Positions 1-64,000 of a DNA stretch of 64,000 nt are shown one piece after another. The position numbers were made by a program, and so were the translations under genes. Position 1 is the first letter of the stretch. Each line of letters begins with the position of its first letter. The stretch is taken from contig NZ_CP016450.1 in NCBI RefSeq assembly GCF_001713395.1, positions 1,922,001 to 1,986,000 on the forward strand, written 5' to 3'. Source of the DNA: Sinorhizobium sp. RAC02 (GTDB lineage Bacteria; Pseudomonadota; Alphaproteobacteria; Rhizobiales; Rhizobiaceae). The notes under the pieces are model-generated. The model was given only the letters and a program-made list of their open reading frames with translations. It was not told the origin of the DNA and did no database searches.

Positions 1-942
1 CAGATCAACGAGCGGCGCACCCGCGACGGCGGCCTCGTCTCTGTCGGCACCGACATCACCATGATGAAGCGCCACCAGGTGCGCCTGCGCGAATCCGAAC
101 GCCGCCTGATGGCGACCATCGGCGATCTTTCGGCCTCGCGCGCCAAGCTGGAGCGGCAGAAGGCGGAGCTTTCCGTCGCCATTGCCAACTACCAGGCCGA
201 AAAGGACCGTGCCGAGGCGGCAAACCGCGCCAAATCGGAATTCCTCGCCAACATGTCGCATGAGCTGCGCACGCCGCTCAATGCCATCCTCGGCTTCTCC
301 GAGATCCTGCAGAACCAGATGTTCGGTCCGATCGGCTCGGACAAATACCGCGAATATTCCTGCGACATCCATGAGAGCGGCAAACACCTACTCAACGTGA
401 TCAGCGACATTCTCGACATGTCGAAGATCGAGGCCGGCCATATGCGCATCAGCTGCGAGACCGTCGATCTGGCCCCGCTGATCGAGGAAACATTGCGCCT
501 CACCATGCTGCAAGCGGAGAAGAAGCACATCCGGGTGCAGCAAATCTGCCCGCAGCACCTGTTCACCGTCGCGGACCGCCGCGCCATGAAGCAGATCCTG
601 CTGAACCTCTTGTCGAATGCCATGAAGTTCACCAATGCCGGCGGCAAGGTGGAGGTGCGGGCGCGCAAGATCGATGGCGCCGTCACGCTGACGATCGCCG
701 ATACCGGTATCGGCATTCCGAAATCGGCGCTGCAGAAGATCGGCCAGCCCTTCGAGCAGGTGCAGAGCCAATATGCCAAGAGCAAGGGCGGCTCCGGCCT
801 CGGGCTCGCCATCTCCCGCTCGCTGGCCCATCTGCATGGCGGCGCGATGCGTATTCGCTCCGTCGAAGGCAAGGGCACGATCATCTCCGTTCGTATCCCC
901 GACCGGGAGCGGCTTGCGGCACTGCATCTGGCGGCCGCGTAA
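1..942 (+). CDS. pleC: PleC-type sensor histidine kinase, 3' part
   Basis: The reading frame is open from base 1, so the gene starts upstream of the window. The first ~20 codons look like the end of a PAS domain (RTRDGG...VGTDIT). A coiled coil follows, then a HisKA box with SHELRTPLNAILGFSEIL (phospho-acceptor His near base 259), an N box (LLNLLSNAMKF), and G boxes DTGIGIP and GGSGLGLAIS of the HATPase. The HisKA signature is that of the PleC/DivJ/PdhS family, which sets the phosphorylation state of DivK and so indirectly CtrA. Assignment to PleC rather than another family member rests on remembered synteny with glnE downstream; the N-terminal sensory part is not visible. Family membership is firm, the symbol less so. 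Confidence 0.75.
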   Translation, partial: QINERRTRDGGLVSVGTDITMMKRHQVRLRESERRLMATIGDLSASRAKLERQKAELSVAIANYQAEKDRAEAANRAKSEFLANMSHELRTPLNAILGFSEILQNQMFGPIGSDKYREYSCDIHESGKHLLNVISDILDMSKIEAGHMRISCETVDLAPLIEETLRLTMLQAEKKHIRVQQICPQHLFTVADRRAMKQILLNLLSNAMKFTNAGGKVEVRARKIDGAVTLTIADTGIGIPKSALQKIGQPFEQVQSQYAKSKGGSGLGLAISRSLAHLHGGAMRIRSVEGKGTIISVRIPDRERLAALHLAAA

Positions 943-960
943 CGGATTTTTCGCAATGCA

Positions 961-988
961 AGGACGGGGGCGTCCGTCCTCGGCTTTT
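961..988 (+). terminator. Rho-independent terminator after pleC
   Basis: Arms AGGACGG (961-967) and CCGTCCT (974-980) form a 7-bp stem with a 6-base loop, followed by CGGCTTTT. It begins 18 bases after the pleC stop, where a terminator is expected. Confidence 0.65.
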
Positions 989-1039
989 GCACTCACGCAA
1001 GGCTTTGAGGGGCTGGGCGTTCGCGGAATGGCGTATGCG

Positions 1040-1876
1040 CTACCGCCAAGGCCGGGATGTCAGCCACATCTTCCCGGTGTCTCCCGTGATGATGAGATCC
1101 GCCACCTGGTCAAGGCCCGGCTGTTTCGGGACAGCCGACAGATCCGCGATCATCGCATCGACGGCGCCTTCCTCCAGAAGGTGCGCGACGTCCGCCTGTT
1201 CAGCCGCCTTGTCATGCAGCACCAATACGGTTCTCGTCACCGCCTTGGGATCGCTTGTGTCGCACAGGAACGGGATGATGGACTCGTGATGGCGCATGGG
1301 AAGGGTGAAGATATGCGCGCCCTGAATCCGGAGCACCTCGACGCAGTCAAAACGGTTGCCCGATCCGAGAATGCAGAAAACTGCGAGGTTGCGCGGCGGC
1401 ACTGACGTCACGACCTCTGTCGCGACACGCAGGTCGGCCGCCAGTTGCTCGGACGCCTGCGCCTCTTCCATCAGCCGTTGATAGGACGTGTAGGGCAGTT
1501 CATTCTTGTTGTCGTGCAGGACGACCACCGGGCTGAACGCCAGGGCGCGAACCGGCTTTTCTGTCGCGCGGGCGAGCAGCATTGCATGGTAGAGCGCGCC
1601 ATGCCCTCCCTTGCTGCCCCCGATCGCGATGACCTGATCATAATCAGAGACCAGATTTAACAGGTGCGCAGATAAAATCTCGGCATCTCGCGTGAAGTAT
1701 GTATCCGCAGTGTCTGCAATACTCAGAACATCTGCCGAGAATTTTATCGATTTGAAATGATGATTGGGCGAGTGAGAAAACAGAATGATCAGTACGTTTT
1801 TATGATTTCGCCGGAATTCTATATCATAGCAGCTCAGAACGTGTCTTTCTGCGCCTTCTCGGTTCATTAGAATCAT
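1040..1876 (-). CDS. Hypothetical alpha/beta-hydrolase-like protein
   Basis: This 278-aa protein has no recognised name. The motif AIGGSKGGHGAL resembles a nucleophile elbow (G-x-S-x-G) and is followed by a strand-rich segment (VRALAFSPVVVL) as in alpha/beta hydrolases. A conserved-looking HHESIIPF stretch near residue 190 could hold the catalytic His, but this is a guess. No signal peptide or membrane segment is seen. Its 5' third and upstream region are clearly richer in A+T than the flanking genes. It sits between pleC and glnE, which I recall as neighbours in related genomes, so it may be an acquired insertion. The function is unknown; a surface polysaccharide or esterase role would be speculation. 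Confidence 0.6.
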   Translation of the reverse strand: MILMNREGAERHVLSCYDIEFRRNHKNVLIILFSHSPNHHFKSIKFSADVLSIADTADTYFTRDAEILSAHLLNLVSDYDQVIAIGGSKGGHGALYHAMLLARATEKPVRALAFSPVVVLHDNKNELPYTSYQRLMEEAQASEQLAADLRVATEVVTSVPPRNLAVFCILGSGNRFDCVEVLRIQGAHIFTLPMRHHESIIPFLCDTSDPKAVTRTVLVLHDKAAEQADVAHLLEEGAVDAMIADLSAVPKQPGLDQVADLIITGDTGKMWLTSRPWR

Positions 1877-2011
1877 TAAAAACTAACCTCTAAACGAACT
1901 GTCTTGCTGCCTTCGTATAAAGCCTGTTCTTGAAGTGCAAGAGGCCCAACGCAAGGGAATTTGACGCTTTCAGGCAGCACGATGGCCTCAGGGGCACAGA
2001 CACCACGCCGA

Positions 2012-4966
2012 TCACGGCTTTGCGACAAGGGCCTGGAATATCTTGCGCACCGCCTTGGATCGCTGTTTGAGGTCTGCCTCCAAAGTGCGGAGATCGGGGC
2101 TGTCACCCGCCCGGCAGACGAGGTCGATGAGCCCGGCCGGCGCCTCCTTCGGGTCGAAGCTGCCATCGACGCAGAGGCGCACGATCTGCGAAATCTCCGT
2201 ATAGAGCACCAGCGCGCTTTGCACGGCGTCAAGGTCGTTCGGATCCATCATCGCCGCGCCGAGCACGGCGAGCGCCTCCCCTGTCGGCATCGCCCGCTCC
2301 GGCTGTGGCACACCGCGCACCGGGGCCAGCAGCGCGAGGAACTGCGCGATGAATTCGATGTCGATCAGCCCACCCGGGATGAGTTTTAGGTCCCAGACAT
2401 CCTTCGGCGGCTTTTCCTGGTCGATCAGGTTGCGCATCTCCGCGACATCCTTGGCGATCTTCGCCGGCTCGCGCTTTCGGCCCAGCACCGCGCGAAAAAT
2501 GTCGTCGGCCTCCTTCATGAGGCTCTCGTCGCCGCACAGCACGCGGGCACGCGTCAAGGCCATGTGCTCCCACGTCCAGGCCTCTTCCGTCTGGTACTTG
2601 GCAAACGACGTTATGCGCGTCGCGACCGGCCCCTTGTTGCCGGAGGGGCGCAGGCGCATGTCCACCTCGTAGAGCACGCCTTCCGCCGTCGGCGCCGAGA
2701 GCGCGGCGATCAGGCGCTGGGTGATGCGGGTAAAGTACTTCATGTTGTCGAGCGGCTTGGGACCGTCCGATTCAAAGGCGTCGCTGTCGTGGTCGTAGAG
2801 CAGGATCAGGTCGATGTCCGAGCCCGCGGTCAGCTCGAAGCTGCCGAGCTTGCCCATGCCGACCAGCACCACGCGCCCGCCCGGGAATTTTCCATGCGCG
2901 GTCTCGATTTCCTCCAGCACGGCCTTGAGTGCCGCGGCGACGATGAGGTCGGCGACATGCGTCAGCGCGCGCGCGGCCTGCTTGCCGGTGATCGCACCGG
3001 TCAGCAGGCGGATGCCGATGAGGAAGCGCTGTTCTGCGGCGATGATGCGCAGGCGGTCGAGGATTTCCTCATAGTGCCGAGCGCCGGAGACGAAGCCCTC
3101 GATGCGCTCGGAAAGATAGGCGCGCGTCGGCAGTTCGGCGAGCAGGCCGGGATCCAGCATGCCGTCGAAGACATGGGGCTTTGCCGCAATCACCTCGGCG
3201 AGGCGCGGCGCCGACGACATGATGTTGACGATGAGGGAAAGCAGCGCCGGATTGTTGCCGAGCAGCGAGAAGAGCTGGATGCCCGCTGGCAGGCCGGAAA
3301 TGAAGCTGTCGAAGCGCAGCAGCGCCTCGTCGGCCCGCTTGCTCTCGCCGAAGACGCGCAGCAATTGCGGCGTCAGTTCCGTCAGTCGCTCGCGTGCTTC
3401 GACGGATTGCGTGGCGCGGTAGCGACCATAGTGCCAGGTGCGGATCGTACGGGAAATGTCGGCGGGACGCTCGAAACCGAGGCGCTTCAGCGTTTCCAGC
3501 GTGTCCGGATCGTCCTTCTGGCCGGTGAAGACGAGATTACCGGTCTCGGAGGAGAGCTTCGCCTCCTGCTCGAAGAGCGCCGCATAACGGCGCTCGACGG
3601 TCTTAAGCACGGAAACGAGTTTTGCAGAAAAACCGGCCGTATCCTCGAAGCCCATCATGAAGGCGATGCGCTTCAGCTCGGCCTCGGTTTCCGGCAACAA
3701 ATGGGTCTGTTCGTCGCGCACCATCTGGATGCGGTGCTCGACGTCGCGCAGGAACCAGTAGGCCTCGGTCAGTTCCCTGGCCGTGCCCTTGTCGATCCAG
3801 TTCGCCTTTGCAAGTTCCTGCAGCATCGGCTCGGTGGCGCGCAGGCGCAGCGCCGGCACGCGGCCGCCAGCGATGAGCTGCTGCGTCTGAACGAAGAACT
3901 CGATCTCGCGGATGCCGCCGCGGCCGAGCTTGACATTGTGCCCCTTGACGGCGATCTCGCCGTGCCCCTTGTGCACATGGATCTGGCGCTTGATCGAATG
4001 AATGTCGGCAATCGCCGCATAGTCGAGATATTTGCGGAAGACGAAGGGCGTCAGGCCCTTGAGGAACGCCGCGCCGGCCGCGAGATCACCGGCAATCGGC
4101 TTGGCCTTGATGAAGGCGGCGCGCTCCCAGTTCTGCCCGCGGCTCTCGTAATAGAGCATGGCCGAATCGAAGGAGATGGCGAGCGGCGTGGCGCCCGGAT
4201 CGGGCCGCAGGCGCAGGTCCGTGCGGAAGACGTAGCCGTCCGCCGTGCGCTCCTGCATGATGCGGATCAGCCGGCGCACGAGGCGGGAAAACGTCTCGAC
4301 CGCCTCCATCGGATCGACCGCGATATCCGCCATCGGGTCGAAGAAGACGACGAGGTCGATGTCGGAGGAATAGTTGAGTTCGGCCGCGCCAAGCTTGCCC
4401 ATGCCGAGCACGATCAGGCCCGACTTTTCGCTGGGATGCTTAGGGTCCGGCAGTTTCAGCTTGCCGCTTTCATGCGCCGACAGGAGCAGATAGTCGAAGG
4501 CGGCCGACGTCGCCGCTTCGGCGAGGTCCGTGAGAAGTGCGGTGGTTTTCCGTGCATCAAACATGCGGGCAAGATCGGCAAGCGCTGTGAGGAAGGCGAC
4601 CTCGCGCTTGGCGACGCGCAGACGGGTCATCAGCACCGCCTCCGTCACCTCGCCGCCCTCCGTCTTCCAGGCGTTGCGGGCGCGGGCGATCGCGTCCTCG
4701 ATCATCGGCAGGATCGGCGCTTCAAGCGCGCGGGCAAGCAGGCCGGGGTCGATGCGCGCTGTATCACGCAGATAGGGCGAGAGCGAAAACGCCGCGACGA
4801 GGAAATCCTTGAGGGGTTCGTTCCCGCCGAGCAGCTTGGCAATGGCGGGGTGATCCTTGCCCCAGTCCTTGAGGTCGGACAGGACCGACTTGACTTCCGT
4901 CTGGCTCAGGGGCCGGATCGGAGAGGTCGAAAGATCGGAAAACCGCGTCGTTTCCGTCACGCTCAT
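2012..4966 (-). CDS. glnE: Bifunctional glutamine synthetase adenylyltransferase/deadenylase GlnE
   Basis: GlnE adds AMP to, or removes it from, glutamine synthetase in response to PII and glutamine, and so controls ammonium assimilation. The 984-aa length is normal. Two nucleotidyltransferase domains are visible: the N-terminal one (deadenylylase) with GMGKLGAAELNYSSDIDLV at about residues 188-206, and the C-terminal one (adenylylase) with GMGKLGSFELTAGSDIDLIL at about residue 700. Both carry the G-G-S/D-x-D metal-binding pattern. The start is supported by GGCGAGGAGG just upstream of ATG. The kinase gene downstream begins within 35 bases of the stop of the next unit (6422 to 5001), so glnE is probably the last gene read through this strand. 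Confidence 0.95.
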   Translation of the reverse strand: MSVTETTRFSDLSTSPIRPLSQTEVKSVLSDLKDWGKDHPAIAKLLGGNEPLKDFLVAAFSLSPYLRDTARIDPGLLARALEAPILPMIEDAIARARNAWKTEGGEVTEAVLMTRLRVAKREVAFLTALADLARMFDARKTTALLTDLAEAATSAAFDYLLLSAHESGKLKLPDPKHPSEKSGLIVLGMGKLGAAELNYSSDIDLVVFFDPMADIAVDPMEAVETFSRLVRRLIRIMQERTADGYVFRTDLRLRPDPGATPLAISFDSAMLYYESRGQNWERAAFIKAKPIAGDLAAGAAFLKGLTPFVFRKYLDYAAIADIHSIKRQIHVHKGHGEIAVKGHNVKLGRGGIREIEFFVQTQQLIAGGRVPALRLRATEPMLQELAKANWIDKGTARELTEAYWFLRDVEHRIQMVRDEQTHLLPETEAELKRIAFMMGFEDTAGFSAKLVSVLKTVERRYAALFEQEAKLSSETGNLVFTGQKDDPDTLETLKRLGFERPADISRTIRTWHYGRYRATQSVEARERLTELTPQLLRVFGESKRADEALLRFDSFISGLPAGIQLFSLLGNNPALLSLIVNIMSSAPRLAEVIAAKPHVFDGMLDPGLLAELPTRAYLSERIEGFVSGARHYEEILDRLRIIAAEQRFLIGIRLLTGAITGKQAARALTHVADLIVAAALKAVLEEIETAHGKFPGGRVVLVGMGKLGSFELTAGSDIDLILLYDHDSDAFESDGPKPLDNMKYFTRITQRLIAALSAPTAEGVLYEVDMRLRPSGNKGPVATRITSFAKYQTEEAWTWEHMALTRARVLCGDESLMKEADDIFRAVLGRKREPAKIAKDVAEMRNLIDQEKPPKDVWDLKLIPGGLIDIEFIAQFLALLAPVRGVPQPERAMPTGEALAVLGAAMMDPNDLDAVQSALVLYTEISQIVRLCVDGSFDPKEAPAGLIDLVCRAGDSPDLRTLEADLKQRSKAVRKIFQALVAKP

Positions 4967-5000
4967 GATGCCTCCTCGCCTTTTTTGACGACGAGGTGTA

Positions 5001-6422
5001 TCAGTCCGGAAGGACGGGGAAAACCATTCTGACGGTCAGCCCCCGATTGTTTTCCCGCTCGGGATGCGTCGCATCGAGTTCCAGCCGGCCGTGATGCATT
5101 TCCATGACGGCGCCGACGAGCGACAGGCCAAGCCCCGTGCCGGGCTTGGAGCGGCTGGCATCGAGCCGCACGAAACGTTTGACGACCTCGTCGTGCTTGT
5201 CATCGGGCACGCCGGCCCCACTATCGGCGACCGACAGGACGACATCGCCATCCCGGCGCACGAGCGACACGCGGATCTCCGGATCATCGCTGCCTTCGGC
5301 ATATTTGATTGCATTGTCGATGAGGTTGCCGAGCGCCTGGCCGACGAGTTCGCGGTTGCCGTTGATTTCGACCCCATCGGCGATCTCCGTCACGAGCTTC
5401 AGGCCGCAATCCTCGGCAACCGGTTCATAGAGCTCGGCGCCATCATGGGCGATGCCGCTGATATCGATCGCGCTCATCTCCGCCGGCGCCTGGCCGGCTT
5501 CGACGCGAGAGATCATCAGAAGCGCATTGAAGGTGCGGATAAGCTGGTCGGATTCGCCGATCATCTCCTCCAGCGCGATGCGGTAATCGGCCTTTTCATT
5601 GCCGGCAAGGGCTGCCTCCGCCTTGTTGCGCAGGCGCGTCAGCGGTGTCTTCAGGTCGTGCGCAATGTTGTCGGAAACCTGCTTCAGGCCCTCGTTCAGT
5701 TTCTCGATGCGCCCGAGCATCGTGTTCAGCGATTCCGAAAGCCGGTCGAACTCGTCACCCGAGCCGCTCGTCGGCAGGCGCTGCGAGAGATCACCGGCCA
5801 TGATGCGCTGGCTGGCATCGGACATGCGATCCATGCGCTTCAAGGCGTTGCGGCCGATCAGATACCATATGGCGAGCGCGCCGATGCCCATGACGCCGAG
5901 CGCCACCATCAGCGCCTGGCGCACCAGCTTGCGAAAATTCTCCGGCTCGCCGAGATCGCGGCCGACCAGAACGCGCAGGCCATTGGACAGTACCGTCACC
6001 TGCGCATAGGCCATCGGACGGTTGTTGCCGCGCGCTTCCTCCTGGTAGCGCTGGTAGCGGAACGGTGTCTCCGTCCAGCCTTCATTGTCCATCACGCCGG
6101 GCTGGATGGAGGCGACGTTGCCGGCCAGCACTTCGCCGGTCGGGCTTGCAATGATGTAGAGATTGGCGCCGGGCTGGCGGGCACGCCGCTCCAGCGTGCG
6201 CAGCAAGCCGTTCATGCCGTTGTTGTCGAAGACGCGCTCGATCTGCTCGGTTTCCTGCGCCACTGCCTCACGCATCTGCTGCTGCAGCAGGCCCTCCGAC
6301 ATGGAGGATACGTAGAAGACGAGAAAGGCCGCGCAGACGGCGAAGAGCAGGAGGTAGATCGCGGAGAGGCGTACCGCGGTGGTGCGGTAGAGGGCGGTCA
6401 GCCGGCCGAGCAGTCGCTGCAT
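5001..6422 (-). CDS. Sensor histidine kinase (OmpR-partner type)
   Basis: This 473-aa membrane kinase has an N-terminal transmembrane segment (LSAIYLLLFAVCAAFLVFYV), a periplasmic sensor region, a second membrane segment (ALMVALGVMGIGALAIWYLI) near residue 180, a HAMP domain, a HisKA box with NIAHDLKTPLTRLRNKAE and a HATPase with DSGAGVPD and GTGLGLSLV. It starts 3 bases after the stop of the response regulator, so the two form an operon. The pair lies directly downstream of degP on the same strand. A role in envelope stress sensing is plausible from this position but is inference. Confidence 0.9.
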   Translation of the reverse strand: MQRLLGRLTALYRTTAVRLSAIYLLLFAVCAAFLVFYVSSMSEGLLQQQMREAVAQETEQIERVFDNNGMNGLLRTLERRARQPGANLYIIASPTGEVLAGNVASIQPGVMDNEGWTETPFRYQRYQEEARGNNRPMAYAQVTVLSNGLRVLVGRDLGEPENFRKLVRQALMVALGVMGIGALAIWYLIGRNALKRMDRMSDASQRIMAGDLSQRLPTSGSGDEFDRLSESLNTMLGRIEKLNEGLKQVSDNIAHDLKTPLTRLRNKAEAALAGNEKADYRIALEEMIGESDQLIRTFNALLMISRVEAGQAPAEMSAIDISGIAHDGAELYEPVAEDCGLKLVTEIADGVEINGNRELVGQALGNLIDNAIKYAEGSDDPEIRVSLVRRDGDVVLSVADSGAGVPDDKHDEVVKRFVRLDASRSKPGTGLGLSLVGAVMEMHHGRLELDATHPERENNRGLTVRMVFPVLPD

Positions 6423-6425
6423 GGA

Positions 6426-7109
6426 TCAGCCCGCCGCCTCTTCCTTCATCATATATCCCGCGCCGCGCACGGTGCGCAGCAGCGGCTGGTCGAAATCCTT
6501 CTCGATCTTCGAGCGCAGCCGCGAAACATGGACGTCGATGACGTTGGTCTGCGGGTCGAAATGGTAGTCCCAGACGTTTTCCAGCAGCATGGTGCGTGTC
6601 ACCACCTGGCCGGCATTCTTCATCAGATATTCGAGTAGACGGAACTCGCGCGGCTGGAGAAGGATTTCCTTGCCCGCCCGCTTCACCGTGTGGGAGAGCC
6701 GGTCGAGTTCGAGGTCACCGACCCGATAGACCATGTCCTGCTCCGGCGTGCCCTTGCGGCGGCCGAGTACTTCGACACGAGCCAGAAGTTCGCTGAAGGC
6801 ATAGGGTTTCGGCAGATAGTCGTCGCCACCGGCACGAAGGCCCGTCACGCGGTCATCGACCTGGCCGAGGGCAGAAAGTATGAGCACGGGCGTGTGAATG
6901 TTGCGGTGGCGCAATTCCGAAATCAGCGAGAGGCCATCGCGGCGCGGCAGCATGCGGTCGATGACCAGCACGTCGTAGCTGTTTTCCGTCGCGAGGAAGA
7001 GGCCGCTTTCGCCGTCGCTCGCATGGTCGAGCACGATGCCCGCCTCGCGAAAGGCCTTCGAGAGATAGGCGGCCGCCTCCAGATCGTCTTCCACAATCAA
7101 TATCTTCAT
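6426..7109 (-). CDS. OmpR/PhoB-family response regulator
   Basis: This 227-aa protein has a receiver domain with the acidic pair EDD at the N-terminus, phospho-acceptor Asp in VLVIDRMLPRRDG, and the conserved Lys in LPKPYAFSE. The C-terminal winged helix (residues ~130-222) includes LQPREFRLLEYLMKNAG and VIDVHVSRLRSKIEKDF, typical of OmpR/PhoB regulators. It is the first gene of a pair with the kinase at 5001-6422. The inverted repeat upstream of degP at 8858-8897 is a possible target but there is no direct evidence. Confidence 0.92.
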   Translation of the reverse strand: MKILIVEDDLEAAAYLSKAFREAGIVLDHASDGESGLFLATENSYDVLVIDRMLPRRDGLSLISELRHRNIHTPVLILSALGQVDDRVTGLRAGGDDYLPKPYAFSELLARVEVLGRRKGTPEQDMVYRVGDLELDRLSHTVKRAGKEILLQPREFRLLEYLMKNAGQVVTRTMLLENVWDYHFDPQTNVIDVHVSRLRSKIEKDFDQPLLRTVRGAGYMMKEEAAG

Positions 7110-7223
7110 CGTACGGACCTTACAGCATGTTCGGCGAGCGTTGGCTAGCAGCGCCCCCGGATATGGCAGCGCCGCGAAACCTTGCGATCTCGCGGCGCCG
7201 TAGGCAGGGAATGCCGGAGCCGA

Positions 7224-8789
7224 TCAGCCCTGGTCGATCGGCAGCGCCAGGAAGCGGCTGCCGTCATTGGTCTCGATCTGGAACAGCGCCTTGGAGCGGC
7301 CGTCCTTGCGAGCGTTGTTGATGACCTTCACCACGTCGTCGGCAGACTTCACAGCCTGGTTGTTGACCGAGGTGATGCGGTCGCCTTCCTTGAGGCCGCG
7401 GTCGCTGGCGTCGGAGTCCGGATCGACCGAGGAGACCGTCAGGCCTTCATCGCCGGGCGTGACCGAGATGCCGAGATCGGCAAGCGCCTGCTCGCTGGCC
7501 GGCGCTTCCGGCTCGACCTCTTCGGCACCCGTTGCGGCCTGGATCTGCTCACCGGCAAGCGTGCCGATCTCGACCGAGATGCTCTCGGACTTGCCGTCAC
7601 GCCAGACCGACAGGTCGACCTTCTTGCCGGGGGCAATATCGGCGACACGGCGGGCAAGGTCGCGCGGGTCCTTGATCGGATCGCCATCGAGCGCCGTGAT
7701 CACGTCACCCTTTTTGATGCCGGCCTTGGCGCCGGGCGAGTCGGCCTGCGGCTCGACGACGAGGGCACCGGCGGCATCCGCAAGGCCAAGCGAGTCGGCG
7801 ATGTCACGGCTTACCGGCTGGATCTGCACGCCGAGCCAGCCACGATCGACCTTGCCGTCCTTCATCAGGTCGGCGACGACGCCCTTGGCGACGGAGGCGG
7901 GGATCGCAAAGGCGATGCCGACATTGCCGCCGGACGGCGAGAAGATTGCCGTGTTGATGCCGACGACCTGGCCGTTGAGGTTGAAGGTCGGGCCACCGGA
8001 ATTGCCGCGGTTCACCGCAGCGTCCACCTGGAGATAGTCATCATAAGGGCCGGAGCCGATGTCACGGCCACGCGCCGAGATGATGCCGGCCGTCACCGTA
8101 CCGCCGAGGCCGAACGGGTTGCCGACAGCCACGACCCAGTCGCCGACGCGGATCTGGCTGTCATCGGCGAAGTTCACATAGGTGAACTTGCGCTTGTCCT
8201 TTTCCTCGACCTTCAGCACGGCAAGGTCGGTGCGGCTGTCCTTGCCGACGAGCGTGGCGTTGAGTTCGGTGCCGTCATTCATGACGACCGTGAAGGCCGA
8301 GCCATCGTTGACGACATGGTTGTTGGTGACGATATAGCCGTCTTCCGAGATGAAGAAGCCGGAGCCCTGCGAGGTCGGACGCAGATGCGGCTTGCGGTCG
8401 GGGCCGCGACGGTCGCCAAACTGGCGGCCCGGGCCGCGGTCACCACGGAACTGGTCCTGCCCGCCGAACTCACGGAAGAAACGCTTCAGCGGGTGATCAT
8501 CGGGAAGTTCATCAAGGCTACGGCCGCCGAAGTTGAACGAGAAATTGCTCTCGTCATTGGCCGGCTTGATATCGGACTGAACACGGACGGAAACGACAGC
8601 CGGGGAAACGGCAGAGACAACGTCGGCAAAGCTCGCAACCTGCGGCGCCTGGACGGAAACGGCTTCGGCAAAACTTTCGCTAACGCGCGCGGGAATGCCG
8701 GTCGCCAGCATAACGGCCGCAAGTCCGGCGACGGTCGTCGTCTTCAGTACGGTCTTGAGGCCCGGACGGAATGCGGAAATCTTGGACAT
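7224..8789 (-). CDS. degP: Periplasmic serine endoprotease DegP/HtrA (Do family)
   Basis: The protein degrades or refolds misfolded envelope proteins in the periplasm. An N-terminal signal sequence (LKTVLKTTTVAGLAAVMLATGIPA) precedes a trypsin-like domain. The catalytic triad is visible as His in TNNHVV, Asp in DSRTDLAVLKV and Ser in RGNSGGPTF (about residues 158, 188 and 264). Two PDZ domains follow. An Arg/Gly/Asp-rich loop (residues ~108-135) is the long flexible LA loop. I chose the ATG at 8789 because AAAGG lies ~10 bases upstream; another in-frame ATG at 8810 would add 7 residues and lies before that Shine-Dalgarno. The two-component pair downstream reads in the same direction. Confidence 0.93.
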   Translation of the reverse strand: MSKISAFRPGLKTVLKTTTVAGLAAVMLATGIPARVSESFAEAVSVQAPQVASFADVVSAVSPAVVSVRVQSDIKPANDESNFSFNFGGRSLDELPDDHPLKRFFREFGGQDQFRGDRGPGRQFGDRRGPDRKPHLRPTSQGSGFFISEDGYIVTNNHVVNDGSAFTVVMNDGTELNATLVGKDSRTDLAVLKVEEKDKRKFTYVNFADDSQIRVGDWVVAVGNPFGLGGTVTAGIISARGRDIGSGPYDDYLQVDAAVNRGNSGGPTFNLNGQVVGINTAIFSPSGGNVGIAFAIPASVAKGVVADLMKDGKVDRGWLGVQIQPVSRDIADSLGLADAAGALVVEPQADSPGAKAGIKKGDVITALDGDPIKDPRDLARRVADIAPGKKVDLSVWRDGKSESISVEIGTLAGEQIQAATGAEEVEPEAPASEQALADLGISVTPGDEGLTVSSVDPDSDASDRGLKEGDRITSVNNQAVKSADDVVKVINNARKDGRSKALFQIETNDGSRFLALPIDQG

Positions 8790-8857
8790 TCTTTGCACCT
8801 TTTCTCTCATTCATGGCTGCGCTCAGCAGCCGATGGGAGAAGAGATAGGCCTGCACA

Positions 8858-8897
8858 CATTACGGCGCACTATCCGCCGCATGAATTTTTCGTAATG
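8858..8897. promoter_or_regulatory. Inverted repeat upstream of degP, possible operator
   Basis: CATTACG (8858-8864) and CGTAATG (8891-8897) form a perfect 7-bp inverted repeat. The arm centres are 33 bases apart, about three helical turns, and the nearer arm lies ~70 bases before the degP start. This geometry suits a dimeric regulator such as the adjacent OmpR-type protein. No regulator is demonstrated. Confidence 0.35.
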
Positions 8898-8922
8898 TTG
8901 GAGAATTTCGGGGGAAGCGGGG

Positions 8923-9381
8923 CTATTCGCGCGTCAGAGCGCGCTCCAGCTCGGCTTTTTCAGCCTCCGAGAGCGGTGTTCCCGTCGGTTTTCCACCACG
9001 CTTGCGCACGAAGAGCACCATGGCCGTCGCACCGGCAAGGAAAAGCACGATCGGCGCGCCCCACAACAGCAGGGTTTCACCACGCAAGCGCGGATTGAGC
9101 AGCACGAACTCGCCATAACGCGAAACGACATAGGCGATCACCGCATCGTCGCTGTCGCCATTCTTCAGGCGCTCACGCACGAGAAGACGCAGGTCGCGCG
9201 CCAGTTCGGCATTCGAATCATCGATCGACTGATTCTGGCAGACCATGCAGCGAAGCTGGGAAGAGAGGGTCCGCGCGCGCGCCTCCAGCGCCGGATCAGC
9301 CAGCACCTCATCCGGATTGACGGCGAAAGCGGGAAAGGCCGTGAGAATAAAGGCAAAAGCCAGAATGAGGCGGCGCATCAT
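8923..9381 (-). CDS. ccmH: Cytochrome c maturation thioreductant protein CcmH/CycL
   Basis: CcmH reduces and presents apocytochrome c thiols for heme ligation in the periplasm. The protein has a signal peptide ([16 protein letters not shown]), the redox motif [11 protein letters not shown] (Cys45 and Cys48), and a C-terminal membrane anchor ([21 protein letters not shown]). The 152-aa length is normal. I chose the start at 9381 because its ATG overlaps the ccmF stop in an ATGA arrangement; a second ATG follows immediately at 9378. A longer open frame to 9525 would run into ccmF coding sequence and lacks the signal peptide at its start. It is the last gene of the ccmI-E-F-H operon. Confidence 0.93.
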
Positions 9382-11363
9382 TCGGCCGCCTCCAGCACAG
9401 GCTTCACCTTGCGCGCCTTCTGCGGCGCCCCGACGCGCAGGCGCCGGTCGAAGAGCGAAACGACGCCGCCTGCCATCATGATCAGCGCACCGATCCAGAT
9501 ACAGAGTATCATCGGCTTCCACCAAACACGCACGACGATGCCGCCATCGGCCATCGCATCGCCGAGCGAAACATAGAGCTGGCTGAAGCCGAAGGTGCGG
9601 ATGCCGGCCTCGGTCGTCGGCATGCGGCGTGCCGTATACATCCGCTTCGAAGACCAGATGTCCGTCACCGTCACCCCGCCTCGCGCCACCGTGAAGTGAC
9701 CGGACTCTTCCGAGTAATTCGGCCCCTGCCCGCGGCGCATGCCATCGAAGGTCAGCGTAAAGCCGCCCGCCTCCACCTGCATGCCGGGCTTCATTTCAAC
9801 CACATGCTCGGTCTCGAACGCTGTTACCGCGATGACGCCGATGACCATTACGCCGACGCCGATATGGGCCAGCGCCGTGCCGAAGGCCGAGCCCGGCAGG
9901 CCGATGAAACGGCGGAAGGCGACATTGCCGGTTACCTTGCCGATGCCGGCGCGCAGCGACAGATCGGTGATCGATCCCGCGATCATGTAGAAGCCGATGG
10001 CGATGCCGAAATAGGCAAGCAACGGCCCGCCGCCCTGCGCATAGATGACCGTCGCCGCCGCGACCAAGCCAACGCCGACCGCCGCAAACAGGCGCTGGCC
10101 GGCGGCGAAGACATCGCCGCGCTTCCAGGCAAGCAGCGGCCCGAACGGTACTGCAAGCAGAAGCGGCAGCATCAACAGACCGAAGGTCAGGTTGAAGAAG
10201 GGCGGGCCAACGGAAATCTTTTCACCGGTCAGCGCTTCCAGCACCAGCGGATAGAGCGTGCCGGTCAGCACCGTCGCCGCCGCCGTCGTGAGGATCAGGT
10301 TGTTGAGGACGAGTGCGCCTTCGCGCGAGATCGGCGCAAACAGGCCGCCGGCCTTCAGCGTGGCGGCCCTGAAGGCAAAGAGCGACAGCGCGCCGCCGAT
10401 GAAGATGACGAGAATGGCAAGGATGAAGACGCCACGCGTCGGGTCGGTCGCGAAGGCATGCACCGAGGTCAGGACGCCGGAGCGCACGAGGAACGTGCCG
10501 AGCAGCGACATGGAGAAGGTGAGGATCGCCAGCAGCACCGTCCAGATCTTCAGCGCCTCGCGCTTTTCCATGACCAGCGCGGAATGCAACAGCGCCGTAC
10601 CGGCAAGCCACGGAATGAAGGAGGCATTCTCCACCGGATCCCAGAACCACCACCCGCCCCAGCCGAGTTCGTAATAGGCCCAGTACGACCCCATGGCGAT
10701 GCCGGCGGTCAGAAAGCTCCAGGCGGCAAGTGCCCACGGCCGCACCCAGCGCGCCCAGGCCGCATCGATCCGCCCGTCGATGAGCGCGGCGATGGCAAAG
10801 GAGAAACAGACGGAGAAGCCGACATAGCCGAGATAGAGCAGCGGCGGATGGATCGCGAGGCCGATATCCTGCAGGACCGGATTGAGGTCCTTGCCCTCGG
10901 CGGGTGCGGGCGAAAGGCGCAGGAACGGGTTCGAGGTCAGCAGGATGAAGAGCCCGAAGGCGGTCGAGATAAGGCCCTGCACCGCCAGCACGTTGGCGCG
11001 CAGCCGTTCCGGCAGGTTGCCGCCGAAGGTCGCGACCAGCGCGCTGAAGAAGACGAGGATGAGGAGCCAGAGCAGCATCGAGCCCTCATGGTTCCCCCAC
11101 ACACCCGAGATCTTGTAGATCATCGGCTTCAACGAATGCGAATTCTCCCAGACATTCGCGACGGAAAAATCGGAAACGACATAGGCGAAGGTCAGCACCG
11201 AGAAGGAGAAAAGCACCAGCAGGAAACCGGCAAGGGCGGCGGCGGGTGCTACCGCCATCAACGAGCGGTCGTTGCGGATCGTGCCGACCAGCGGCAGGAT
11301 CGACTGGACGATCACCGTCGCGAGCGCGAGAACCAGAGCATAGTGTCCAAGCTCGATGATCAT
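9378..11363 (-). CDS. ccmF: Heme lyase subunit CcmF/CycK
   Basis: This 661-aa polytopic membrane protein is the heme lyase subunit that transfers heme from CcmE to apocytochrome c. The tryptophan-rich heme-handling motif [19 protein letters not shown] is present, followed by many membrane segments and conserved periplasmic histidines ([17 protein letters not shown]). It overlaps ccmE by 4 bases and ccmH by 4 bases, so the operon is translationally coupled. Confidence 0.96.
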
Positions 11364-11809
11364 TTGATCGTTTCCTTGCCGGAGAGTTCGACGCCCTGCG
11401 CCTTGAGGCGGTCGGCCACGTCCTTGGGCATGTAGGTCTCGTCATGTTTCGCGAGCACCGTATCGGCAACGAACAGCCCGCCCGTGCCGAAAGCGCCTTC
11501 CGCCACGACGCCCTGCCCTTCGCGGAAAAGGTCCGGAAGAATGCCGGTATAGGTCACCGGCACCGTTGCGAGCGTATCCGTCACCGTAAAGGTGATCGTC
11601 GATCCCTCGCCGCGCTTGAGCGTGCCGGTTTCGACGAGGCCACCGAGGCGGATGCGCGTGCCCGGCGGCACATTCGCCTTGGCAATATCGCCCGGCACAT
11701 AGAAGTAGGCGATCGACTGGCTGAAGGCGAACATCACAAGCAGCACTGCCGCCACGAGGAAAGCGACGCCGCCGCCGATCACTGCCAGACGTTTCTGCTT
11801 GCGTGTCAT
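11360..11809 (-). CDS. ccmE: Heme chaperone CcmE/CycJ
   Basis: CcmE binds heme covalently in the periplasm and passes it to CcmF. This 149-aa protein has one N-terminal membrane anchor ([22 protein letters not shown]) and an OB-fold. The heme-binding His122 lies in the motif AKHDETYMP, with Tyr126 as the usual axial ligand. The gene overlaps both ccmI and ccmF by 4 bases. Confidence 0.96.
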
Positions 11810-12954
11810 TGTCCGCTGCCCTCAGCCGAAATCGATAGGTCCCGGGCCAGTGCCAGAAGCTGTTTGCCGTTCTCGCTGTCCGCCGGGAAGGTTTTCAGCG
11901 CGGTCTGTAGCGCGGCCTCGGCCTTCGGCCTTTGATCCAGCACAACATAGGAACGGATGATACGCGTCCATCCTTCGAAATTGTTCGGATCGTCCTGCAG
12001 TTTCGTCGCAAGGCTCTCCACCATGCCGGCGATCATCTGCTGGCGATCACCCGTCGACATGTCCTGCGCCGCCGCCACGTCATCCGCGGTCGGGTTGCCG
12101 AGCTGGCCGGCGGTCTCGCTGCCCTGCCCTTCGGCAAGCGTCGCGATATGCCGGTTGACGAGCGGCAGCCAGGGCGCAGCGGCCGGTGCTTCCTTGGCGA
12201 TCGCCTCGAAGGCGGCGAGTGCCTCTGCCCGCTTGCCGTCCTGCTCCAGCGCCAGCGCCAGGTAATACTTAGCACGCGGATTGTCCGCCTTGAGCTTCAG
12301 CGACTGTTCAAGCTGCTTGCGTGCCTCGGCCGTGACGATGCCGCTGGAAAGCGCAATCAGCGTTTCCGCATGGCCGTCCAGCCGCTCGGTGCTCGGCCCG
12401 AGCAGGCGGATCGCCTGGGAAAAGGCGTTTGCCGAATCTTCCATCCGGCCGCTGCGGTAATAGATCGGCGCCAGCAGATCCCAACCGGCTCCGTCGTCCG
12501 GATTGCGCGCCAGATGGTTTTCAGCCCGGGCGATCAGGATGCTGATGTCGTTGCCCGGATTTGCAAGGCGCTCTGCGAGCGGCTGGGCCGGAAGATCCGG
12601 CCGGCCGGTCGCCAAGTAAAGACAGAGGCCGATGGCAGGCAGCAGCAAGATAACGAACGCCTGCGCCAGCCGGTTGCGACGGTCCGCAGGGTCGGCCTTG
12701 CCCTTAGCCCCGTCCTTGCTCGCAGCGATCAGCCGGCGCGCGACTTCGGCGCGGGCAAGCTCTGCTTCGCTGGAGCCGATGAGGCCTGTCGCCTCATCCC
12801 GCTTCAACTCTTCGAGCTGGTCGCGGTAAACTTCGATGTCATGGCTGGCCTCGCCCGCCGCCGCCATGGGACGCCGCAGGAGAGGAAGAAGCAGAACGGC
12901 GGCAACGGCGGCCGTCAGGATGGCGACAAGAATCCAGAAAAACATGACAATCAA
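11806..12954 (-). CDS. ccmI: Cytochrome c maturation apo-chaperone CcmI/CycH
   Basis: CcmI holds apocytochromes c for the heme ligation complex. The 382-aa protein has two membrane segments (near residues 1-25 and 95-115) separated by a cytoplasmic leucine-zipper-like loop ([21 protein letters not shown]), then a periplasmic TPR domain ([19 protein letters not shown]). It is the first gene of the ccm operon and overlaps ccmE by 4 bases (ATGA). Confidence 0.93.
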
Positions 12955-13095
12955 TTACTGGAACGCCGGGACGTTTCCAATTCCCAAGGGAACGATGACG
13001 CAAAATTGAGGCGTTTCGCCGCAACGGTCAAACGATCCCGCAACGGGAACCGGCTGATTCCAGAGCGAAACGACGCCGCTTCGGCTGGAAATGCT

Positions 13096-13524
13096 CTAGG
13101 AAAGCGGTGCCCAGGCCCCGTCTGCATTTCGGCAGGCAGCACCCCGGGTCGCCGTCCCGCGGCCTTCGATGGTGAGTGTATGGCTATACTGCCTGCAGTT
13201 CTGCGAACCGACCTGGTAGGGCGCAGCCGCCACCACCGAGCCGCTGACGCCGCTGCCCTGCCAGACGACCGGCTGGCCGCCGGGAGCAGCCTCCAGCGCG
13301 CGATACTCGGCCTCCAGGGCCCGCTGCATGTCTGCCTTGGAGAGTTGGGTCGCCGTGTTACGGCTGACGAGCCCGCCTTGCAGCGCGGTGATGTAGACAC
13401 CCGCGCCAGCCGAAATCGCACCGCCGCCAGTCGGACCCTTGCCGCCTGACGTGGTCGTGCATCCCGATACCGTCGCTGTTGCCAGAAGGAGGGGGAAAAA
13501 GGCGCCGCGCAAACCCGTCTTCAT
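13096..13524 (-). CDS. Surface-antigen-type lipoprotein, conserved in rhizobia
   Basis: This 142-aa protein starts with a lipoprotein signal (MKTGLRGAFFPLLLATATVSGC) whose lipobox ends at Cys in VSGC. The mature part contains ALQGGLVSRNTATQLSKADM and a C-terminal VNCRQYSHTL-like segment resembling small outer-membrane lipoproteins (17-kDa antigen/RT0821-type). I selected the ATG at 13524 since the longer frame to 13710 has Arg-rich sequence lacking any signal and would overlap feuQ. It lies downstream of feuQ on the same strand. The exact role is not known. Confidence 0.75.
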   Translation of the reverse strand: MKTGLRGAFFPLLLATATVSGCTTTSGGKGPTGGGAISAGAGVYITALQGGLVSRNTATQLSKADMQRALEAEYRALEAAPGGQPVVWQGSGVSGSVVAAAPYQVGSQNCRQYSHTLTIEGRGTATRGAACRNADGAWAPLS

Positions 13525-13633
13525 CCGGTGGAACCGTCTCTCTTCACGCATGGGGCGGCGAGCCGCCCGGCAAATCGTCCATCCCGCGATCCTCATATTC
13601 GCGAGCCCCTCCCTTGTTGCATTGTCCGACGCC

Positions 13634-15052
13634 TCAGGCAACATCCTTTGTGACGGCCGGCAAAACCAGCCGCGCCAGCAAGCCGCCGCCCGAACCCCGG
13701 GCAAGCCCAAAGGTTCCCTGGTATTCCGACGTGATCTCGCTGACGATGGACAAGCCCAGCCCGGTGCCCGGCTTGCTCTCGTCGAGCCGCTTGCCGCGTT
13801 TCATCGCCTCGCGGATCTGGTCCGGCTCAAGGCCCGGCCCGTCGTCCTCCACCTCGATCACGATCCAGCTTTTGCGCGCATCGTCACTGCCGCGAACATC
13901 GTCCGGTGCGACGAAGGCACGGATGACGACCTCGGTGCGAGCATATCGCGCGGCGTTTTCCAGGAGGTTGCCGACCGTCTCCTCGACGTCCTGCTGCTCC
14001 ATCGCGAGAACCAGGCCAGGTGGATCGACTTTCAGCGGGAACTGCGTATCGACATTGAGGCGACGCATCACACGTACCAGCCGCTCCAGAACGGGCTGCG
14101 CCTCGGTGCGGGCGAGCACCGATTCGCGCTGCGCGGCGATGCGGGCGCGGTTGAGATAGGATTGCACCTGGCTCTGCATGGCCTCCGCCTGCGAGCGCAC
14201 GAGATCGCCCTGGGGCGCTGCCAGCAGCCGCGCTTCGTTGAGCAGCACGGCAATCGGCGTCTTCAGCGAATGCGCGAGATTGCCGACCTGCATGCGGGCC
14301 CGCTCGACGATGCGCCGGTTGCTGTCGATCAGCGCATTCACTTCGCTCGCCAAGGGCAGGATTTCCCGTGGGAAATCGCCATCGAGCTGCTCGCTCTCCC
14401 CGGCCCTGATCTTCTCCAACGCCTTGCGCGCCCGGTCGAGCGGCCGCAGGCCGATCAGGATCGCCGCCGCGTTGAGCAGCAGGCTGCCGAAACCGAAGCC
14501 GGCGAGCGCGAGATAGAGGCTGCCGGAGAAATCGCCGATATCCGCTTCCAGCACATCGCGGTTGCCGACGACACGGAAGCGCGCCGTCCGCCCCTCGTCG
14601 TCGAGCACCACTTCCGTCTCGCCAACCTCCACCTCGTTGCCGAAGGAATCGATGGTCGTGTAGAAGCGCTCATAGCGCGTATCGAAGGGGATGCTGTCCG
14701 TGTCGGCGATCGGAATGCTACCCGTGCCCAGCGAGGATGAGGTCAGCGTCTCGCTCGCCAGCGCCCCGCCGATCGGCTCGACGATCCAGTACCAGCCCGA
14801 TTGCGGCTGGAAGAAGCGGAGGTCGCCGAGTTGCGGCGTACCGGAAAGCCGCGTGTCCTCACCCGTCGAAACCGAATTGATGACGTTGTAGAGCTGGGCG
14901 CGCAAAAGGTCGCGAAAGCTCTTTTCCGCGCTCTGGCGATAGAGTGTCGAGATGACGACAGCGATCACGATAAGGGCGACCGCCGCCCACAGCGAGGCGA
15001 GGAGAAGAACGCGGAAGGTGAGCGAGCGGGAGCGTCTGGCGCTATTTGCCAT
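13634..15052 (-). CDS. feuQ: Sensor histidine kinase FeuQ
   Basis: The 472-aa membrane kinase has an N-terminal transmembrane segment (LLLASLWAAVALIVIAVVI), a periplasmic domain, a second membrane segment near residue 170, HAMP, a HisKA box with VGNLAHSLKTPIAVLLNEA, and a HATPase with DDGPGLEPD and GTGLGLSIV. In S. meliloti FeuQ with FeuP controls osmoadaptation and export of cyclic glucans, and FeuN holds its activity in check. I used the ATG at 15052, which overlaps the feuP stop by 11 bases; a second in-frame ATG lies at 15085. Assignment follows the feuN-feuP-feuQ order. Confidence 0.85.
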   Translation of the reverse strand: MANSARRSRSLTFRVLLLASLWAAVALIVIAVVISTLYRQSAEKSFRDLLRAQLYNVINSVSTGEDTRLSGTPQLGDLRFFQPQSGWYWIVEPIGGALASETLTSSSLGTGSIPIADTDSIPFDTRYERFYTTIDSFGNEVEVGETEVVLDDEGRTARFRVVGNRDVLEADIGDFSGSLYLALAGFGFGSLLLNAAAILIGLRPLDRARKALEKIRAGESEQLDGDFPREILPLASEVNALIDSNRRIVERARMQVGNLAHSLKTPIAVLLNEARLLAAPQGDLVRSQAEAMQSQVQSYLNRARIAAQRESVLARTEAQPVLERLVRVMRRLNVDTQFPLKVDPPGLVLAMEQQDVEETVGNLLENAARYARTEVVIRAFVAPDDVRGSDDARKSWIVIEVEDDGPGLEPDQIREAMKRGKRLDESKPGTGLGLSIVSEITSEYQGTFGLARGSGGGLLARLVLPAVTKDVA

Positions 15053-15713
15053 TGGCCGGGGCTTGCATCCGGTAGCCGAGGCCACGCACGGTCTCGATCA
15101 GGTCGACGCCGATCTTCTTGCGCAGACGCCCGACGAAAACCTCGATCGTGTTGGAATCGCGATCGAAATCCTGATCGTACATGTGTTCGACCAACTCGGT
15201 GCGCGACACCACCTCGCCCATATGGTGCATCAGGTAGGACAGCAGCCGGTATTCATGCGAGGTGAGCTTCAACGTCTCGCCATTGACGGTCGCCTTCGAT
15301 CCCTTCGTGTCGAGCCGCACCGGCCCGCAAACGATATCGGGGCTCGCATGGCCGGCCGCACGACGGATCAGCGCCCGGATGCGAGCAAGAACTTCCTCGA
15401 CATGGAAAGGCTTTGCCACATAGTCGTCGGCACCGGCGTCGATGCCCGCCACCTTGTCGCTCCAGCGGTCGCGGGCGGTGAGGATGAGGACGGGCATCGT
15501 CTTGCCGTCGGCGCGCCACTTTTCAAGCGCAGTGATGCCGTCCATTTCCGGCAGGCCGATATCCAGGATGATGGCGTCATAGGGCTCGGTATCGCCGAGA
15601 TAGTGGCCTTCCTCGCCATCGAAGGCCTGGTCCACCACATAGCCTGATTCCTTCAAGGCCTCGCTGAGCTGCCGGCTCAGATTGACGTCGTCCTCGACCA
15701 CCAGGATGCGCAT
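15042..15713 (-). CDS. feuP: OmpR-family response regulator FeuP
   Basis: This 223-aa regulator starts MRILVVEDDVNL and has the phospho-acceptor Asp in AIILDIGLPEMDG, the Lys in YVAKPFHVEE, and a winged-helix output domain with LTSHEYRLLSYLMHHMG and FVGRLRKKIGVDLIETVRGLGYR. It is co-transcribed with feuQ (11-base overlap) and follows feuN. The partner kinase overlap and the FeuN homologue upstream support the name. Confidence 0.88.
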   Translation of the reverse strand: MRILVVEDDVNLSRQLSEALKESGYVVDQAFDGEEGHYLGDTEPYDAIILDIGLPEMDGITALEKWRADGKTMPVLILTARDRWSDKVAGIDAGADDYVAKPFHVEEVLARIRALIRRAAGHASPDIVCGPVRLDTKGSKATVNGETLKLTSHEYRLLSYLMHHMGEVVSRTELVEHMYDQDFDRDSNTIEVFVGRLRKKIGVDLIETVRGLGYRMQAPANGK

Positions 15714-15761
15714 TCGCCCTCTTTCTACTTCTTTCTTCCCGCCGCAAAAGACCCGGAAGTG

Positions 15762-16019
15762 CTACATCGGCACGCGCACGGTCACCTTGCGCGGCCGGGC
15801 ATTGCCCTTGCCGGGCACAAGCACCGTTACCACGCAGGTATCACCCTTCGGCTGTGCCGAAAGCAGTTCGCCACCGGTTTCGGCCACCACCTGCGCCGCC
15901 GCGTCGCTGCAGTCGCCTGCAACCTGCACGACATTCCTGTCGCTGCCCGTCTCGATGGGCCCCGGCAGGATCAGGCTGGCCGCAAGTGCGGCTATGAGAA
16001 GTGGCGAGGCCATGAACAT
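15762..16019 (-). CDS. feuN: Small periplasmic inhibitor FeuN-like protein
   Basis: This 85-aa protein has a signal peptide (MFMASPLLIAALAASLILPG) and a small mature domain with two Cys (VAGDCSDAAAQ, KGDTCVVTVLV) ending in basic residues. In S. meliloti the small periplasmic protein FeuN is encoded just upstream of feuP and restrains FeuQ signalling; loss of feuN is reported to be lethal unless feuP or feuQ is also lost. The position 48 bases upstream of feuP, size and export signal match. I have not compared the sequences directly. Two Met codons (16019 and 16013) could start it. Confidence 0.78.
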   Translation of the reverse strand: MFMASPLLIAALAASLILPGPIETGSDRNVVQVAGDCSDAAAQVVAETGGELLSAQPKGDTCVVTVLVPGKGNARPRKVTVRVPM

Positions 16020-16094
16020 ACTTTCAGGTGCGGATCATTCTGATGCAAGCAATAAACGATCCACGCTGAATGGCAAATGAATGGCCGTCCATGT

Positions 16095-16304
16095 TTATCC
16101 CACCCGCCGGCGCGCCGAAATCCGCCCGTAGAGCACCAGCATGCCGCCGATCGTGCCCGCCGCCGCGACGATGAGATCGGCGAGTTCTCCTTCGACGCCC
16201 GCCGTTACTTCGACACCGGCCGCGTTGGCGAGCGAGGCGAGAATCGCGATCAGCGCGCCCCAGACGGTACGCGACTGGTACCAGGCCTTCAGGTCGTCGT
16301 TCAT
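16095..16304 (-). CDS. Holin-like small membrane protein
   Basis: This 69-aa protein begins MNDDLKAWYQSRTVWGALIA and has two hydrophobic segments (VWGALIAILASLANAAGV and DLIVAAAGTIGGMLVLYG) followed by a basic tail (RISARRRVG). This is the layout of small phage holins. It lies 15 bases downstream of the tail fibre/baseplate gene on the same strand, at the 3' end of the GTA-like cluster. A role in lysis and particle release is inferred from type and position. Confidence 0.65.
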   Translation of the reverse strand: MNDDLKAWYQSRTVWGALIAILASLANAAGVEVTAGVEGELADLIVAAAGTIGGMLVLYGRISARRRVG

Positions 16305-16319
16305 CGATTTTCCTTTCGT

Positions 16320-19300
16320 TCAAAGGGTGATCACGGCGCGCGCCGGCAGGCCGAACGGCACCGCCCGGCCAAGCTGGCGCACGCGAATCGAGAGTGTCGT
16401 CTGCGGCGCGCCGAAATCGGCAAGCTCCAATGCGGCAGGGTAAGTGAAGGCAGCCGTCGTCGTGTCGACGCTCCGCAGCACCGTCTCGCCGGAGAGAATG
16501 TCCAGCCGATAGGCCTCCGACGGTTCGTCGAGCGGGATTTCGGCAGCGGCCCAATTGTCCGAATCGATTCGCCCGCGCCGGATCCAGGAAAACCGCACCG
16601 CGCCGTCCGTCCCGCGCTTCCCGCGAAGATGCACCGGCGAAAACGGCGTCAACGCCCGCTCGCCACCGGCAAAGGCAAAAGGCCCCTCTTTTCCTTGCCC
16701 CGCCCCGACCGGCTCGACGATCCAGTTTAAAAGCCGGCCCATCTCCTCCACATTGAGGCCGAGCGGCCGGACCGCATCGTCGAGCAAAACCACCTGCGCA
16801 CCAGCCACATGACCGGCCAGCATGGCGTCGTCCGTGCCATTCAGGGCGCGCAGCAGGCCCGTCAGCCGCCAGCGCTCCGGCGCGATCTCGCTCGCCCCGG
16901 TAAAGCCGACGATCTCCCACGCCCCGTTCCCGCCCTTGATGGCAAGACGGTTGGCACCGTTCAGCACGGCAAGTGTCGATACCGAGGCAAGCCCGCCGGA
17001 CATCATGTCCAGCACGATCGTCCTGCCCGGATCAAACCGTCCGATGACGCCGGGGATAAGCGGTTCGACCAGCCAGCCGATGCGCGCCGGCCGCTCCAGC
17101 CGGGCGCGGGCGCGAAAGCCTTCGCTCGTCAGGGAATTCGACACGACCATAGCCCGCCACGGCCGCGCATAGGCGGCAACGCGCGCAAAATCCAGCGCAT
17201 CGCCGGCGCCATAGATCGGCAGGTCGAGCAACGCGATTTCCGGTGAAAAGGCATCCGCCGCACCGGCACCGCGCGCCAGGTTGCGCCGAATGTCCGGAAG
17301 AACCGGCGCGGGATTTTCCCCCGCCGCGATCGCCCGCGCCTCCACCTCCCGCACCAGCCCGTCGGTGATGCCGGTGATCAGAAAGCGCCCTTCGGGACCA
17401 CCGGCCAGCCGCACGACATCACCCGGCGTGGTCCCAAGCACCGTTGGCGGCAGGCGGAACGTCAACCGCTGCCGCCCCGCACGCTGGTCGCGCAGGGCCG
17501 TTTCGACGCTCGTTGCAGCAGCGCCCGCATGCAGGACCGCCGGAAGCGCCAGCCGCAGCACGCGGTCGTTGCCGCCCCCCATGCGGCGCGAGCGGGCCGC
17601 AACGCGCACATAGCCGCCCACATCGTCGAAATGGTCGAGGATCGCCTCACCGGCAAAGTCGCTCGCGTGCCCGCGGCTTTCCTCGAACAGGGCCTCGTCC
17701 GGACGCTCGGCAAACACGTCGATTGCGACCGGCGGCAAGGCCGATTTCCGCCGGGAGCGAAAGATGAGCCTGCCGTCCGCTTCCAGCGCATCGATCTGGA
17801 AGGCTTCCATCAGCGGCTCGATCAGGGTGCGCGCCGAGGTCTGCTCCGCCTGCACAAAACCCGGCAGATCGCCCGCGACGCCCGAGACGTCGAAGTCCGA
17901 AAACCCGTGATCATTCAGGATGGCGGCAATGACATCCGCGGTCGTACCGGCCCCAAGCCGCGCATTGAGCCAGTGCCCGCGCTGCCAGTTGAGGCCATCC
18001 GACCACAGCGCGGTATCCTCCGGAAAGGCCGGATAGGGCCGCGCATCCCAGGTCCACAGGAAAATGTGGCCGGCATCGACCATGCCCTCTTCCGGTCCGC
18101 TTCCCTGCCACCAGCCGTGATGCGCATCGAGAAAACGCCGCTGCACCGCGTCGTTGCGCGCACCGCCCGAATGGTAGGGCAGTGCATTTTCCGAACTTTT
18201 GGGGTCGACGAAGACATTCGGCTGGTTCGGCCCCTTGTCGATGGCCGGGCAGCCAAGTTCCGTAAACCAGATCGGCTTGGAGCGCGGCACCCAGGCCGTA
18301 GGCGTCGGAAGCTCGGCACCGCCGACCCCGCGCTCGTAATGGTGGTTGCCCCACCAGTTTTCCAGGTCCTTGTAGCGGAAGACCCAGGGCTTCCCCGCCA
18401 TGCCGTCGGTAATCGGCGTGCGAACACGCGCACGGCGCGCCGCCATATCGGCATAGTACCAGTCAAAACCCTCGCCCCGCGCGATCATGCCGCGCATGGC
18501 CGCAGCGTCTTCCGAATGCCGGAATCCATCCGGATTGCCCGAGAGCGTGTCGCCATCCTGCCAGTCGGAAAGCGGCATATAATTGTCGATGCCGATCGCG
18601 TCGATCGTCGGCGAGGCCCAGAGCGGATCGAGATGAAACCGCACCTCGCCACTGCCCGCCGGCTGATAGCCGAAATACTCCGTCCAGTCCGCCGCGTAGG
18701 TGAGCTTCGTGGCTGGCCCAAGGATCGCCCGGACATCCGCCGCCAGCGCCGTCAGCGCCTCGACGAAGGGAAATTGTCCCGTCCCGTCGCGCAGCCAGGT
18801 CAGGCCACGCAGCTCCGATCCCACGATGAAGCCATCGACACCACCGGCCGCCTGCGCCAGCAACGCATAGTGCAGGATCAGCCGGCGGAACCCTTCGTCC
18901 CCCGCAGGTCCGTTGACCGTCTCGCCGGAAACGGAAAAATCCCCCGCCTCCGCGCTCCCGACAAAAGCCTCGACCTGTGTGCGCGCCGCGCCGGTGCCGT
19001 TTGCCGACGGCGGATGGCAGGTGATACGCCCACGCCAGGGATAGGGCGCCTGTCGGGTTCCGCCATAGGGATCCGGCAACACATTGTCCGCCGGCACGTC
19101 CATCATCAGGAAGGGATAGAAATAGACCTTGAGCCCCCGCGCCTTCAGGTCCTTGATCGCCGCGACCACGCTCGCATCGGACGGCGTGCCGCCATAGGCC
19201 GGCCCGCCGCCGCTCCGGCTCACCAGCGTGGCGCTGGCGCGCGTCAGGCCTGAAACGCGCCACGGCCGGCTCTCGGCCTCGCGCGCGGCAATCTCGACGC

Positions 19301-20156
19301 CCGGCACGATCCTGCAATGACCGGCGCGAAGGTCCGTCCCGAACCACGAGACGACCAGCCCCACCCGCTCCAGGTTCGGGCACAGCGCCTGCAATTCGTC
19401 GATCGAGGCTTCCCAGTCGGTCGCCGCGGTCAGCGTGTTGCGGTTGATGTTGCGCCCCTTGCCGGCCCCGAGCTTTTCCGTGACCAGCTGCGGGTCGTAG
19501 CCGTGCTCGCTCGACCCGGGAATGAGCGTGACCGCCCGCACCTTGCCCTCCAGCGAGCCGACCGGCTTCAACACCTCGAACTGCATGACAGGCACGCGGT
19601 TGCCGAACGTATCGAGCGGCAACCGCTCGAACACGGCATAGGCAAGCCCGCGATAGGCAGGCACATTGCCCGCCCCCTGCTTCGCCTCGATCAGCGGATC
19701 GGGGGCTTGGGTCGCCGTGCCGCGATGCAGACGCATCTCGATCGACGTCAGGTCCAGCTCGCGCCCATCCGCCCAGACCCGACGGATGCCGGCGATCGGC
19801 CCCTCGCAAATCCCCACCGCGAAGTTCGCGAAATATCGAAACGTCTCCACGCGCGGCCCGCTCGCCTTGCCGCCGGCCCGCTCGACCGTCACCTCCTCCT
19901 CGAAGCGCGTCGCCCAGATCAGCGTGCCGCCGACGCGGGCCGTACCGTAAACGCGGCTCACCGCCGTGCCCTCCTCCGCGCCCGGCACGCGCCCGTCGTT
20001 CAGCCGCGCACCGGACATCGTGGTGCCGCCATTGATGAGCGCGCGGTCGACCATCGAGCCGGCCAGCGCACCCGCCGCCCGCCCGAGAATGGCGCCGAAC
20101 GGGCCGAAAACGCTGCCGAGCGCGGCACCGGCCGCCTGGAAAAGAAGGGTCGCCAT
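16320..20156 (-). CDS. GTA baseplate/host-specificity multidomain protein (g15, megatron)
   Basis: This 1278-aa protein matches the large GTA baseplate protein (orfg15) that forms the tail tip. It begins with a glycine/alanine-rich hydrophobic stretch (LFQAAGAALGSVFGPFGAILG), and the middle holds the TIM-barrel-like GTA domain with WFTELGCPAIDKGPNQPNVF and LWTWDARPYPAFPEDTALW. The C-terminal part is the receptor-facing region. The reading frame is intact at full length. It is the most 3' structural gene of the cluster, three bases after the NlpC/P60 gene. Confidence 0.9.
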   Translation of the reverse strand: MATLLFQAAGAALGSVFGPFGAILGRAAGALAGSMVDRALINGGTTMSGARLNDGRVPGAEEGTAVSRVYGTARVGGTLIWATRFEEEVTVERAGGKASGPRVETFRYFANFAVGICEGPIAGIRRVWADGRELDLTSIEMRLHRGTATQAPDPLIEAKQGAGNVPAYRGLAYAVFERLPLDTFGNRVPVMQFEVLKPVGSLEGKVRAVTLIPGSSEHGYDPQLVTEKLGAGKGRNINRNTLTAATDWEASIDELQALCPNLERVGLVVSWFGTDLRAGHCRIVPGVEIAAREAESRPWRVSGLTRASATLVSRSGGGPAYGGTPSDASVVAAIKDLKARGLKVYFYPFLMMDVPADNVLPDPYGGTRQAPYPWRGRITCHPPSANGTGAARTQVEAFVGSAEAGDFSVSGETVNGPAGDEGFRRLILHYALLAQAAGGVDGFIVGSELRGLTWLRDGTGQFPFVEALTALAADVRAILGPATKLTYAADWTEYFGYQPAGSGEVRFHLDPLWASPTIDAIGIDNYMPLSDWQDGDTLSGNPDGFRHSEDAAAMRGMIARGEGFDWYYADMAARRARVRTPITDGMAGKPWVFRYKDLENWWGNHHYERGVGGAELPTPTAWVPRSKPIWFTELGCPAIDKGPNQPNVFVDPKSSENALPYHSGGARNDAVQRRFLDAHHGWWQGSGPEEGMVDAGHIFLWTWDARPYPAFPEDTALWSDGLNWQRGHWLNARLGAGTTADVIAAILNDHGFSDFDVSGVAGDLPGFVQAEQTSARTLIEPLMEAFQIDALEADGRLIFRSRRKSALPPVAIDVFAERPDEALFEESRGHASDFAGEAILDHFDDVGGYVRVAARSRRMGGGNDRVLRLALPAVLHAGAAATSVETALRDQRAGRQRLTFRLPPTVLGTTPGDVVRLAGGPEGRFLITGITDGLVREVEARAIAAGENPAPVLPDIRRNLARGAGAADAFSPEIALLDLPIYGAGDALDFARVAAYARPWRAMVVSNSLTSEGFRARARLERPARIGWLVEPLIPGVIGRFDPGRTIVLDMMSGGLASVSTLAVLNGANRLAIKGGNGAWEIVGFTGASEIAPERWRLTGLLRALNGTDDAMLAGHVAGAQVVLLDDAVRPLGLNVEEMGRLLNWIVEPVGAGQGKEGPFAFAGGERALTPFSPVHLRGKRGTDGAVRFSWIRRGRIDSDNWAAAEIPLDEPSEAYRLDILSGETVLRSVDTTTAAFTYPAALELADFGAPQTTLSIRVRQLGRAVPFGLPARAVITL

Positions 20157-20159
20157 GGA

Positions 20160-20600
20160 TCAGAAAGGCTCCGGAAAACGGAAGACGCCGGCGATGCGCC
20201 GGCGCCAGGAGGGCACGAGCGGCGATTCGATGACCGCCGCCTGCTCATAGGCATGGATGAAACGTTCCTCGGACGCGGCGATGCCGGCATGTTTCGCCGC
20301 CACCCCCGCCCGCCAGCGGAAGATGAGAAGATCGCCCGGCCGCAGCTGGGACAGCGGCAGCATCGCCCCGCAATGGCGCGCCGCGGCATCGAGCAACCGC
20401 TCCTCGCCTGCCCGCTCCGCCCAGTCCATCGCATAGGGCGCGGGCACTTCGGGCTCGACGCCGTAAAGCTCCCGCCACACGCCGCGGATCAGCCCCAGAC
20501 AATCGCAGCCGACGCCCTTCAGCGCCCCCTGATGGCGATAGGGCGTGCCCACGAACCCGCGCGCAACGGCGACGACGCGATCGGCAAAGACCTCACTCAT
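20160..20600 (-). CDS. GTA NlpC/P60 cell wall hydrolase (g14)
   Basis: This 146-aa C40-type peptidase is the GTA peptidoglycan hydrolase of the tail tip. The catalytic Cys lies in KGVGCDCLGLIRGVW, with the conserved His in RAGVAAKHAGIAASE. I chose the start MSEVFADRVVAVAR at 20600, which overlaps the end of g13 by 8 bases; the frame extends to 20645 with weaker starts. It precedes the baseplate gene. Confidence 0.88.
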   Translation of the reverse strand: MSEVFADRVVAVARGFVGTPYRHQGALKGVGCDCLGLIRGVWRELYGVEPEVPAPYAMDWAERAGEERLLDAAARHCGAMLPLSQLRPGDLLIFRWRAGVAAKHAGIAASEERFIHAYEQAAVIESPLVPSWRRRIAGVFRFPEPF

Positions 20601-21483
20601 AGAGCGGCCTCCCGTCATGCGCGGTCTCGCCATCGGCATAGCCATAGGTGAAGTCGCTGCCCGGCATATGCGGAAAGCCGCGGAAACTCAGCCCGTTGGC
20701 GAATTTCGTCCGGCAGGTCGAAAAGCGCTTGTCGCACCCCGCCGTCACCAGCACCGCATCACCGACGACGACACCGGCCGGCACCGGCAGCCAGAAGGTC
20801 AGCTCGTCCGCCCCGCCCGCCTTGCGCTGGTCCTCGATATCCGCGGTCAGCCCGTTCGCCGCGCCGCTCATGAAGAGCAGCACGCCATGGCGAAAAAACC
20901 GCTCAGTGAAACTCGAAAGCCCGCTGACGCGGATGTGCATGTCGTCCAGCACCGCGCTCACCGTCGCCGTCCCACGAAAATCAGGCGAGGCGATGTTCAC
21001 GCCGCACCGGGTGTCGCCCAGCACCGCATCACAGCGATGGCCGTAAATCCGCCCGCGCACCTGGTCCAGCGCATGGGTCAGCCGCCGCAGTTCCGCGCGG
21101 AAAAACCCGCCTTCACGCCGTACCTCGCCAAGCTCCGCCGTGCGCAACAGCAGCCGCTGCGACGGATCCTGCCAGTTGACGGTATAGACCTCGACCTTCG
21201 CCCCGTCGTAGCGCCCGGCCGAAAGATCCTCCATGCGGATCGCCTCGGCGGAAAAACCGCCGGACACATCGCCGCCCTCGGCGGAAAGCCCGCCGGTATC
21301 CTCAACCTCGCTTCCCTCGAAGCCGCTCGCCGCCAGATAATCCACCCCGTCGAAGGAGAGCGTGTGGTCGTGGTCGGCAAAGCCCATTACTGCGCCATCC
21401 CGCCGCGTCACTTTCCAGGCGTGGCAGAGCGTCGTCACCCCGCCGTCGAGATGGGCCTGCAAACCGGCCGGTATGGTCCTCAT
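20593..21483 (-). CDS. GTA tail hub protein, DUF2163 (g13)
   Basis: This 296-aa protein is a DUF2163 family member, the GTA hub protein joining the tube to the baseplate. Conserved Cys residues appear in YGHRCDAVLGDTRCGVNI and near the C-terminus in CDKRFSTCRTKFANGLSFRG, with GFPHMPGSDFTYGY at the end. Such Cys clusters suggest metal or Fe-S binding, as I recall for the Rhodobacter capsulatus particle. It overlaps g12 by 4 bases. Confidence 0.9.
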   Translation of the reverse strand: MRTIPAGLQAHLDGGVTTLCHAWKVTRRDGAVMGFADHDHTLSFDGVDYLAASGFEGSEVEDTGGLSAEGGDVSGGFSAEAIRMEDLSAGRYDGAKVEVYTVNWQDPSQRLLLRTAELGEVRREGGFFRAELRRLTHALDQVRGRIYGHRCDAVLGDTRCGVNIASPDFRGTATVSAVLDDMHIRVSGLSSFTERFFRHGVLLFMSGAANGLTADIEDQRKAGGADELTFWLPVPAGVVVGDAVLVTAGCDKRFSTCRTKFANGLSFRGFPHMPGSDFTYGYADGETAHDGRPLYE

Positions 21484-22118
21484 GGCTTGATCTCCACCAG
21501 CGGAATGGACGGGATGCGCCCGGCATCGAACTGCGCCAGGTCGATATCGATCCGATCCGTGTCGAAGCGCACCGGCACGTCGAACTCGAACCCGGCGCGG
21601 ATGGTGCCCGAGGTGGGTATCTTGCCGGGCTTGAAGGTCACGGTTCCAAGCACGGGATCCACGGTGAAATCCACTGGCGGCACCGCGCCCCCGGCGACGG
21701 AAATGACCACCGTCTCCGCCACCGGCTTTTCGATCACCCGCACGGTTTCACCACCGGCATCCGCATAGCGTTTCACCAGCTGGAACGTCGCCGTCACGCC
21801 GTTTCCCGTGCCGATGACCTGGTCGCCGGCACCAACGGCAGCACCCGGCGCACAGGACTTGTGATCCACCGGATCGCGAAAGCGGAATCCGTAAAACTGC
21901 CCCGCCCGCGTCTCGAAAAAGGCGAGCACGGCATACAGGTCCTCGACCGAGCGTAAGCCGGAGCCGGCATCATAGCGGCGCCGCGCATCCTGCCAGCGCC
22001 GGTTGCGGTTTTCCCGCCCGTTGGAAAGGCTGACGATATCCGTTCGGCGCACCGGCCCGCCGCTCGTGCCGAGCGCCACGCGCAGCGGAAACCGCACCTC
22101 GTGAAATCCTGCCGTCAT
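21480..22118 (-). CDS. GTA distal tail protein, DUF2460/TIGR02217 (g12)
   Basis: This 212-aa protein has the family signatures FHEVRFPLRVALGTSGGP at the N-terminus, RRRYDAGSGLRSVEDLYAVL, FFETRAGQFYGFRFRDPVDH and a C-terminal FDVPVRFDTDRIDIDL. It is the distal tail protein of GTA and lambdoid-like tails. It overlaps g13 by 4 bases and is separated from the tape measure gene by 9 bases. Confidence 0.9.
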   Translation of the reverse strand: MTAGFHEVRFPLRVALGTSGGPVRRTDIVSLSNGRENRNRRWQDARRRYDAGSGLRSVEDLYAVLAFFETRAGQFYGFRFRDPVDHKSCAPGAAVGAGDQVIGTGNGVTATFQLVKRYADAGGETVRVIEKPVAETVVISVAGGAVPPVDFTVDPVLGTVTFKPGKIPTSGTIRAGFEFDVPVRFDTDRIDIDLAQFDAGRIPSIPLVEIKP

Positions 22119-22127
22119 GTCCGGTCC

Positions 22128-22763
22128 TCACAAGCTGCGCTGCCCGCGCCCGACGGCACGGGTCAGCATGGCGGCGATCTGGCCTTCCGACTTGCGGAAG
22201 CTTGCCGCGTCCTGCGCCGTCACGTTGAAGACGATGCGCGGCCCGCTGCCGACATCCGCCGCCGCCACGCCGAGCGCGCCGTCCGGTCCACGCTGCAACG
22301 GCAGGATCGCCTCCGCCCCCGCCTCGCCCATCAGCCCGACGCCACCGCCGCTGCCGAAATAGGTCGGCGCGGCGACGACGCCGCCCTTGGCGAAGGGCGT
22401 CACGCCGCCCCTGGCAAACAGCGAAAGACCACCCGTGGCAGCAGACAAACCGCCACCCGCAGAGACGCCCGCCGCACCACCGGAGAACATGGACGTGGCG
22501 CCGCCGAGCAACCCGGAAATGCCGGAGGTCAAAAGCCCCTGAAGCGGCTTCAATCCCACCGAAAGCGCAATATCGCTCATGCGCAGCGCAAGACCGCGCA
22601 GCACGCCGTCCAGCCCCTTGCCGTCGACGACCGCGCCCTTGAGCGCGCTCGTCAGCGCAGCACCAAAGGAGCGCGAGCGCAGGTCCAGGTCGTTGAGGAT
22701 CGTCGAAAGCTGTTCGGCATCCTGCAGCGTGCCGGAGAGAGGTTCGTCACCCGCATTCGCCAT
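22128..22763 (-). CDS. GTA tail tape measure protein (g11)
   Basis: This 211-aa protein is a short tape measure of GTA type. It contains DLDLRSRSFGAALTSALKGA, KPLQGLLTSGISGLLGGA and a glycine-rich region with FARGGVTPFAKGGVVAAPTY, then GLMGEAGAEAILPLQRGPDG, which are the usual phage tape-measure C-terminal repeats. Its small size fits a short tail. The 3' end is close to the distal tail gene. Confidence 0.87.
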   Translation of the reverse strand: MANAGDEPLSGTLQDAEQLSTILNDLDLRSRSFGAALTSALKGAVVDGKGLDGVLRGLALRMSDIALSVGLKPLQGLLTSGISGLLGGATSMFSGGAAGVSAGGGLSAATGGLSLFARGGVTPFAKGGVVAAPTYFGSGGGVGLMGEAGAEAILPLQRGPDGALGVAAADVGSGPRIVFNVTAQDAASFRKSEGQIAAMLTRAVGRGQRSL

Positions 22764-22766
22764 GGT

Positions 22767-22985
22767 TCACTCCTTGTCATCGGAAAAAGTGTCATCGGGA
22801 AAGGCGCGCATCAGCACGTCGAAGGTTTTGCGCGCCGGCACCGCCGGAGACGGCCGGATCAGCCCCAGCGAGAAGCCGAGTTCGCGCGGCGTCAGCGCCC
22901 AGAAATCCTTTGCAGGAAGCCGCATGCGGCAGAGGCCGGCATGAAGCGCCGCTTCCCAAGGGAAGGCCGGCGCTTCGCCGCTCAC
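22767..22985 (-). CDS. GTA tail assembly chaperone-like protein (g10.1)
   Basis: This 72-aa protein starts with PAFPWEAALHAGLCRMRLPA and contains FWALTPRELGFSLGL, the conserved core of the small rcc01693-type phage tail chaperone proteins. It overlaps the end of g10 by 4 bases, as in other GTA clusters where the two act in tail assembly, and precedes the tape measure gene by 3 bases. Confidence 0.85.
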   Translation of the reverse strand: MSGEAPAFPWEAALHAGLCRMRLPAKDFWALTPRELGFSLGLIRPSPAVPARKTFDVLMRAFPDDTFSDDKE

Positions 22986-23347
22986 ACCGGATGCGGCGGC
23001 GGAGGGTTTTGCGTGTCCGCCTCGCCGCCCGCACCGAAGGTTGCCTCAAGCAGTGCGGCTGCGATCCGCGCAAACCCCGCCAACCCATCGGCCACCGCCA
23101 TGCCTGCAACCTCCTCGTCGGTCAGCAGGTTGCCACCGCCGCGCAGCCCAGCACCGATGATGCGGATCAGGTCGTCTGCCTTCAACCGGCCGACGGAAAA
23201 TCGCTCGGCGAGCCCCGCCAGGCTGTCGACGGCAAAGGCCGTCTCCAGTTCGGCAAGCGCGCCGAGCGTCAGGCACAGCACCCGCCGCTCGCCGTCGAGC
23301 ACGCCTTCGATCTCGCCGCGGTGCCGGTTCGCCCGCGCACCCATCAC
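22982..23347 (-). CDS. GTA gene transfer agent family protein (g10)
   Basis: This 121-aa protein carries the GTA family N-terminus ANRHRGEIEGVLDGERRVL and LTLGALAELETAF. It is the tail assembly chaperone of the cluster. The 3' end overlaps g10.1 by 4 bases and the 5' end overlaps g9 by 4 bases, so translation is coupled across all three. The C-terminal proline/glutamate-poor tail (NPPPPHPV) is unremarkable. Confidence 0.88.
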   Translation of the reverse strand: MMGARANRHRGEIEGVLDGERRVLCLTLGALAELETAFAVDSLAGLAERFSVGRLKADDLIRIIGAGLRGGGNLLTDEEVAGMAVADGLAGFARIAAALLEATFGAGGEADTQNPPPPHPV

Positions 23348-23751
23348 AGGACCTCGAAGGCGAGCGACCCGGCCGATTCCAGCGCGATCTCGAACACGAC
23401 CTCGCCGTCATGGGCGCCGGAATATTCGAGCGCCGCGATCTGGAACGGCCCGGAGACCGTGCCGAAATTCGGAATGACGAGTTGCCAGTCGACGATCGTG
23501 CCGGCGAAGAACAGCGAACGCACCAGCGTATCGGAGGCCTGGTCCTTGAAAATCCCGGTGCCGCTCACCGCCGCGCGCTGCACGCCGGCGCCGCCGAGCA
23601 ACTCCCGCCAGCGCCCCGCCGAATCCCCGTCCGTCACGTCGACGAGCTGGGCATTGAACGACAGCCGCTTCGACCGCAGCCCCGCAACCGTCGTAAAGCT
23701 CGCTCCGTTGTCGACCTTGAGCAGCAGGTCACGCCCCTTCTGTGCCACCAT
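23344..23751 (-). CDS. GTA major tail tube protein (g9, TP901-1 type)
   Basis: This 135-aa protein fits the phage major tail protein TP901-1 family. Visible features are VAQKGRDLLLKVDNGASFT, LRSKRLSFNAQLVDVTDGDS and RWRELLGGAGVQRAAVSGTG, a pattern shared by tail tube proteins. It lies between the DUF3168 terminator and g10, overlapping g10 by 4 bases. Confidence 0.9.
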   Translation of the reverse strand: MVAQKGRDLLLKVDNGASFTTVAGLRSKRLSFNAQLVDVTDGDSAGRWRELLGGAGVQRAAVSGTGIFKDQASDTLVRSLFFAGTIVDWQLVIPNFGTVSGPFQIAALEYSGAHDGEVVFEIALESAGSLAFEVL

Positions 23752-23778
23752 GGCGAAATCCTTTCCATGAGATTGAGG

Positions 23779-24186
23779 TTAGCTGTCCGGCTCCGTCACC
23801 GCCCGGAACCGCATTTCCGCCCGGTGGAAGCGGGATTTCTCGTCGCGCCGAAGCTGGGTGTCGCTATGAAAGAGCAGCACGAGGTGGTGGCCGGGAAGCG
23901 TGAGCGCCGCATCGTGCAACGCCGCCCGCACCGCCGCGGCGATCGCCTGCACCTGCCTGTGCCCCGCCGCCTCGGACCAGGCCTCCAGCGTCACGGTGTG
24001 CTCCTCGCCCGGCTCGCTCGCCGTCGAATGGTCCTGGCTGTCGATACCCGCGATCACCACCAGCGGCGCGGCTGGCTCGGTGAGCCGACGGTCCGTGACG
24101 CCGCTGGCGCCGACAAGCGCCGTCAACGCAGCATCCCCCGAAAGCCGGGCAAAGATCGCCTTCTGCAGGGCGGAAGCCGCGCTCAT
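23779..24186 (-). CDS. GTA tail terminator, DUF3168 (g8)
   Basis: This 135-aa DUF3168 protein begins MSAASALQKAIFARLSGDAAL and holds the family motif GVTDRRLTEPAAPLVVIAGI and HTVTLEAWSEAAGHRQVQAI. It is the tail terminator (tail completion) protein. It overlaps g7 by 4 bases and is followed by a 27-base gap before g9. Confidence 0.9.
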   Translation of the reverse strand: MSAASALQKAIFARLSGDAALTALVGASGVTDRRLTEPAAPLVVIAGIDSQDHSTASEPGEEHTVTLEAWSEAAGHRQVQAIAAAVRAALHDAALTLPGHHLVLLFHSDTQLRRDEKSRFHRAEMRFRAVTEPDS

Positions 24187-24515
24187 GATTTGATCTCCTC
24201 ACAGTCGCAGAGCGCGTAACGCCCCGCCTCGTCCGGATCGCGAAAAGCACGGATCACAAAAAGGCGCGTGCCCTTGCGCAGCCGCATGCCGCCGGCCAGA
24301 TCATCCCGCCAGCGCAGCCAGATGCGGTGCGTCACCGTCACCGGCAAGGCGCCCGCCGCCTCGTCCGCTTTTGCGACCACGGGCTCGATGCGCGCCCACG
24401 GCGTCGCCAGCGCGGAAAAACTCCGCGTCACGCCGCCCTGCCCGTCCGGCGTTTCTGCCGGCCGCTCCAGCACGAGCCGCGCCGAAAGCCTGCCGGGATC
24501 GATGATCCGCGCCAT
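24183..24515 (-). CDS. GTA head closure / head-tail adaptor (g7)
   Basis: This 110-aa protein starts MARIIDPGRLSARLVLERPA and contains WARIEPVVAKADEAAG and HRIWLRWRDDLAGGMRLRKG, the family pattern of phage head-tail adaptors. I used the ATG at 24515 rather than an in-frame upstream one (24533). The 24515 ATG shares its A with the TGA of the truncated g6 frame, so it marks the ancestral g6-g7 junction. It overlaps g8 by 4 bases. Confidence 0.87.
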   Translation of the reverse strand: MARIIDPGRLSARLVLERPAETPDGQGGVTRSFSALATPWARIEPVVAKADEAAGALPVTVTHRIWLRWRDDLAGGMRLRKGTRLFVIRAFRDPDEAGRYALCDCEEIKS

Positions 24516-24996
24516 CAGAGCCTCCGCATGCAATGGGGTGCGATCAGCCGGTCGTAGCCCTGCGGTACCGCGCCCGGCTGATCGTCAAGGGCAAGTACAC
24601 CCCGCAGTTCGAACATCGCCGCGACATGCAGCAGCAGCGCCCGTTTCAACGTATCCGGCACATCCGCGCCGGCCGCGCCGCGCCGTCCAGCAGGTATCCG
24701 GCCACATCCGCTTCGACGGGATCGCCGAGCGCATCGTAAACCGTCACCGTTTCAATGGTTTGCACCGGCCCCCTGGCAATCTGAATCACCTTGTTCTCGG
24801 GCCAGTCGTCGAGATAGAGCCGCAGCGGCCGCACGATCAGGCAAAGCCCCGTCTGCCCTTCCAGGTGTTCACGCGCCGCGCGGATCAGCGCCGCCAGCAG
24901 CGCATCCTCGTCACTCGTCTCAAGGCGCAAATGGGCCTTCACCTCGGCAAGCGTGATCGGCTCCGCCAGCGGCGGCAACAGTTCGGCGATGGTCAT
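24515..24996 (-). pseudogene. GTA head-tail connector (g6), frameshifted remnant
   Basis: The 5' part (from ATG 24996 or 25002) encodes MTIAELLPPLAEPITLAEVKAHLR... through VEADVAGYLLDGAARPAR, then reads MCRIR and stops at 24646. In another frame, ADVPDTLKRALLLHVAAMFELRG resumes at about 24658 and ends with APHCMRRL at the TGA overlapping the g7 start. The two halves are the expected N- and C-terminal parts of a phiE125 gp8-type connector. The middle segment, roughly 25-30 residues (family region around the conserved TAGYG), is missing and the frame is shifted. A deletion at a GCGCGG microhomology is the likely cause. A connector without this segment would not assemble. Confidence 0.82.
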
Positions 24997-25112
24997 GATC
25001 ATCCTGTCCGATGGAGAAAGGGGTGCGGGCGCGACCGGGAGGAAAACCGCGCCCGCGGCACCAGCGACAGGGAACAACCGCCGGTGCGAGGGGAAACTCA
25101 ATGGAAGAGGTG

Positions 25113-25228
25113 CCCCCTCATCCGACCCTTCGGGCCACCTTCTCCCCGGCGGGGAGAAGGGAAACGAGAGGCCGCCGATCTTCCCCTTCTCCCCTCGGGG
25201 AGAAGGTGCCGGCAGGCGGATGAGGGGG
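25113..25228. repeat. RIME-type rhizobial intergenic palindromic element
   Basis: A ~116-bp double-palindrome element starts CCCCCTCATCCGACC and ends GGCAGGCGGATGAGGGGG, with internal palindromes around CTTCTCCCCGGCGGGGAGAAG and CTTCTCCCCTCGGGGAGAAG. It resembles the RIME elements common in Rhizobiaceae. It lies between the capsid gene and the broken g6 gene. Related copies are at 55935-56053 (full) and 31275-31325 (half). Confidence 0.85.
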
Positions 25229-25248
25229 AATTTTCGTCGCAGGAAGCC

Positions 25249-26499
25249 TCAGCTCGCCGCGAACTTCACCAGCTTGATCGCCTCGAAGTTCTGCACACCG
25301 CCGCCGATGCGCTTGGTCGTGTAGAACAGCACGTAGGGCTTGGCGGAATACGGGTCGCGCAGCACGCGCACGCCCGTGCGGTCGACGACGAGATAGCCGG
25401 AGCGGAAGTCGCCGAAGGCGATCGAAAAACTGTCCGCTGCCACGTCCGGCATGTCCTCGGCTTCCGCGATGGCAAAGCCGAGCAGCGAGGCCGACTGGCC
25501 GACTGAAGCCGGCGGGCGCCACAGGTAGTTGCCGTCCGCATCCTTGAACTTGCGGATCGCGCCCTGCGTCTTGCGGTTCATCACGAAGGTGCCGTTCTGC
25601 CGGTGCCCGGCCTTCAGCGCATAGATCGTGTCGAACAGCGTGTCGGACGGATTGCTCGCCTTGAAGGCGCCGGCGGCACCCGTCGCGATATAGCCGATAT
25701 TGCCCCAGCTCCAGCTCGCCTCGGCAACGTTGGTGTAGCTGAGGAAGCCCTTCGGCTTGTTGGTGCCGTCGCCGGAAACGAAGGCCGTGCCCTCCTGCTC
25801 GCCGAAGACGATGTCGATCTCCGAGGCGATCCAGCTTTCGACATCCACCGCCGCATCGTCGAGCAATGCCGGGGTGGCCGCCGGCATGGCATAGAGTTCC
25901 ATGGTCGGGAAAGAAAGTTCGGCAAGCTGCGCATTGCCGGTCTGCGGACGCGCCGCGGTTTCCGCCACCCAGCCCGCCGCCATGCCGGTCGTCGCGAACG
26001 GCTTCTTCAGCACCGTGCCGGACACCTGGCGCACAGTCGCAAGCGCACGGATCGGCGAGGCGGCGGACAGCCGGCGGCCGATGTCGCTATCCGTTTCCGG
26101 CGGCACGAGGTAACCGCCGTCAGCCGCCGAGCCGACCGACATGGCCTTGCTCTCCAGCGCGCGGAGTGCTGCGTCGTCGCCGCGGCGCATATAGGCGGAG
26201 AAGGCCGCCTTGTGCTCGGCCACCTCGAGATTGCCCTCACCGCTGCCGCCGAGCGCCGGGCGCGCCCTCTTCAGCGCCAGCTGGTCGAGCACGCGCTTCT
26301 GCTCGTCCATCGCGCGGTTGATGCGGTCCACCTTGTCGCGCGTCACCACGTCGGCGGTCATCTTCTGCTCGATTTCGCCGAGCCGGCGGTCGTTCGTCTC
26401 CTTGAAGACCTCGAAGGCCTCCATGAAGTCGTCGAAGGCAGCGGTCATGGTTTCCGGCACGGCCTTGATTTCCGGCGCGGTCTTCTGGATTTCCGTCAT
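25249..26499 (-). CDS. GTA major capsid protein, HK97 fold (g5)
   Basis: This 416-aa protein has an N-terminal coiled-coil scaffold-like delta domain (residues ~1-100), then AADGGYLVPPETDSDIGRRL, ETAARPQTGNAQLAELSFPT and a C-terminal LRDPYSAKPYVLFYTTKRIG, all typical of HK97-fold major capsid proteins. The start MTEIQKTAPEIKAVPETM is preceded by AGAGGAAGAC. The ORF is intact. It lies directly downstream of the protease gene with a 17-base gap. Confidence 0.93.
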   Translation of the reverse strand: MTEIQKTAPEIKAVPETMTAAFDDFMEAFEVFKETNDRRLGEIEQKMTADVVTRDKVDRINRAMDEQKRVLDQLALKRARPALGGSGEGNLEVAEHKAAFSAYMRRGDDAALRALESKAMSVGSAADGGYLVPPETDSDIGRRLSAASPIRALATVRQVSGTVLKKPFATTGMAAGWVAETAARPQTGNAQLAELSFPTMELYAMPAATPALLDDAAVDVESWIASEIDIVFGEQEGTAFVSGDGTNKPKGFLSYTNVAEASWSWGNIGYIATGAAGAFKASNPSDTLFDTIYALKAGHRQNGTFVMNRKTQGAIRKFKDADGNYLWRPPASVGQSASLLGFAIAEAEDMPDVAADSFSIAFGDFRSGYLVVDRTGVRVLRDPYSAKPYVLFYTTKRIGGGVQNFEAIKLVKFAAS

Positions 26500-26516
26500 G
26501 TCTTCCTCTTCGGTTG

Positions 26517-27074
26517 CTAGCGTTTCATCATCCGGGCCGCCCGGCGCATGGTGCGCACGAGCTCCGTTTCCCGGTCGCGGAACCACCGCGCATTCTTCAC
26601 GTTCGACACCCGTGCCGAGGGCAGCATGGGAAAGGTGACGACCGAGATTTCCCAGAGATCCGCCTCCAGGATGCGGCGCACCCCGCTCGCCCGGTCGGTC
26701 TTCGAGCGCACCGTCTGGAAGCCGATGGAAAGCCCGTCGAGCGCGCCGGACTTCATGAGGTTCAGCACCTCGCGGGCTCGCGCCACGCCGGGCGAAAGCA
26801 CGCCCTCGACATAGAGGCCGCGCGCATCCTCGCGGATCGCCCGCCAGCGCCCGATCGGCTCGGCCGGATCGTGCTGGAAGAGCATGCGCACTCCGGCGGC
26901 CCCGCGCCTTTCCAGCGAGCGGACAAAGGCGCCGGGCGCGATCGCGTCCTTGCCGAAATCCACCTCGCCGAACAGGCTGGCATAGCCGGAAAACACCCCG
27001 TCACTGGCGACGCCGGCAAGCGTCAGATCGGCATATTTCTTCGTCCGCCAGACCGGCAGGTCGTCGGTTGTCAT
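26517..27074 (-). CDS. GTA prohead protease, HK97 family (g4)
   Basis: This 185-aa protease processes the capsid protein during prohead maturation. The N-terminus holds SDGVFSGYASLFGEVDFGKD and the fold's conserved FQHDPAEPIGRWRAIREDARGL contains the catalytic His. The Ser region is GALDGLSIGFQTVRSK, followed by LEADLWEISVVTFPMLP. It lies between the portal and capsid genes in the standard order. Confidence 0.92.
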   Translation of the reverse strand: MTTDDLPVWRTKKYADLTLAGVASDGVFSGYASLFGEVDFGKDAIAPGAFVRSLERRGAAGVRMLFQHDPAEPIGRWRAIREDARGLYVEGVLSPGVARAREVLNLMKSGALDGLSIGFQTVRSKTDRASGVRRILEADLWEISVVTFPMLPSARVSNVKNARWFRDRETELVRTMRRAARMMKR

Positions 27075-27113
27075 GGAAGTCTCCGATGTGAATTGAGAAA
27101 CTGGCGGTCGCGG

Positions 27114-27218
27114 CTACTGCCGCATCCGGTCCGCCACCCGCGCCAGAACGCCGAGCCCCCACCAGGCCGAAAGGCTCGCCGCTGCCGCCTGTCTTTTGAA
27201 TCGCTTGCGCCCTTCCGT
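27114..27218 (-). pseudogene. Possible remnant of GTA g3.5-like small protein
   Basis: Between portal and protease the frame ending at 27114 encodes KRFKRQAAAASLSAWWGLGV and LARVADRMRQ, then TAG. The frame is closed by TGA at 27219-27221, and no start codon lies between. The sequence has the look of a conserved small GTA protein 3' end. A neighbouring frame (27225-27408) reads MTVAPPIFTTGDASSHRCE... and may hold the 5' part, displaced by a frameshift. This is weak evidence and could be chance. Confidence 0.3.
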
Positions 27219-27455
27219 TCAAAGACAGAGTCAGCCTCTTCACAAACCGATTCCGAAGATCGGCGCGATGATTCAGCGACACCTCACAGAGCGCTGTTCT
27301 TTCAGTCTTTTTTAACCGGTCCAGCCTGAAGCCGAGATCGTCCCTGACTATTTCGCACCTGTGACTTGACGCATCGCCAGTGGTAAAAATAGGTGGTGCA
27401 ACCGTCATGATGACGGCCAGCAGTCCGCTGCCGTCTAGGCTCGGGCTGCGTCCTG
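27219..27455. other. Intergenic stretch between portal and g3.5 remnant
   Basis: With the remnant at 27114-27218 this stretch makes a gap of ~380 bases between g4 and g3 with no convincing intact gene. It is richer in A+T than the surroundings (a TTTTTTAACC run near 27308). Open frames here have no family signature I recognise. No promoter or terminator is evident. Confidence 0.5.
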
Positions 27456-28619
27456 TCAGTACCCGACGGCCCGCCGCTTCTCCTCATCGTTGAGAAACGC
27501 CGCCGCCCCCACCCGAGCCCAAAGTTCGGACCGCTCCGCCTGAAGCCCGCTCACCTGATCGAGATCCGGCACCAGACGCAGCGCCGTTTGCCCCTCCTCG
27601 GAAAGCCAGGTCGCAAAGGACGCCGCCGTGCGGGTCACCAGCGGCAGCACGGTCAGCCGCCAGAAGGCCCGGTTGGCCTCCTGGTAATTGGCATAGGTCG
27701 CATCACCCGGAATGCCGATCAGCATGGGCGGCACGCCGAAGGCGAGCGCGATGTCGCGCGCCGCCCCATTCTTCGCCTCGACGAAATCCATTTCGCGGGG
27801 CGACAGCCCCATCGCCTTCCAGTCCAGCCCGCCTTCGAGCAGCATCGGCCGCCCTGCCCGCACCGCGCCGGAATAGCCCTCCTCCAGCTCCGCCTTCAGG
27901 CGATCGTACTGGTCGGGCGTCAGGTTGCCGCCTTCCTTCGGCTGGTAGACCAGCGCGCCGGAAGGCCGCGCCGAGTTGTCGAGCAGCGCCTTGTTCCAGA
28001 TCGCCGCCGCATTGGAGAGGTCGAGCGCCATCGAGGCGGCTTCGAGCGGCGCAAAACCCAGCCGGTCGTCGAGCGGATGAAACAGCCGCAGATGCAGCAC
28101 CGCCTGCCCTTCGCCCCCGACCCCGTCGCCGACGACATGCCGGCGCACATGGTTGCCCGCGCGATATTCATAGGCCTCCGGCCAGCCATCCCGCCCCTCG
28201 ACGATGCGCACCCGGTCGGGCCGCAGCAGATGCAGCTCCCGCAGGTCTTCCCCCACCCGCACGCCTTCGACGAAGGCATTGCCGGACAGCAGGAGGTGGC
28301 CATACAGCGTCTCGAAAAAATCCATGCCCGCCATGCGCCCGTTCGGCCGGGCGAGCAGCGCCAGCCGGAAATCCTCCGGCCGCTCGGTGTCGCCCTCATA
28401 GGCAAGCCAGGGCACCGAGCCGGCGGCCTCCGCGATCATGCGCACCGCACGGTGCGCCACCGGGTTCTTCATGAACCCTTCGCGGGCAAGCGACGCATAG
28501 GCGCGGCTCGACCAGTGCGCCCGGCCCTCGGCCGCCAGCGTGAGCACACCCGATGCCTTGGTTTCGGGCACGGCAGAAACCCCGGCGCGCCGCCAGGGCA
28601 GGAAAGATGAAAATCGCAT
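27456..28619 (-). CDS. GTA portal protein (g3)
   Basis: This 387-aa protein shows the HK97-type portal pattern: NPVAHRAVRMIAEAAGSVPW, ETLYGHLLLSGNAFVEG, LDDRLGFAPLEAASMALDLS, and RDIALAFGVPPMLIGIPGDA followed by TYANYQEANRAFWR. The start is MRFSSFLPWRRAG. It forms the DNA entry ring of the head. In RcGTA it follows terminase directly; here two inserted genes lie between. Confidence 0.93.
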   Translation of the reverse strand: MRFSSFLPWRRAGVSAVPETKASGVLTLAAEGRAHWSSRAYASLAREGFMKNPVAHRAVRMIAEAAGSVPWLAYEGDTERPEDFRLALLARPNGRMAGMDFFETLYGHLLLSGNAFVEGVRVGEDLRELHLLRPDRVRIVEGRDGWPEAYEYRAGNHVRRHVVGDGVGGEGQAVLHLRLFHPLDDRLGFAPLEAASMALDLSNAAAIWNKALLDNSARPSGALVYQPKEGGNLTPDQYDRLKAELEEGYSGAVRAGRPMLLEGGLDWKAMGLSPREMDFVEAKNGAARDIALAFGVPPMLIGIPGDATYANYQEANRAFWRLTVLPLVTRTAASFATWLSEEGQTALRLVPDLDQVSGLQAERSELWARVGAAAFLNDEEKRRAVGY

Positions 28620-28720
28620 GGGTGCATCCTGTTTCAGCCCACCGTCGCGTCAGGCGCCGGTGGGCGGGGAAAAATCAGGCCGTGCCTGTTTGCAAAACGC
28701 CGAAAACAGGCCTTCGCCCG

Positions 28721-29098
28721 TCATCCGCCCTCGGCCTCGCAGGTCCCGGCCATCGAGCCGAGCCCATCCGCGTGGAAGACGCCGCCGTGAAGGACGCCGG
28801 ACACGGGCTGATTGCCAGCGTCCTTGAACTGCAGCTTGAAGATCCGGTATGGCGCGTCGTCCCATTGTCCCTTGGCTTCGCTCATCACGAGCGATCCCTC
28901 GACACAGCCCGAGCCCCGGCAGAAGGTTCCCTGCTTGGCCACGAAATCCAGTCGCAGGTCCGCCGGCATGGTGTTTTGCTCACAGTCGTGCGTGCAATCA
29001 TAGATGACCTGCGCGCGGCAATTCACGATCGCCGGTCCATCGGCAGCGGAGGCCGCGCCTGCTGCCAGCCCGGCGAGAACAAGAAGAAACCTACGCAT
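28721..29098 (-). CDS. Secreted Cys-rich hypothetical protein
   Basis: This 125-aa protein has a clear signal peptide (MRRFLLVLAGLAAGAASA). The mature part has six Cys (NCRAQ, YDCTHDCEQN, TFCRGSGCVEG, GTCEAEGG), suggesting disulfides in the periplasm. I recognise no family. The ATG at 29098 lies 2 bases after the stop of the endolysin, so both are probably translated together. The longer frame to 29452 runs antiparallel-like through the endolysin and lacks a signal. It could be an accessory or inhibitor of the endolysin, but this is inference. Confidence 0.7.
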   Translation of the reverse strand: MRRFLLVLAGLAAGAASAADGPAIVNCRAQVIYDCTHDCEQNTMPADLRLDFVAKQGTFCRGSGCVEGSLVMSEAKGQWDDAPYRIFKLQFKDAGNQPVSGVLHGGVFHADGLGSMAGTCEAEGG

Positions 29099-29100
29099 CG

Positions 29101-29724
29101 TCAACCCCCCGTCGTGTAGCTGATGGCGCCATAATAGTTCTTGGCATAGCTGGCGACGAGATCCGCCCTTTCGAGCCCGTTTATCATGCGCCGTGCATTC
29201 CTCCATTCTTCCTTCGTGGGGGAAAAAAAGTCGCCGAGCTTTTTCCCGGTGAAGCTGCCCTTGATCATGCCCTTGAACAGGATCGTGACGGCGGTCTTGA
29301 GATCCATCGCCAGCGTCGGATTGCCAACAAGATCGAGGCCGGTTTCCGTCGACATCTTCTCGTAGTTCGATTTGTGGGTCAGTTGCACCAACCCGCGCCC
29401 AAGCCAGCTTCTGCCCCTGCTGTCCTTGTGCCAGTAGGGTGTGGAAACCCATGGCAGCCTGCCCGCGTTGAAGGCCCTGTCCAGAATGGCGATGGCCTTG
29501 TCATCGGTGCCGGCGAAGGTTTCGCGTACGGCCTGCATGGTACGACCGGTTTCGTGATGCGCGGTGCCCAGCATATAGGCGAGCCAGCGATCATCCGCGT
29601 CCGGCATTTCGCCTTCCCACTTGTCGAGGATCGCCGTCAGCCCATCGACCTGGGACTGCCTCAGGCTTCCGTCGAAGAGAACGGCCCGCGCCTGATTGAA
29701 GAAAAACGTCCTGTTGATTCCCAT
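29101..29724 (-). CDS. GH19-type phage endolysin
   Basis: This 207-aa protein resembles phage glycoside hydrolase 19 lysozymes that cut peptidoglycan. Visible motifs are NQARAVLFDGSLRQSQVDGL, WLAYMLGTAHHETGRTMQAV with the catalytic Glu in HHET, GRGLVQLTHKSNYEKM, and FKGMIKGSFTGKKLGDFF. There is no signal peptide, as in holin-dependent endolysins. The ATG at 29724 has GGGGAGGG upstream. It sits between terminase and portal, a place where standard GTA clusters have no endolysin. Confidence 0.8.
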   Translation of the reverse strand: MGINRTFFFNQARAVLFDGSLRQSQVDGLTAILDKWEGEMPDADDRWLAYMLGTAHHETGRTMQAVRETFAGTDDKAIAILDRAFNAGRLPWVSTPYWHKDSRGRSWLGRGLVQLTHKSNYEKMSTETGLDLVGNPTLAMDLKTAVTILFKGMIKGSFTGKKLGDFFSPTKEEWRNARRMINGLERADLVASYAKNYYGAISYTTGG

Positions 29725-29932
29725 TTCACCCTCCCCTGGCCTGTTTGAGGCCACGACACAGCCATCGGCGACGCCTGATGGGGCACCGGTCGGAAACTTC
29801 CTGAACTGCCTGCGGATGCCTGGAACGGCTGAAGCGACTACCGCACTTCAGCACTCGCGCACTCAACCACGGAATGCGCGAAAATGCACCCAGAAAATGC
29901 AATCCGGGACCAAATCCAACCCTCAGCGGCCC
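29725..29932. other. Short intergenic region, endolysin to terminase
   Basis: The ~208 bases between the endolysin start and the terminase stop contain no recognisable gene. No palindrome or terminator stands out. Confidence 0.4.
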
Positions 29933-31216
29933 TCAAATCCCCCGCACCCGCGGTTCGCCCTGCCGGTCGAGCACGAGTGCCGTCAGCGCCCAGACGAGCG
30001 CGTCGAGCCGGTCCGGCGAGCGGCCGGCGGAGAGCCCGTCCGGACCGAAGTCGCACATCTGGTCTTCCAGTTCAGGAAAGGCGCTCGCATGCCCCACCCG
30101 CCCCTGCTCGTAGAGCGCGGCAACCGGCTCGGCGCGCAAAAATTTGCCGCGCGTTGCCCGCACCGTCGAAACCGGCAGGTTGGCATCGACGCTTTTCAGC
30201 ATCGCCGTCACCATGTCGCCGCCCTGGTTCACCTCGGCGACCACGCGGTCGGCATCGAACCGCCTGAACGCGCGCACCACCGCGCCCGCCCAGCCCGCCG
30301 GGCTGGCGCCCGTCACCGAGCAATCGGCCAGAACCACACCGCGCCCCGTCCCGTCCATGCCAGACACGACGATGCCGCAGACCGAAGCCGCGGATGCCGT
30401 CGCCGGCGGATCGACCGCCACGACGATGCGTGACAGCGGCCCCGGGTTTTTCAGCCGGATCGCCTCCAGCCGCGCACGGCTCCACAGTGCGTCCTCGCGG
30501 TCGGCGATAAGCTCGCCGTCCAGCTCCTGCCGACCAAGACGCGTGCCGCCGTAGCGGTCGGCCATGGCGGTCAGGAAGCCCGGCGACAGGTTTTTCGCAT
30601 TGTCCTGCGTGCTGATGCGCCGTACTTGCGTCCGCGGATCGTCCGCCAGCGCCCGCAGCAGTGGCACGGGCCGCGGCGTCGTCGTCACCAGCACGCGCGG
30701 ATCATCGCCCAGGCGCAGGCCGAACTGCAGCATGTCCCAGGTCTCCTGCGCATGTTTCCATTTGCCAACCTCGTCGCACCAGGCGAGATGGAACTGTGGT
30801 CCGCGCAGGCTTTCCGGATCTTCCGATGAAAAGATCTGCCCGATCGATCCGTTCGGCCAGACGAGCCTTCGGCGCGACGCCTCGAATTCCGGCCGCGATC
30901 GACCCGCAATCCGGCAGATGCCGGAAACGCCGTCGATCATGACCTCACGCCCGTCGCCCAGCGTTTCCGCCACGAGCGCGATGCGGATATCCGGCCGCGC
31001 CAAAGCCATCGCATGCACCCATTCCGCCCCCGCCCGCGTCTTGCCGGAGCCGCGCCCACCCATCAGCAGCCACACCCGCCAGTCGCCAGGCGGCGGCATC
31101 TGCGCCAGCCGGCTTTGAAATTTCCAACGGTTGAGGCCGGCCCGACGGGTCGGCAACACCCTCGCCGCCGTCTCCGGCCGGTCGCCTGCCGATTGGTTCC
31201 CAGCATCTACCGCCAC
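29933..31216 (-). CDS. GTA terminase large subunit (g2)
   Basis: The terminase packages DNA into heads. The Walker A motif GGRGSGKTRAGAEW and the preceding PPPGDWRVWLLM are clear, with GPQFHLAWCDEVGKWKHAQ (Walker B, DE), VLVTTTPRPVPLL (motif III) and a nuclease part with VVAVDPPATASAA and GRVGHASAFPELEDQMCDF. The start is uncertain. The frame stays open to 31576, but it crosses half a RIME at 31275-31325. I used GTG at 31216, giving 427 aa. A well-spaced GGGGAGGGG-to-ATG pair at 31220 lies in a different frame. See the finding on this locus. Confidence 0.8.
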   Translation of the reverse strand: MAVDAGNQSAGDRPETAARVLPTRRAGLNRWKFQSRLAQMPPPGDWRVWLLMGGRGSGKTRAGAEWVHAMALARPDIRIALVAETLGDGREVMIDGVSGICRIAGRSRPEFEASRRRLVWPNGSIGQIFSSEDPESLRGPQFHLAWCDEVGKWKHAQETWDMLQFGLRLGDDPRVLVTTTPRPVPLLRALADDPRTQVRRISTQDNAKNLSPGFLTAMADRYGGTRLGRQELDGELIADREDALWSRARLEAIRLKNPGPLSRIVVAVDPPATASAASVCGIVVSGMDGTGRGVVLADCSVTGASPAGWAGAVVRAFRRFDADRVVAEVNQGGDMVTAMLKSVDANLPVSTVRATRGKFLRAEPVAALYEQGRVGHASAFPELEDQMCDFGPDGLSAGRSPDRLDALVWALTALVLDRQGEPRVRGI

Positions 31217-31274
31217 GCATGGCCGCAACCCCTCCCCATCGATTGATGTTAGAGGTATTTCGACCGTTTCCACG

Positions 31275-31325
31275 TCCCCCTTCTCCCCGTCTACGGAAAG
31301 AAGGTCCCGGCAGGGGGATGAGGGG
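31275..31325. repeat. Half RIME element inside the terminase 5' region
   Basis: The segment CCCCCTTCTCCCCGTCTACGG ending AGAAGGTCCCGGCAGGGGGATGAGGGG (split here into two runs) matches the 3' half of the RIME elements at 25113 and 55935. It lies within an open frame that continues into the terminase gene. Confidence 0.7.
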
Positions 31326-31531
31326 CAAGTGCCATCGGCAGGACCAACATTCCGGCTGCCGAGCCCGGCTTCAAGCGCATCGGCTTTCTTTCGCAAGTCC
31401 TGCCAGTCCCGCTTTTCGTCGATCATTGTGAAGCCCGCAGCCGCTGTTGCAGCAATCTTCTTGATCTTCCGGTCAAGCGCCTTACCCAACCGCCGTTTGT
31501 TACGGCCCACTTTCCGCGCGCGCGGCAACAT
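31326..31531 (-). pseudogene. Interrupted 5' part of terminase or small upstream gene
   Basis: Upstream of the half-RIME and in frame with the terminase is MLPRARKVGRNKRRLGKALD followed by IDEKRDWQDLRKKADALEAG. It reads like protein, with basic then helical composition. It may be the original N-terminus of the terminase, split by the repeat, or a separate small gene. It overlaps the end of the coiled-coil gene (31500-32048) by ~32 bases. No homologue is recognised. Confidence 0.35.
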
Positions 31532-32048
31532 CGCCACCAGACCCGCTTTCCCGCATCCAGTCTTCCTTGGCGGCATGCACCCGTTCCTTCACCCGCGCCT
31601 CGATCAACCGTTCGAACTCCTCCGCCAGCGCCGCCTCGTCGTCCGGCTCGCCGCGCGCCGCTTCCGCCTCCACGCGTTCGTTGATCAGCGTGCGCTGCAG
31701 GCTGTCGATCTTTTCCAGCGTGCGCACGATCAGCGAAACCGCCTCGATCGCCGCCTTGGCGTCGGTCTGCGCAAGCTTGCGCGCCGCATCGTCCTCGGCC
31801 ACGTCGGCATCCCGCTCGGCCAGTACCTTCTGGCTCTGGAAGCGCTGGAACCGCTCGCGCAGCTCCTTCGTCATTTCGAGCAGCATCGCCTGCATGTCGA
31901 GGAACGGATCGAGCGGCGCCTGCGCCTTGGTATCCAGCACCAGCGCCGGCCCACCCGCAAACCCATCCCGCCGCCCCGCCAGCCCGTCATAAACCGCCGG
32001 CTCCGGCGTGACGCCGAAAAGCCCGATATCGATCGTCACCGCATCCAT
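31500..32048 (-). CDS. Coiled-coil protein upstream of terminase, possible small terminase (g1-like)
   Basis: This 182-aa protein begins MDAVTIDIGLFGVTPEPAVY and then is largely charged alpha helix (MTKELRERFQRFQSQKVLAE, LEKIDSLQRTLINERVEAEA), predicted coiled coil. In GTA clusters the gene before the large terminase encodes the small terminase that binds DNA ends. Position and size agree, but I see no HTH signature, so the assignment is tentative. Confidence 0.6.
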   Translation of the reverse strand: MDAVTIDIGLFGVTPEPAVYDGLAGRRDGFAGGPALVLDTKAQAPLDPFLDMQAMLLEMTKELRERFQRFQSQKVLAERDADVAEDDAARKLAQTDAKAAIEAVSLIVRTLEKIDSLQRTLINERVEAEAARGEPDDEAALAEEFERLIEARVKERVHAAKEDWMRESGSGGDVAARAESGP

Positions 32049-32221
32049 GGCAAAATCCGCAATGAAAAGGCGCCCGGTCCGAGGAGCCGCGCGCCTGTCA
32101 ATAAATTCCTATCAATCGATCACCACTGAGCCAATCGCCCGCAGCTTTCCGACTATGCCATAACCCTATCAAACCACCGTGACGCCGTCAAGGATTATTT
32201 TCCTATTTTTATTCGAACGCG

Positions 32222-33394
32222 CTATGGCCTGATGACCCCGACAATTTTGGGGTCGCCGACGGCAATCGTCGACACTTGAACGGCATCGAGGACGTCACCT
32301 CCGATAAAGGAAGCAACCCCGTTCTCGATTGCGAACACAATGCCGGACTGCCCAACCCAAAGTCCGCTCATATCGATAGCTGACGACCCCGCGGTCGTGC
32401 TCAGCGCGCTTCCCATATTTCTGCGCCAGATGACGACGATGTCGCCGACCCGCACCGGATTTTGCGGTCCGACGGCAAACCCGGCACCGACTTTCAGCGC
32501 GCTTGTCCAAAGCGCCTTGTGCGAAGAACTCGGAACGATTTGCTTCGCGTTTCCGGACTTGCTGATGAGCCAGGACGTAAACACCGCCGACCATGGCAAA
32601 CCAGTCCCAGTAGCCAGTAGGGACACAGCTTGCATATACTCCTGAATTGGCGCGCCGTTACAGGTTTCGTGTACACCCCTGTTGTATTCCCCGATGCCGG
32701 CCGCGAGCATAATACCTACGGGCGTGCCTTCGAGCGAAGCGGGAACCGGTGTTTTTATGGAGCGGCTTTCCAGCTCCGCGGAGCTCGGGCACGCTACCCC
32801 GGATGTCGCTTCGCCCGCAGGCGTCGGGAACGCCACAGGAAGGTCAGCGTCATCACAACCATAGGCCTTGTTCAGCCGTTCACGAAGAAGCAGCGCATAT
32901 TTTTCGGGATTTCCCTTACCGACACCGAGTACATAATCAGGAATTTCGAGCAACCCGAAGCTTGCCGCCAGACAAATCCTTGCCTTCCGCTCCCTCATCG
33001 CCAGTTCAGGCAGGTTTTTTCCGTCTGCTCCGCCGGCAATCGTGTCAGGATCGATAATCAGCAGATGCTGAAAAATAGCGGCCTGCCGCTCCATTTGCTT
33101 GATCTGCAATCCAACATCCTGCTCGTTTTGCTCCTTCAGCAAATCAAAGCCGCCGGTGACAACCGCAGTCACGACACCACCCAGCAGAGTGAAGAAGGCG
33201 GCCCAGGGGAACAGGTGTAACCATGGAGCTCGCCGCACCGTGTCACCCTTCAGCCGTTCGACCACGGTCTCAGGGGCTTCCTTCAGTTGGGCAAAGAGCT
33301 GGATCCATTGCTCTCCGGTAACGGAGCTATCCGACAGTATCTTCTGGAAGATGCGCTCTTTTAAGTCGTCACTATCCTGTGCGTTCTGCCCCAT
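32222..33394 (-). CDS. Membrane protein with C-terminal DUF2272-like domain
   Basis: This 390-aa protein has an N-terminal cytoplasmic part with EQWIQLFAQLKEAPETVVER, one membrane segment (APWLHLFPWAAFFTLLGGVV), a linker, and a C-terminal CHAP/DUF2272-like fold: GLPWSAVFTSWLISKSG, PSSSHKALW, VRVGDIVVIWRRNMG, and FIGGDVLDAV. The position usually held by catalytic Cys in the related amidase fold is Ser (PWSA), which DUF2272 members share. The codon use and base composition are A+T richer than the neighbours. ATG 33394 has AGGGGG 8 bases upstream. It lies just outside the GTA block on the same strand; function unknown. Confidence 0.7.
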   Translation of the reverse strand: MGQNAQDSDDLKERIFQKILSDSSVTGEQWIQLFAQLKEAPETVVERLKGDTVRRAPWLHLFPWAAFFTLLGGVVTAVVTGGFDLLKEQNEQDVGLQIKQMERQAAIFQHLLIIDPDTIAGGADGKNLPELAMRERKARICLAASFGLLEIPDYVLGVGKGNPEKYALLLRERLNKAYGCDDADLPVAFPTPAGEATSGVACPSSAELESRSIKTPVPASLEGTPVGIMLAAGIGEYNRGVHETCNGAPIQEYMQAVSLLATGTGLPWSAVFTSWLISKSGNAKQIVPSSSHKALWTSALKVGAGFAVGPQNPVRVGDIVVIWRRNMGSALSTTAGSSAIDMSGLWVGQSGIVFAIENGVASFIGGDVLDAVQVSTIAVGDPKIVGVIRP

Positions 33395-33550
33395 TTGTGT
33401 GCCCCCTGAACAAGGCCCGTGCCCCAACGACCTACAGCCGATGCTACAATTTGCGCCACATAAATCAATCTGGAATTGATAAAGCGAGTTCGGATATGCC
33501 GGCGACACTCGGCAGTTTCCGCAAGGCATGGCTCGTGATACTATCGCCCC

Positions 33551-33883
33551 ATGAAATCAAACGATCTCATCGCGATTGCGCTCGGCATGCCGGAAGCACA
33601 GGAGAGTGCGCATTTCGGCAAGCGCGACTTCCGGGTGGGCGAGAAGATTTTCATGTCGCTGCCGCAGCCGGGCCGCGCAGTGCTGAAACTGACGCCGGGC
33701 TAGCAGGCAATGTTCGTCGAAACCGATCCGGGGCTATGCGCACCGGTGCCGGGCGGATGGGGCCTCAAGGGCTGGACGTCGGTCTATTTCGACAGCGCGG
33801 ACGGCGAGCGCGTTCGCGACCTGATCGGCACCGCCTGGCGCAACGTGGCGCCGAAAACACTTGTCGCCGCCAGCCTGCACTGA
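33551..33883 (+). pseudogene. MmcQ/YjbR-family gene with in-frame TAG
   Basis: The frame from ATG 33551 encodes MKSNDLIAIALGMPEAQESA and FGKRDFRVGEKIFMSLPQPG up to KLTPG, then TAG at 33701-33703, and continues QAMFVETDPGLCAPVPGGWG and LKGWTSVYFDS to TGA at 33881. The family has E or Q at the TAG position (KLTPEQQ). One base change would produce TAG from GAG or CAG. The rest is colinear, so the gene is newly inactivated, unless the base is an error. Small DNA-binding fold protein of unknown role. Confidence 0.82.
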
Positions 33884-33889
33884 CGCCGC

Positions 33890-34375
33890 CTATTTTTCCT
33901 CACCCACCTCCATGGGCCAGGTCACGAGATAGTCCTCGTAGTCGTCGGTATCGATGCCCTCTTCGCTGATCGTGCGCCCACGGGCCGAAATGCCGGCCTG
34001 GTGCACGGTGTCCGGGTCGCCGGAAACCAGCGGGTGCCACCAGTAGAGGTCGTGGCCGTCGCGCACAAGGCGGTAGCCGCAGGTCGGCGGCAGCCAGCTG
34101 ATCGTATCGACGCTCTCCACCGTCAGCCGGATACAGTCGGGCACGGTCGCCTGGCGGTTTTCGTAGTCCGAGCAGCGACAGCTTTCGCCGTCGAGCAGCA
34201 CGCAGCGGATCGACGTCCAGGCGATTTCGCCGGTGTCCCAGTCTTCCAGCTTGTTGAGACAACAGAGCCCGCAGCCATCGCACAGGCTTTCCCACTCCGT
34301 GTCGTTCATTTCGGCAAGCGACTTCGTCTTCCAGAAAGGCAGATCGCCGGGCTTTTCCGCATTGTTGCTCATCAT
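33890..34375 (-). CDS. YcgN-family cysteine-cluster protein (UPF0260)
   Basis: This 161-aa protein contains the Cys cluster [20 protein letters not shown] and [18 protein letters not shown], then [10 protein letters not shown], consistent with the YcgN/YkgJ family of presumed metal or Fe-S binding proteins. It has no signal or membrane segment. The stop lies just after the YjbR remnant, convergent with it. Cellular role is not established. Confidence 0.87.
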
Positions 34376-34551
34376 GTCCGACCCCTGAACCCCTCGGGGC
34401 CAAAGGTCAAGGGCTGTGGCCGCTAACCGTTTCCCGCAAATTCCGTTCTGTCGCCTTCAAAAGACTGATATCGTCCCTGAATAAACCGGTGGTGAGAGGA
34501 CGTTAACCGAATACGGGCAGGTTGTGACCGCCCGCCAAGAGGTCCGCGATC

Positions 34552-36723
34552 GTGGAAGACGACAGCCAGAAACCGACAAAACCCCGCCGCCGCAAGCGGC
34601 ACTTTCTTCTGCGCATCGATTCCTGGATCGACTCCACGGTCTGGAACGCCGGTTTTCGCCTGGCCGAAATCTGGGAAGAGATCACCATCTTCTCCCGCCG
34701 CTTCCACGTCAAAGGCTGGAAAAAGGCTGTCTTCGAGGTCGCCGGCGAAGGCATGAACCTCGGCACTGCCGGCTTCGTGCTGCTGCTTGCCCTGGCGCTC
34801 CCCGCCTTCGAGGAAACCACGGGCAACTGGCGCGCGCAGAGCGATTTCGCCGTCACCTTCCTCGATCGCTACGGCAACGAGATCGGCCACCGCGGCATCA
34901 TCCACGAGGATTCCGCGCCGATCGATGAACTGCCGGACCATCTCATCAAAGCGGTACTCGCGACGGAAGACCGCCGCTTCTTCAGCCATTTCGGCATCGA
35001 TTTCCTCGGCCTCGCCCGCGCCATGAACGAGAATGCCCGCGCCGGCGGCGTCGTGCAGGGCGGTTCCACCCTCACCCAGCAGCTCGCGAAAAACCTGTTC
35101 CTGTCGAACGAGCGCACCATCGAGCGCAAGGTGAAGGAAGCCTTCCTCGCTCTCTGGCTGGAGGCGAACCTTTCCAAGAAGGAAATCCTGCGGCTCTATC
35201 TCGACCGCGCCTATATGGGCGGCGGCACCTTTGGTGCGGCGGCGGCGGCGCAGTTCTATTTCGGCAAGAACGTCACCGATGTGAACCTCGCCGAATCCGC
35301 CATGCTCGCCGGCCTGTTCAAGGCGCCTGCGCGCTACGCGCCCCACGTCAACCTGCCCGCCGCCCGCGCACGCGCCAACGAGGTTTTGACCAACCTCGTG
35401 CAGGGAGGGCTGATGACCGAGGGCCAGGTGATCGCCGCCCGGCGCAACCCCGCCACCATCATCGACCGCAACGAGAAGACGGCGCCGGACTTCTTCCTCG
35501 ACTGGGCCTTCGAGGAGGTGCAGCGCATCGCAAAACCCTTCGCCCAGCATTCGCTCATCGTGCGCACGACGATCGACATGGGCCTGCAGGCCGCCGCCGA
35601 GGAAGCCGTAGAAAGCGGCCTGCGCCAGTATGGCGAGAGCTACCGCGTCAAGCAGGGCGCGCTGGCGATGCTGGAAAATGGCGGCGCCGTGCGCGCCATG
35701 GTCGGCGGGCGTGATTATGGCGAGAGCCAGTTCAACCGCGCGACAAGGGCGCTGCGCCAGCCGGGCTCGTCCTTCAAGGCCTATACCTATGCCGCCGCCA
35801 TGGAATCCGGCATGACGCCCGAGACGACCATCGTCGATGCGCCGATCAGCTGGAACGGCTGGTCGCCGCAGAATTACGGCCGCAGCTTTGCCGGCCGCGT
35901 GACGCTGATGACGGCGATGGCGAAGTCCATCAACACCGTGCCGGTCCGCCTCGCCAAGGACAAGCTCGGCACCAAGCGCATCGCGGAAATCGCCAAGGAA
36001 ATGGGCGTCGAAACACCGCTGCGCACCGACAAGACCATGCCGCTCGGCACCTCGGAAGTCACCGTGCTCGACCAGGCGACGGCCTATGCCGTCTTCCCTG
36101 CGGGCGGTCTGCAGTCGCGCCGCCACGGCATCAGCCAGATGCTCAATTACGACGGCGACATCCTCTACGATTTCGGCCGCGACGAACCGCCGGCCAAGCG
36201 CATCCTGTCCGAACAGGCGGATTCGTCGATGAACCGCATCTTCGTCACCATTCCGGTGAGCGGCACGGCGCGGCGCGGCGCGCTCGATCGCGGCATCGTC
36301 TCGGGCGGCAAGACGGGCACCACCCAGGCCTATCGCGACGCCTGGTATGTCGGCTTCACCGGCAACTACACGACCGCCGTCTGGTTCGGCAATGACGACT
36401 ATACCTCGACGAACAACATGACCGGCGGCTCGCTGCCCGCCATGACGTTCAAGCGCCTGATGGACTATGCCCATCAGGGCATCGAGCTGAAACCCATTCC
36501 CGGCATCGAAAACCCGCTGCCGGACGGCACGAAGGCGACCGAGGTGGCTGCGACGACCGGCGACGAGAACCCGTTGCCGGCGCTTGTCCGCCCCCGCTCG
36601 CTCTCGGCCGATGTCACCAAGCTCTTGAAAGACATCACCCGCCAGTTCAATGAGGCGAAGCCCCTGAAGGCGGACGGCCGCGTGGCCGCGCTTGACGGGG
36701 CTCGACCGAACCGGACAGAGTAA
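34552..36723 (+). CDS. Class A penicillin-binding protein (PBP1A family)
   Basis: This 723-aa bifunctional enzyme polymerises and cross-links peptidoglycan. A cytoplasmic basic N-terminus is followed by a membrane anchor (TAGFVLLLALALPAFEE), then the GT51 transglycosylase domain with AVLATEDRRFFSHFGIDFLG, GGSTLTQQLAKNLFLSNERT and KEILRLYLDRAYMGGGTFG. The transpeptidase domain has SSFK (Ser406), the SIN motif in MAKSINTVPVRLA and the KTGTTQ box (Lys587). A long non-coding upstream stretch holds its promoter. It is followed by the DUF1214 gene. Confidence 0.95.
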   Translation: MEDDSQKPTKPRRRKRHFLLRIDSWIDSTVWNAGFRLAEIWEEITIFSRRFHVKGWKKAVFEVAGEGMNLGTAGFVLLLALALPAFEETTGNWRAQSDFAVTFLDRYGNEIGHRGIIHEDSAPIDELPDHLIKAVLATEDRRFFSHFGIDFLGLARAMNENARAGGVVQGGSTLTQQLAKNLFLSNERTIERKVKEAFLALWLEANLSKKEILRLYLDRAYMGGGTFGAAAAAQFYFGKNVTDVNLAESAMLAGLFKAPARYAPHVNLPAARARANEVLTNLVQGGLMTEGQVIAARRNPATIIDRNEKTAPDFFLDWAFEEVQRIAKPFAQHSLIVRTTIDMGLQAAAEEAVESGLRQYGESYRVKQGALAMLENGGAVRAMVGGRDYGESQFNRATRALRQPGSSFKAYTYAAAMESGMTPETTIVDAPISWNGWSPQNYGRSFAGRVTLMTAMAKSINTVPVRLAKDKLGTKRIAEIAKEMGVETPLRTDKTMPLGTSEVTVLDQATAYAVFPAGGLQSRRHGISQMLNYDGDILYDFGRDEPPAKRILSEQADSSMNRIFVTIPVSGTARRGALDRGIVSGGKTGTTQAYRDAWYVGFTGNYTTAVWFGNDDYTSTNNMTGGSLPAMTFKRLMDYAHQGIELKPIPGIENPLPDGTKATEVAATTGDENPLPALVRPRSLSADVTKLLKDITRQFNEAKPLKADGRVAALDGARPNRTE

Positions 36724-36747
36724 CCAGAAGCTGATTCCAACGGTCGA

Positions 36748-37347
36748 TTGCCCTTGTTCCGTACACCCCTCGTCATCGCTACAGCGCTCGCCGTCGCCTT
36801 CGGCCTCGGCATCCTGAGTTCGATCTATGCGCTGAGGGCGACGGTCGGCTTCGGCGCCATTGCGCTCGGGCCGTGGACCGCCTTCCCGGCCGCCCAGACG
36901 ATCGACGCCGACCCCTATGCGAAGGCGCACCGCGCACGCGACGGCAAGCTGCTGCTCGGCGCCGCCGAGGGTCTCACCTTCACCGCAGCAAAGGACAGCG
37001 AGAACCGCTCGCTTGTCGAAAATTGCCGGTATGAAATCCAGGGCATCACGCCGCCTGCCCGCCTCTGGACGCTGCATGCGGCCGACCGCAACGGCAACCC
37101 GCTGCCGGGCACGCTGCCCGGCCTGCCGACCGGCATCAACGCCTGGTCGGTATTGCGCAGCGCCGACAGCAGTTTTTCGATCCGCATCGCCGCGTCGGCC
37201 ACGCCCGGCAACTGGCTCGCCGTGCCGGAGGGCAAGGCACCGTTCCTGCTGGTCATGACCCTGCTCGACACGCCGACGGCCGGCAGTTCCGGCGTCATCG
37301 ACCTCACCATGCCCGGCATCACCCGGCTGGACTGCGCCGATGCGTAG
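36748..37347 (+). CDS. DUF1214-type membrane-anchored protein
   Basis: This 199-aa protein starts at TTG, 24 bases after the PBP stop. A membrane anchor (LVIATALAVAFGLGILSSIY) leads to a soluble domain with DPYAKAHRARDGKLLLGAAE, NCRYEIQGITPPARLWTLH and PEGKAPFLLVMTLLDTPT. The family pairs with DUF1254 proteins. The gene overlaps the next by 8 bases. Function unknown. Confidence 0.75.
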   Translation: MPLFRTPLVIATALAVAFGLGILSSIYALRATVGFGAIALGPWTAFPAAQTIDADPYAKAHRARDGKLLLGAAEGLTFTAAKDSENRSLVENCRYEIQGITPPARLWTLHAADRNGNPLPGTLPGLPTGINAWSVLRSADSSFSIRIAASATPGNWLAVPEGKAPFLLVMTLLDTPTAGSSGVIDLTMPGITRLDCADA

Positions 37348-37894
37348 TCTGCTCTATGCCATCGCCGTCGGCCTCGTCGGCGCCGCACTCCTGCACATCG
37401 TCATCATCCTCTCCCTGCCGAGCTTTACCGGCCGCGACGCCTATACGCGCGTGCAGAGCTTCGGCGAGGCGAACCGCTTCTTCCCGCTGGGAAACACCGG
37501 TGATACGCTGGCGCCGATCAACGACGATCCGGCCATGAAGACCGCCGTCTGCACCTTCTCGGTGGAAAACGGCCCGATCCGCCTTTTTGCGGCGGGCGAA
37601 GTGCCGTTCTGGTCGCTCGTCGTCTATGACGAAGCCTCCAACGAGGTCTTCAGCATGAACGACCGCACCTCCGTCAGTGGCGCGCTCGACACGCTGATCG
37701 CCACGCCGATCCAGCTCATCGGCATCCGCAAGGCCGTGCCGCAGGAGCTGGAACAGTCGATCCTGGTCGAAATGCGCGGCGAGGAAGGTTACGCCGTGCT
37801 GCGCACTTTCGTGCCCACGCGAAGCCGCGAGAACGCGGCAAATGCCTTCCTGGCGGATGCCAGTTGCGAGTCGTTTCCGGCAGAACAACAATAA
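37340..37894 (+). CDS. DUF1254-type membrane protein
   Basis: This 184-aa protein has an N-terminal membrane segment (LLYAIAVGLVGAALLHIVIIL) and a globular part with SFGEANRFFPLGNTGDTLAP, MKTAVCTFSVENGPIRLFA and VPFWSLVVYDEASNEVFSMN. It overlaps the DUF1214 gene by 8 bases, the typical arrangement of this pair. Function unknown. Confidence 0.75.
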   Translation: MRSLLYAIAVGLVGAALLHIVIILSLPSFTGRDAYTRVQSFGEANRFFPLGNTGDTLAPINDDPAMKTAVCTFSVENGPIRLFAAGEVPFWSLVVYDEASNEVFSMNDRTSVSGALDTLIATPIQLIGIRKAVPQELEQSILVEMRGEEGYAVLRTFVPTRSRENAANAFLADASCESFPAEQQ

Positions 37895-38008
37895 GGAAGT
37901 AGCTCGCCTGGAGTTCGAAGAGCAGGTTTTCCCTGCGATCGTAGATGCGCCGCGACCATCAGCGCGCAAATCCAAACGCTGCGACCGCAGCGATCGGCGA
38001 AATCGTCA

Positions 38009-38197
38009 TCAGGGCCGGCGGGCTGTATCCGGGGCGGTCGTCTTCGCGGCCTTGCTGCGCGCGGCAAGCATGGCCGGGGTCAGGCGCTCATAGCGCACGC
38101 CGGTGAACAGAAGCACCTGGGCCGGGGCCTCGCGGCGAATGGTGTCGCGTCTGGTGGTTCGCGCGAGCCATTCCTTTAATCGTACTACGTCTGCCAT
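38009..38197 (-). CDS. Small conserved rhizobial hypothetical protein
   Basis: This 62-aa protein starts MADVVRLKEWLARTTRRDTI and has RREAPAQVLLFTGVRYERLT. GGAGG lies 5 bases before the ATG at 38197, a strong ribosome binding site. The Arg/Lys-rich ends give it a basic character. No family recognised. Confidence 0.65.
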   Translation of the reverse strand: MADVVRLKEWLARTTRRDTIRREAPAQVLLFTGVRYERLTPAMLAARSKAAKTTAPDTARRP

Positions 38198-38245
38198 TCT
38201 CGCCTCCAAAAGAAGAATCGAGACGGATGAAGTACTCCTACAATC

Positions 38246-38470
38246 TCACCCTGCCCGTTTCCGGGCCGGTGCATCCGGTTCCGTCGTCACCCGGCTGCGA
38301 CATGAGCTGATGTCATCCCAGTCGCATACAGGTGGAAAACGGCGATACGGGTCCAAAAGTTTCCCATTCACGAGAAATTGTCTGGGACCGTCCGGTATCC
38401 GGACCATCGCACCTTTCCCATCGAACCAGCGGCGCCCTTTGGCGGACCGCCGTTCCAACACCCGAATCAT
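38246..38470 (-). CDS. Possible small hypothetical protein
   Basis: This 74-aa frame contains RIPDGPRQFLVNGKLLDPYR and RFPPVCDWDDISSCRS, which looks protein-like. The ribosome binding site (GGACG) is weak. No homologue recognised. It lies between the basic 62-aa protein and the CtrA-box region. Confidence 0.4.
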   Translation of the reverse strand: MIRVLERRSAKGRRWFDGKGAMVRIPDGPRQFLVNGKLLDPYRRFPPVCDWDDISSCRSRVTTEPDAPARKRAG

Positions 38471-38528
38471 ACCACGTCCATCGAATTAGACGAGCCGATC
38501 CATGTCCCTAAAACTAACGACTATCGGG

Positions 38529-38544
38529 TTAACATGCTGTTAAC
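38529..38544 (+). promoter_or_regulatory. CtrA binding box (perfect TTAA-N7-TTAAC)
   Basis: TTAACATGCTGTTAAC matches the CtrA consensus exactly. It lies ~240 bases upstream of the DUF2336 start. Confidence 0.7.
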
Positions 38545-38692
38545 ACTAGCCTGAAGATCGCATGCGCGCAGTTCCCTATGGCACAGGCGCTTACCGGATA
38601 GGCGTCCTGATGCGGCACGCCGACAGCGAAGGCACGGCCTGCAACTCATGCGGCAGCGCTTTGTAAACATTGCCGTTTCCGCGCGAGCAAGG

Positions 38693-38708
38693 TTAACGGC
38701 TCGCTAAC
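38693..38708 (+). promoter_or_regulatory. Near-consensus CtrA box (TTAA-N7-CTAAC)
   Basis: TTAACGGCTCGCTAAC has one mismatch from TTAA-N7-TTAAC. It ends ~75 bases before the GTG start of the DUF2336 gene. Confidence 0.6.
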
Positions 38709-38782
38709 GCTTTTCCTCTATTTTTCATGAACGACAATGGGGATCGGCAAGGGGCTGCCGTTCCGGGGATGACGGGTGTTTT

Positions 38783-39760
38783 GTGGCGGACAGGTTTCGC
38801 GAATTGGAGAGACCGCAGGCGGGGCGGCCGAAGGACATCGTGTTGATGGCCACGGTTTCCAGCTTCGAGAGCCTGCGTTTTCCGTCCCGGTCGGATCTTT
38901 ATCAGTTCGGCGAACTGTTCGCGCCGCTCTATGACGCCTCCACCGAGGAAGCGCGCCGGCAGGCCGTCGCCGCCCTGTCGCGCTGCCCGCAGATCCCCGA
39001 CGACACCGCCCTCTTCATCGCCCGACAGCCGATCGGCATCGCCGCCATATTCCTCATGGGCTCGAAGGCCATCCCCGATGCGACGCTGATGCGCATCCTG
39101 CGCGCGTCCGGTCCAGAGCATGCCCACGCCATCGGCCGGCGGGACGATCTTTCACCCGCCATCATCGAGGCGCTGGTCGGCACGCATCAGGACCATGCAA
39201 GCCGCCGCACCGGCGAAGACCGGGAACTGGCTCTCGCGGAAGCGGCAAGGCTGGAGCGGGAAGAACGGATGCGCGAGGAGCTGCGCGCCCTCGTTCGTGC
39301 CGCAACGCCTGCGGCCGAAGCGCCTGCCGGGCTCGAGCCGGCAACAGAAATGCATCAGGTGCTGTTCGTGCGTTTTGCGCGCGGTGGGGAAATCGGGATG
39401 TTGGCGGTGACGCTCGCCGATGCACTCGCCTCCAGCCAATGGCTTTCGGAGCGGATCCTGCTCGATGTTTCCGGGCGGCAGCTTGCCGAAACGCTGGTGG
39501 CGCTCGACCTGCCCGAAGCAGACAGCGCGTTCATTCTGGAAAAGATCTATCCGCATCTTGCCGCGGGCGGCGCGGAAGCGCTGCTGTCGACGCTAGACCC
39601 CGCCGAGGCGATCCTCAGGGTCGAAAGCTGGCAGAGGGCGGACAGCTACACGAACGGCAACGGCCTGCCGAAGGCGGCCAATGGCGACGACGCGCAGGCG
39701 AACGGGCAGGATCACCATGACAGGTCCTCCGTGACGAAACGGCAACGCGCCGTCGGTTGA
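38783..39760 (+). CDS. DUF2336-domain protein
   Basis: This 325-aa soluble protein starts at GTG 38783. It holds SDLYQFGELFAPLYDASTEE, AALSRCPQIPDDTALFIARQ and ALASSQWLSERILLDVSGRQ, matching DUF2336. A central Glu/Arg-rich coiled coil (LALAEAARLEREERMREELR) separates two helical parts. The last 40 residues are low complexity. Two upstream CtrA boxes suggest cell-cycle control; the role is unknown. Confidence 0.75.
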   Translation: MADRFRELERPQAGRPKDIVLMATVSSFESLRFPSRSDLYQFGELFAPLYDASTEEARRQAVAALSRCPQIPDDTALFIARQPIGIAAIFLMGSKAIPDATLMRILRASGPEHAHAIGRRDDLSPAIIEALVGTHQDHASRRTGEDRELALAEAARLEREERMREELRALVRAATPAAEAPAGLEPATEMHQVLFVRFARGGEIGMLAVTLADALASSQWLSERILLDVSGRQLAETLVALDLPEADSAFILEKIYPHLAAGGAEALLSTLDPAEAILRVESWQRADSYTNGNGLPKAANGDDAQANGQDHHDRSSVTKRQRAVG

Positions 39761-39772
39761 AATCCAGTTCTG

Positions 39773-39904
39773 TTAGAAAATACGGCGCTTGGCCGGCAGG
39801 CGAACCGTCGCGCCTTCGTTGCGCTCGGCGGAGAGCGCGGCCAGCATGGTCACGACGAACATTCCCGAAATCAGCAGTGCAAGGGCAGGCAGCACGATAA
39901 ACAT
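39773..39904 (-). CDS. 43-aa single-pass membrane protein
   Basis: The protein MFIVLPALALLISGMFVVTM continues as a single membrane helix with a basic C-terminus ending RLPAKRRIF. GGAG lies 8 bases upstream of its ATG. It is convergent with the DUF2336 gene, whose stop lies 12 bases from its own. Too short for usual gene calls; the ribosome binding site and helix support it. Confidence 0.55.
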   Translation of the reverse strand: MFIVLPALALLISGMFVVTMLAALSAERNEGATVRLPAKRRIF

Positions 39905-39995
39905 GGGCGTTTCTCCAGGGCTTCACAGGCCGTTGCCTGTGCCTCCCTTTTCCCATGTCGGCCGCCTGCCGGCTGTTCCCGCAGGAACAGGATAG

Positions 39996-41645
39996 TCAGA
40001 ACAGGAAGTCGCCCTTCGAAAGATCGGAGAGATCGACATGCTTCAGCGTCAGCACATCGTTGCCGGCGCGGATCAGCACGTCGTCGCCGCTCTGCACCGC
40101 ATGGTTCTTCACGAGGTCGGCAAAGCTGGTGATGTCCGCAAGGCCGGAGAAATCGACGCGGTCCGTGCCCGGCGCAAAATCCGTCACGCTGTCCTTGCCC
40201 GAGCCCCTGGAGAAGATGAAGACATCGGCCCCGCTGCCGCCGATGAGCGTGTCGTTGCCCTTGCGGCCGACGAGGATATCGTTGCCGGCCCCACCGGCGA
40301 GCGTGTTGCCACCGCTGTTACCGATGATCACGTTGTCGAGGCCATTGCCGGTGCCGCTCATGCCGGCGGTGCCGAGCAGGATGAGTTTTTCGAGATTGGC
40401 GCCGAGCTTGTAGCTCACCGACGACTGCACCGTGTCGATCCCCTCGCCCGCCTTCTCGACGAGTTTCAGGGCCGCATCGGCGACGAGATAGGTGTCGTTG
40501 CCCTTGCCGCCCGCCACCGAGCCGATCACCTTGCCGCCGCGTGTGTCGAAGATGTCGTTGCCGGCACCGAGATCGACATTGCCGCGGATCGTGCCGTTGT
40601 TGGTAATGGCCTCGACACCGCTGCCACCCTTCAGCGCAAGGCTGTCGGCGGTCAGCGAGCCATTGTTGGAAAAGATGTTCTTGCCGCTGCCCAGCAGGGA
40701 CACCGCAACACCCGATGTCGCCGTCACGGCGCTATTGTTGGTCAGCGTCGCATTCGCGCCGTCGATGAAGATGCCGGATGCACCCTTCAGGATGCCATTG
40801 TTGGTGATCCGTGCGCCCGCGCCACCGACGTCGATGCCGTCACCCATAGTCGAGGTGATCGTCTTGTGGTTGGCGAAATTGGCGTTCGCACCATCCAGCC
40901 GCACGGTATCCCGGGCGGCGGTGATCGTGCCGTTGTTCGACATGACGAGGTTAGCGCCCGTCACGACAATTCCTTCGTCGCCGCGCGAGACGACCTTGCC
41001 GTTGTTGGTAATGATGGCGTTCGCGCCGGTGACCGTGATTGCATCGAGCTTGGCATCGACCGTGCCGCTGTTGGTCACGGTGGCCTTCAGGCCGGCGCTG
41101 CGAATGCCGTCATCCGCCGTCGACTGGATGAGCCCGTAATTGGTGACGATCGTCTTCACGCCCGATGCGATCACCGCATCGCCGGCGCTCTTCACCGTGC
41201 CATGGTTGGTGACGAGCGCATTATCGCCGCTCGCCTTGACGCCCACGGCGCTGGACAACACGGATCCGCGGTTGGTGAAATTCAGGCCTTCGCCAGTAAA
41301 GACGCCAGCATAGGTGCCGCCGGACAGCGTGCCGTGATTGGTAAGGACCAGATCCGCCCCGCTCGCCGTCAGACCGACCAGCTTCGCGGAGACAACGCCG
41401 TTCGCCTTGATGGTAACGTCGCCGGCATTCGCCTTGATGGCGGTGGAGCCCAGAACCACGCCATTGCCGGCGGAAGACGTGACCTTGCCGTCGAACACCA
41501 GAGAGCGGCCGGTATAGGTGCCGGCGGCATCGACGGCCGTACCCTTGGTTGCGATCGAAACGCCGGGCGCAACAATCCACTGGCTGTTTGCCTGCCTGGC
41601 AAGGAGCGTCGACGTCATGTCGACCTGGATATAGTACTTGGTCAT
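39996..41645 (-). CDS. RTX-type calcium-binding protein with NGT tandem repeats
   Basis: This 549-aa protein has ~12 tandem 21-24-residue units from about residue 100 to 360, each starting TN-x-G (for example TNHGTVKSAGDAVIASGVKT). They predict a beta helix. A C-terminal RTX block (DLGAGNDIFDTRGG, GGAGNDILVGRKGNDTLIGG) binds calcium, and the chain ends DLSKGDFLF, fitting a type I secretion signal. There is no N-terminal signal. It is probably an exported surface or adhesion protein. No type I exporter gene is in the window. Confidence 0.85.
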   Translation of the reverse strand: MTKYYIQVDMTSTLLARQANSQWIVAPGVSIATKGTAVDAAGTYTGRSLVFDGKVTSSAGNGVVLGSTAIKANAGDVTIKANGVVSAKLVGLTASGADLVLTNHGTLSGGTYAGVFTGEGLNFTNRGSVLSSAVGVKASGDNALVTNHGTVKSAGDAVIASGVKTIVTNYGLIQSTADDGIRSAGLKATVTNSGTVDAKLDAITVTGANAIITNNGKVVSRGDEGIVVTGANLVMSNNGTITAARDTVRLDGANANFANHKTITSTMGDGIDVGGAGARITNNGILKGASGIFIDGANATLTNNSAVTATSGVAVSLLGSGKNIFSNNGSLTADSLALKGGSGVEAITNNGTIRGNVDLGAGNDIFDTRGGKVIGSVAGGKGNDTYLVADAALKLVEKAGEGIDTVQSSVSYKLGANLEKLILLGTAGMSGTGNGLDNVIIGNSGGNTLAGGAGNDILVGRKGNDTLIGGSGADVFIFSRGSGKDSVTDFAPGTDRVDFSGLADITSFADLVKNHAVQSGDDVLIRAGNDVLTLKHVDLSDLSKGDFLF

Positions 41646-41666
41646 TCCTGTCGGGCGTCCATCATT

Positions 41667-41680
41667 GACGTGGCCACGTC
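41667..41680. promoter_or_regulatory. Perfect 14-bp palindrome upstream of RTX gene
   Basis: GACGTGGCCACGTC is perfectly palindromic and lies 22 bases upstream of the RTX ATG. Position and symmetry suit an operator for a dimeric regulator. The regulator is unknown. Confidence 0.45.
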
Positions 41681-41745
41681 TTAAAGTCCTATCGGCAAAG
41701 AATCCGTTTCAAATGCGGCCGGTGCCGACGAATTTCTCAAAGCGG

Positions 41746-42117
41746 TTAACGGCGAAAGAACCCGTCATCCTTCGGCTCGGCCGCGCCGAAATCGATCAGG
41801 TCACCGAGATCGTCCGTCTCGACCGTCACCACCCAGAGGTCGCTATCGAAGCGCCGCTCCCGGTCGATCGCCGCAGAAACCGCGGCCGCGTCCACCCCGC
41901 TCAGCCGCGTCTCGAACAGCCGCTGGCCGCTCTCCTCCGCGTCGAAGAAACTCTGCGGCGCCGGGGCATAGAGGGTCTCCGACCCGTCGCGAAAAACCTG
42001 CCGGACGAACACCGCCCCCGCCTCCTCCGCGCCCTTCTCCTCGACAGCCGCAAAATCGCCGCGGGCGAAGACACGGCGCATCAGGGCGGAGACGAAAATA
42101 TCGGTGCGAAGACGCAT
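41746..42117 (-). CDS. DUF1491-family protein
   Basis: This 123-aa protein starts MRLRTDIFVSALMRRVFARG and includes EAGAVFVRQVFRDGSETLYAP and DLWVVTVETDDLGDLIDF, the DUF1491 pattern. I used the ATG at 42117; an upstream ATG at 42132 would add 5 residues. Function unknown. Confidence 0.8.
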   Translation of the reverse strand: MRLRTDIFVSALMRRVFARGDFAAVEEKGAEEAGAVFVRQVFRDGSETLYAPAPQSFFDAEESGQRLFETRLSGVDAAAVSAAIDRERRFDSDLWVVTVETDDLGDLIDFGAAEPKDDGFFRR

Positions 42118-42161
42118 GGTCGCGGCATACACCGCGCCGGGTGCCGGGGCAATCGCCAGAT

Positions 42162-43604
42162 CTATACGCGGATCGCCAGCCGCAGACCGCCCCAGTGCCG
42201 GCCATTGACGGTGATGGGCGCGGAAATGTCCTTCATCAGCACGAACTGCCCACCGCCCATGTCGCGACGATAGGTCTGGAGGAGGAATGGCTGTGTGTTG
42301 CGGCCGGCGGCCAGCCCCACCCGATCGTTGAAGATGCGGCGGTTGCGGCAGTTCGCGGTGTTCCAGGCAGGATCGCCCGGCCGCTGCGGCTCGGCGAATT
42401 TGCGGTTGTGCGTCGGCAGGTAGCCATTTTCGTCCACCGCCACACAGAAGGCGATGCGCTGGTCGCGCGTGGCGGCCGGCTCCTGGATTGCCGGAAGAAC
42501 GCGATCGGTAAAGTCGGTGAACCGCGTCATCATCTGCACCGGATCGCTGCCCGGGATGGGCCGGTATTGCCGGTCGAACAGCGCCTCCATGCCGATCTCG
42601 CCGCTCAGCACTGCACCGGCAAAACGTGCCGAAACCTCGTCAGCCAACGCCTGAACCAGGCGAATATAGGGACTGTCCGGCGTCGCGATCCCCGCGCTCG
42701 CCGTCGCCTGGATGATGCGCTCGGAGATGGTCACCACTTCGCCGACCTTGCCGGAGGCCTTCTGCAGCACCTCGTTGGAGCGGATGATCTCCGTCGAGGC
42801 TGCACCGATCGACCGGGCGAACTCGCTGCATTCCTTGTCGACGGCGCCTGTCGTGGCCGCGAGCGAGGACGCACTGTCGAGGATCTTCGACATGACCGCC
42901 TCCACGCCGGCAAACGAGCCCTGCACCTGCGACGCCGTCACCTTCACGCCCTCTGCCGATACGCGTGCGCCCTCGCCCGCCGCTTCCAGCCGGTCGATGC
43001 GCGCGCGCAGTTCCTGCAACGTCTTCTGGATCGAGGCCGTCGTGCTGGAGGTTTCCAGCGACAGTGTGCGCACCTCCGCGGCGACCACCGCAAACCCCTT
43101 GCCCGCCTCGCCTGCACGCGCCGCCTCGATGGCGGCATTGAGCGCCAGAAGGTTGGTCTGCCGCGCGATAGTGCCGATCGCATCGGCCAGCCGGCCGACA
43201 TCCGCCAGCGCCCGGGAGAAGGCGGAAATCTCCGTGCCGATCTCGTTGGAGGCCGTCACCATATGGTCGATGGCCGCAATGGAACCGTCGAGCTGCACCG
43301 CCTGTTCGCCCAGCACCTTGCGGGCACTCGCGGCCAGCTGGTCGGTTTCTCCAAGCGTGCGGGCAATGTCGCCATTGGTGCTGGCAATCGCCGTCGCCGA
43401 CTGGGTCAGTCGGGTGAAGAGGCCGGCATGTTCGCGCGATTGCGCGGCCGTATCCTGAATGGAACCCGCAATATCGACCAGATGCAGGCCAAGATCCGAA
43501 GCCTCGGCGGCCAGCCCGCCCACGACCCGGCGCAGCGCCCCGGCATCGGCCGGTGCGTCATCTTCAAAAGTATCCGCAGTCTCACGCAAGGCAGCGTTGG
43601 ACAT
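42162..43604 (-). CDS. Soluble methyl-accepting chemotaxis-type protein
   Basis: This 480-aa chemoreceptor has no membrane segment. It contains the signalling hairpin [20 protein letters not shown] and [17 protein letters not shown] near residue 150. The C-terminal sensor-like domain ([56 protein letters not shown]) recurs in cytoplasmic MCPs. It lacks an obvious CheR-binding pentapeptide at the C-terminus. A CtrA-like site lies 44 bases upstream. Confidence 0.85.
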
Positions 43605-43647
43605 GGCTCGACAATCCTCCCGGCAATCGGAAGATTATCCGGCAGGC

Positions 43648-43667
43648 ATGGTTAATGCTTCCTTTAA
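43648..43667 (-). promoter_or_regulatory. Candidate CtrA half-site upstream of MCP gene
   Basis: On the minus strand TTAAAGGAAGCATTAACCAT contains TTAACCAT, a CtrA-type 8-mer, and a preceding TTAA at spacing 8 instead of 7. It lies 44 bases upstream of the MCP start. The spacing deviates from consensus. Confidence 0.35.
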
Positions 43668-43722
43668 AAGCAACCGGTAGATGTGTGCGTTGCAGTCGTA
43701 CGACTTTGGTCGCATGCGCGCA

Positions 43723-44422
43723 TTACAGCGCGCCGATGTCTTTCAGCTTGGCGAGCACCTGCGTGTTCGGCTCGCCTGTCACCGGGAGACGGTAGTGCTT
43801 CTCGAAATGGCGGATCGCCAGGCGGGTCTTTTCACCGATCAGGCCGTCCACGGCGATATCCGTATAGGCGATGTTGCTGAGCCCCTTCTGGATCTTCATC
43901 ACCAGGTCGCTCGGTGCCGGTTTTGCCACGGCGGAGGTGACCGCCGGATCGGCCTCGGCCTCCATGATCGCGGCAGCGACCGGGTCGGCCACGTCCTGTG
44001 TGGTCTCGCTTACCGGCGCCGGCCGTTTCTCGATGACCTTGGCCACCTCGTCGAAGGGCCGCTCGCCGGGCATCACGTCGGTGACTTCAGGCAGTTCCTC
44101 GCCCTCTTCCAGACGTTCGATGACGAAGGTCGTCTGGTCGTGCGGTTCGGGCTTGGTCGCCGTGAAGCCGAGCGAATTGTCGGCCGCACGCATCTTGAGG
44201 AACGGTGCAGGATGGCCGCCCGGTTGGTACCACAGCGCGTTGGCCGCCACGAAGGAGAACACGACGAGGAAAGCGCAGGTGCCGCCGACGGTGCCGGGAT
44301 TGCGCGCGGCGAGGCCTCCGAGCGCGACAAGCCCGGTGATGACGACGTTTTGCCGACGCGGCGGCGGCGCGGCCGCGCGCTTGCCGGAACCGCCCTTGCG
44401 GGCCTGGCCTTGCGGCCGCCGC

Positions 44423-44451
<29 letters not shown>
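43723..44451 (-). CDS. Membrane-anchored peptidoglycan-binding protein
   Basis: This 242-aa protein has a basic N-terminal tail, a single membrane segment (GTCAFLVVFSFVAANALWY), a long acidic linker and a C-terminal peptidoglycan-binding domain (DLVMKIQKGLSNIAYTDIAV, LIGEKTRLAIRHFEKHYRLP). The ATG at 44451 has AAGGA ~8 bases upstream. It overlaps the kinase gene by 29 bases. A role in envelope anchoring is inferred. Confidence 0.78.
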
Positions 44452-46030
<1,579 letters not shown>

Positions 46031-46456
46031 CGGCGACTTAAGGAAAGAATAAACGACGAGGCCCGAAACCGGCCCAAAAAGCCTCAAAAGTCCCATTTCG
46101 GGGCAATCCACCGGCCATTCGTCCGGCGTGGTTAACGGGGTGTAAGCGCCTCATTTTGCGGCATTTTTCTGTTCATGTTAACCTCTGGGGCAACCCGCCC
46201 CAAATGCACCTCCCGGCGTTCCGGCGCCTTGGGTCCGGTGGCCGCGCCTTCATCCTTAACGGCAATCGCTAAAATCTGCCTCAAATGCCGGTAAAGTCGG
46301 AGATAGGTCGCATTTTACTTAAATCTGGGCAAAACCTGAGTGATTCTTGAAAAGGGGAATTTCCTTCCGGCTCCTATTCTCGCATCAACGGTTCGCCAAG
46401 GACCAACAAGCCGAAGGCCGCAAAGAGCCGAGGCCCGATAACAAGGATGGCAAGCG
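46031..46456. promoter_or_regulatory. Divergent intergenic region
   Basis: About 426 bases between two divergent genes contain no gene. Two GTTAAC motifs occur (46132 and 46175) but neither is spaced as a CtrA box. A+T rises from ~46260 to 46330 toward the DUF5330 gene, where a promoter would be expected. No clear operator seen. Confidence 0.5.
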
Positions 46457-46882
46457 ATGTGGTTTCTGATCAAGGGAACGTTCTGGTTCTCCATGGTTCT
46501 CGTCCTGCTCCCGTTCCTCGACGCGGAATCCTCCGCGAAGCTCGAGAAGGGGCCGAACGTCGAACTCGGCGACACCTTCACCGCCGCAAGCGAGGCGTTC
46601 GGCTACGTGACGGCGATGTGCCTGGAAAAGCCTGACGTCTGCCAGAAGGGCGCTGAAACCTTCGTCGCCCTCGGCCACCGGGCCCGTGAGGGCGCGCGCA
46701 TCGCCTACCAGTTCCTCGATACACAGTTTGCCGAAGACGGTGCTGCCGTCGCCAAGGCCGATCCGGCGAAGGACGAAGCGCTCGACCAGCCGCTTCCGGA
46801 TGTCGCCGCGATCGATGCCGACGACGAGGTCATCACCGGCACCGTCGCCATCCCGACCCGCCGCCCCGACCATAAGGGCTGA
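46457..46882 (+). CDS. DUF5330-domain protein
   Basis: This 141-aa protein begins with a membrane segment (FLIKGTFWFSMVLVLLPFLD) and holds GDTFTAASEAFGYVTAMCLE and KPDVCQKGAETFVALGHRAR, the DUF5330 signature. Terminator at 46926. Function unknown; small inner-membrane protein. Confidence 0.8.
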   Translation: MWFLIKGTFWFSMVLVLLPFLDAESSAKLEKGPNVELGDTFTAASEAFGYVTAMCLEKPDVCQKGAETFVALGHRAREGARIAYQFLDTQFAEDGAAVAKADPAKDEALDQPLPDVAAIDADDEVITGTVAIPTRRPDHKG

Positions 46883-46925
46883 GACTTTCCGAAATACTGC
46901 CTGCCTGACTCGTTGCCCCTGCAAC

Positions 46926-46961
46926 CGCCGTATGGATCCGTTCCGTACGGCGTTTCTTTTT
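46926..46961 (+). terminator. Rho-independent terminator after DUF5330 gene
   Basis: Arms CGCCGTA (46926-46932) and TACGGCG (46946-46952) make a 7-bp stem, then TTTCTTTTT. It begins 44 bases after the stop of the DUF5330 gene. Confidence 0.75.
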
Positions 46962-47087
46962 GTGGTGAAGGATTCCGGTTCAAATTCCCGGCGCCCTCGC
47001 CTATATGAAGACCGTAATCCCCTAGGATGCCGCAACTCCGCTGAACCCGCTTCGCACCTTCACCGGAATTGCTCAGGACGGAATGCC

Positions 47088-47507
47088 ATGGCCACGCTTC
47101 AGCAGATCATTGACGACTTCGCCTATCTCGAAGAATGGGAAGACCGTTACCGCTATGTCATCGAACTCGGCAAGGCGCTGCCGGACCTGCCGGAAGACAA
47201 GCGCATAGCGGCCAACAAGGTGCAGGGCTGCGCCAGCCAGGTCTGGCTCGTCAGCCACATTGAGGGCGGCGCCGATCCGGTGATGACCTTCGACGGCGAT
47301 TCGGATGCCCATATCGTGCGCGGCCTCGTCGCCATCGTGCTCGCCATCTATTCGGGCAAACACGCCTCCGAGATCGCCGCGCTCGATGCCATCGACACGT
47401 TCAACGAAATCGGCCTCGTCGAACACCTCTCCTCCCAGCGCGCCAACGGCCTGCGCTCGATGGTCAAGCGCATCCGCGAAGAGGCGGCCATCCGCGTGGC
47501 GGCCTGA
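47088..47507 (+). CDS. sufE: SufE-family cysteine desulfuration protein
   Basis: This 139-aa protein has the sulfur-accepting Cys in ANKVQGCASQVWLVSH, with FAYLEEWEDRYRYVIELGKA at the N-terminus. SufE accepts sulfur from the cysteine desulfurase SufS and stimulates it for Fe-S assembly. The start ATG 47088 is preceded by GGACGGA. The other suf genes are not nearby. The stop lies 7 bases from the convergent channel gene. Confidence 0.93.
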   Translation: MATLQQIIDDFAYLEEWEDRYRYVIELGKALPDLPEDKRIAANKVQGCASQVWLVSHIEGGADPVMTFDGDSDAHIVRGLVAIVLAIYSGKHASEIAALDAIDTFNEIGLVEHLSSQRANGLRSMVKRIREEAAIRVAA

Positions 47508-47513
47508 TCGACA

Positions 47514-48602
47514 TCAGACGTAAGCGGCCAGCATGAAGGCGGTTGCCAGGACCAGGATCAGCGTCGGGATCGTCCACATCAGCGTCACATAGGCCTGCTC
47601 CTGCACATAGGGACCGAACAGGCGCGCGATGACATTGAAGCGTGAGAACAGGATGTTGACGAACAGCGCCGAGGCGAGCCCGATATAGTTGAGGGCAAAC
47701 AGCCGGTTCACCGTGTTGTCGCCGACCGACAGGACGGTGTAGCTGCTATAGACCGTGAAGTTCAGCGCGATCACCGCAAAGAGGCCGCCGATGATGATGT
47801 TGACCATCTCGTAGGTATCCACCTGGAAGACGCCGTCTTCCATGCTGTTCAGCCAGATCGCCAGCAGCGGGATGAGCAGCGAAGCCAGCAGCGGAATGAA
47901 GATCGAGGCGACCACGAGCCCCGGCTGACGCTTGATATCCAGCGCGGCTACGATGCGCGCATGGCTTCCGTTGTACCAGCCCGGCAGCGGCGCGCTCTTC
48001 AGGTCGATGAGGCCGATGCTCCAGCCGGCAAGCTCGGCATTGGCGGAGGGGCGGCTGAAGTCGATATCCGACTGGTCGAAGCGCAATTGCATCTCGGCGG
48101 TCGTCAGCGTGTCGGCGGCAATCTCGATGGTCAGTTTCTGGCGGTCGAAGGGAAAGCGCTGCACATCGACGCCGACGGTGAAATCGGCCGTCACGCGGTG
48201 CAGCAGCTCGGCGCGGCCGGAGGGATAAATCCGGAGCCCATATTCCGAGCGGAGCGCCTCACCCGTCTGGTTGGCGATGCGGACCGGCGGGATCCAGATG
48301 TCCTTCATGCGGGCTTCGGCCGCAGAACCCCGCAGCGTCTCCGGCGGGGCACCTCCGGCGTCAGCGGGCGCGGCAAGACGCGAATCGTTCCAGCGCAGGC
48401 GCAGGTCCACGGTTGCGCGATACGTTCCGGTGTTCTCGTCGAAACTCTCGATCGACAGAACCGAGGCGCCGGCCTGCACGGTGATCGGCAGCCCCTTGTC
48501 GCGCGGCAGCGGCGGGGCGGCCAAACCTGCCGTCACAAAGGCGAAGAGTGCAAGTAGCGAGGCAAGGCAGACGAGGAAGGGACGAAGCGGGACCATCGTC
48601 AT
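47514..48602 (-). CDS. Prokaryotic pentameric ligand-gated ion channel (GLIC-like, Pro-loop)
   Basis: This 362-aa protein matches the pLGIC plan. A signal peptide (1-29) leads to a beta-sandwich with WNDSRLA (71-77, loop D-like W-x-D-x-R-L), DIWIPPVRIANQT (101-113, loop A) and the Pro-loop VDVQRFPFDRQKL (145-157), where the two eukaryotic Cys are Val and Leu, as expected of bacterial members. Four membrane segments follow (about 227-251, 264-290, 297-321, 337-361). TM2 has GGLFAVIALNFTVYSSYTV, close in layout to GLIC's pore helix. It overlaps the upstream Cache gene by ATGA, so the two are coupled. The ligand and ion are unknown. Residues for GLIC comparison are from memory. Confidence 0.88.
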   Translation of the reverse strand: MTMVPLRPFLVCLASLLALFAFVTAGLAAPPLPRDKGLPITVQAGASVLSIESFDENTGTYRATVDLRLRWNDSRLAAPADAGGAPPETLRGSAAEARMKDIWIPPVRIANQTGEALRSEYGLRIYPSGRAELLHRVTADFTVGVDVQRFPFDRQKLTIEIAADTLTTAEMQLRFDQSDIDFSRPSANAELAGWSIGLIDLKSAPLPGWYNGSHARIVAALDIKRQPGLVVASIFIPLLASLLIPLLAIWLNSMEDGVFQVDTYEMVNIIIGGLFAVIALNFTVYSSYTVLSVGDNTVNRLFALNYIGLASALFVNILFSRFNVIARLFGPYVQEQAYVTLMWTIPTLILVLATAFMLAAYV

Positions 48603-49732
48603 GCCTTTTCCGGCTCGGTCCGGCGACTGCGGATACGGTCGTACAAGGTGACCAGCGGCTGCATCTCCGCCGGAAACTTCTCCGTTCCCGTAATCGGCGT
48701 CAGCGGTGTGCCCGCGCCCACGGCCTCGAAGCGCTCGCCGAGCACGGCGAGCGGCCGCAGGAGAAACCCACGCAGCACGACAAGGATGAAGCCGGCGAGA
48801 AGAATGATGGCGATAAGGGTCACCACGCCCTGCCAGATCAAGGAACGGCTGACGGCGGCGCGCGAGGCGCTGAAATCCTGGCTGGCGGCGATGACGCCGA
48901 GCGGCGTACCGGAAGCGCTGTTGATCGGCAGCAGCACGACGCCGCGGGCAAGGCCCTGCGCCGCGCGCACATAGCGCAACGGCTCGTTGACCACCGCCAG
49001 ATCCTCCGGCCGGGCCAGTTCCGTCATCAATTGCGCATTCGTCGCCTCGAACCGAATATATTTGCCGACGCGGTTCTGGTCGCCCAGGCGTTCGGGATCG
49101 ACACCCGCCGCAAACTCCTTCAGCAATGCCTCGTCGATGTAAAGCGCAAGATCGATGCCATAGGCCGTCTTCAGCGCGGCGAGCAGCGGCCCGTAATCGA
49201 TGCCGATCTCGAAGGTGCCGATATGTTTGCCAGCGGGATCCAGCACGGGCGCGACGCCGAAAATGGCGGGGCCGTTGCGGGCGACCGCAGCACCCTTCAT
49301 CGGAACCTGCTCGCGGTTGGCGGCGACCACCAACGGGCGGAAGCGGGTCAGGTCGTCGCCAAACGCGGCCGGGTCGTGCAGCCGCAGGAACGACACGAGC
49401 GACGCCAGATGGAACTGCGCCTGGTCGACGCCGTGCCGCGCCTTCTGCCCGGCAAACATCTTTGAAAGTTCGGCGTTCAGCCCGGTCCGGTCGCCCGCCG
49501 CAAAGAGTTTTCGCACGACCGGCAGGTCGGAAATCAGCTCAGCCCGCGCCAGCGCCTTGTTTTCGGCGTCGCGGATCGCGGTCTCGACGATGGCCTGCAT
49601 GGTACGGAACTGATCGGCCTCGACCGCATCGGTCATCCCGGCAAACAACCGGCTGGTGACCAATGCCGCCCCGGCGACGATAACGACGACCGCAAGAATG
49701 AGGGCGACGGGAGCACTGCGCCGAAAGGTCAT
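48599..49732 (-). CDS. Cache-HAMP membrane sensor without output domain
   Basis: This 377-aa protein has two membrane segments (VALILAVVVIVAGAALVTS near the N-terminus and VVTLIAIILLAGFILVVLR near residue 310), a periplasmic double-Cache-like domain (FGVAPVLDPAGKHIGTFEIG), a short HAMP-like helix pair (LRPLAVLGERFEAVGAGTPL), and then ends at ~45 residues. There is no kinase, MCP hairpin or GGDEF. The ATG 49732 lies 36 bases from a perfect CtrA box; the longer start at 49777 would place the box inside the gene. It overlaps the channel gene by 4 bases. Confidence 0.82.
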   Translation of the reverse strand: MTFRRSAPVALILAVVVIVAGAALVTSRLFAGMTDAVEADQFRTMQAIVETAIRDAENKALARAELISDLPVVRKLFAAGDRTGLNAELSKMFAGQKARHGVDQAQFHLASLVSFLRLHDPAAFGDDLTRFRPLVVAANREQVPMKGAAVARNGPAIFGVAPVLDPAGKHIGTFEIGIDYGPLLAALKTAYGIDLALYIDEALLKEFAAGVDPERLGDQNRVGKYIRFEATNAQLMTELARPEDLAVVNEPLRYVRAAQGLARGVVLLPINSASGTPLGVIAASQDFSASRAAVSRSLIWQGVVTLIAIILLAGFILVVLRGFLLRPLAVLGERFEAVGAGTPLTPITGTEKFPAEMQPLVTLYDRIRSRRTEPEKA

Positions 49733-49767
49733 GGAGAGCCTGCAAAGCTGGAGAAACCAACGACTGG

Positions 49768-49783
49768 TTAACCGCAAGTTAAC
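49768..49783 (-). promoter_or_regulatory. CtrA box upstream of Cache/channel operon
   Basis: TTAACCGCAAGTTAAC matches TTAA-N7-TTAAC exactly on one strand, and the reverse strand reads GTTAACTTGCGGTTAA, also a match. It ends 36 bases upstream of the Cache start codon, a normal CtrA-activated promoter distance. Confidence 0.75.
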
Positions 49784-49954
49784 AGTGGTTTGCCGTGTTT
49801 CCGCAAGAGGATTCGACAGCCCAGACGCGAAGTTTTTGTGTCCGCAAGCAACGGATTTGCCAGGCAGGCCTATTGCGGCTTCGGCGCCGGCCGGGGGCTC
49901 GACCCGCAGCCACTGACGCCGGTCGCGATCACCTCCAACAGACCAGCCGCCAAC

Positions 49955-50755
49955 TCAGCGTGAAAGGTCCGGCCGATACCCTTCCGCTCCCCAGACGTGG
50001 CGGTGCCGCGCGGTCTTCGCCGGCGGCGCGTAGTGGCGGGCCAGGGCCAGCAGTGCGGCGCGCAGCATGAGCTTTGCCGAACGAGCGGGCCATTGACGCT
50101 CGCGCTCCACCGTCTCCAGCCCCTTCATGAAGCAGCAGACATCGAGCGCGACACCGGAAAGCTCCGGCCCGATCGCCTCGATGGCGCGGGCGACACGCAA
50201 CCGCGCGGCAAGCGCCGTATCGGTCAGGTCGCGCCCCACGCCCGCCTCGCCCTTCTGGCGGCTGGCGATACGCGGCTCCCACGACATGGTCATTTTCGGC
50301 TGCAGGCCGCCACGCGTGAAGTCCGCATGCAGCCGCTCGCCGGCAGCGAAGGCGCCCTCCGGCAGATAGGCCTCGCCCGATTTCTCCTTCAACCGCGCAA
50401 GGCTCGCCAACGGCGATTCCAGCCGGTTGGCGAAGGCCCTTTCCTGAACACCGTCCCGCAGCACGGTCACCGCGGCCATATCACGATGCTGGCCGGCAAA
50501 AGGGGTTTGCGCATCACAAAGCCGTCGCTTCAGATGGGCGCGCGCCTCCGGCAACGGGCTCAGCCTCCCCCCGTCACGTCGCAGAAGACCGCGGCTGAGC
50601 GCCTCCGCCAACACGGCCGGCGCCAGCGGCTGCCCGCGGCCATCGGCTGCGACCAGCGCATCGTCCTCGACAATCCTCACCTCGCCTGCGGCGAGCACAA
50701 AGCGCAGAAGCCTGGCAAGGGCATCGGCATTCCCCTTCCCGTCCGCCTCACTCAT
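49955..50755 (-). CDS. DUF6456-domain protein
   Basis: This 266-aa protein starts MSEADGKGNADALARLLRFV and holds EARAHLKRRLCDAQTPFAGQ, RNESPLASLARLKEKSGEAY (approximate) and ERLHADFTRGGLQPKMTMSW. The C-terminus has LSGVALDVCCFMKGLETVER. This matches DUF6456. It overlaps the HTH gene by 8 bases, so both are expressed together. Its role is unknown; DNA-related from context. Confidence 0.78.
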   Translation of the reverse strand: MSEADGKGNADALARLLRFVLAAGEVRIVEDDALVAADGRGQPLAPAVLAEALSRGLLRRDGGRLSPLPEARAHLKRRLCDAQTPFAGQHRDMAAVTVLRDGVQERAFANRLESPLASLARLKEKSGEAYLPEGAFAAGERLHADFTRGGLQPKMTMSWEPRIASRQKGEAGVGRDLTDTALAARLRVARAIEAIGPELSGVALDVCCFMKGLETVERERQWPARSAKLMLRAALLALARHYAPPAKTARHRHVWGAEGYRPDLSR

Positions 50756-51218
50756 GGCTGCCGATCCCCGCCGGACCGAAGACCGACTGCACGACCCGCT
50801 CGATTGCCGAAACGAAGGCATCGAACGCCACATCGTCGCGCCGGTCCTCCACCCGGTTGCAAGCATGGCCGACCGTCGTACGGTCGCGGCCGAAGGCGAT
50901 GCCAATATCCGACTGCGACAGGCGCAGCACGACATGGCAGACATACATGGCGATCTGCCGGACATGGCAGGTGGACCGGCGGCCGTCACGGCGCCAGAGC
51001 GGTCGTTCGCTTGCCATCGCCGTCATTTCCAGCACAAGCTGGCGCACGATCCGGCAGGCGACCGCCGGAACCACGATCGGCGCCGCCTGACCGCTCATCC
51101 GGCGCCGCACGCGCGGCCCGTCCTCCTCCGGCTCCAGGCCCTTGGTTTCCGGCGCCAGGGCGACGGGAGGCGCCGATTCCGAGGACGACCGCCGATGGGG
51201 AACGATGAACTGGTGCAT
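50748..51218 (-). CDS. DnaA domain IV-like helix-turn-helix protein
   Basis: This 156-aa protein has an N-terminal Pro/Arg/Glu linker and a C-terminal HTH reading RQIAMYVCHVVLRLSQSDIG and IAFGRDRTTVGHACNRVEDR, closely like the DnaA domain IV box-binding motif (R-D-x-T-T-V-x-H). There is no AAA+ domain. It could bind DnaA boxes and modulate initiation; inference from the fold. It overlaps the DUF6456 gene by 8 bases. Confidence 0.83.
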   Translation of the reverse strand: MHQFIVPHRRSSSESAPPVALAPETKGLEPEEDGPRVRRRMSGQAAPIVVPAVACRIVRQLVLEMTAMASERPLWRRDGRRSTCHVRQIAMYVCHVVLRLSQSDIGIAFGRDRTTVGHACNRVEDRRDDVAFDAFVSAIERVVQSVFGPAGIGSHE

Positions 51219-51432
51219 GACTGGTCACTCCGTTTATAGGAATTTATTCATACACCCTAGAGCACAGGCGGGGATGAAGGAAGTGCCTTCCTGCAACCAC
51301 CCCTTGAATATCTTGATAAAATTACGACAATAATCCCCTATATAGGCATTATTTCCTCATGACAATTCCGAAAAACCGGAGCGGGACGCGGTAGACCCGG
51401 CAACGATTCGCCCGACATCCCGGCCTGAACGC

Positions 51433-51462
51433 AAAAGCCGGCCCCTCTCGAGGCCGGCTTTT
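51433..51462. terminator. Bidirectional terminator after mucR
   Basis: AAAAGCCGGCC and GGCCGGCTTTT form an 11-bp stem-loop with A and T runs at each end. It lies 25 bases after the mucR stop and terminates transcription from both directions. Confidence 0.85.
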
Positions 51463-51486
51463 CCGTCTTCAACCAAAATTCGGTAA

Positions 51487-51921
51487 TTACTTGGCCTTGC
51501 GGCGCTGGCCGAGGCCCATTTCCTTGGCAAGGCGCGAGCGGGCTTCGGCATAGGCCGGAGCAACCATCGGGTAGTCGGCCGGCAGGTCCCACTTTTCGCG
51601 GTACTCTTCCGGGGTCATGCCGTAGTGGGTCATCAGGTGGCGCTTCAGCGACTTGAACTTCTGGCCGTCTTCCAGGCAGATGATGTAATCGTTCTGCACG
51701 GACTTGCGCACCGGTACAGGCGGCTTCGGCTTCTCGGCAACGACCGGCACTTCAACAACGGCAGCGGGGGCCGTCGTGTTGTTGAGCGCAGCATGCACGT
51801 CACCGATCAGGCCCGGCAGGTCGGCGACCGGCACGACATGGTTGCCGACATAGGCGGCGACGATTTCTGCGGTGAGTTCCACGAGCAGACTGCCGCCGGC
51901 ACCAAGGGTAGTTTCTGTCAT
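51487..51921 (-). CDS. mucR: Ros/MucR-family zinc finger regulator MucR
   Basis: This 144-aa regulator has the MucR zinc finger [20 protein letters not shown] (Cys82, Asp85, His95, His99) followed by [20 protein letters not shown] and a basic tail. MucR represses exopolysaccharide and motility genes in rhizobia by binding A+T-rich DNA. The N-terminal half is the oligomerisation region. Flanked by a terminator downstream and a long A+T-rich leader upstream. Confidence 0.93.
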
Positions 51922-52347
51922 TTCTTTCTCCTGTCAAACAACACAAAGGTCGATGGCCCTATCCATCGCCCCGGCTCTTGAATTGCGGATAAAGCGCCAT
52001 CGTCGAGCGATTGTGCGGCGCACTATTGCGCACCAAGACCACATGCATCGAAACACCGGCATTTCGCGTCAATATAACTCTTCACCACAGCGGCGACCGT
52101 TTTCCGCTGAATCCGCGGCCGCGATATATACCGCGCTAGCGCGACTACGACTCAAATTCAACTTAAACAGGAAATCCGCACACAAGCTAAATCAACCCGA
52201 ATGCTTTACTTTGCTTGAGATATCATTCCTCGATTCAATGTCCAGTATTATTTTGGAAACGCTGGGAGATAGCTTTGAACGGCCAGAATTTCCCACTAAA
52301 ATTCGACGGATACTGCAAATTCTGGGGATAGGCATTTCAACCAAATT
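51922..52347. promoter_or_regulatory. Long A+T-rich region upstream of mucR
   Basis: About 426 bases with no supportable gene separate mucR from the Mrp operon. The part 52150-52347 is markedly A+T rich. MucR binds such DNA, so autoregulation is expected. No open frame here has family features. Confidence 0.6.
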
Positions 52348-52704
52348 TCAACGCTTCTTGGCGTTGCGATTCTGCGCGTCGCGTAATTCGTCGATTGCCG
52401 TCAGGCGCGTCAGGCGATAACCGGCATCATGCGCCGCCTTGGCGACGAGATGAGCCGCCACCGGCGCCGTCAGCACGAAGAAGATGAAGCCGGCAAGCGC
52501 CCGCGTGAAAATCGCCACATCCAGCGAATGGATGCCGGCCGCAAGCAACATGAGCCCCGAACCGACCGTGCCGGCCTTCGAGGCCGCGTGCATGCGGGTA
52601 TAGACATCCGGCAGGCGCACGATGCCGAGAGCCGCCAGGAAGGTGAAAATGCCGCCGGCGACCAGCATGATGCCGACGACAAGCGCGAGAGCGAAATCCA
52701 GCAT
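52348..52704 (-). CDS. mrpG: Mrp antiporter subunit MrpG
   Basis: This 118-aa subunit holds three membrane segments ([58 protein letters not shown]) and [20 protein letters not shown], the MnhG/PhaG motif. It is the last gene of the seven-gene Mrp operon (Na+ or K+/H+ exchange). Its ATG overlaps the mrpF TGA by one base. Confidence 0.93.
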
Positions 52705-53069
52705 CAGCGTGCCCTCCCCTTGTTGCGTTGCTTGAAGTGGCGCGCACCCTTGCGGGGCAGGTCTGTCTCCGGCGCGTTGTCTTCGCCCACCTGCATGCCC
52801 TGGGTCAGGACGAACCGCGCGAAGGCGACGGTCGCGAGAAATCCGACGAGGCCAAGGGCGATCGCGATGTCGATATAGAGGTTGAAGCCGGTCTTGATGG
52901 CGACGACGGCGATGAAGCCGATGGCGATGCCCGTCAGCATGTCGAGCGCGACGATGCGATCCGGCAGCGTCGGCCCCTTGATGACTCGGTAGGCCGTCAG
53001 GAAGAAGGCGGCGCACATCAGCAAGAGCGCGATGTTTGCGGCAGTGGAGACGATCGTTTCAGCACCCAT
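52704..53069 (-). CDS. mrpF: Mrp antiporter subunit MrpF
   Basis: This 121-aa membrane protein has [40 protein letters not shown] and [20 protein letters not shown], matching MnhF/PhaF. The C-terminus is extended and charged. It overlaps mrpG and mrpE by one base each, a tight coupling. Confidence 0.93.
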
Positions 53070-53542
53070 CAGCGAAAGGCCTCCAGGATCTTCTTCTCAA
53101 AGCCGTTGGCGATGTCGCGCCGCGTGCCGACGGGATCGGAACAGTCGATGGCATGGACGTAGAGCACTCTGCGATCCTCGGAAACATCGACGGAGAGCGT
53201 GCCCGGCGTCAAGGTGATGAGATTGGCGAGAAGCGTGATTTCGAAATCGCGGTCGACCGTCAGCGGAAAGGCGAAGATGCCGGGCTTCAGCGCCATTCTG
53301 GGGCTCGCCACCAGCACCGCGACCTTCCAGGCCGACAGCGCCAGTTCCTTGAAGAAGAGCAGCAGCAGCGACAGCACTTTCAAGGGCCGGATGTGCCGCC
53401 CGTCGGGCTGGATATGCCCGCGGATGAGCGCCAGCGACAGCGCACCGGCGACGGCACCGAGCAACAGGTTCGGGATGGTGAAGCTGCCGGAGACGGCGAG
53501 CCAGATGACCGTGAAGACGGCGATGATGACGGCTGGGCGCAT
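53069..53542 (-). CDS. mrpE: Mrp antiporter subunit MrpE
   Basis: This 157-aa protein has two N-terminal membrane segments (VIIAVFTVIWLAVSGSF and LLLGAVAGALSLALI) and a cytoplasmic part with FPLTVDRDFEITLLANLITL, LTPGTLSVDVSEDRRVLYVH, characteristic of MnhE/PhaE. It overlaps mrpF by one base and lies two bases from mrpD. Confidence 0.93.
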   Translation of the reverse strand: MRPAVIIAVFTVIWLAVSGSFTIPNLLLGAVAGALSLALIRGHIQPDGRHIRPLKVLSLLLLFFKELALSAWKVAVLVASPRMALKPGIFAFPLTVDRDFEITLLANLITLTPGTLSVDVSEDRRVLYVHAIDCSDPVGTRRDIANGFEKKILEAFR

Positions 53543-53544
53543 GG

Positions 53545-55086
53545 TCAGGTCCTCCCCGGAAAGACCGAGCCGATATAGGCCCGCGGATCGGCAAGCCCCT
53601 GTGCCGCATGCTGGACCAGCGACAGGAGCGCATCCGGGAAGAGCCCGAACACCACCGTCAGCGCCGTCAGCGCGGCGAGCGGCAGAAGCGCGCTCGGCGG
53701 AATGGTTTCAGCCGGCAGCACATCGGCCGCAGGGCGCCAGTAGGCGAGCGCGAAGACACGACCGAAGGCGATGGTCGTGAGGAAGCCGGTGAGGAGAACC
53801 ACCGCCACCAGCCACCAGGCGCCGATATCCATCGCGGCCTTTGCCACCATGACCTTGGGCCAGAAGCCGGAGAACGGCGGCAGGCCGGAGACGGCGAAGA
53901 ACAGCACCAGCGACAGGGCGGAAAACAGCGCCGAGCGCGTGTAAAGTCCGCCGAGCCGGTTGAGATCGAAGCTGCCGGCAAGCCGTCCCGCCAGCCCCGC
54001 CGCCATGTAGAGCGCGGTCATGACGACCATGGAGTGCAGCGCGTAGAAGATCGCCCCGCCGACGCCACCGGGACTGCCAAGCGACAGGCCGGCCAGCATG
54101 ATGCCGATGCCGGAAATGACGGCATAGCCGAGCAGCCGGCGGATATCGCTCTGGCCGATTGCGCCCAGTGCACCGACAATCATGGTGGCCGCGCCGACGA
54201 GCGCGATGACGAAGCTCAGCTCCTCGCGCTCGACCGGAAACAGCATGATCAGCGTGCGCAGCAGCGCATAGATACCGACCTTGGTGAGAAGCCCCGCAAA
54301 GAGCGCGGAGACCACGACGCGCGGCGTGTGATAGGAGGCCGGCAGCCAGAAATTCACCGGAAAGGCCGCCGCCTTCATGCCGAAGGCAAGCAGATAGAGC
54401 GTGGCGAGCGTCATCAGCGGCAGGTCGGCGCGCGCCGCTGCCGCCTTCACGGCGATGTCGGCCATGTTGAGCGTGCCGAAGATGCCGTAGAGATAACCTG
54501 TCGTGACGAGAAACAGCGTCGTCGCAACAAGGTTGAGGAAGGCGTATTTGATCGCGCCGTCGATCTGGCGTGGCTCGGAGCCGAGCGTGATGAGGCCGAA
54601 GGACGCAATCAGCAGCACCTCGAACCAGACATAGAGGTTGAAGATGTCGCCGGTCAGAAAGGCACCGGAGACACCGGCCATCAGCAAAAGCAGGAACGGA
54701 TAGAAGCCGTAGCGCCGGCCGCGGCCGTCGATATCGCTCAGGGCATGCACCGCGCCGGCAAGGGCGACGACCGCGCCGACGAGCGCGAAGAGCACGCCGG
54801 TCAGGTCCGCGGTGAAGGCAATGCCGAAGGGCGGCAGCCAGCGTCCCATCACCATGGTGACCGGGCCATTGGCGGAGACATGCGCCAGCAGCGCCGCGTC
54901 GATCAGCACGAGCACGGCGAGTGCCGGAACGGCAAGCCAGCCCTGCAGGTGCAGCGACTTGCGCAGCATCAGCAGCAGCGCACCGGTCAGCAGGCACCAG
55001 GCGGGCGGCAGCACGACGAGCCAGTCGGCGGGCGCGACCGGCGTCATGACGAGGGCTGCGGAAAGGTCTGTGGGCGTTACGGCCAT
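53545..55086 (-). CDS. mrpD: Mrp antiporter subunit MrpD
   Basis: This 513-aa proton-conducting subunit resembles complex I NuoM/N. It has FYPFLLLLMAGVSGAFLTGD, YVWFEVLLIASFGLITL and AFPVNFWLPASYHTPRVVVS, with the Lys/Glu expected of this fold. I used the ATG at 55086; the longer frame runs antisense-like without a membrane start. About 14 membrane segments. Confidence 0.94.
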   Translation of the reverse strand: MAVTPTDLSAALVMTPVAPADWLVVLPPAWCLLTGALLLMLRKSLHLQGWLAVPALAVLVLIDAALLAHVSANGPVTMVMGRWLPPFGIAFTADLTGVLFALVGAVVALAGAVHALSDIDGRGRRYGFYPFLLLLMAGVSGAFLTGDIFNLYVWFEVLLIASFGLITLGSEPRQIDGAIKYAFLNLVATTLFLVTTGYLYGIFGTLNMADIAVKAAAARADLPLMTLATLYLLAFGMKAAAFPVNFWLPASYHTPRVVVSALFAGLLTKVGIYALLRTLIMLFPVEREELSFVIALVGAATMIVGALGAIGQSDIRRLLGYAVISGIGIMLAGLSLGSPGGVGGAIFYALHSMVVMTALYMAAGLAGRLAGSFDLNRLGGLYTRSALFSALSLVLFFAVSGLPPFSGFWPKVMVAKAAMDIGAWWLVAVVLLTGFLTTIAFGRVFALAYWRPAADVLPAETIPPSALLPLAALTALTVVFGLFPDALLSLVQHAAQGLADPRAYIGSVFPGRT

Positions 55087-55103
55087 TGGCGGGGCGATTC
55101 CTG

Positions 55104-55481
55104 TCAGTAGCCGGTCGGCGGGAGCGGATCGTTCTCCGGCTCCGCCACGCGCATCTCGTTGCCGTTGTCGGTGCCGAGGTCCTGATAGGCACGGTAGACG
55201 AGCACGAGAAGAAAGGCGAAGAAGGAGAAGGAGATAACGATGGCCGTCAGGATGAGCGCCTGCGGCAGCGGATTGGCGGTCAGCGTCACCGGCACGTCGT
55301 AGCCGGCCGGGATGATCGGCGGCACCTCGCGCAGGATGCGGCCATTGGTGAAGAGCAGGAGGTTTACCCCATTGCCGAGCAGCACCACGCCGAGCAGCAC
55401 GCGCACCAGGAACTTCGACAGCATCAGATAGACGGCGGCGGCGAAAAACACACCGATGAGCATGACGAGCGGCAGTTCCAT
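55104..55481 (-). CDS. mrpC: Mrp antiporter subunit MrpC
   Basis: This 125-aa membrane protein has LVMLIGVFFAAAVYLMLSKF, LLGVVLLGNGVNLLLFTNG and PLPQALILTAIVISFSFFAF, the MnhC/NuoK-like pattern. Its ATG overlaps the mrpB stop by one base. Confidence 0.94.
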   Translation of the reverse strand: MELPLVMLIGVFFAAAVYLMLSKFLVRVLLGVVLLGNGVNLLLFTNGRILREVPPIIPAGYDVPVTLTANPLPQALILTAIVISFSFFAFLLVLVYRAYQDLGTDNGNEMRVAEPENDPLPPTGY

Positions 55482-55900
55482 CACAGGTCGTCTCCCGCTT
55501 CGAGCGCCAGTGCAATCGAGGTGATCGCCCCCACCACGACGAGATAGACGCCGGCATCGAACAGCATGACGCTGGAGAGCGGAATTTCCACGCCGAGGAT
55601 CACCGGATAGACCCAGAGCCCCGTCATGAAAGGCACGGCAAAGACCATCGACATCAAACCGGCCAGGCAGGCCATGAACAGTCCGAAGGCCGAGATCGCC
55701 ATCGGATGGAACCACAGAGCCTTGCGCACGGCGTCGACGCCATTGGCAATGCCGAAGATCGCCAGCGCCGAGACGGCAATGAGCCCGCCGATAAAGCCGC
55801 CGCCCGGCTCGTTATGGCCGCGCAGCAGCACGAAGAGCGAAAACAGCACCATGAGCGCGGTGAGGAACGGTGCGACGGTGCGGAAGATCAGCGTGTTCAT
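55481..55900 (-). CDS. mrpB: Mrp antiporter subunit MrpB
   Basis: This 139-aa subunit has [39 protein letters not shown] and [20 protein letters not shown], matching MnhB/PhaB. It lies 172 bases downstream of mrpA, the gap holding a RIME repeat. Both are assumed to remain in one operon. Confidence 0.93.
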
Positions 55901-55934
55901 CGGCGGGTCCCCTTCACAGAAGCGGCGTGGACTG

Positions 55935-56053
55935 CCCCCTCATCCGGCCCTCCCGGGCCACCTTTTCCCCGTCGGGGAGAAGGGAAACGAGACGTCAGCG
56001 ATAGTCCCCTTCTCCCCCGCGGGGAGAAGGTGCCGGCAGGCGGATGAGGGGGG
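55935..56053. repeat. RIME-type repeat between mrpB and mrpA
   Basis: A ~119-bp double-palindrome element with CCCCCTCATCCGGCCCTCCC at one end and GGCAGGCGGATGAGGGGG at the other, as at 25113. It forms strong hairpins in the mrpA-mrpB interval of the transcript. Confidence 0.85.
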
Positions 56054-56072
56054 CAGCCACAGACAAAAACCA

Positions 56073-58412
56073 TCAGATCTTTTCCTCCACCTTGCCGCCC
56101 TTGCGGATGCGGATGATCGAGAGGATGGCCAGCCCTGTCACCATGACAACGGCGATTTCGCCCAGCGTGTCCGTGCCGCGGAAATCGACGATGATGACGT
56201 TCACCACATTGGCTCCGTGCGCGATCGTCTTGGAATAGAGGTTGAAGAAATCGCTGAGCGCCGTGTCGAAGCGACCCTGCGTCACGCGCAGCAGATAGAG
56301 CGCAAAGCCGAGACCGCAGGCGATCGCGATTGCGGCATCGGGGATTTTTTCCTTGAGCGGCCGGCGGTCGCGCGGCGTGAGCTGGAGCCGCGTCATGGCG
56401 AGCGCCAGGATGACGACCGACAGCGTCTCGATCATGAACTGCGTGAAGGCAAGGTCCGGTGCACCGAACAGCAGGAAGAGCAAGGCAACGCAAAAGCCCT
56501 GCACGCCAAGCGCGACGATGGCCGTCAGGCGATTTTTCGCCGCCAGGACGGCGCCGATGCCAAGTGCCGCCAGCAGCATCACCGCCAGCTCATAGAACGG
56601 CATGTTGGCCGGCCAGACCGGTGCGCGCGGCCATTCGCCATAGACGACCGGCGGCACGAGGAGCGCCAGCGCGACCACCACGAAGGTCGCGGTCATGTAA
56701 ACTTCCATGCGGCCCGACTGGGTCAGGCGGTTGACGAACACAGCCAAGCGCACGAGCCCGCGCATGGCCTGGTCGAAGCCCCTGTCCGGCCCCCAGCCGA
56801 TGTCCTCGACCAGCCCATTCGCCGCAGCGCGCGCCTTGTCGAGCATCAGGAAGACGACGATGCCGAAGGCCACGGTGAGAAGGGAAAGCAGCAGGGCTGC
56901 GCCAAAATGCGGGATCGCCGAAATGGTGACGGTCTCCGGCTTGCCGGCAATGGCGGAGGCGAGCGGCGAGGTCAGCAGGGCATGCGCCACGGCGGAGAAG
57001 ATGCCGATCGTCAGCCCCTTGACCGCGAGCAGCATCGGTCCGATCCACAGCAAGGCAGGCCCTTCATGCGGATGTTTCGGCGTTTCGATGCGCGCGCCGA
57101 GGAAGGGTTTCAGCGCGACGGCAAAGGCGACGGCGAACATCAGGCCGTTGCCGATGACCGCAGCCGCCGTGAAGGCGATGGCGCGCAGGCTGCCGCCGGC
57201 AAGCGCACCATAGATCTCCTCCTTCGCCAGGAAGCCGAAAAACGGTGGCAGGCCGGCCATCGACAGCGCGGCCAGCAGGGCGGCAAGGAAGGTGACCGGC
57301 ATGGCGCGGCGCAGGCCACCAAGTTTCGTGATGGTGCGGGTTCCCGTCTCGTGGTCGATCAGGCCGGCGACCATGAAGAGCGCGCCCTTGAACAGCGAAT
57401 GCGCCACAAGATAGAGCGCCGCGGCGGCAACCGCATGTTCGGAGCCGAAGCCGGTGAGCATCACCAGCAGGCCGAGCGAGGCGACCGTCGTATAGGCGAG
57501 CATAAGCTTCAGGTCCGTCTGGCGGATGGCGAGCACGGCGCCGACCAGCAGCGTCAGCCCGCCGAAGGCCGGCAGGATGGTTTCCCAGGCGGGCGTGCCG
57601 CCCATCACCGGATTGAGCCGCATCAGGAGATAGACGCCGGCCTTCACCATGGTGGCCGAATGCAGGTAGGCGGAAACCGGCGTCGGCGCCTCCATGGCGT
57701 TGGGCAGCCAGAAATGGAAGGGGAACTGCGCCGACTTGGTGAAGGCGCCGCCGAGGATGAGGAAGAGCATCGGCAGATAGAACGGGCTCGTTCGCACCTC
57801 CGCGCCGAAGGACATCAGAAGCGACAGCTGTGTCACGTCGGTGACATTCCAGAACAGCAGCAGGCCGGCGAGCAGGAACAGCCCGCCACCGCCGGTCACG
57901 ATCAGCGCCTGGAGTGCGGCCCGGCGCGAAGCCTCGCGCGCATGGTCGAAGCCGATTAGCAGGAAGGAGGTGATCGAGGTCAGCTCCCAGAAGACGAAGA
58001 GCATCAGGAAACTGTCGGAGGCTACAAGCCCGAGCATCGACCCCATGAACATCAGGATGAACGAGAAGAACCGCCCCTGATGCGCGTGTCCTTTCAGGTA
58101 ACCGCCGGCATAGAGCACGATCAGCGTGCCGATGCCGGAGATCAACAGCAGAAAGGCGAGCGACAGGCCGTCGATCAGCCAGGAAAAGCTGACATTGTAG
58201 GACAGCACCCAGGCATAGCCGCCGGTGACGATCTCGCCGCGCGATACTTCCGCGTTGAACCCGAGGAAATGCAGGAAGACGGCGAGTGGAATGAGCGCCA
58301 ACGGCCAGGCGGCGTTGTGGCCGAGCAGACGCGTCAGCGCCGGCGCGACCAGCGCGCCGAGAAACGGCAGACAGAAGGCAAGGAAGGTCAGGCCCATCGT
58401 GTCTGGTGTCAT
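56073..58412 (-). CDS. mrpA: Mrp antiporter subunit MrpA
   Basis: This 779-aa protein is the largest subunit, a NuoL-like antiporter with FSFILMFMGSMLGLVASDSF, FPFHFWLPNAMEAPTPVSAY and LYLVAHSLFKGALFMVAGL, and a C-terminal extension holding the extra membrane segments found in MrpA. It is the first gene of mrpABCDEFG. The start MTPDTMGLTFLAFCLPFLGA is at 58412. Confidence 0.95.
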   Translation of the reverse strand: MTPDTMGLTFLAFCLPFLGALVAPALTRLLGHNAAWPLALIPLAVFLHFLGFNAEVSRGEIVTGGYAWVLSYNVSFSWLIDGLSLAFLLLISGIGTLIVLYAGGYLKGHAHQGRFFSFILMFMGSMLGLVASDSFLMLFVFWELTSITSFLLIGFDHAREASRRAALQALIVTGGGGLFLLAGLLLFWNVTDVTQLSLLMSFGAEVRTSPFYLPMLFLILGGAFTKSAQFPFHFWLPNAMEAPTPVSAYLHSATMVKAGVYLLMRLNPVMGGTPAWETILPAFGGLTLLVGAVLAIRQTDLKLMLAYTTVASLGLLVMLTGFGSEHAVAAAALYLVAHSLFKGALFMVAGLIDHETGTRTITKLGGLRRAMPVTFLAALLAALSMAGLPPFFGFLAKEEIYGALAGGSLRAIAFTAAAVIGNGLMFAVAFAVALKPFLGARIETPKHPHEGPALLWIGPMLLAVKGLTIGIFSAVAHALLTSPLASAIAGKPETVTISAIPHFGAALLLSLLTVAFGIVVFLMLDKARAAANGLVEDIGWGPDRGFDQAMRGLVRLAVFVNRLTQSGRMEVYMTATFVVVALALLVPPVVYGEWPRAPVWPANMPFYELAVMLLAALGIGAVLAAKNRLTAIVALGVQGFCVALLFLLFGAPDLAFTQFMIETLSVVILALAMTRLQLTPRDRRPLKEKIPDAAIAIACGLGFALYLLRVTQGRFDTALSDFFNLYSKTIAHGANVVNVIIVDFRGTDTLGEIAVVMVTGLAILSIIRIRKGGKVEEKI

Positions 58413-58506
58413 TCGCTCTCCATTGGCGTGATTTCATCGTCGGAGCGCTGGTTCTACGTCGGCAGGGCCAAAATCACCACCCTTGAAGCGCAAAGGCGCG
58501 GCGTTT

Positions 58507-58674
58507 TCACGCGCTTTGATCGCTCTTCTCGTCCGGCTTTCGCAAATCGAGACCGGGGAAATACGTGCGACAACGCCCGGCATCGCAGGTGATCAACGTC
58601 CATCCCGCAACAGCTTTATGCGCACCGATGGCCGTCACAAGACCAAGCAGAACATTCGTGTCGAGCAGGACCAT
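58507..58674 (-). pseudogene. VapC PIN toxin, internally deleted remnant
   Basis: The 55-residue frame begins [12 protein letters not shown], the PIN start with its first Asp, then jumps to [20 protein letters not shown] and YFPGLDLRKP, which are C-terminal PIN features. About 70-80 central residues with the other catalytic acids are missing. It is therefore inactive. Confidence 0.75.
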
Positions 58675-58676
58675 GC

Positions 58677-58906
58677 TCAATCTTCGCCGCGGGTCGGCGC
58701 CATGAACTCGTCCGTCGTCATGCCCGCGCCGGCTGGCCGCGTGAGTGCACGAACCGGCATTCCGGCCGCGGCTTGCCAAATGGCATGACGACGACGCTGC
58801 CGTCTGCGACCCGCCGGAACTCGACCTTGCTGCCGCACCCGATGCCGAGGAAATCGCGCGTCCGGCGAAGAGATGCCGCACGGATTGTCTTGCCACATTT
58901 GCCGTC
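58677..58906 (-). pseudogene. VapB AbrB-type antitoxin, frameshifted remnant
   Basis: One frame reads [20 protein letters not shown] and [16 protein letters not shown], and another [17 protein letters not shown] just before the toxin, as in intact VapB. The two frames cannot join, no usable start is present, and a TAG lies upstream. A remnant toxin follows at 58674. Confidence 0.75.
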
Positions 58907-58934
58907 CTATCTATTGGGACAACAGGAGGACGCC

Positions 58935-59342
58935 ATGAGCGACACGACGACATTGAAGGTCAACAAGACGAAGGAAGAGTGGCGCCAGATCCTGACGCCG
59001 GAACAGTTCCGCATCACGCGCGAACACGGCACGGAGCGCGCCTTCTCCAGCCCCGATTTCGACCTCTCCAAAAAGGGCACCTATCATTGCATCTGCTGCA
59101 ACAGGCCGCTCTACAGGTCCGAGGCGAAGTTCAATTCCGGCACCGGCTGGCCGAGTTTCTACGAGCCGATCGAGCCCGGTGCGGTAACGGACCACTCGGA
59201 CCATTCCTACGGCATGACGCGCACGGAAATCCGCTGCTCGGATTGCGACGCCCATCTCGGCCACGTCTTCCCCGACGGCCCACCGCCGACCGGCCTGCGC
59301 TTTTGTATGAACGGCGTGGCGCTCAGCTTCGATCCGGATTGA
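58935..59342 (+). CDS. msrB: Peptide-methionine (R)-S-oxide reductase MsrB
   Basis: MsrB reduces methionine-R-sulfoxide in proteins. This 135-aa protein has two zinc CxxC pairs (CICC and CSDC), [30 protein letters not shown] with the catalytic Cys in RFCMNG. GGAGGA precedes the ATG at 58935. Its TGA ends immediately before the convergent acetyltransferase stop, with no bases between them. Confidence 0.95.
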
Positions 59343-59846
59343 TCAGCGCTTCGGCACCCTCAGTTCCATACACGCGAGGTCGAGCCAGCGGCCGAACTTG
59401 ATGCCGACCTCGCTGAACCGGCCGACCATGCGGAAGCCGAGCTTTTCGTGCAGCTTGATCGAGGCGACGTTCTCCGCCTCGATACAGCCCACCATGACAT
59501 GGATGCCGTTGAAGCTGGCGCGGTCGATCAGGGCTTTCATCAGGCGCTTGCCCGTTCCCGTGCCGCGCGCCTCGCCGCGGATATAGACGGAATGCTCGAC
59601 CGTATGGCGAAAGCCATCGAAGGCCCGCCAATCGCCATAGGAGGCATAGCCGATCACCTGCTTGCCGCGCACGGCGACAAGCACCGGAAAATCCCGCTCG
59701 CGGCGGGCGGCGAACCAGGCCTTGCGGTTGGCGAGGTCGACGACGGCTTCGTTCCAGATCGCCGTGGTATTGACGACGGCATCGTTGTAGATGTCCATGA
59801 TGGCGGGAAGATCGCCCTCCGCGGCATCGCGTATTGTAATGTCCAT
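59343..59846 (-). CDS. GNAT N-acetyltransferase, phosphinothricin acetyltransferase type
   Basis: This 167-aa protein shows the bar/pat-MnaT pattern: MDITIRDAAEGDLPAIMDIY, GDWRAFDGFRHTVEHSVYIR, RGTGTGKRLMKALIDRA (acetyl-CoA loop) and SIKLHEKLGFRMVGRF. Members acetylate methionine sulfoximine, phosphinothricin or related amino acids. Convergent with msrB. The substrate is inferred from family. Confidence 0.87.
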   Translation of the reverse strand: MDITIRDAAEGDLPAIMDIYNDAVVNTTAIWNEAVVDLANRKAWFAARRERDFPVLVAVRGKQVIGYASYGDWRAFDGFRHTVEHSVYIRGEARGTGTGKRLMKALIDRASFNGIHVMVGCIEAENVASIKLHEKLGFRMVGRFSEVGIKFGRWLDLACMELRVPKR

Positions 59847-59973
59847 GGTTCCCCCCGGTTTTGCCTCATGCCATACAGGAGGAGCGGGAAAGCTGTCCAG
59901 CCTGCTCGCAGGGCTGGCGATGAAAGGCCCGCCTTTGTCCGTCTTGTCGTTGACGCATCAGCGAGTGGCCACC

Positions 59974-60474
59974 ATGCAACGTTTGCTTTTTCTGCTTCTC
60001 CTCATCCTCCCCGCCCCTGCCCTTGCCGCCGGGTGGGAGCCCTATGCCAACGCCCGCTTCGGCTTTGCGGTCGATATCCCGCCTGGCTTTGCGCTGGTGC
60101 GCGAAGCGGACAATGGTGACGGGCGAACCTACGGCAATGGCGGCGCGACGCTCGCCGTCTGGGCAAATTATCTGACGGCCGGTGATTTCGCGGAAGAGGT
60201 TGCCGACCGGCGCGTGACCTACGGCCAGCAAGGCTGGGACCTGAGCTATGACCGGCAGACGACCGGCTGGGCGAGCCTTTCGGGCACGCGCAGCGACCGG
60301 ATTCTCTATCACCGGGTCATCGCGCTGTGCGGCGATGCCGTCGCCTCCTTCGTGCTGGACTATCCGCAATCGATGAAGGCAGAGATTTCGCCGCTCGTCG
60401 GCAGACTGGTGAAGTCGCTGCACCCCGCCGAAGGCTGCACGAATGCGCAGGGCGCGGCCCCGGCCGCACGATAG
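59974..60474 (+). CDS. Secreted protein conserved in rhizobia
   Basis: This 166-aa protein has a signal peptide (QRLLFLLLLILPAPALAA) and a mature domain with YANARFGFAVDIPPGFALVR and TGWASLSGTRSDRILYHRVI. The C-terminus has two Cys. The ATG at 59974 begins the signal. Function unknown. Confidence 0.75.
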   Translation: MQRLLFLLLLILPAPALAAGWEPYANARFGFAVDIPPGFALVREADNGDGRTYGNGGATLAVWANYLTAGDFAEEVADRRVTYGQQGWDLSYDRQTTGWASLSGTRSDRILYHRVIALCGDAVASFVLDYPQSMKAEISPLVGRLVKSLHPAEGCTNAQGAAPAAR

Positions 60475-60483
60475 CGGGATCGG

Positions 60484-61140
60484 TCAGATGCTGGAAACGA
60501 CGCTGGTGACGACCGCCGAGTAGTGCACGGCGGCCGCGGCCACCACGAAGCCATGCCAGATGGCGTTCTGGAAGCGCAGCTTCTCCCAGATATGGAAGAT
60601 GACGCCGACCGAATAGAGCAGCCCGCCGACCACGATCAGCGTCAGCGTCGCGGTGGACAGATGCGTCATCAGCGGACCGAAGGCGAGCACGCCGCTCCAG
60701 CCCATACCGAGATAGATGAGGATCGCCAGCCGGTCGAAGCGACCGGGAAAGAGGAATTTCAGCGCCACGCCGGCCGCCGCCATCAGCCAGAGGAAGACCA
60801 GCATGCCGGCCAGAAAGGGGTCCTCGATGCCGCGTTGCAGGAACGGCGTATATGTGCCGGCGATCAGGATGAAAATCGCCGAATGGTCGAAGCGGCGCAG
60901 GTGCCATTTTACGTTGGAGACCGGCCAGAGATTGTAGGCAAAGGAGGTGGCGAGCACGAGCACCAGGCCGACGCCATAGACCCAGGCCGCAGCCAGCTGG
61001 CCGCTCGACGCCCAGACGGTGGCATAGAAGATCAGCGCCGTGACGCCGATCAGCGCCAAGACCAAGCCGACGCCATGCACGATGCCATCGGCGATGACCT
61101 CGTAGCGGTCATAGTTCCACTTGATGCCCTTGATTTCCAC
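60484..61140 (-). CDS. Hemolysin III/PAQR-family membrane protein TrhA
   Basis: This 218-aa protein has seven membrane segments and family motifs: VHGVGLVLALIGVTALIFYA, KWHLRRFDHSAIFILIAGTY, TPFLQRG, and FQNAIWHGFVVAAAAVHYSA. Conserved His and Asp suggest metal-dependent chemistry, as in PAQR proteins. Role in membrane homeostasis is by family. Confidence 0.88.
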   Translation of the reverse strand: MEIKGIKWNYDRYEVIADGIVHGVGLVLALIGVTALIFYATVWASSGQLAAAWVYGVGLVLVLATSFAYNLWPVSNVKWHLRRFDHSAIFILIAGTYTPFLQRGIEDPFLAGMLVFLWLMAAAGVALKFLFPGRFDRLAILIYLGMGWSGVLAFGPLMTHLSTATLTLIVVGGLLYSVGVIFHIWEKLRFQNAIWHGFVVAAAAVHYSAVVTSVVSSI

Positions 61141-61247
61141 CGCGACCGGCCCTGCATTTCATCTGCCGCCCATGGTGGCGTGTTTGCCTCGCGCGGGCAA
61201 GGGGAACGGCCGCTTGCGGGGATCACGAAAGTTTGCCGCCTGTCATC

Positions 61248-61571
61248 TCATTGCTGCGCGATGCACTCTTCACACAGTGCCGCATGGGGAACGGCGGCAA
61301 GGCGCGCGGGCGAAATCGGCCCGCCGCACTTGGCGCAGGTGCCGAACGTGCCGGCGGCGATCCGGTCGAGGGCGGCGTCGATGGCTTCGATTTCCTTGAG
61401 GCCGTTGGTGCCGAATTCCTCCAGCACCTCATCGTTCTCCCGCTCGGTCGCCCGGTCGGCGCTGTCACCGCTTTTCAGCGTGTCGAGATCCGTCTCGATC
61501 CTCTGCAAACGGCTATGGAGTTCGCGCTTGCGGCCGAGGAGAATATCCTTGTAATGCGCCATGTCCGTCAC
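61248..61571 (-). CDS. TraR/DksA-type zinc finger protein
   Basis: This 107-aa protein has the zinc finger CAKCGGPISPARLAAVPHAA with LCEEC, and a helical N-terminus MAHYKDILLGRKRELHSRLQ. I chose GTG at 61571, preceded by AAAGGAGA at good spacing, though ATG 61562 is possible and a longer frame reaches 61634. It probably modulates RNA polymerase, by family. Confidence 0.85.
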   Translation of the reverse strand: MTDMAHYKDILLGRKRELHSRLQRIETDLDTLKSGDSADRATERENDEVLEEFGTNGLKEIEAIDAALDRIAAGTFGTCAKCGGPISPARLAAVPHAALCEECIAQQ

Positions 61572-61779
61572 GATACCGGTCTCCTTTGTTTCACGATCTG
61601 CAGCGAAATTGTCATCGTCGCCGTTCAACGGCATTGATCCGGGTCAAGTTCCAAGCCAGCCATCGTCAACGCCGCATTGACAGTAAATCGCCGAAACACC
61701 ACCTTTCGTGAACGAAGCGGCTCCGCCATATTGCCCCCAACAGAACGGTTTCCAGGGGAAACCGAAACGGGATGATACC

Positions 61780-62727
61780 ATGACCGACTTCGACAGACGG
61801 ACATTTCTCGGCGCTGCCGCCGCTGGCATCGCTGTCGCCAAGGCCGGCCCCACGCACGCGGAGACTGCCACCATGACCGAGACCCACGCCGTCGACATGC
61901 CAGCCTTCGTCGATCACTCGCATCTGACGGTGATCGACCTGCCGATGCTGTCGGCCTTCTACCAGCAGGTTATGGGCCTGACGGTGCTCGAGACGTCTGC
62001 CTCCGGCGAGACGCTCGGCGTGTCCGGCCGCCCGCTGCTGACACTGACGACCGGCAGCAATGCCGCCCGCGCGCCGCGCAACGCGCCGGGCCTCTTCCAC
62101 ACCGCTTTCCTGGTGCCGAACCGCAAGGAACTCGGCCGCTGGCTGGCACATGCCGCACACAACAACGTGTCGCTCACCGGCGCCTCCGACCACCTCGTCA
62201 GCGAAGCGATCTATCTCGACGACCCGGAAGGCAACGGCATCGAGATCTATCGCGACCGCGACCGGTCCGAATGGACCTATGTGGCGGATGGAAAGGTGAA
62301 GATGGCAACGCTCCGGCTCGACCTGCAGGCGCTCTATGACGAAGCGCCTAAGGATGGCTGGACCGGCCAGGAGAATGGCACCGTCATCGGCCATATCCAT
62401 CTCCAGGTTTCGGACATGCCGGAGGCAAACGCCTTCTTCCACGACGTGCTCGGCCTCGACATCATGACGAGCTATCCCGGCGCGAGCTTCTTCGCGACCG
62501 GCAAGTATCATCACCATGTGGCGGCCAATGTCTGGAATTCGCAGGGCCAGCCGAAGCGGCAGGACGGCATGACCGGCCTTGCCGACTACACGATCCGCTT
62601 CAACGATCCGGCCAGGCTGGAGACGGCCCTCAAGCAGCTGGAGACGCTTGCCATCCCGACCACCCGGTCGGACGATACGGTCTCGCTCATCGATCCGTGG
62701 GGCATCGGGCTGAAGCTTTCTGCCTGA
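61780..62727 (+). CDS. VOC-family ring-cleavage-like protein with Tat signal
   Basis: This 315-aa protein has two VOC modules (HSHLTVIDLPMLSAFYQQVM and GHIHLQVSDMPEANAFFHDV) with metal-binding candidates His in DHSHL and HIHL, Glu in GNGIEIYRD. An N-terminal Tat-type signal DRRTFLGAAAAGIAVAKAG is present. VOC proteins are usually cytoplasmic. Preceded by GGGGAAACC upstream. Confidence 0.82.
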   Translation: MTDFDRRTFLGAAAAGIAVAKAGPTHAETATMTETHAVDMPAFVDHSHLTVIDLPMLSAFYQQVMGLTVLETSASGETLGVSGRPLLTLTTGSNAARAPRNAPGLFHTAFLVPNRKELGRWLAHAAHNNVSLTGASDHLVSEAIYLDDPEGNGIEIYRDRDRSEWTYVADGKVKMATLRLDLQALYDEAPKDGWTGQENGTVIGHIHLQVSDMPEANAFFHDVLGLDIMTSYPGASFFATGKYHHHVAANVWNSQGQPKRQDGMTGLADYTIRFNDPARLETALKQLETLAIPTTRSDDTVSLIDPWGIGLKLSA

Positions 62728-62775
62728 GCCCATGAACAATGCGGGAGCTTCCCGCTGACTTCGCCCCACCCACCG

Positions 62776-62862
62776 TCGTCATCCTCGGCCTCGAGCCGAG
62801 GATCCATCGCCGCGCCCCACGCATGGATGGTCGGGTCAAGCCCGACCATGACTCAGGAGAGG
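62776..62862. repeat. Intergenic palindromic repeat (alphaproteobacterial type)
   Basis: The segment CGTCATCCTCGGCCTCGAGC to GGGTCAAGCCCGACCATGAC forms nested palindromes (CCTCGGCCTCGAGCCGAGG core). Such elements are common between genes in rhizobia. It is the main content of the gap to the DUF930 gene. Confidence 0.6.
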
Positions 62863-62911
62863 TTCTCGGGTTTTTCCAGCAGAAGACGCGGTGTGCTAAG
62901 GCGCGACGCCT

Positions 62912-63322
62912 TCAGTCATAAAGATAATGCGCCGCCCAGTCCTCGCGCGGGACCATGTCGCCGATCTTGTACTTGAAGGCGTTGACCTCCAGCCGGTCGG
63001 CGCTCGCCTCGCATTTGTACGACAGGCGGTACCATTCGCCGCCGCTGCGGAAGACCGCACCACGGGTCTTGAAGGTCGTGCCATCCAGCTTGGGATCGCC
63101 GAAGGCGTAGGCGATCACCTTGTCCGGGCGGAAGCCGTCCTTGTCGCCGCTGATCTTGTCCATCGCTTCCATATCGCAGCGCTGCTCCAGCCGCTCTTCC
63201 GGCGTCAGCTTCTGGAGCTGGCTGCGGATGCGGGCGTCGATCGCCTTTGCGGGGGATGCGACGAGCGGCGCGAGCGCCAGGGTGCAAAGGGCGCATACAA
63301 GCCCGGTTGCCTGCCGTTTCAA
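62912..63322 (-). CDS. DUF930-domain secreted protein
   Basis: This 136-aa protein has a signal peptide (ATGLVCALCTLALAPLVASP) and matches DUF930: LTPEERLEQRCDMEAMDKIS, FRPDKVIAYAFGDPKLDGT and GGEWYRLSYKCEASADRLEV. Two conserved Cys may pair. Divergent from the AI-2E gene. Role unknown. Confidence 0.85.
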   Translation of the reverse strand: MKRQATGLVCALCTLALAPLVASPAKAIDARIRSQLQKLTPEERLEQRCDMEAMDKISGDKDGFRPDKVIAYAFGDPKLDGTTFKTRGAVFRSGGEWYRLSYKCEASADRLEVNAFKYKIGDMVPREDWAAHYLYD

Positions 63323-63485
63323 CTATCGGCCTCCTCTTCGTGGCGTCATTGCCGACGTCCTAATTCGGGGTTGACCGGCAATATGTCGATTTGACGACGG
63401 GTGGCAACCGACCCAGGGTTTCAAGCAACAGCGGCGGAACTTCCATCCCCGTCACGCGTTTTGCGGCCGAATTGGGGAACACGCC

Positions 63486-64000
63486 ATGCATGACCTGTCG
63501 GGACAACCGGCTGAACGGAGGCTCCTGCGAAGCGGCCTCGACCTGGAAAAAGACCTAGTCGATCATGCGCCGCGTCGCTATGGTCTCGACATAGCCGCCG
63601 CCTGGGCGGCGATCGGCATTTTCGCCATCATGGCCATGGGCGTCGTCTATCTCATGGCGCCGATCCTCATTCCGCTATCGCTGGCCGTCGTCACCGGCCT
63701 CATCTTCGGCGTGGCTGCGGAAAAGCTGCATGACCTCGGCATCCCCCCGCTGCCGACGGCGCTGCTTTTGGCCGGCCTGTTCGGCGTCGGTGTCTTCTTC
63801 ATCGCCGGAATGCTGGCCGAGCCGATCAGCCAGCTCGCCGCGGATGCGCCGGACTTGGTGCGCGGCGCCTATGATCGCGTAACACCGCTGTTTTCCCGCC
63901 TCGGCTGGCTCAACATCAGCCCGGAAACCTTCCAGGGCACGCAGATGTCGATGGAAAAGGTGCTGGAAAACACCGGCAGCATTCTCGGCATCCTGTCCGC
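63486..64000 (+). CDS. AI-2E family transporter, 5' part
   Basis: The frame runs to the window edge. It holds a charged N-terminus and membrane segments WAAIGIFAIMAMGVVYLMAP, IPLSLAVVTGLIFGVAAEKL and LLAGLFGVGVFFIAGMLAEP, the TqsA/PerM plan. ATG at 63486. The C-terminal half is outside the window. Confidence 0.82.
   Translation, partial: MHDLSGQPAERRLLRSGLDLEKDLVDHAPRRYGLDIAAAWAAIGIFAIMAMGVVYLMAPILIPLSLAVVTGLIFGVAAEKLHDLGIPPLPTALLLAGLFGVGVFFIAGMLAEPISQLAADAPDLVRGAYDRVTPLFSRLGWLNISPETFQGTQMSMEKVLENTGSILGILS

Follow-up and report, generated by a model that had tools for sequence, protein, structure and literature searches.

To our knowledge, the natural roles and ligands of most bacterial pentameric ligand-gated ion channels (pLGICs) are unknown. 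GLIC, the proton-gated channel of Gloeobacter violaceus, has an isoleucine at the 9' position of its pore helix (M2), and we know of no report of a dCache partner for it. The association of pLGICs with Cache sensors has been on record since 2004, when a stand-alone Cache gene was described in an operon with a pLGIC in Rhodopseudomonas, and the two products were suggested to cooperate, chemosensing being the role proposed (Tasneem et al. 2004, PMC549065). That report also describes fusions of MCP-N/Cache domains to pLGICs in Methanosarcina, Cytophaga, and Microbulbifer and fusions of PBP-I domains to pLGICs (PMC549065), and DeCLIC is a pLGIC with an extra module (PMC9897478). Such sensor modules, built into the chain of the channel itself, make it plausible that a cache sensor has a pLGIC as its output.

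The window analyzed here, a 64,000-nucleotide stretch from Sinorhizobium sp. RAC02, lies on a 4.15-Mb contig of a genome that has its closest named relatives in Shinella, in keeping with the rhizobial chromosome named by a first-pass annotation that was made from the letters alone. That annotation had proposed a GLIC-like pLGIC in the window, and the proposal is borne out (Table 1). The open reading frame (47514 to 48602, reverse strand) is intact, begins with ATG, and has a single match within its own genome; its product matches Pfam Neur_chan_LBD (E = 1.3e-16; 61 bits, the cut-off being 26), as do 18 of 18 family members, and GLIC chains are the best of its PDB sequence matches, among the best 60 listed (E of ~1e-16 by phmmer and about 1e-34 with a family profile). 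An AlphaFold model built from a 35-row alignment has the pLGIC fold (mean pLDDT of 91.3, pTM of 0.82), with an N-terminal helix and strands at residues 40 to 225 followed by M1, M2, M3, and M4, that is, a beta-sandwich plus four transmembrane helices. The sequence elements noted in the first pass are likewise in place: a signal peptide (hydrophobic segment at residues 9 to 27), the loops W71-N-D-S-R-L76 and IWIPPVRIANQ (I102 to Q112), the Pro-loop F150-P-F-D153 without the Cys pair, and four membrane segments in pLGIC order, both in the TM computation and in the model.

TABLE 1 Features of the sensor-channel locus, in window positions
Feature	Position	Strand	Basis
SufE flanking gene, left cassette border in Shinella	47085..47507	+	Pfam
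pLGIC (Pro-loop receptor) subunit, 362 aa	47514..48602	-	Pfam Neur_chan_LBD, GLIC match, AlphaFold model
M4 helix, residues 331-361	47520..47612	-	AlphaFold model
M3 helix, residues 297-321	47640..47714	-	AlphaFold model
M2 pore helix, residues 263-287	47742..47816	-	AlphaFold model and alignment
M1-M2 segment, residues 252-262, including 7-residue insert (256-262)	47817..47849	-	Alignment and model
M1 helix, residues 227-251	47850..47924	-	AlphaFold model
Periplasmic ligand-binding beta-sandwich, residues 34-227	47922..48503	-	Pfam and AlphaFold model
Gly208-Trp209 between last two strands (presumed loop C position)	47976..47981	-	Alignment and model
Signal peptide, residues 1 to about 29	48516..48602	-	Hydrophobic segment 9-27; cleavage site judged by eye
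ATGA overlap, cache stop/pLGIC start	48599..48602	-	
Membrane sensor of 377 aa with dCache_3 and no recognized output domain	48599..49732	-	Pfam dCache_3
Short cytoplasmic tail of cache protein	48602..48772	-	No tail in some relatives
Cache protein TM2, residues 302-320	48773..48829	-	TM computation
dCache_3 periplasmic domain, residues 48-280	48893..49591	-	Pfam
Cache protein TM1, residues 7-25	49658..49714	-	TM computation
DUF6456 flanking gene, right border	49955..50989	-	Pfam

The membrane half of the channel is divergent by sequence, since the Neur_chan_memb profile matches none of the 18 family members and the NCBIfam models LIC and LGIC_1 reach E values of ~1e-18 yet fall far under their cut-offs. 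For this half, therefore, membership among the pLGICs is carried by the GLIC alignment, which extends through it (profile positions 38 to 342), and by the predicted fold. Of the checks suggested with the annotation, pLGIC profiles gave a match for the ligand-binding domain and none for the membrane domain, and structure prediction returned the beta-sandwich and four helices; neither of the contrary outcomes named (no profile match at all, another fold) arose. Sequence comparison and model together support the product as a pLGIC with GLIC as its best solved match, and it presumably assembles as a homopentamer. The two are alike in fold, in a Pro-loop without the Cys pair, and in having no intracellular domain. 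Close orthologs occur in three Shinella records (78 to 81%) and in Rhizobium herbae and two Rhizobiales isolates (75 to 78%), and NG86 dN/dS ratios, rough because dS is high, are 0.11 to 0.24 for the channel and 0.09 to 0.16 for its partner gene described below (five comparisons each).

In protein trees, the pLGICs that are paired with this partner fall into two subclades, with nine members in that of the window. Under prime numbering that we take to apply to M2, E265 is -1', N268 is 2', G272 is 6', F275 is 9', A279 is 13', and F282 is 16', and the alignment has Glu -1', Asn 2', Gly 6', and Phe 9' in all nine. Outside the subclade, 9' is Leu in 24 of 26 pLGICs and Phe in the other two (L060 and L089). 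The M1-M2 insert is complete in 9/9 members and in 0/26 other aligned pLGICs, of which L044, L045, and L048 have two residues at the site and L060 has one; in the model it forms a short beta hairpin that faces the cytoplasm (block pLDDT of 79). GLIC differs in having a shorter M1-M2 stretch and two prolines in the M2-M3 turn (alignment). The earlier remark that the window's channel lacks such a proline exit holds, with Thr or Ala at position 289 in eight of the nine members and Pro in the ninth (L043). We know of no solved pLGIC that combines a cytoplasmic M1-M2 hairpin ring with a Phe 9' gate, and the subclade provides a naturally occurring variant of the inner mouth of the pLGIC pore.

An acidic ring at -1'/-2' is the rule for cation selectivity in pLGICs, and E265 supplies one in 9/9 members of the subclade; in the sister subclade, -1' is acidic in 7/10 and the acid is missing in L044, L045, and L048. 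Cation-selective pLGICs are described as having an acidic-ring filter (PMC9897478). Given the acidic -1' ring, the channel is probably cation-selective, and the suggestion made in the first pass that its ion choice may be new is not favored, an acidic -1' ring with Asn 2' being the usual cation signature. The protein might instead have ceased to conduct and serve the cache sensor as a pentameric platform for binding in the periplasm, a reading that would accommodate the failure of Neur_chan_memb throughout the family, the unusual Phe 9', and the insert near the inner pore mouth. We regard it as very improbable, as residues 250 to 285 (insert and M2) show the highest conservation among the three channel parts compared (94 to 97% against six close orthologs, with 67 to 81% for the extracellular domain) and, together with the invariant -1'/2' cation filter of the nine members, suggest a working pore.

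The partner gene, directly upstream of the channel gene, encodes a protein with a Pfam dCache_3 match of E = 3e-25 (an alternative in-frame start, TTG at 49777, would give 392 aa). This gene, like the M1-M2 insert and Phe 9', had gone unremarked in the first pass, and the three weigh more than the side claims made there. PF14827 (dCache_3) is present in 18 of 18 paired cache proteins scanned, the 19th (L096) lying outside the scan; among these 18, no output domain was found by Pfam at E of 0.01, and MCPsignal was absent from every one. The dCache_3 domain sits between two transmembrane helices in the four proteins for which these were computed (the window, L046, L049, and L096), and the chain stops right after TM2 in L046, L049, L051, and L096. 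Where a tail follows, it is perhaps a worn HAMP domain, Pfam HAMP giving a weak, marginal match in 1 of 18, and in some members it might act on a cytoplasmic partner.

Linkage of the two genes was assessed in both directions. Among the 19 pairs collected (the window, L010 to L015, L042 to L052, and L096), the cache gene lies directly upstream of the channel gene in every clade pLGIC examined, with an overlap of exactly 4 bp in 15; the exceptions are L011 and L012 (1-nt gap), L049 (16-nt gap), and L010 (frameshifted), and for L043 and L048 we selected GTG as the start codon. No cache open reading frame (E of 0.01, flanks of about 2 to 3 kb) was detected at any of 18 more distant pLGIC loci (L053 to L061, L085 to L090, and L097 to L099), a count that leaves out weaker pLGIC matches such as L033 to L036, L067, L068, L131, and L133 to L138. 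Starting from the sensor, 11 cache matches of at least 384 bits in 10 of the 397 genomes of the order coincide with 11 clade pLGICs, and the next matches score at most 220 bits (42 lower matches, E up to 1e-40; four to five candidates per genome scored), a gap that is partly built in because the profile was derived from the paired proteins. Some pLGIC match occurs in 21 of the 397 genomes, so that bacterial pLGICs, called scarce in the first pass, are fairly so described, but only in a relative sense.

In Shinella, the pair lies between sufE and the DUF6456 gene in 4 of 21 genus genomes, that of the window among them. In 16 others, sufE is followed by DUF6456 without either gene, and the remaining genome (G012) has neither the pair nor DUF6456 at the site. 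Within this genus, the two genes come and go together. Neither sufE nor DUF6456 is near the pair in the Rhizobium-type loci L013 to L015, and no flanking gene family is common to more than 3 of 15 pairs (flanks are short, with less than 400 bases upstream in L043). The families that reach three are those of the close set L013 to L015 and an AraC-type regulator (L045, 4327 to 5352; L048, 1 to 429; L050, 5518 to 6582; all on the reverse strand; Pfam scan on L045 only), whose occurrence near three pairs may be chance.

Several loci have features of their own. In the window, a gene ~4 kb from the cassette (42162 to 43604, reverse strand) encodes a 480-aa MCP-signal protein in which Pfam recognizes nothing else at E of 0.001, and an open reading frame with a start similar to that of this protein lies ~4 kb from the pair in L011. 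The paired pLGIC of L042 (3673 to 5037, reverse strand) has a Pro/Ala-rich stretch of ~100 residues between the signal peptide and the ligand-binding domain. In L010 (3804 to 6023), cache and channel share one 739-aa frame in a draft assembly; we do not count it as a natural fusion because the single frame is due to one base near the 3' end of the cache gene by which L010 departs from its sisters, either an error or a recent frameshift. Carriage as mobile or phage cargo is not supported, since tblastn of the channel against plasmid and phage records gave no match at the limits used and a viral-contig scan with one conserved stretch as the pattern gave no relative; the one loose match in plasmid DNA proved to be a different cache protein, beside which no channel is annotated.

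Cache and channel also share their history. Their distance matrices correlate at r = 0.88 for 18 pairs, 0.81 for 12 distinct pairs, and 0.82 for nine pairs of the second subclade only (p = 1e-4 each, 9999 permutations), although correlated trees are also expected when linked genes descend together without contact. The main groups are the same in both trees, apart from small differences among closely related members, and each tree places L044, with some uncertainty, on a long branch of its own between the subclades. Two genomes hold two pairs each (L044 and L045 in G124, L012 and L052 in G016), and cache and channel placements match in these as well.

RIC-3 and NACHO are assembly, folding, or trafficking partners of animal receptors, and a cache protein of that kind, beside a channel that does its own ligand sensing at the classical site between subunits, would produce the same adjacency and co-inheritance. 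The channel retains a full ligand-binding domain, and a Trp209 near what we take to be loop C is specific to the clade (Gly-Trp at 208-209 in 19/19 paired pLGICs, Trp there in 0/16 others, the alignment being gapped at the site). We nonetheless consider this explanation unlikely: dCache_3 is a sensor family, the best conserved stretch of the paired caches is seen by eye in three chemoreceptors as well and would be needless for a chaperone, and the 18 distant pLGICs examined lack such a neighbor.

The relatives of the partner point to where it came from. At 10 of the 11 high-scoring loci, which were those examined, the cache match stops 1 to 12 residues before the stop codon, whereas 19 of the 20 lower matches examined (of 42) continue for 297 to 449 residues, the other being cut by a contig end. 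By Pfam, all 19 are dCache_3 proteins with MCPsignal, and 15 of these unpaired relatives have HAMP at E of 1e-5. In an earlier search, six of ten unpaired matches were scanned, of which five are chemoreceptors (L091, L092, L095, L093, and L084; HAMP in L092 falls just under the cut-off) and the sixth, L094, is a histidine kinase; L091 and L092 are the same proteins as L149 and L168. The best conserved stretch of the paired caches, FLRxHxPxxFGDDLS..R, is found by eye in the chemoreceptors L091, L092, and L095 too. Open-frame length was rejected as a sign of multidomain relatives, paired proteins also occurring in frames of 659 and 746 aa. A census of dCache_3 counted 883 proteins, including 327 kinases, 236 MCPs, and 248 cyclic-di-GMP enzymes (Upadhyay et al. 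2016, PMC4822843), and its Table 1 enters a dash for ion channels. On the best reading of these comparisons, the partner would be a chemoreceptor sensor stripped of its signaling module.

Such an ancestry could also mean that the cache protein works apart from the channel, as a sensing or decoy subunit with chemoreceptors or HAMP proteins, the channel being co-expressed for the same response; the weak HAMP score of 1 of 18 tails and the MCP-domain gene at 42162 to 43604 would fit. This strikes us as distinctly unlikely, because HAMP-to-HAMP coupling is impossible in L046, L049, L051, and L096, whose caches end after TM2, and because no other gene recurs in the flanks of more than three of the 15 pairs.

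We favor an arrangement with the cache protein as sensor and the channel as its output, as the sensor has been kept and the output lost, linkage holds in both directions, the trees match, and both genes are under purifying selection. A small periplasmic molecule would bind the dCache domain, whose change of shape would reach the channel by way of periplasmic or membrane contacts; the channel would open, and entering cations would alter membrane potential or ion balance. The channel would thus serve as the output of the dCache subunit in place of the lost chemoreceptor signaling module. Against it stand the missing acid at -1' in L044, L045, and L048, the tails that in some members might act on a cytoplasmic partner, and the AraC-type family near three pairs. 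We consider it reasonably likely that cache and channel work as a single functional unit and that the channel conducts; whether the cache protein itself gates the channel is nearly an even question, leaning slightly to the negative. A fuller picture, in which dCache_3 subunits ring the pLGIC pentamer and gate it and the window's subclade adds a ring of M1-M2 hairpins in the cytoplasm and a gate at Phe 9', is put forward tentatively, with the balance against it. A complex of the two proteins, its ligand, which way gating runs, the ions that pass, and the physiological role are here inferred rather than observed. A partner beside every clade member examined, of a sensor class met elsewhere in this analysis in chemoreceptors, provides a direct route to the search for a ligand and to a test of auxiliary subunits in bacterial pLGICs; if the arrangement is true, it is also a bacterial case of sensor and pore in separate proteins.

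In L014 (2 to 3604), the genes immediately upstream of the pair encode an ABC transporter of the glycine-betaine type (OpuAC, two permeases, and an ATPase), and L013 and L015 have most of these genes. Flank comparison placed no such transporter near other pairs, so betaine is a ligand lead only.

Among described systems, the locus resembles the Rhodopseudomonas operon in having a stand-alone Cache gene beside a bacterial pLGIC; that operon was reported from one genome and, in the available portion of that report, without a Cache subclass, tree comparison, or presence/absence test (PMC549065). Later treatment of the operon was not found in the literature searched, mostly at the abstract level. 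Fused sensor-pLGICs have their extra module in the same chain, whereas here it is a separate membrane protein; pLGICs of ~710 to 730 aa fused to a PBP domain (L128, L130, and L132) occur in the family of genome G485, which itself contains a dCache-paired pLGIC. The dCache_3-HAMP-MCPsignal chemoreceptors have the same sensor domain, but the partner described here is without the MCP module, and its HAMP is worn or gone. The alpha2-delta protein of animal voltage-gated Ca channels is a dCache protein that acts as an auxiliary channel subunit (PMC9901441), by analogy only, since it carries dCache_1, not dCache_3, and serves an unrelated pore family. As far as our searches show, what this locus adds to the known operon and fusions is the dCache_3 class of the partner, its putative origin as a truncated chemoreceptor, the two-way linkage, the agreement of the trees, the joint presence or absence of the two genes, and an M1-M2 insert together with Phe 9'.
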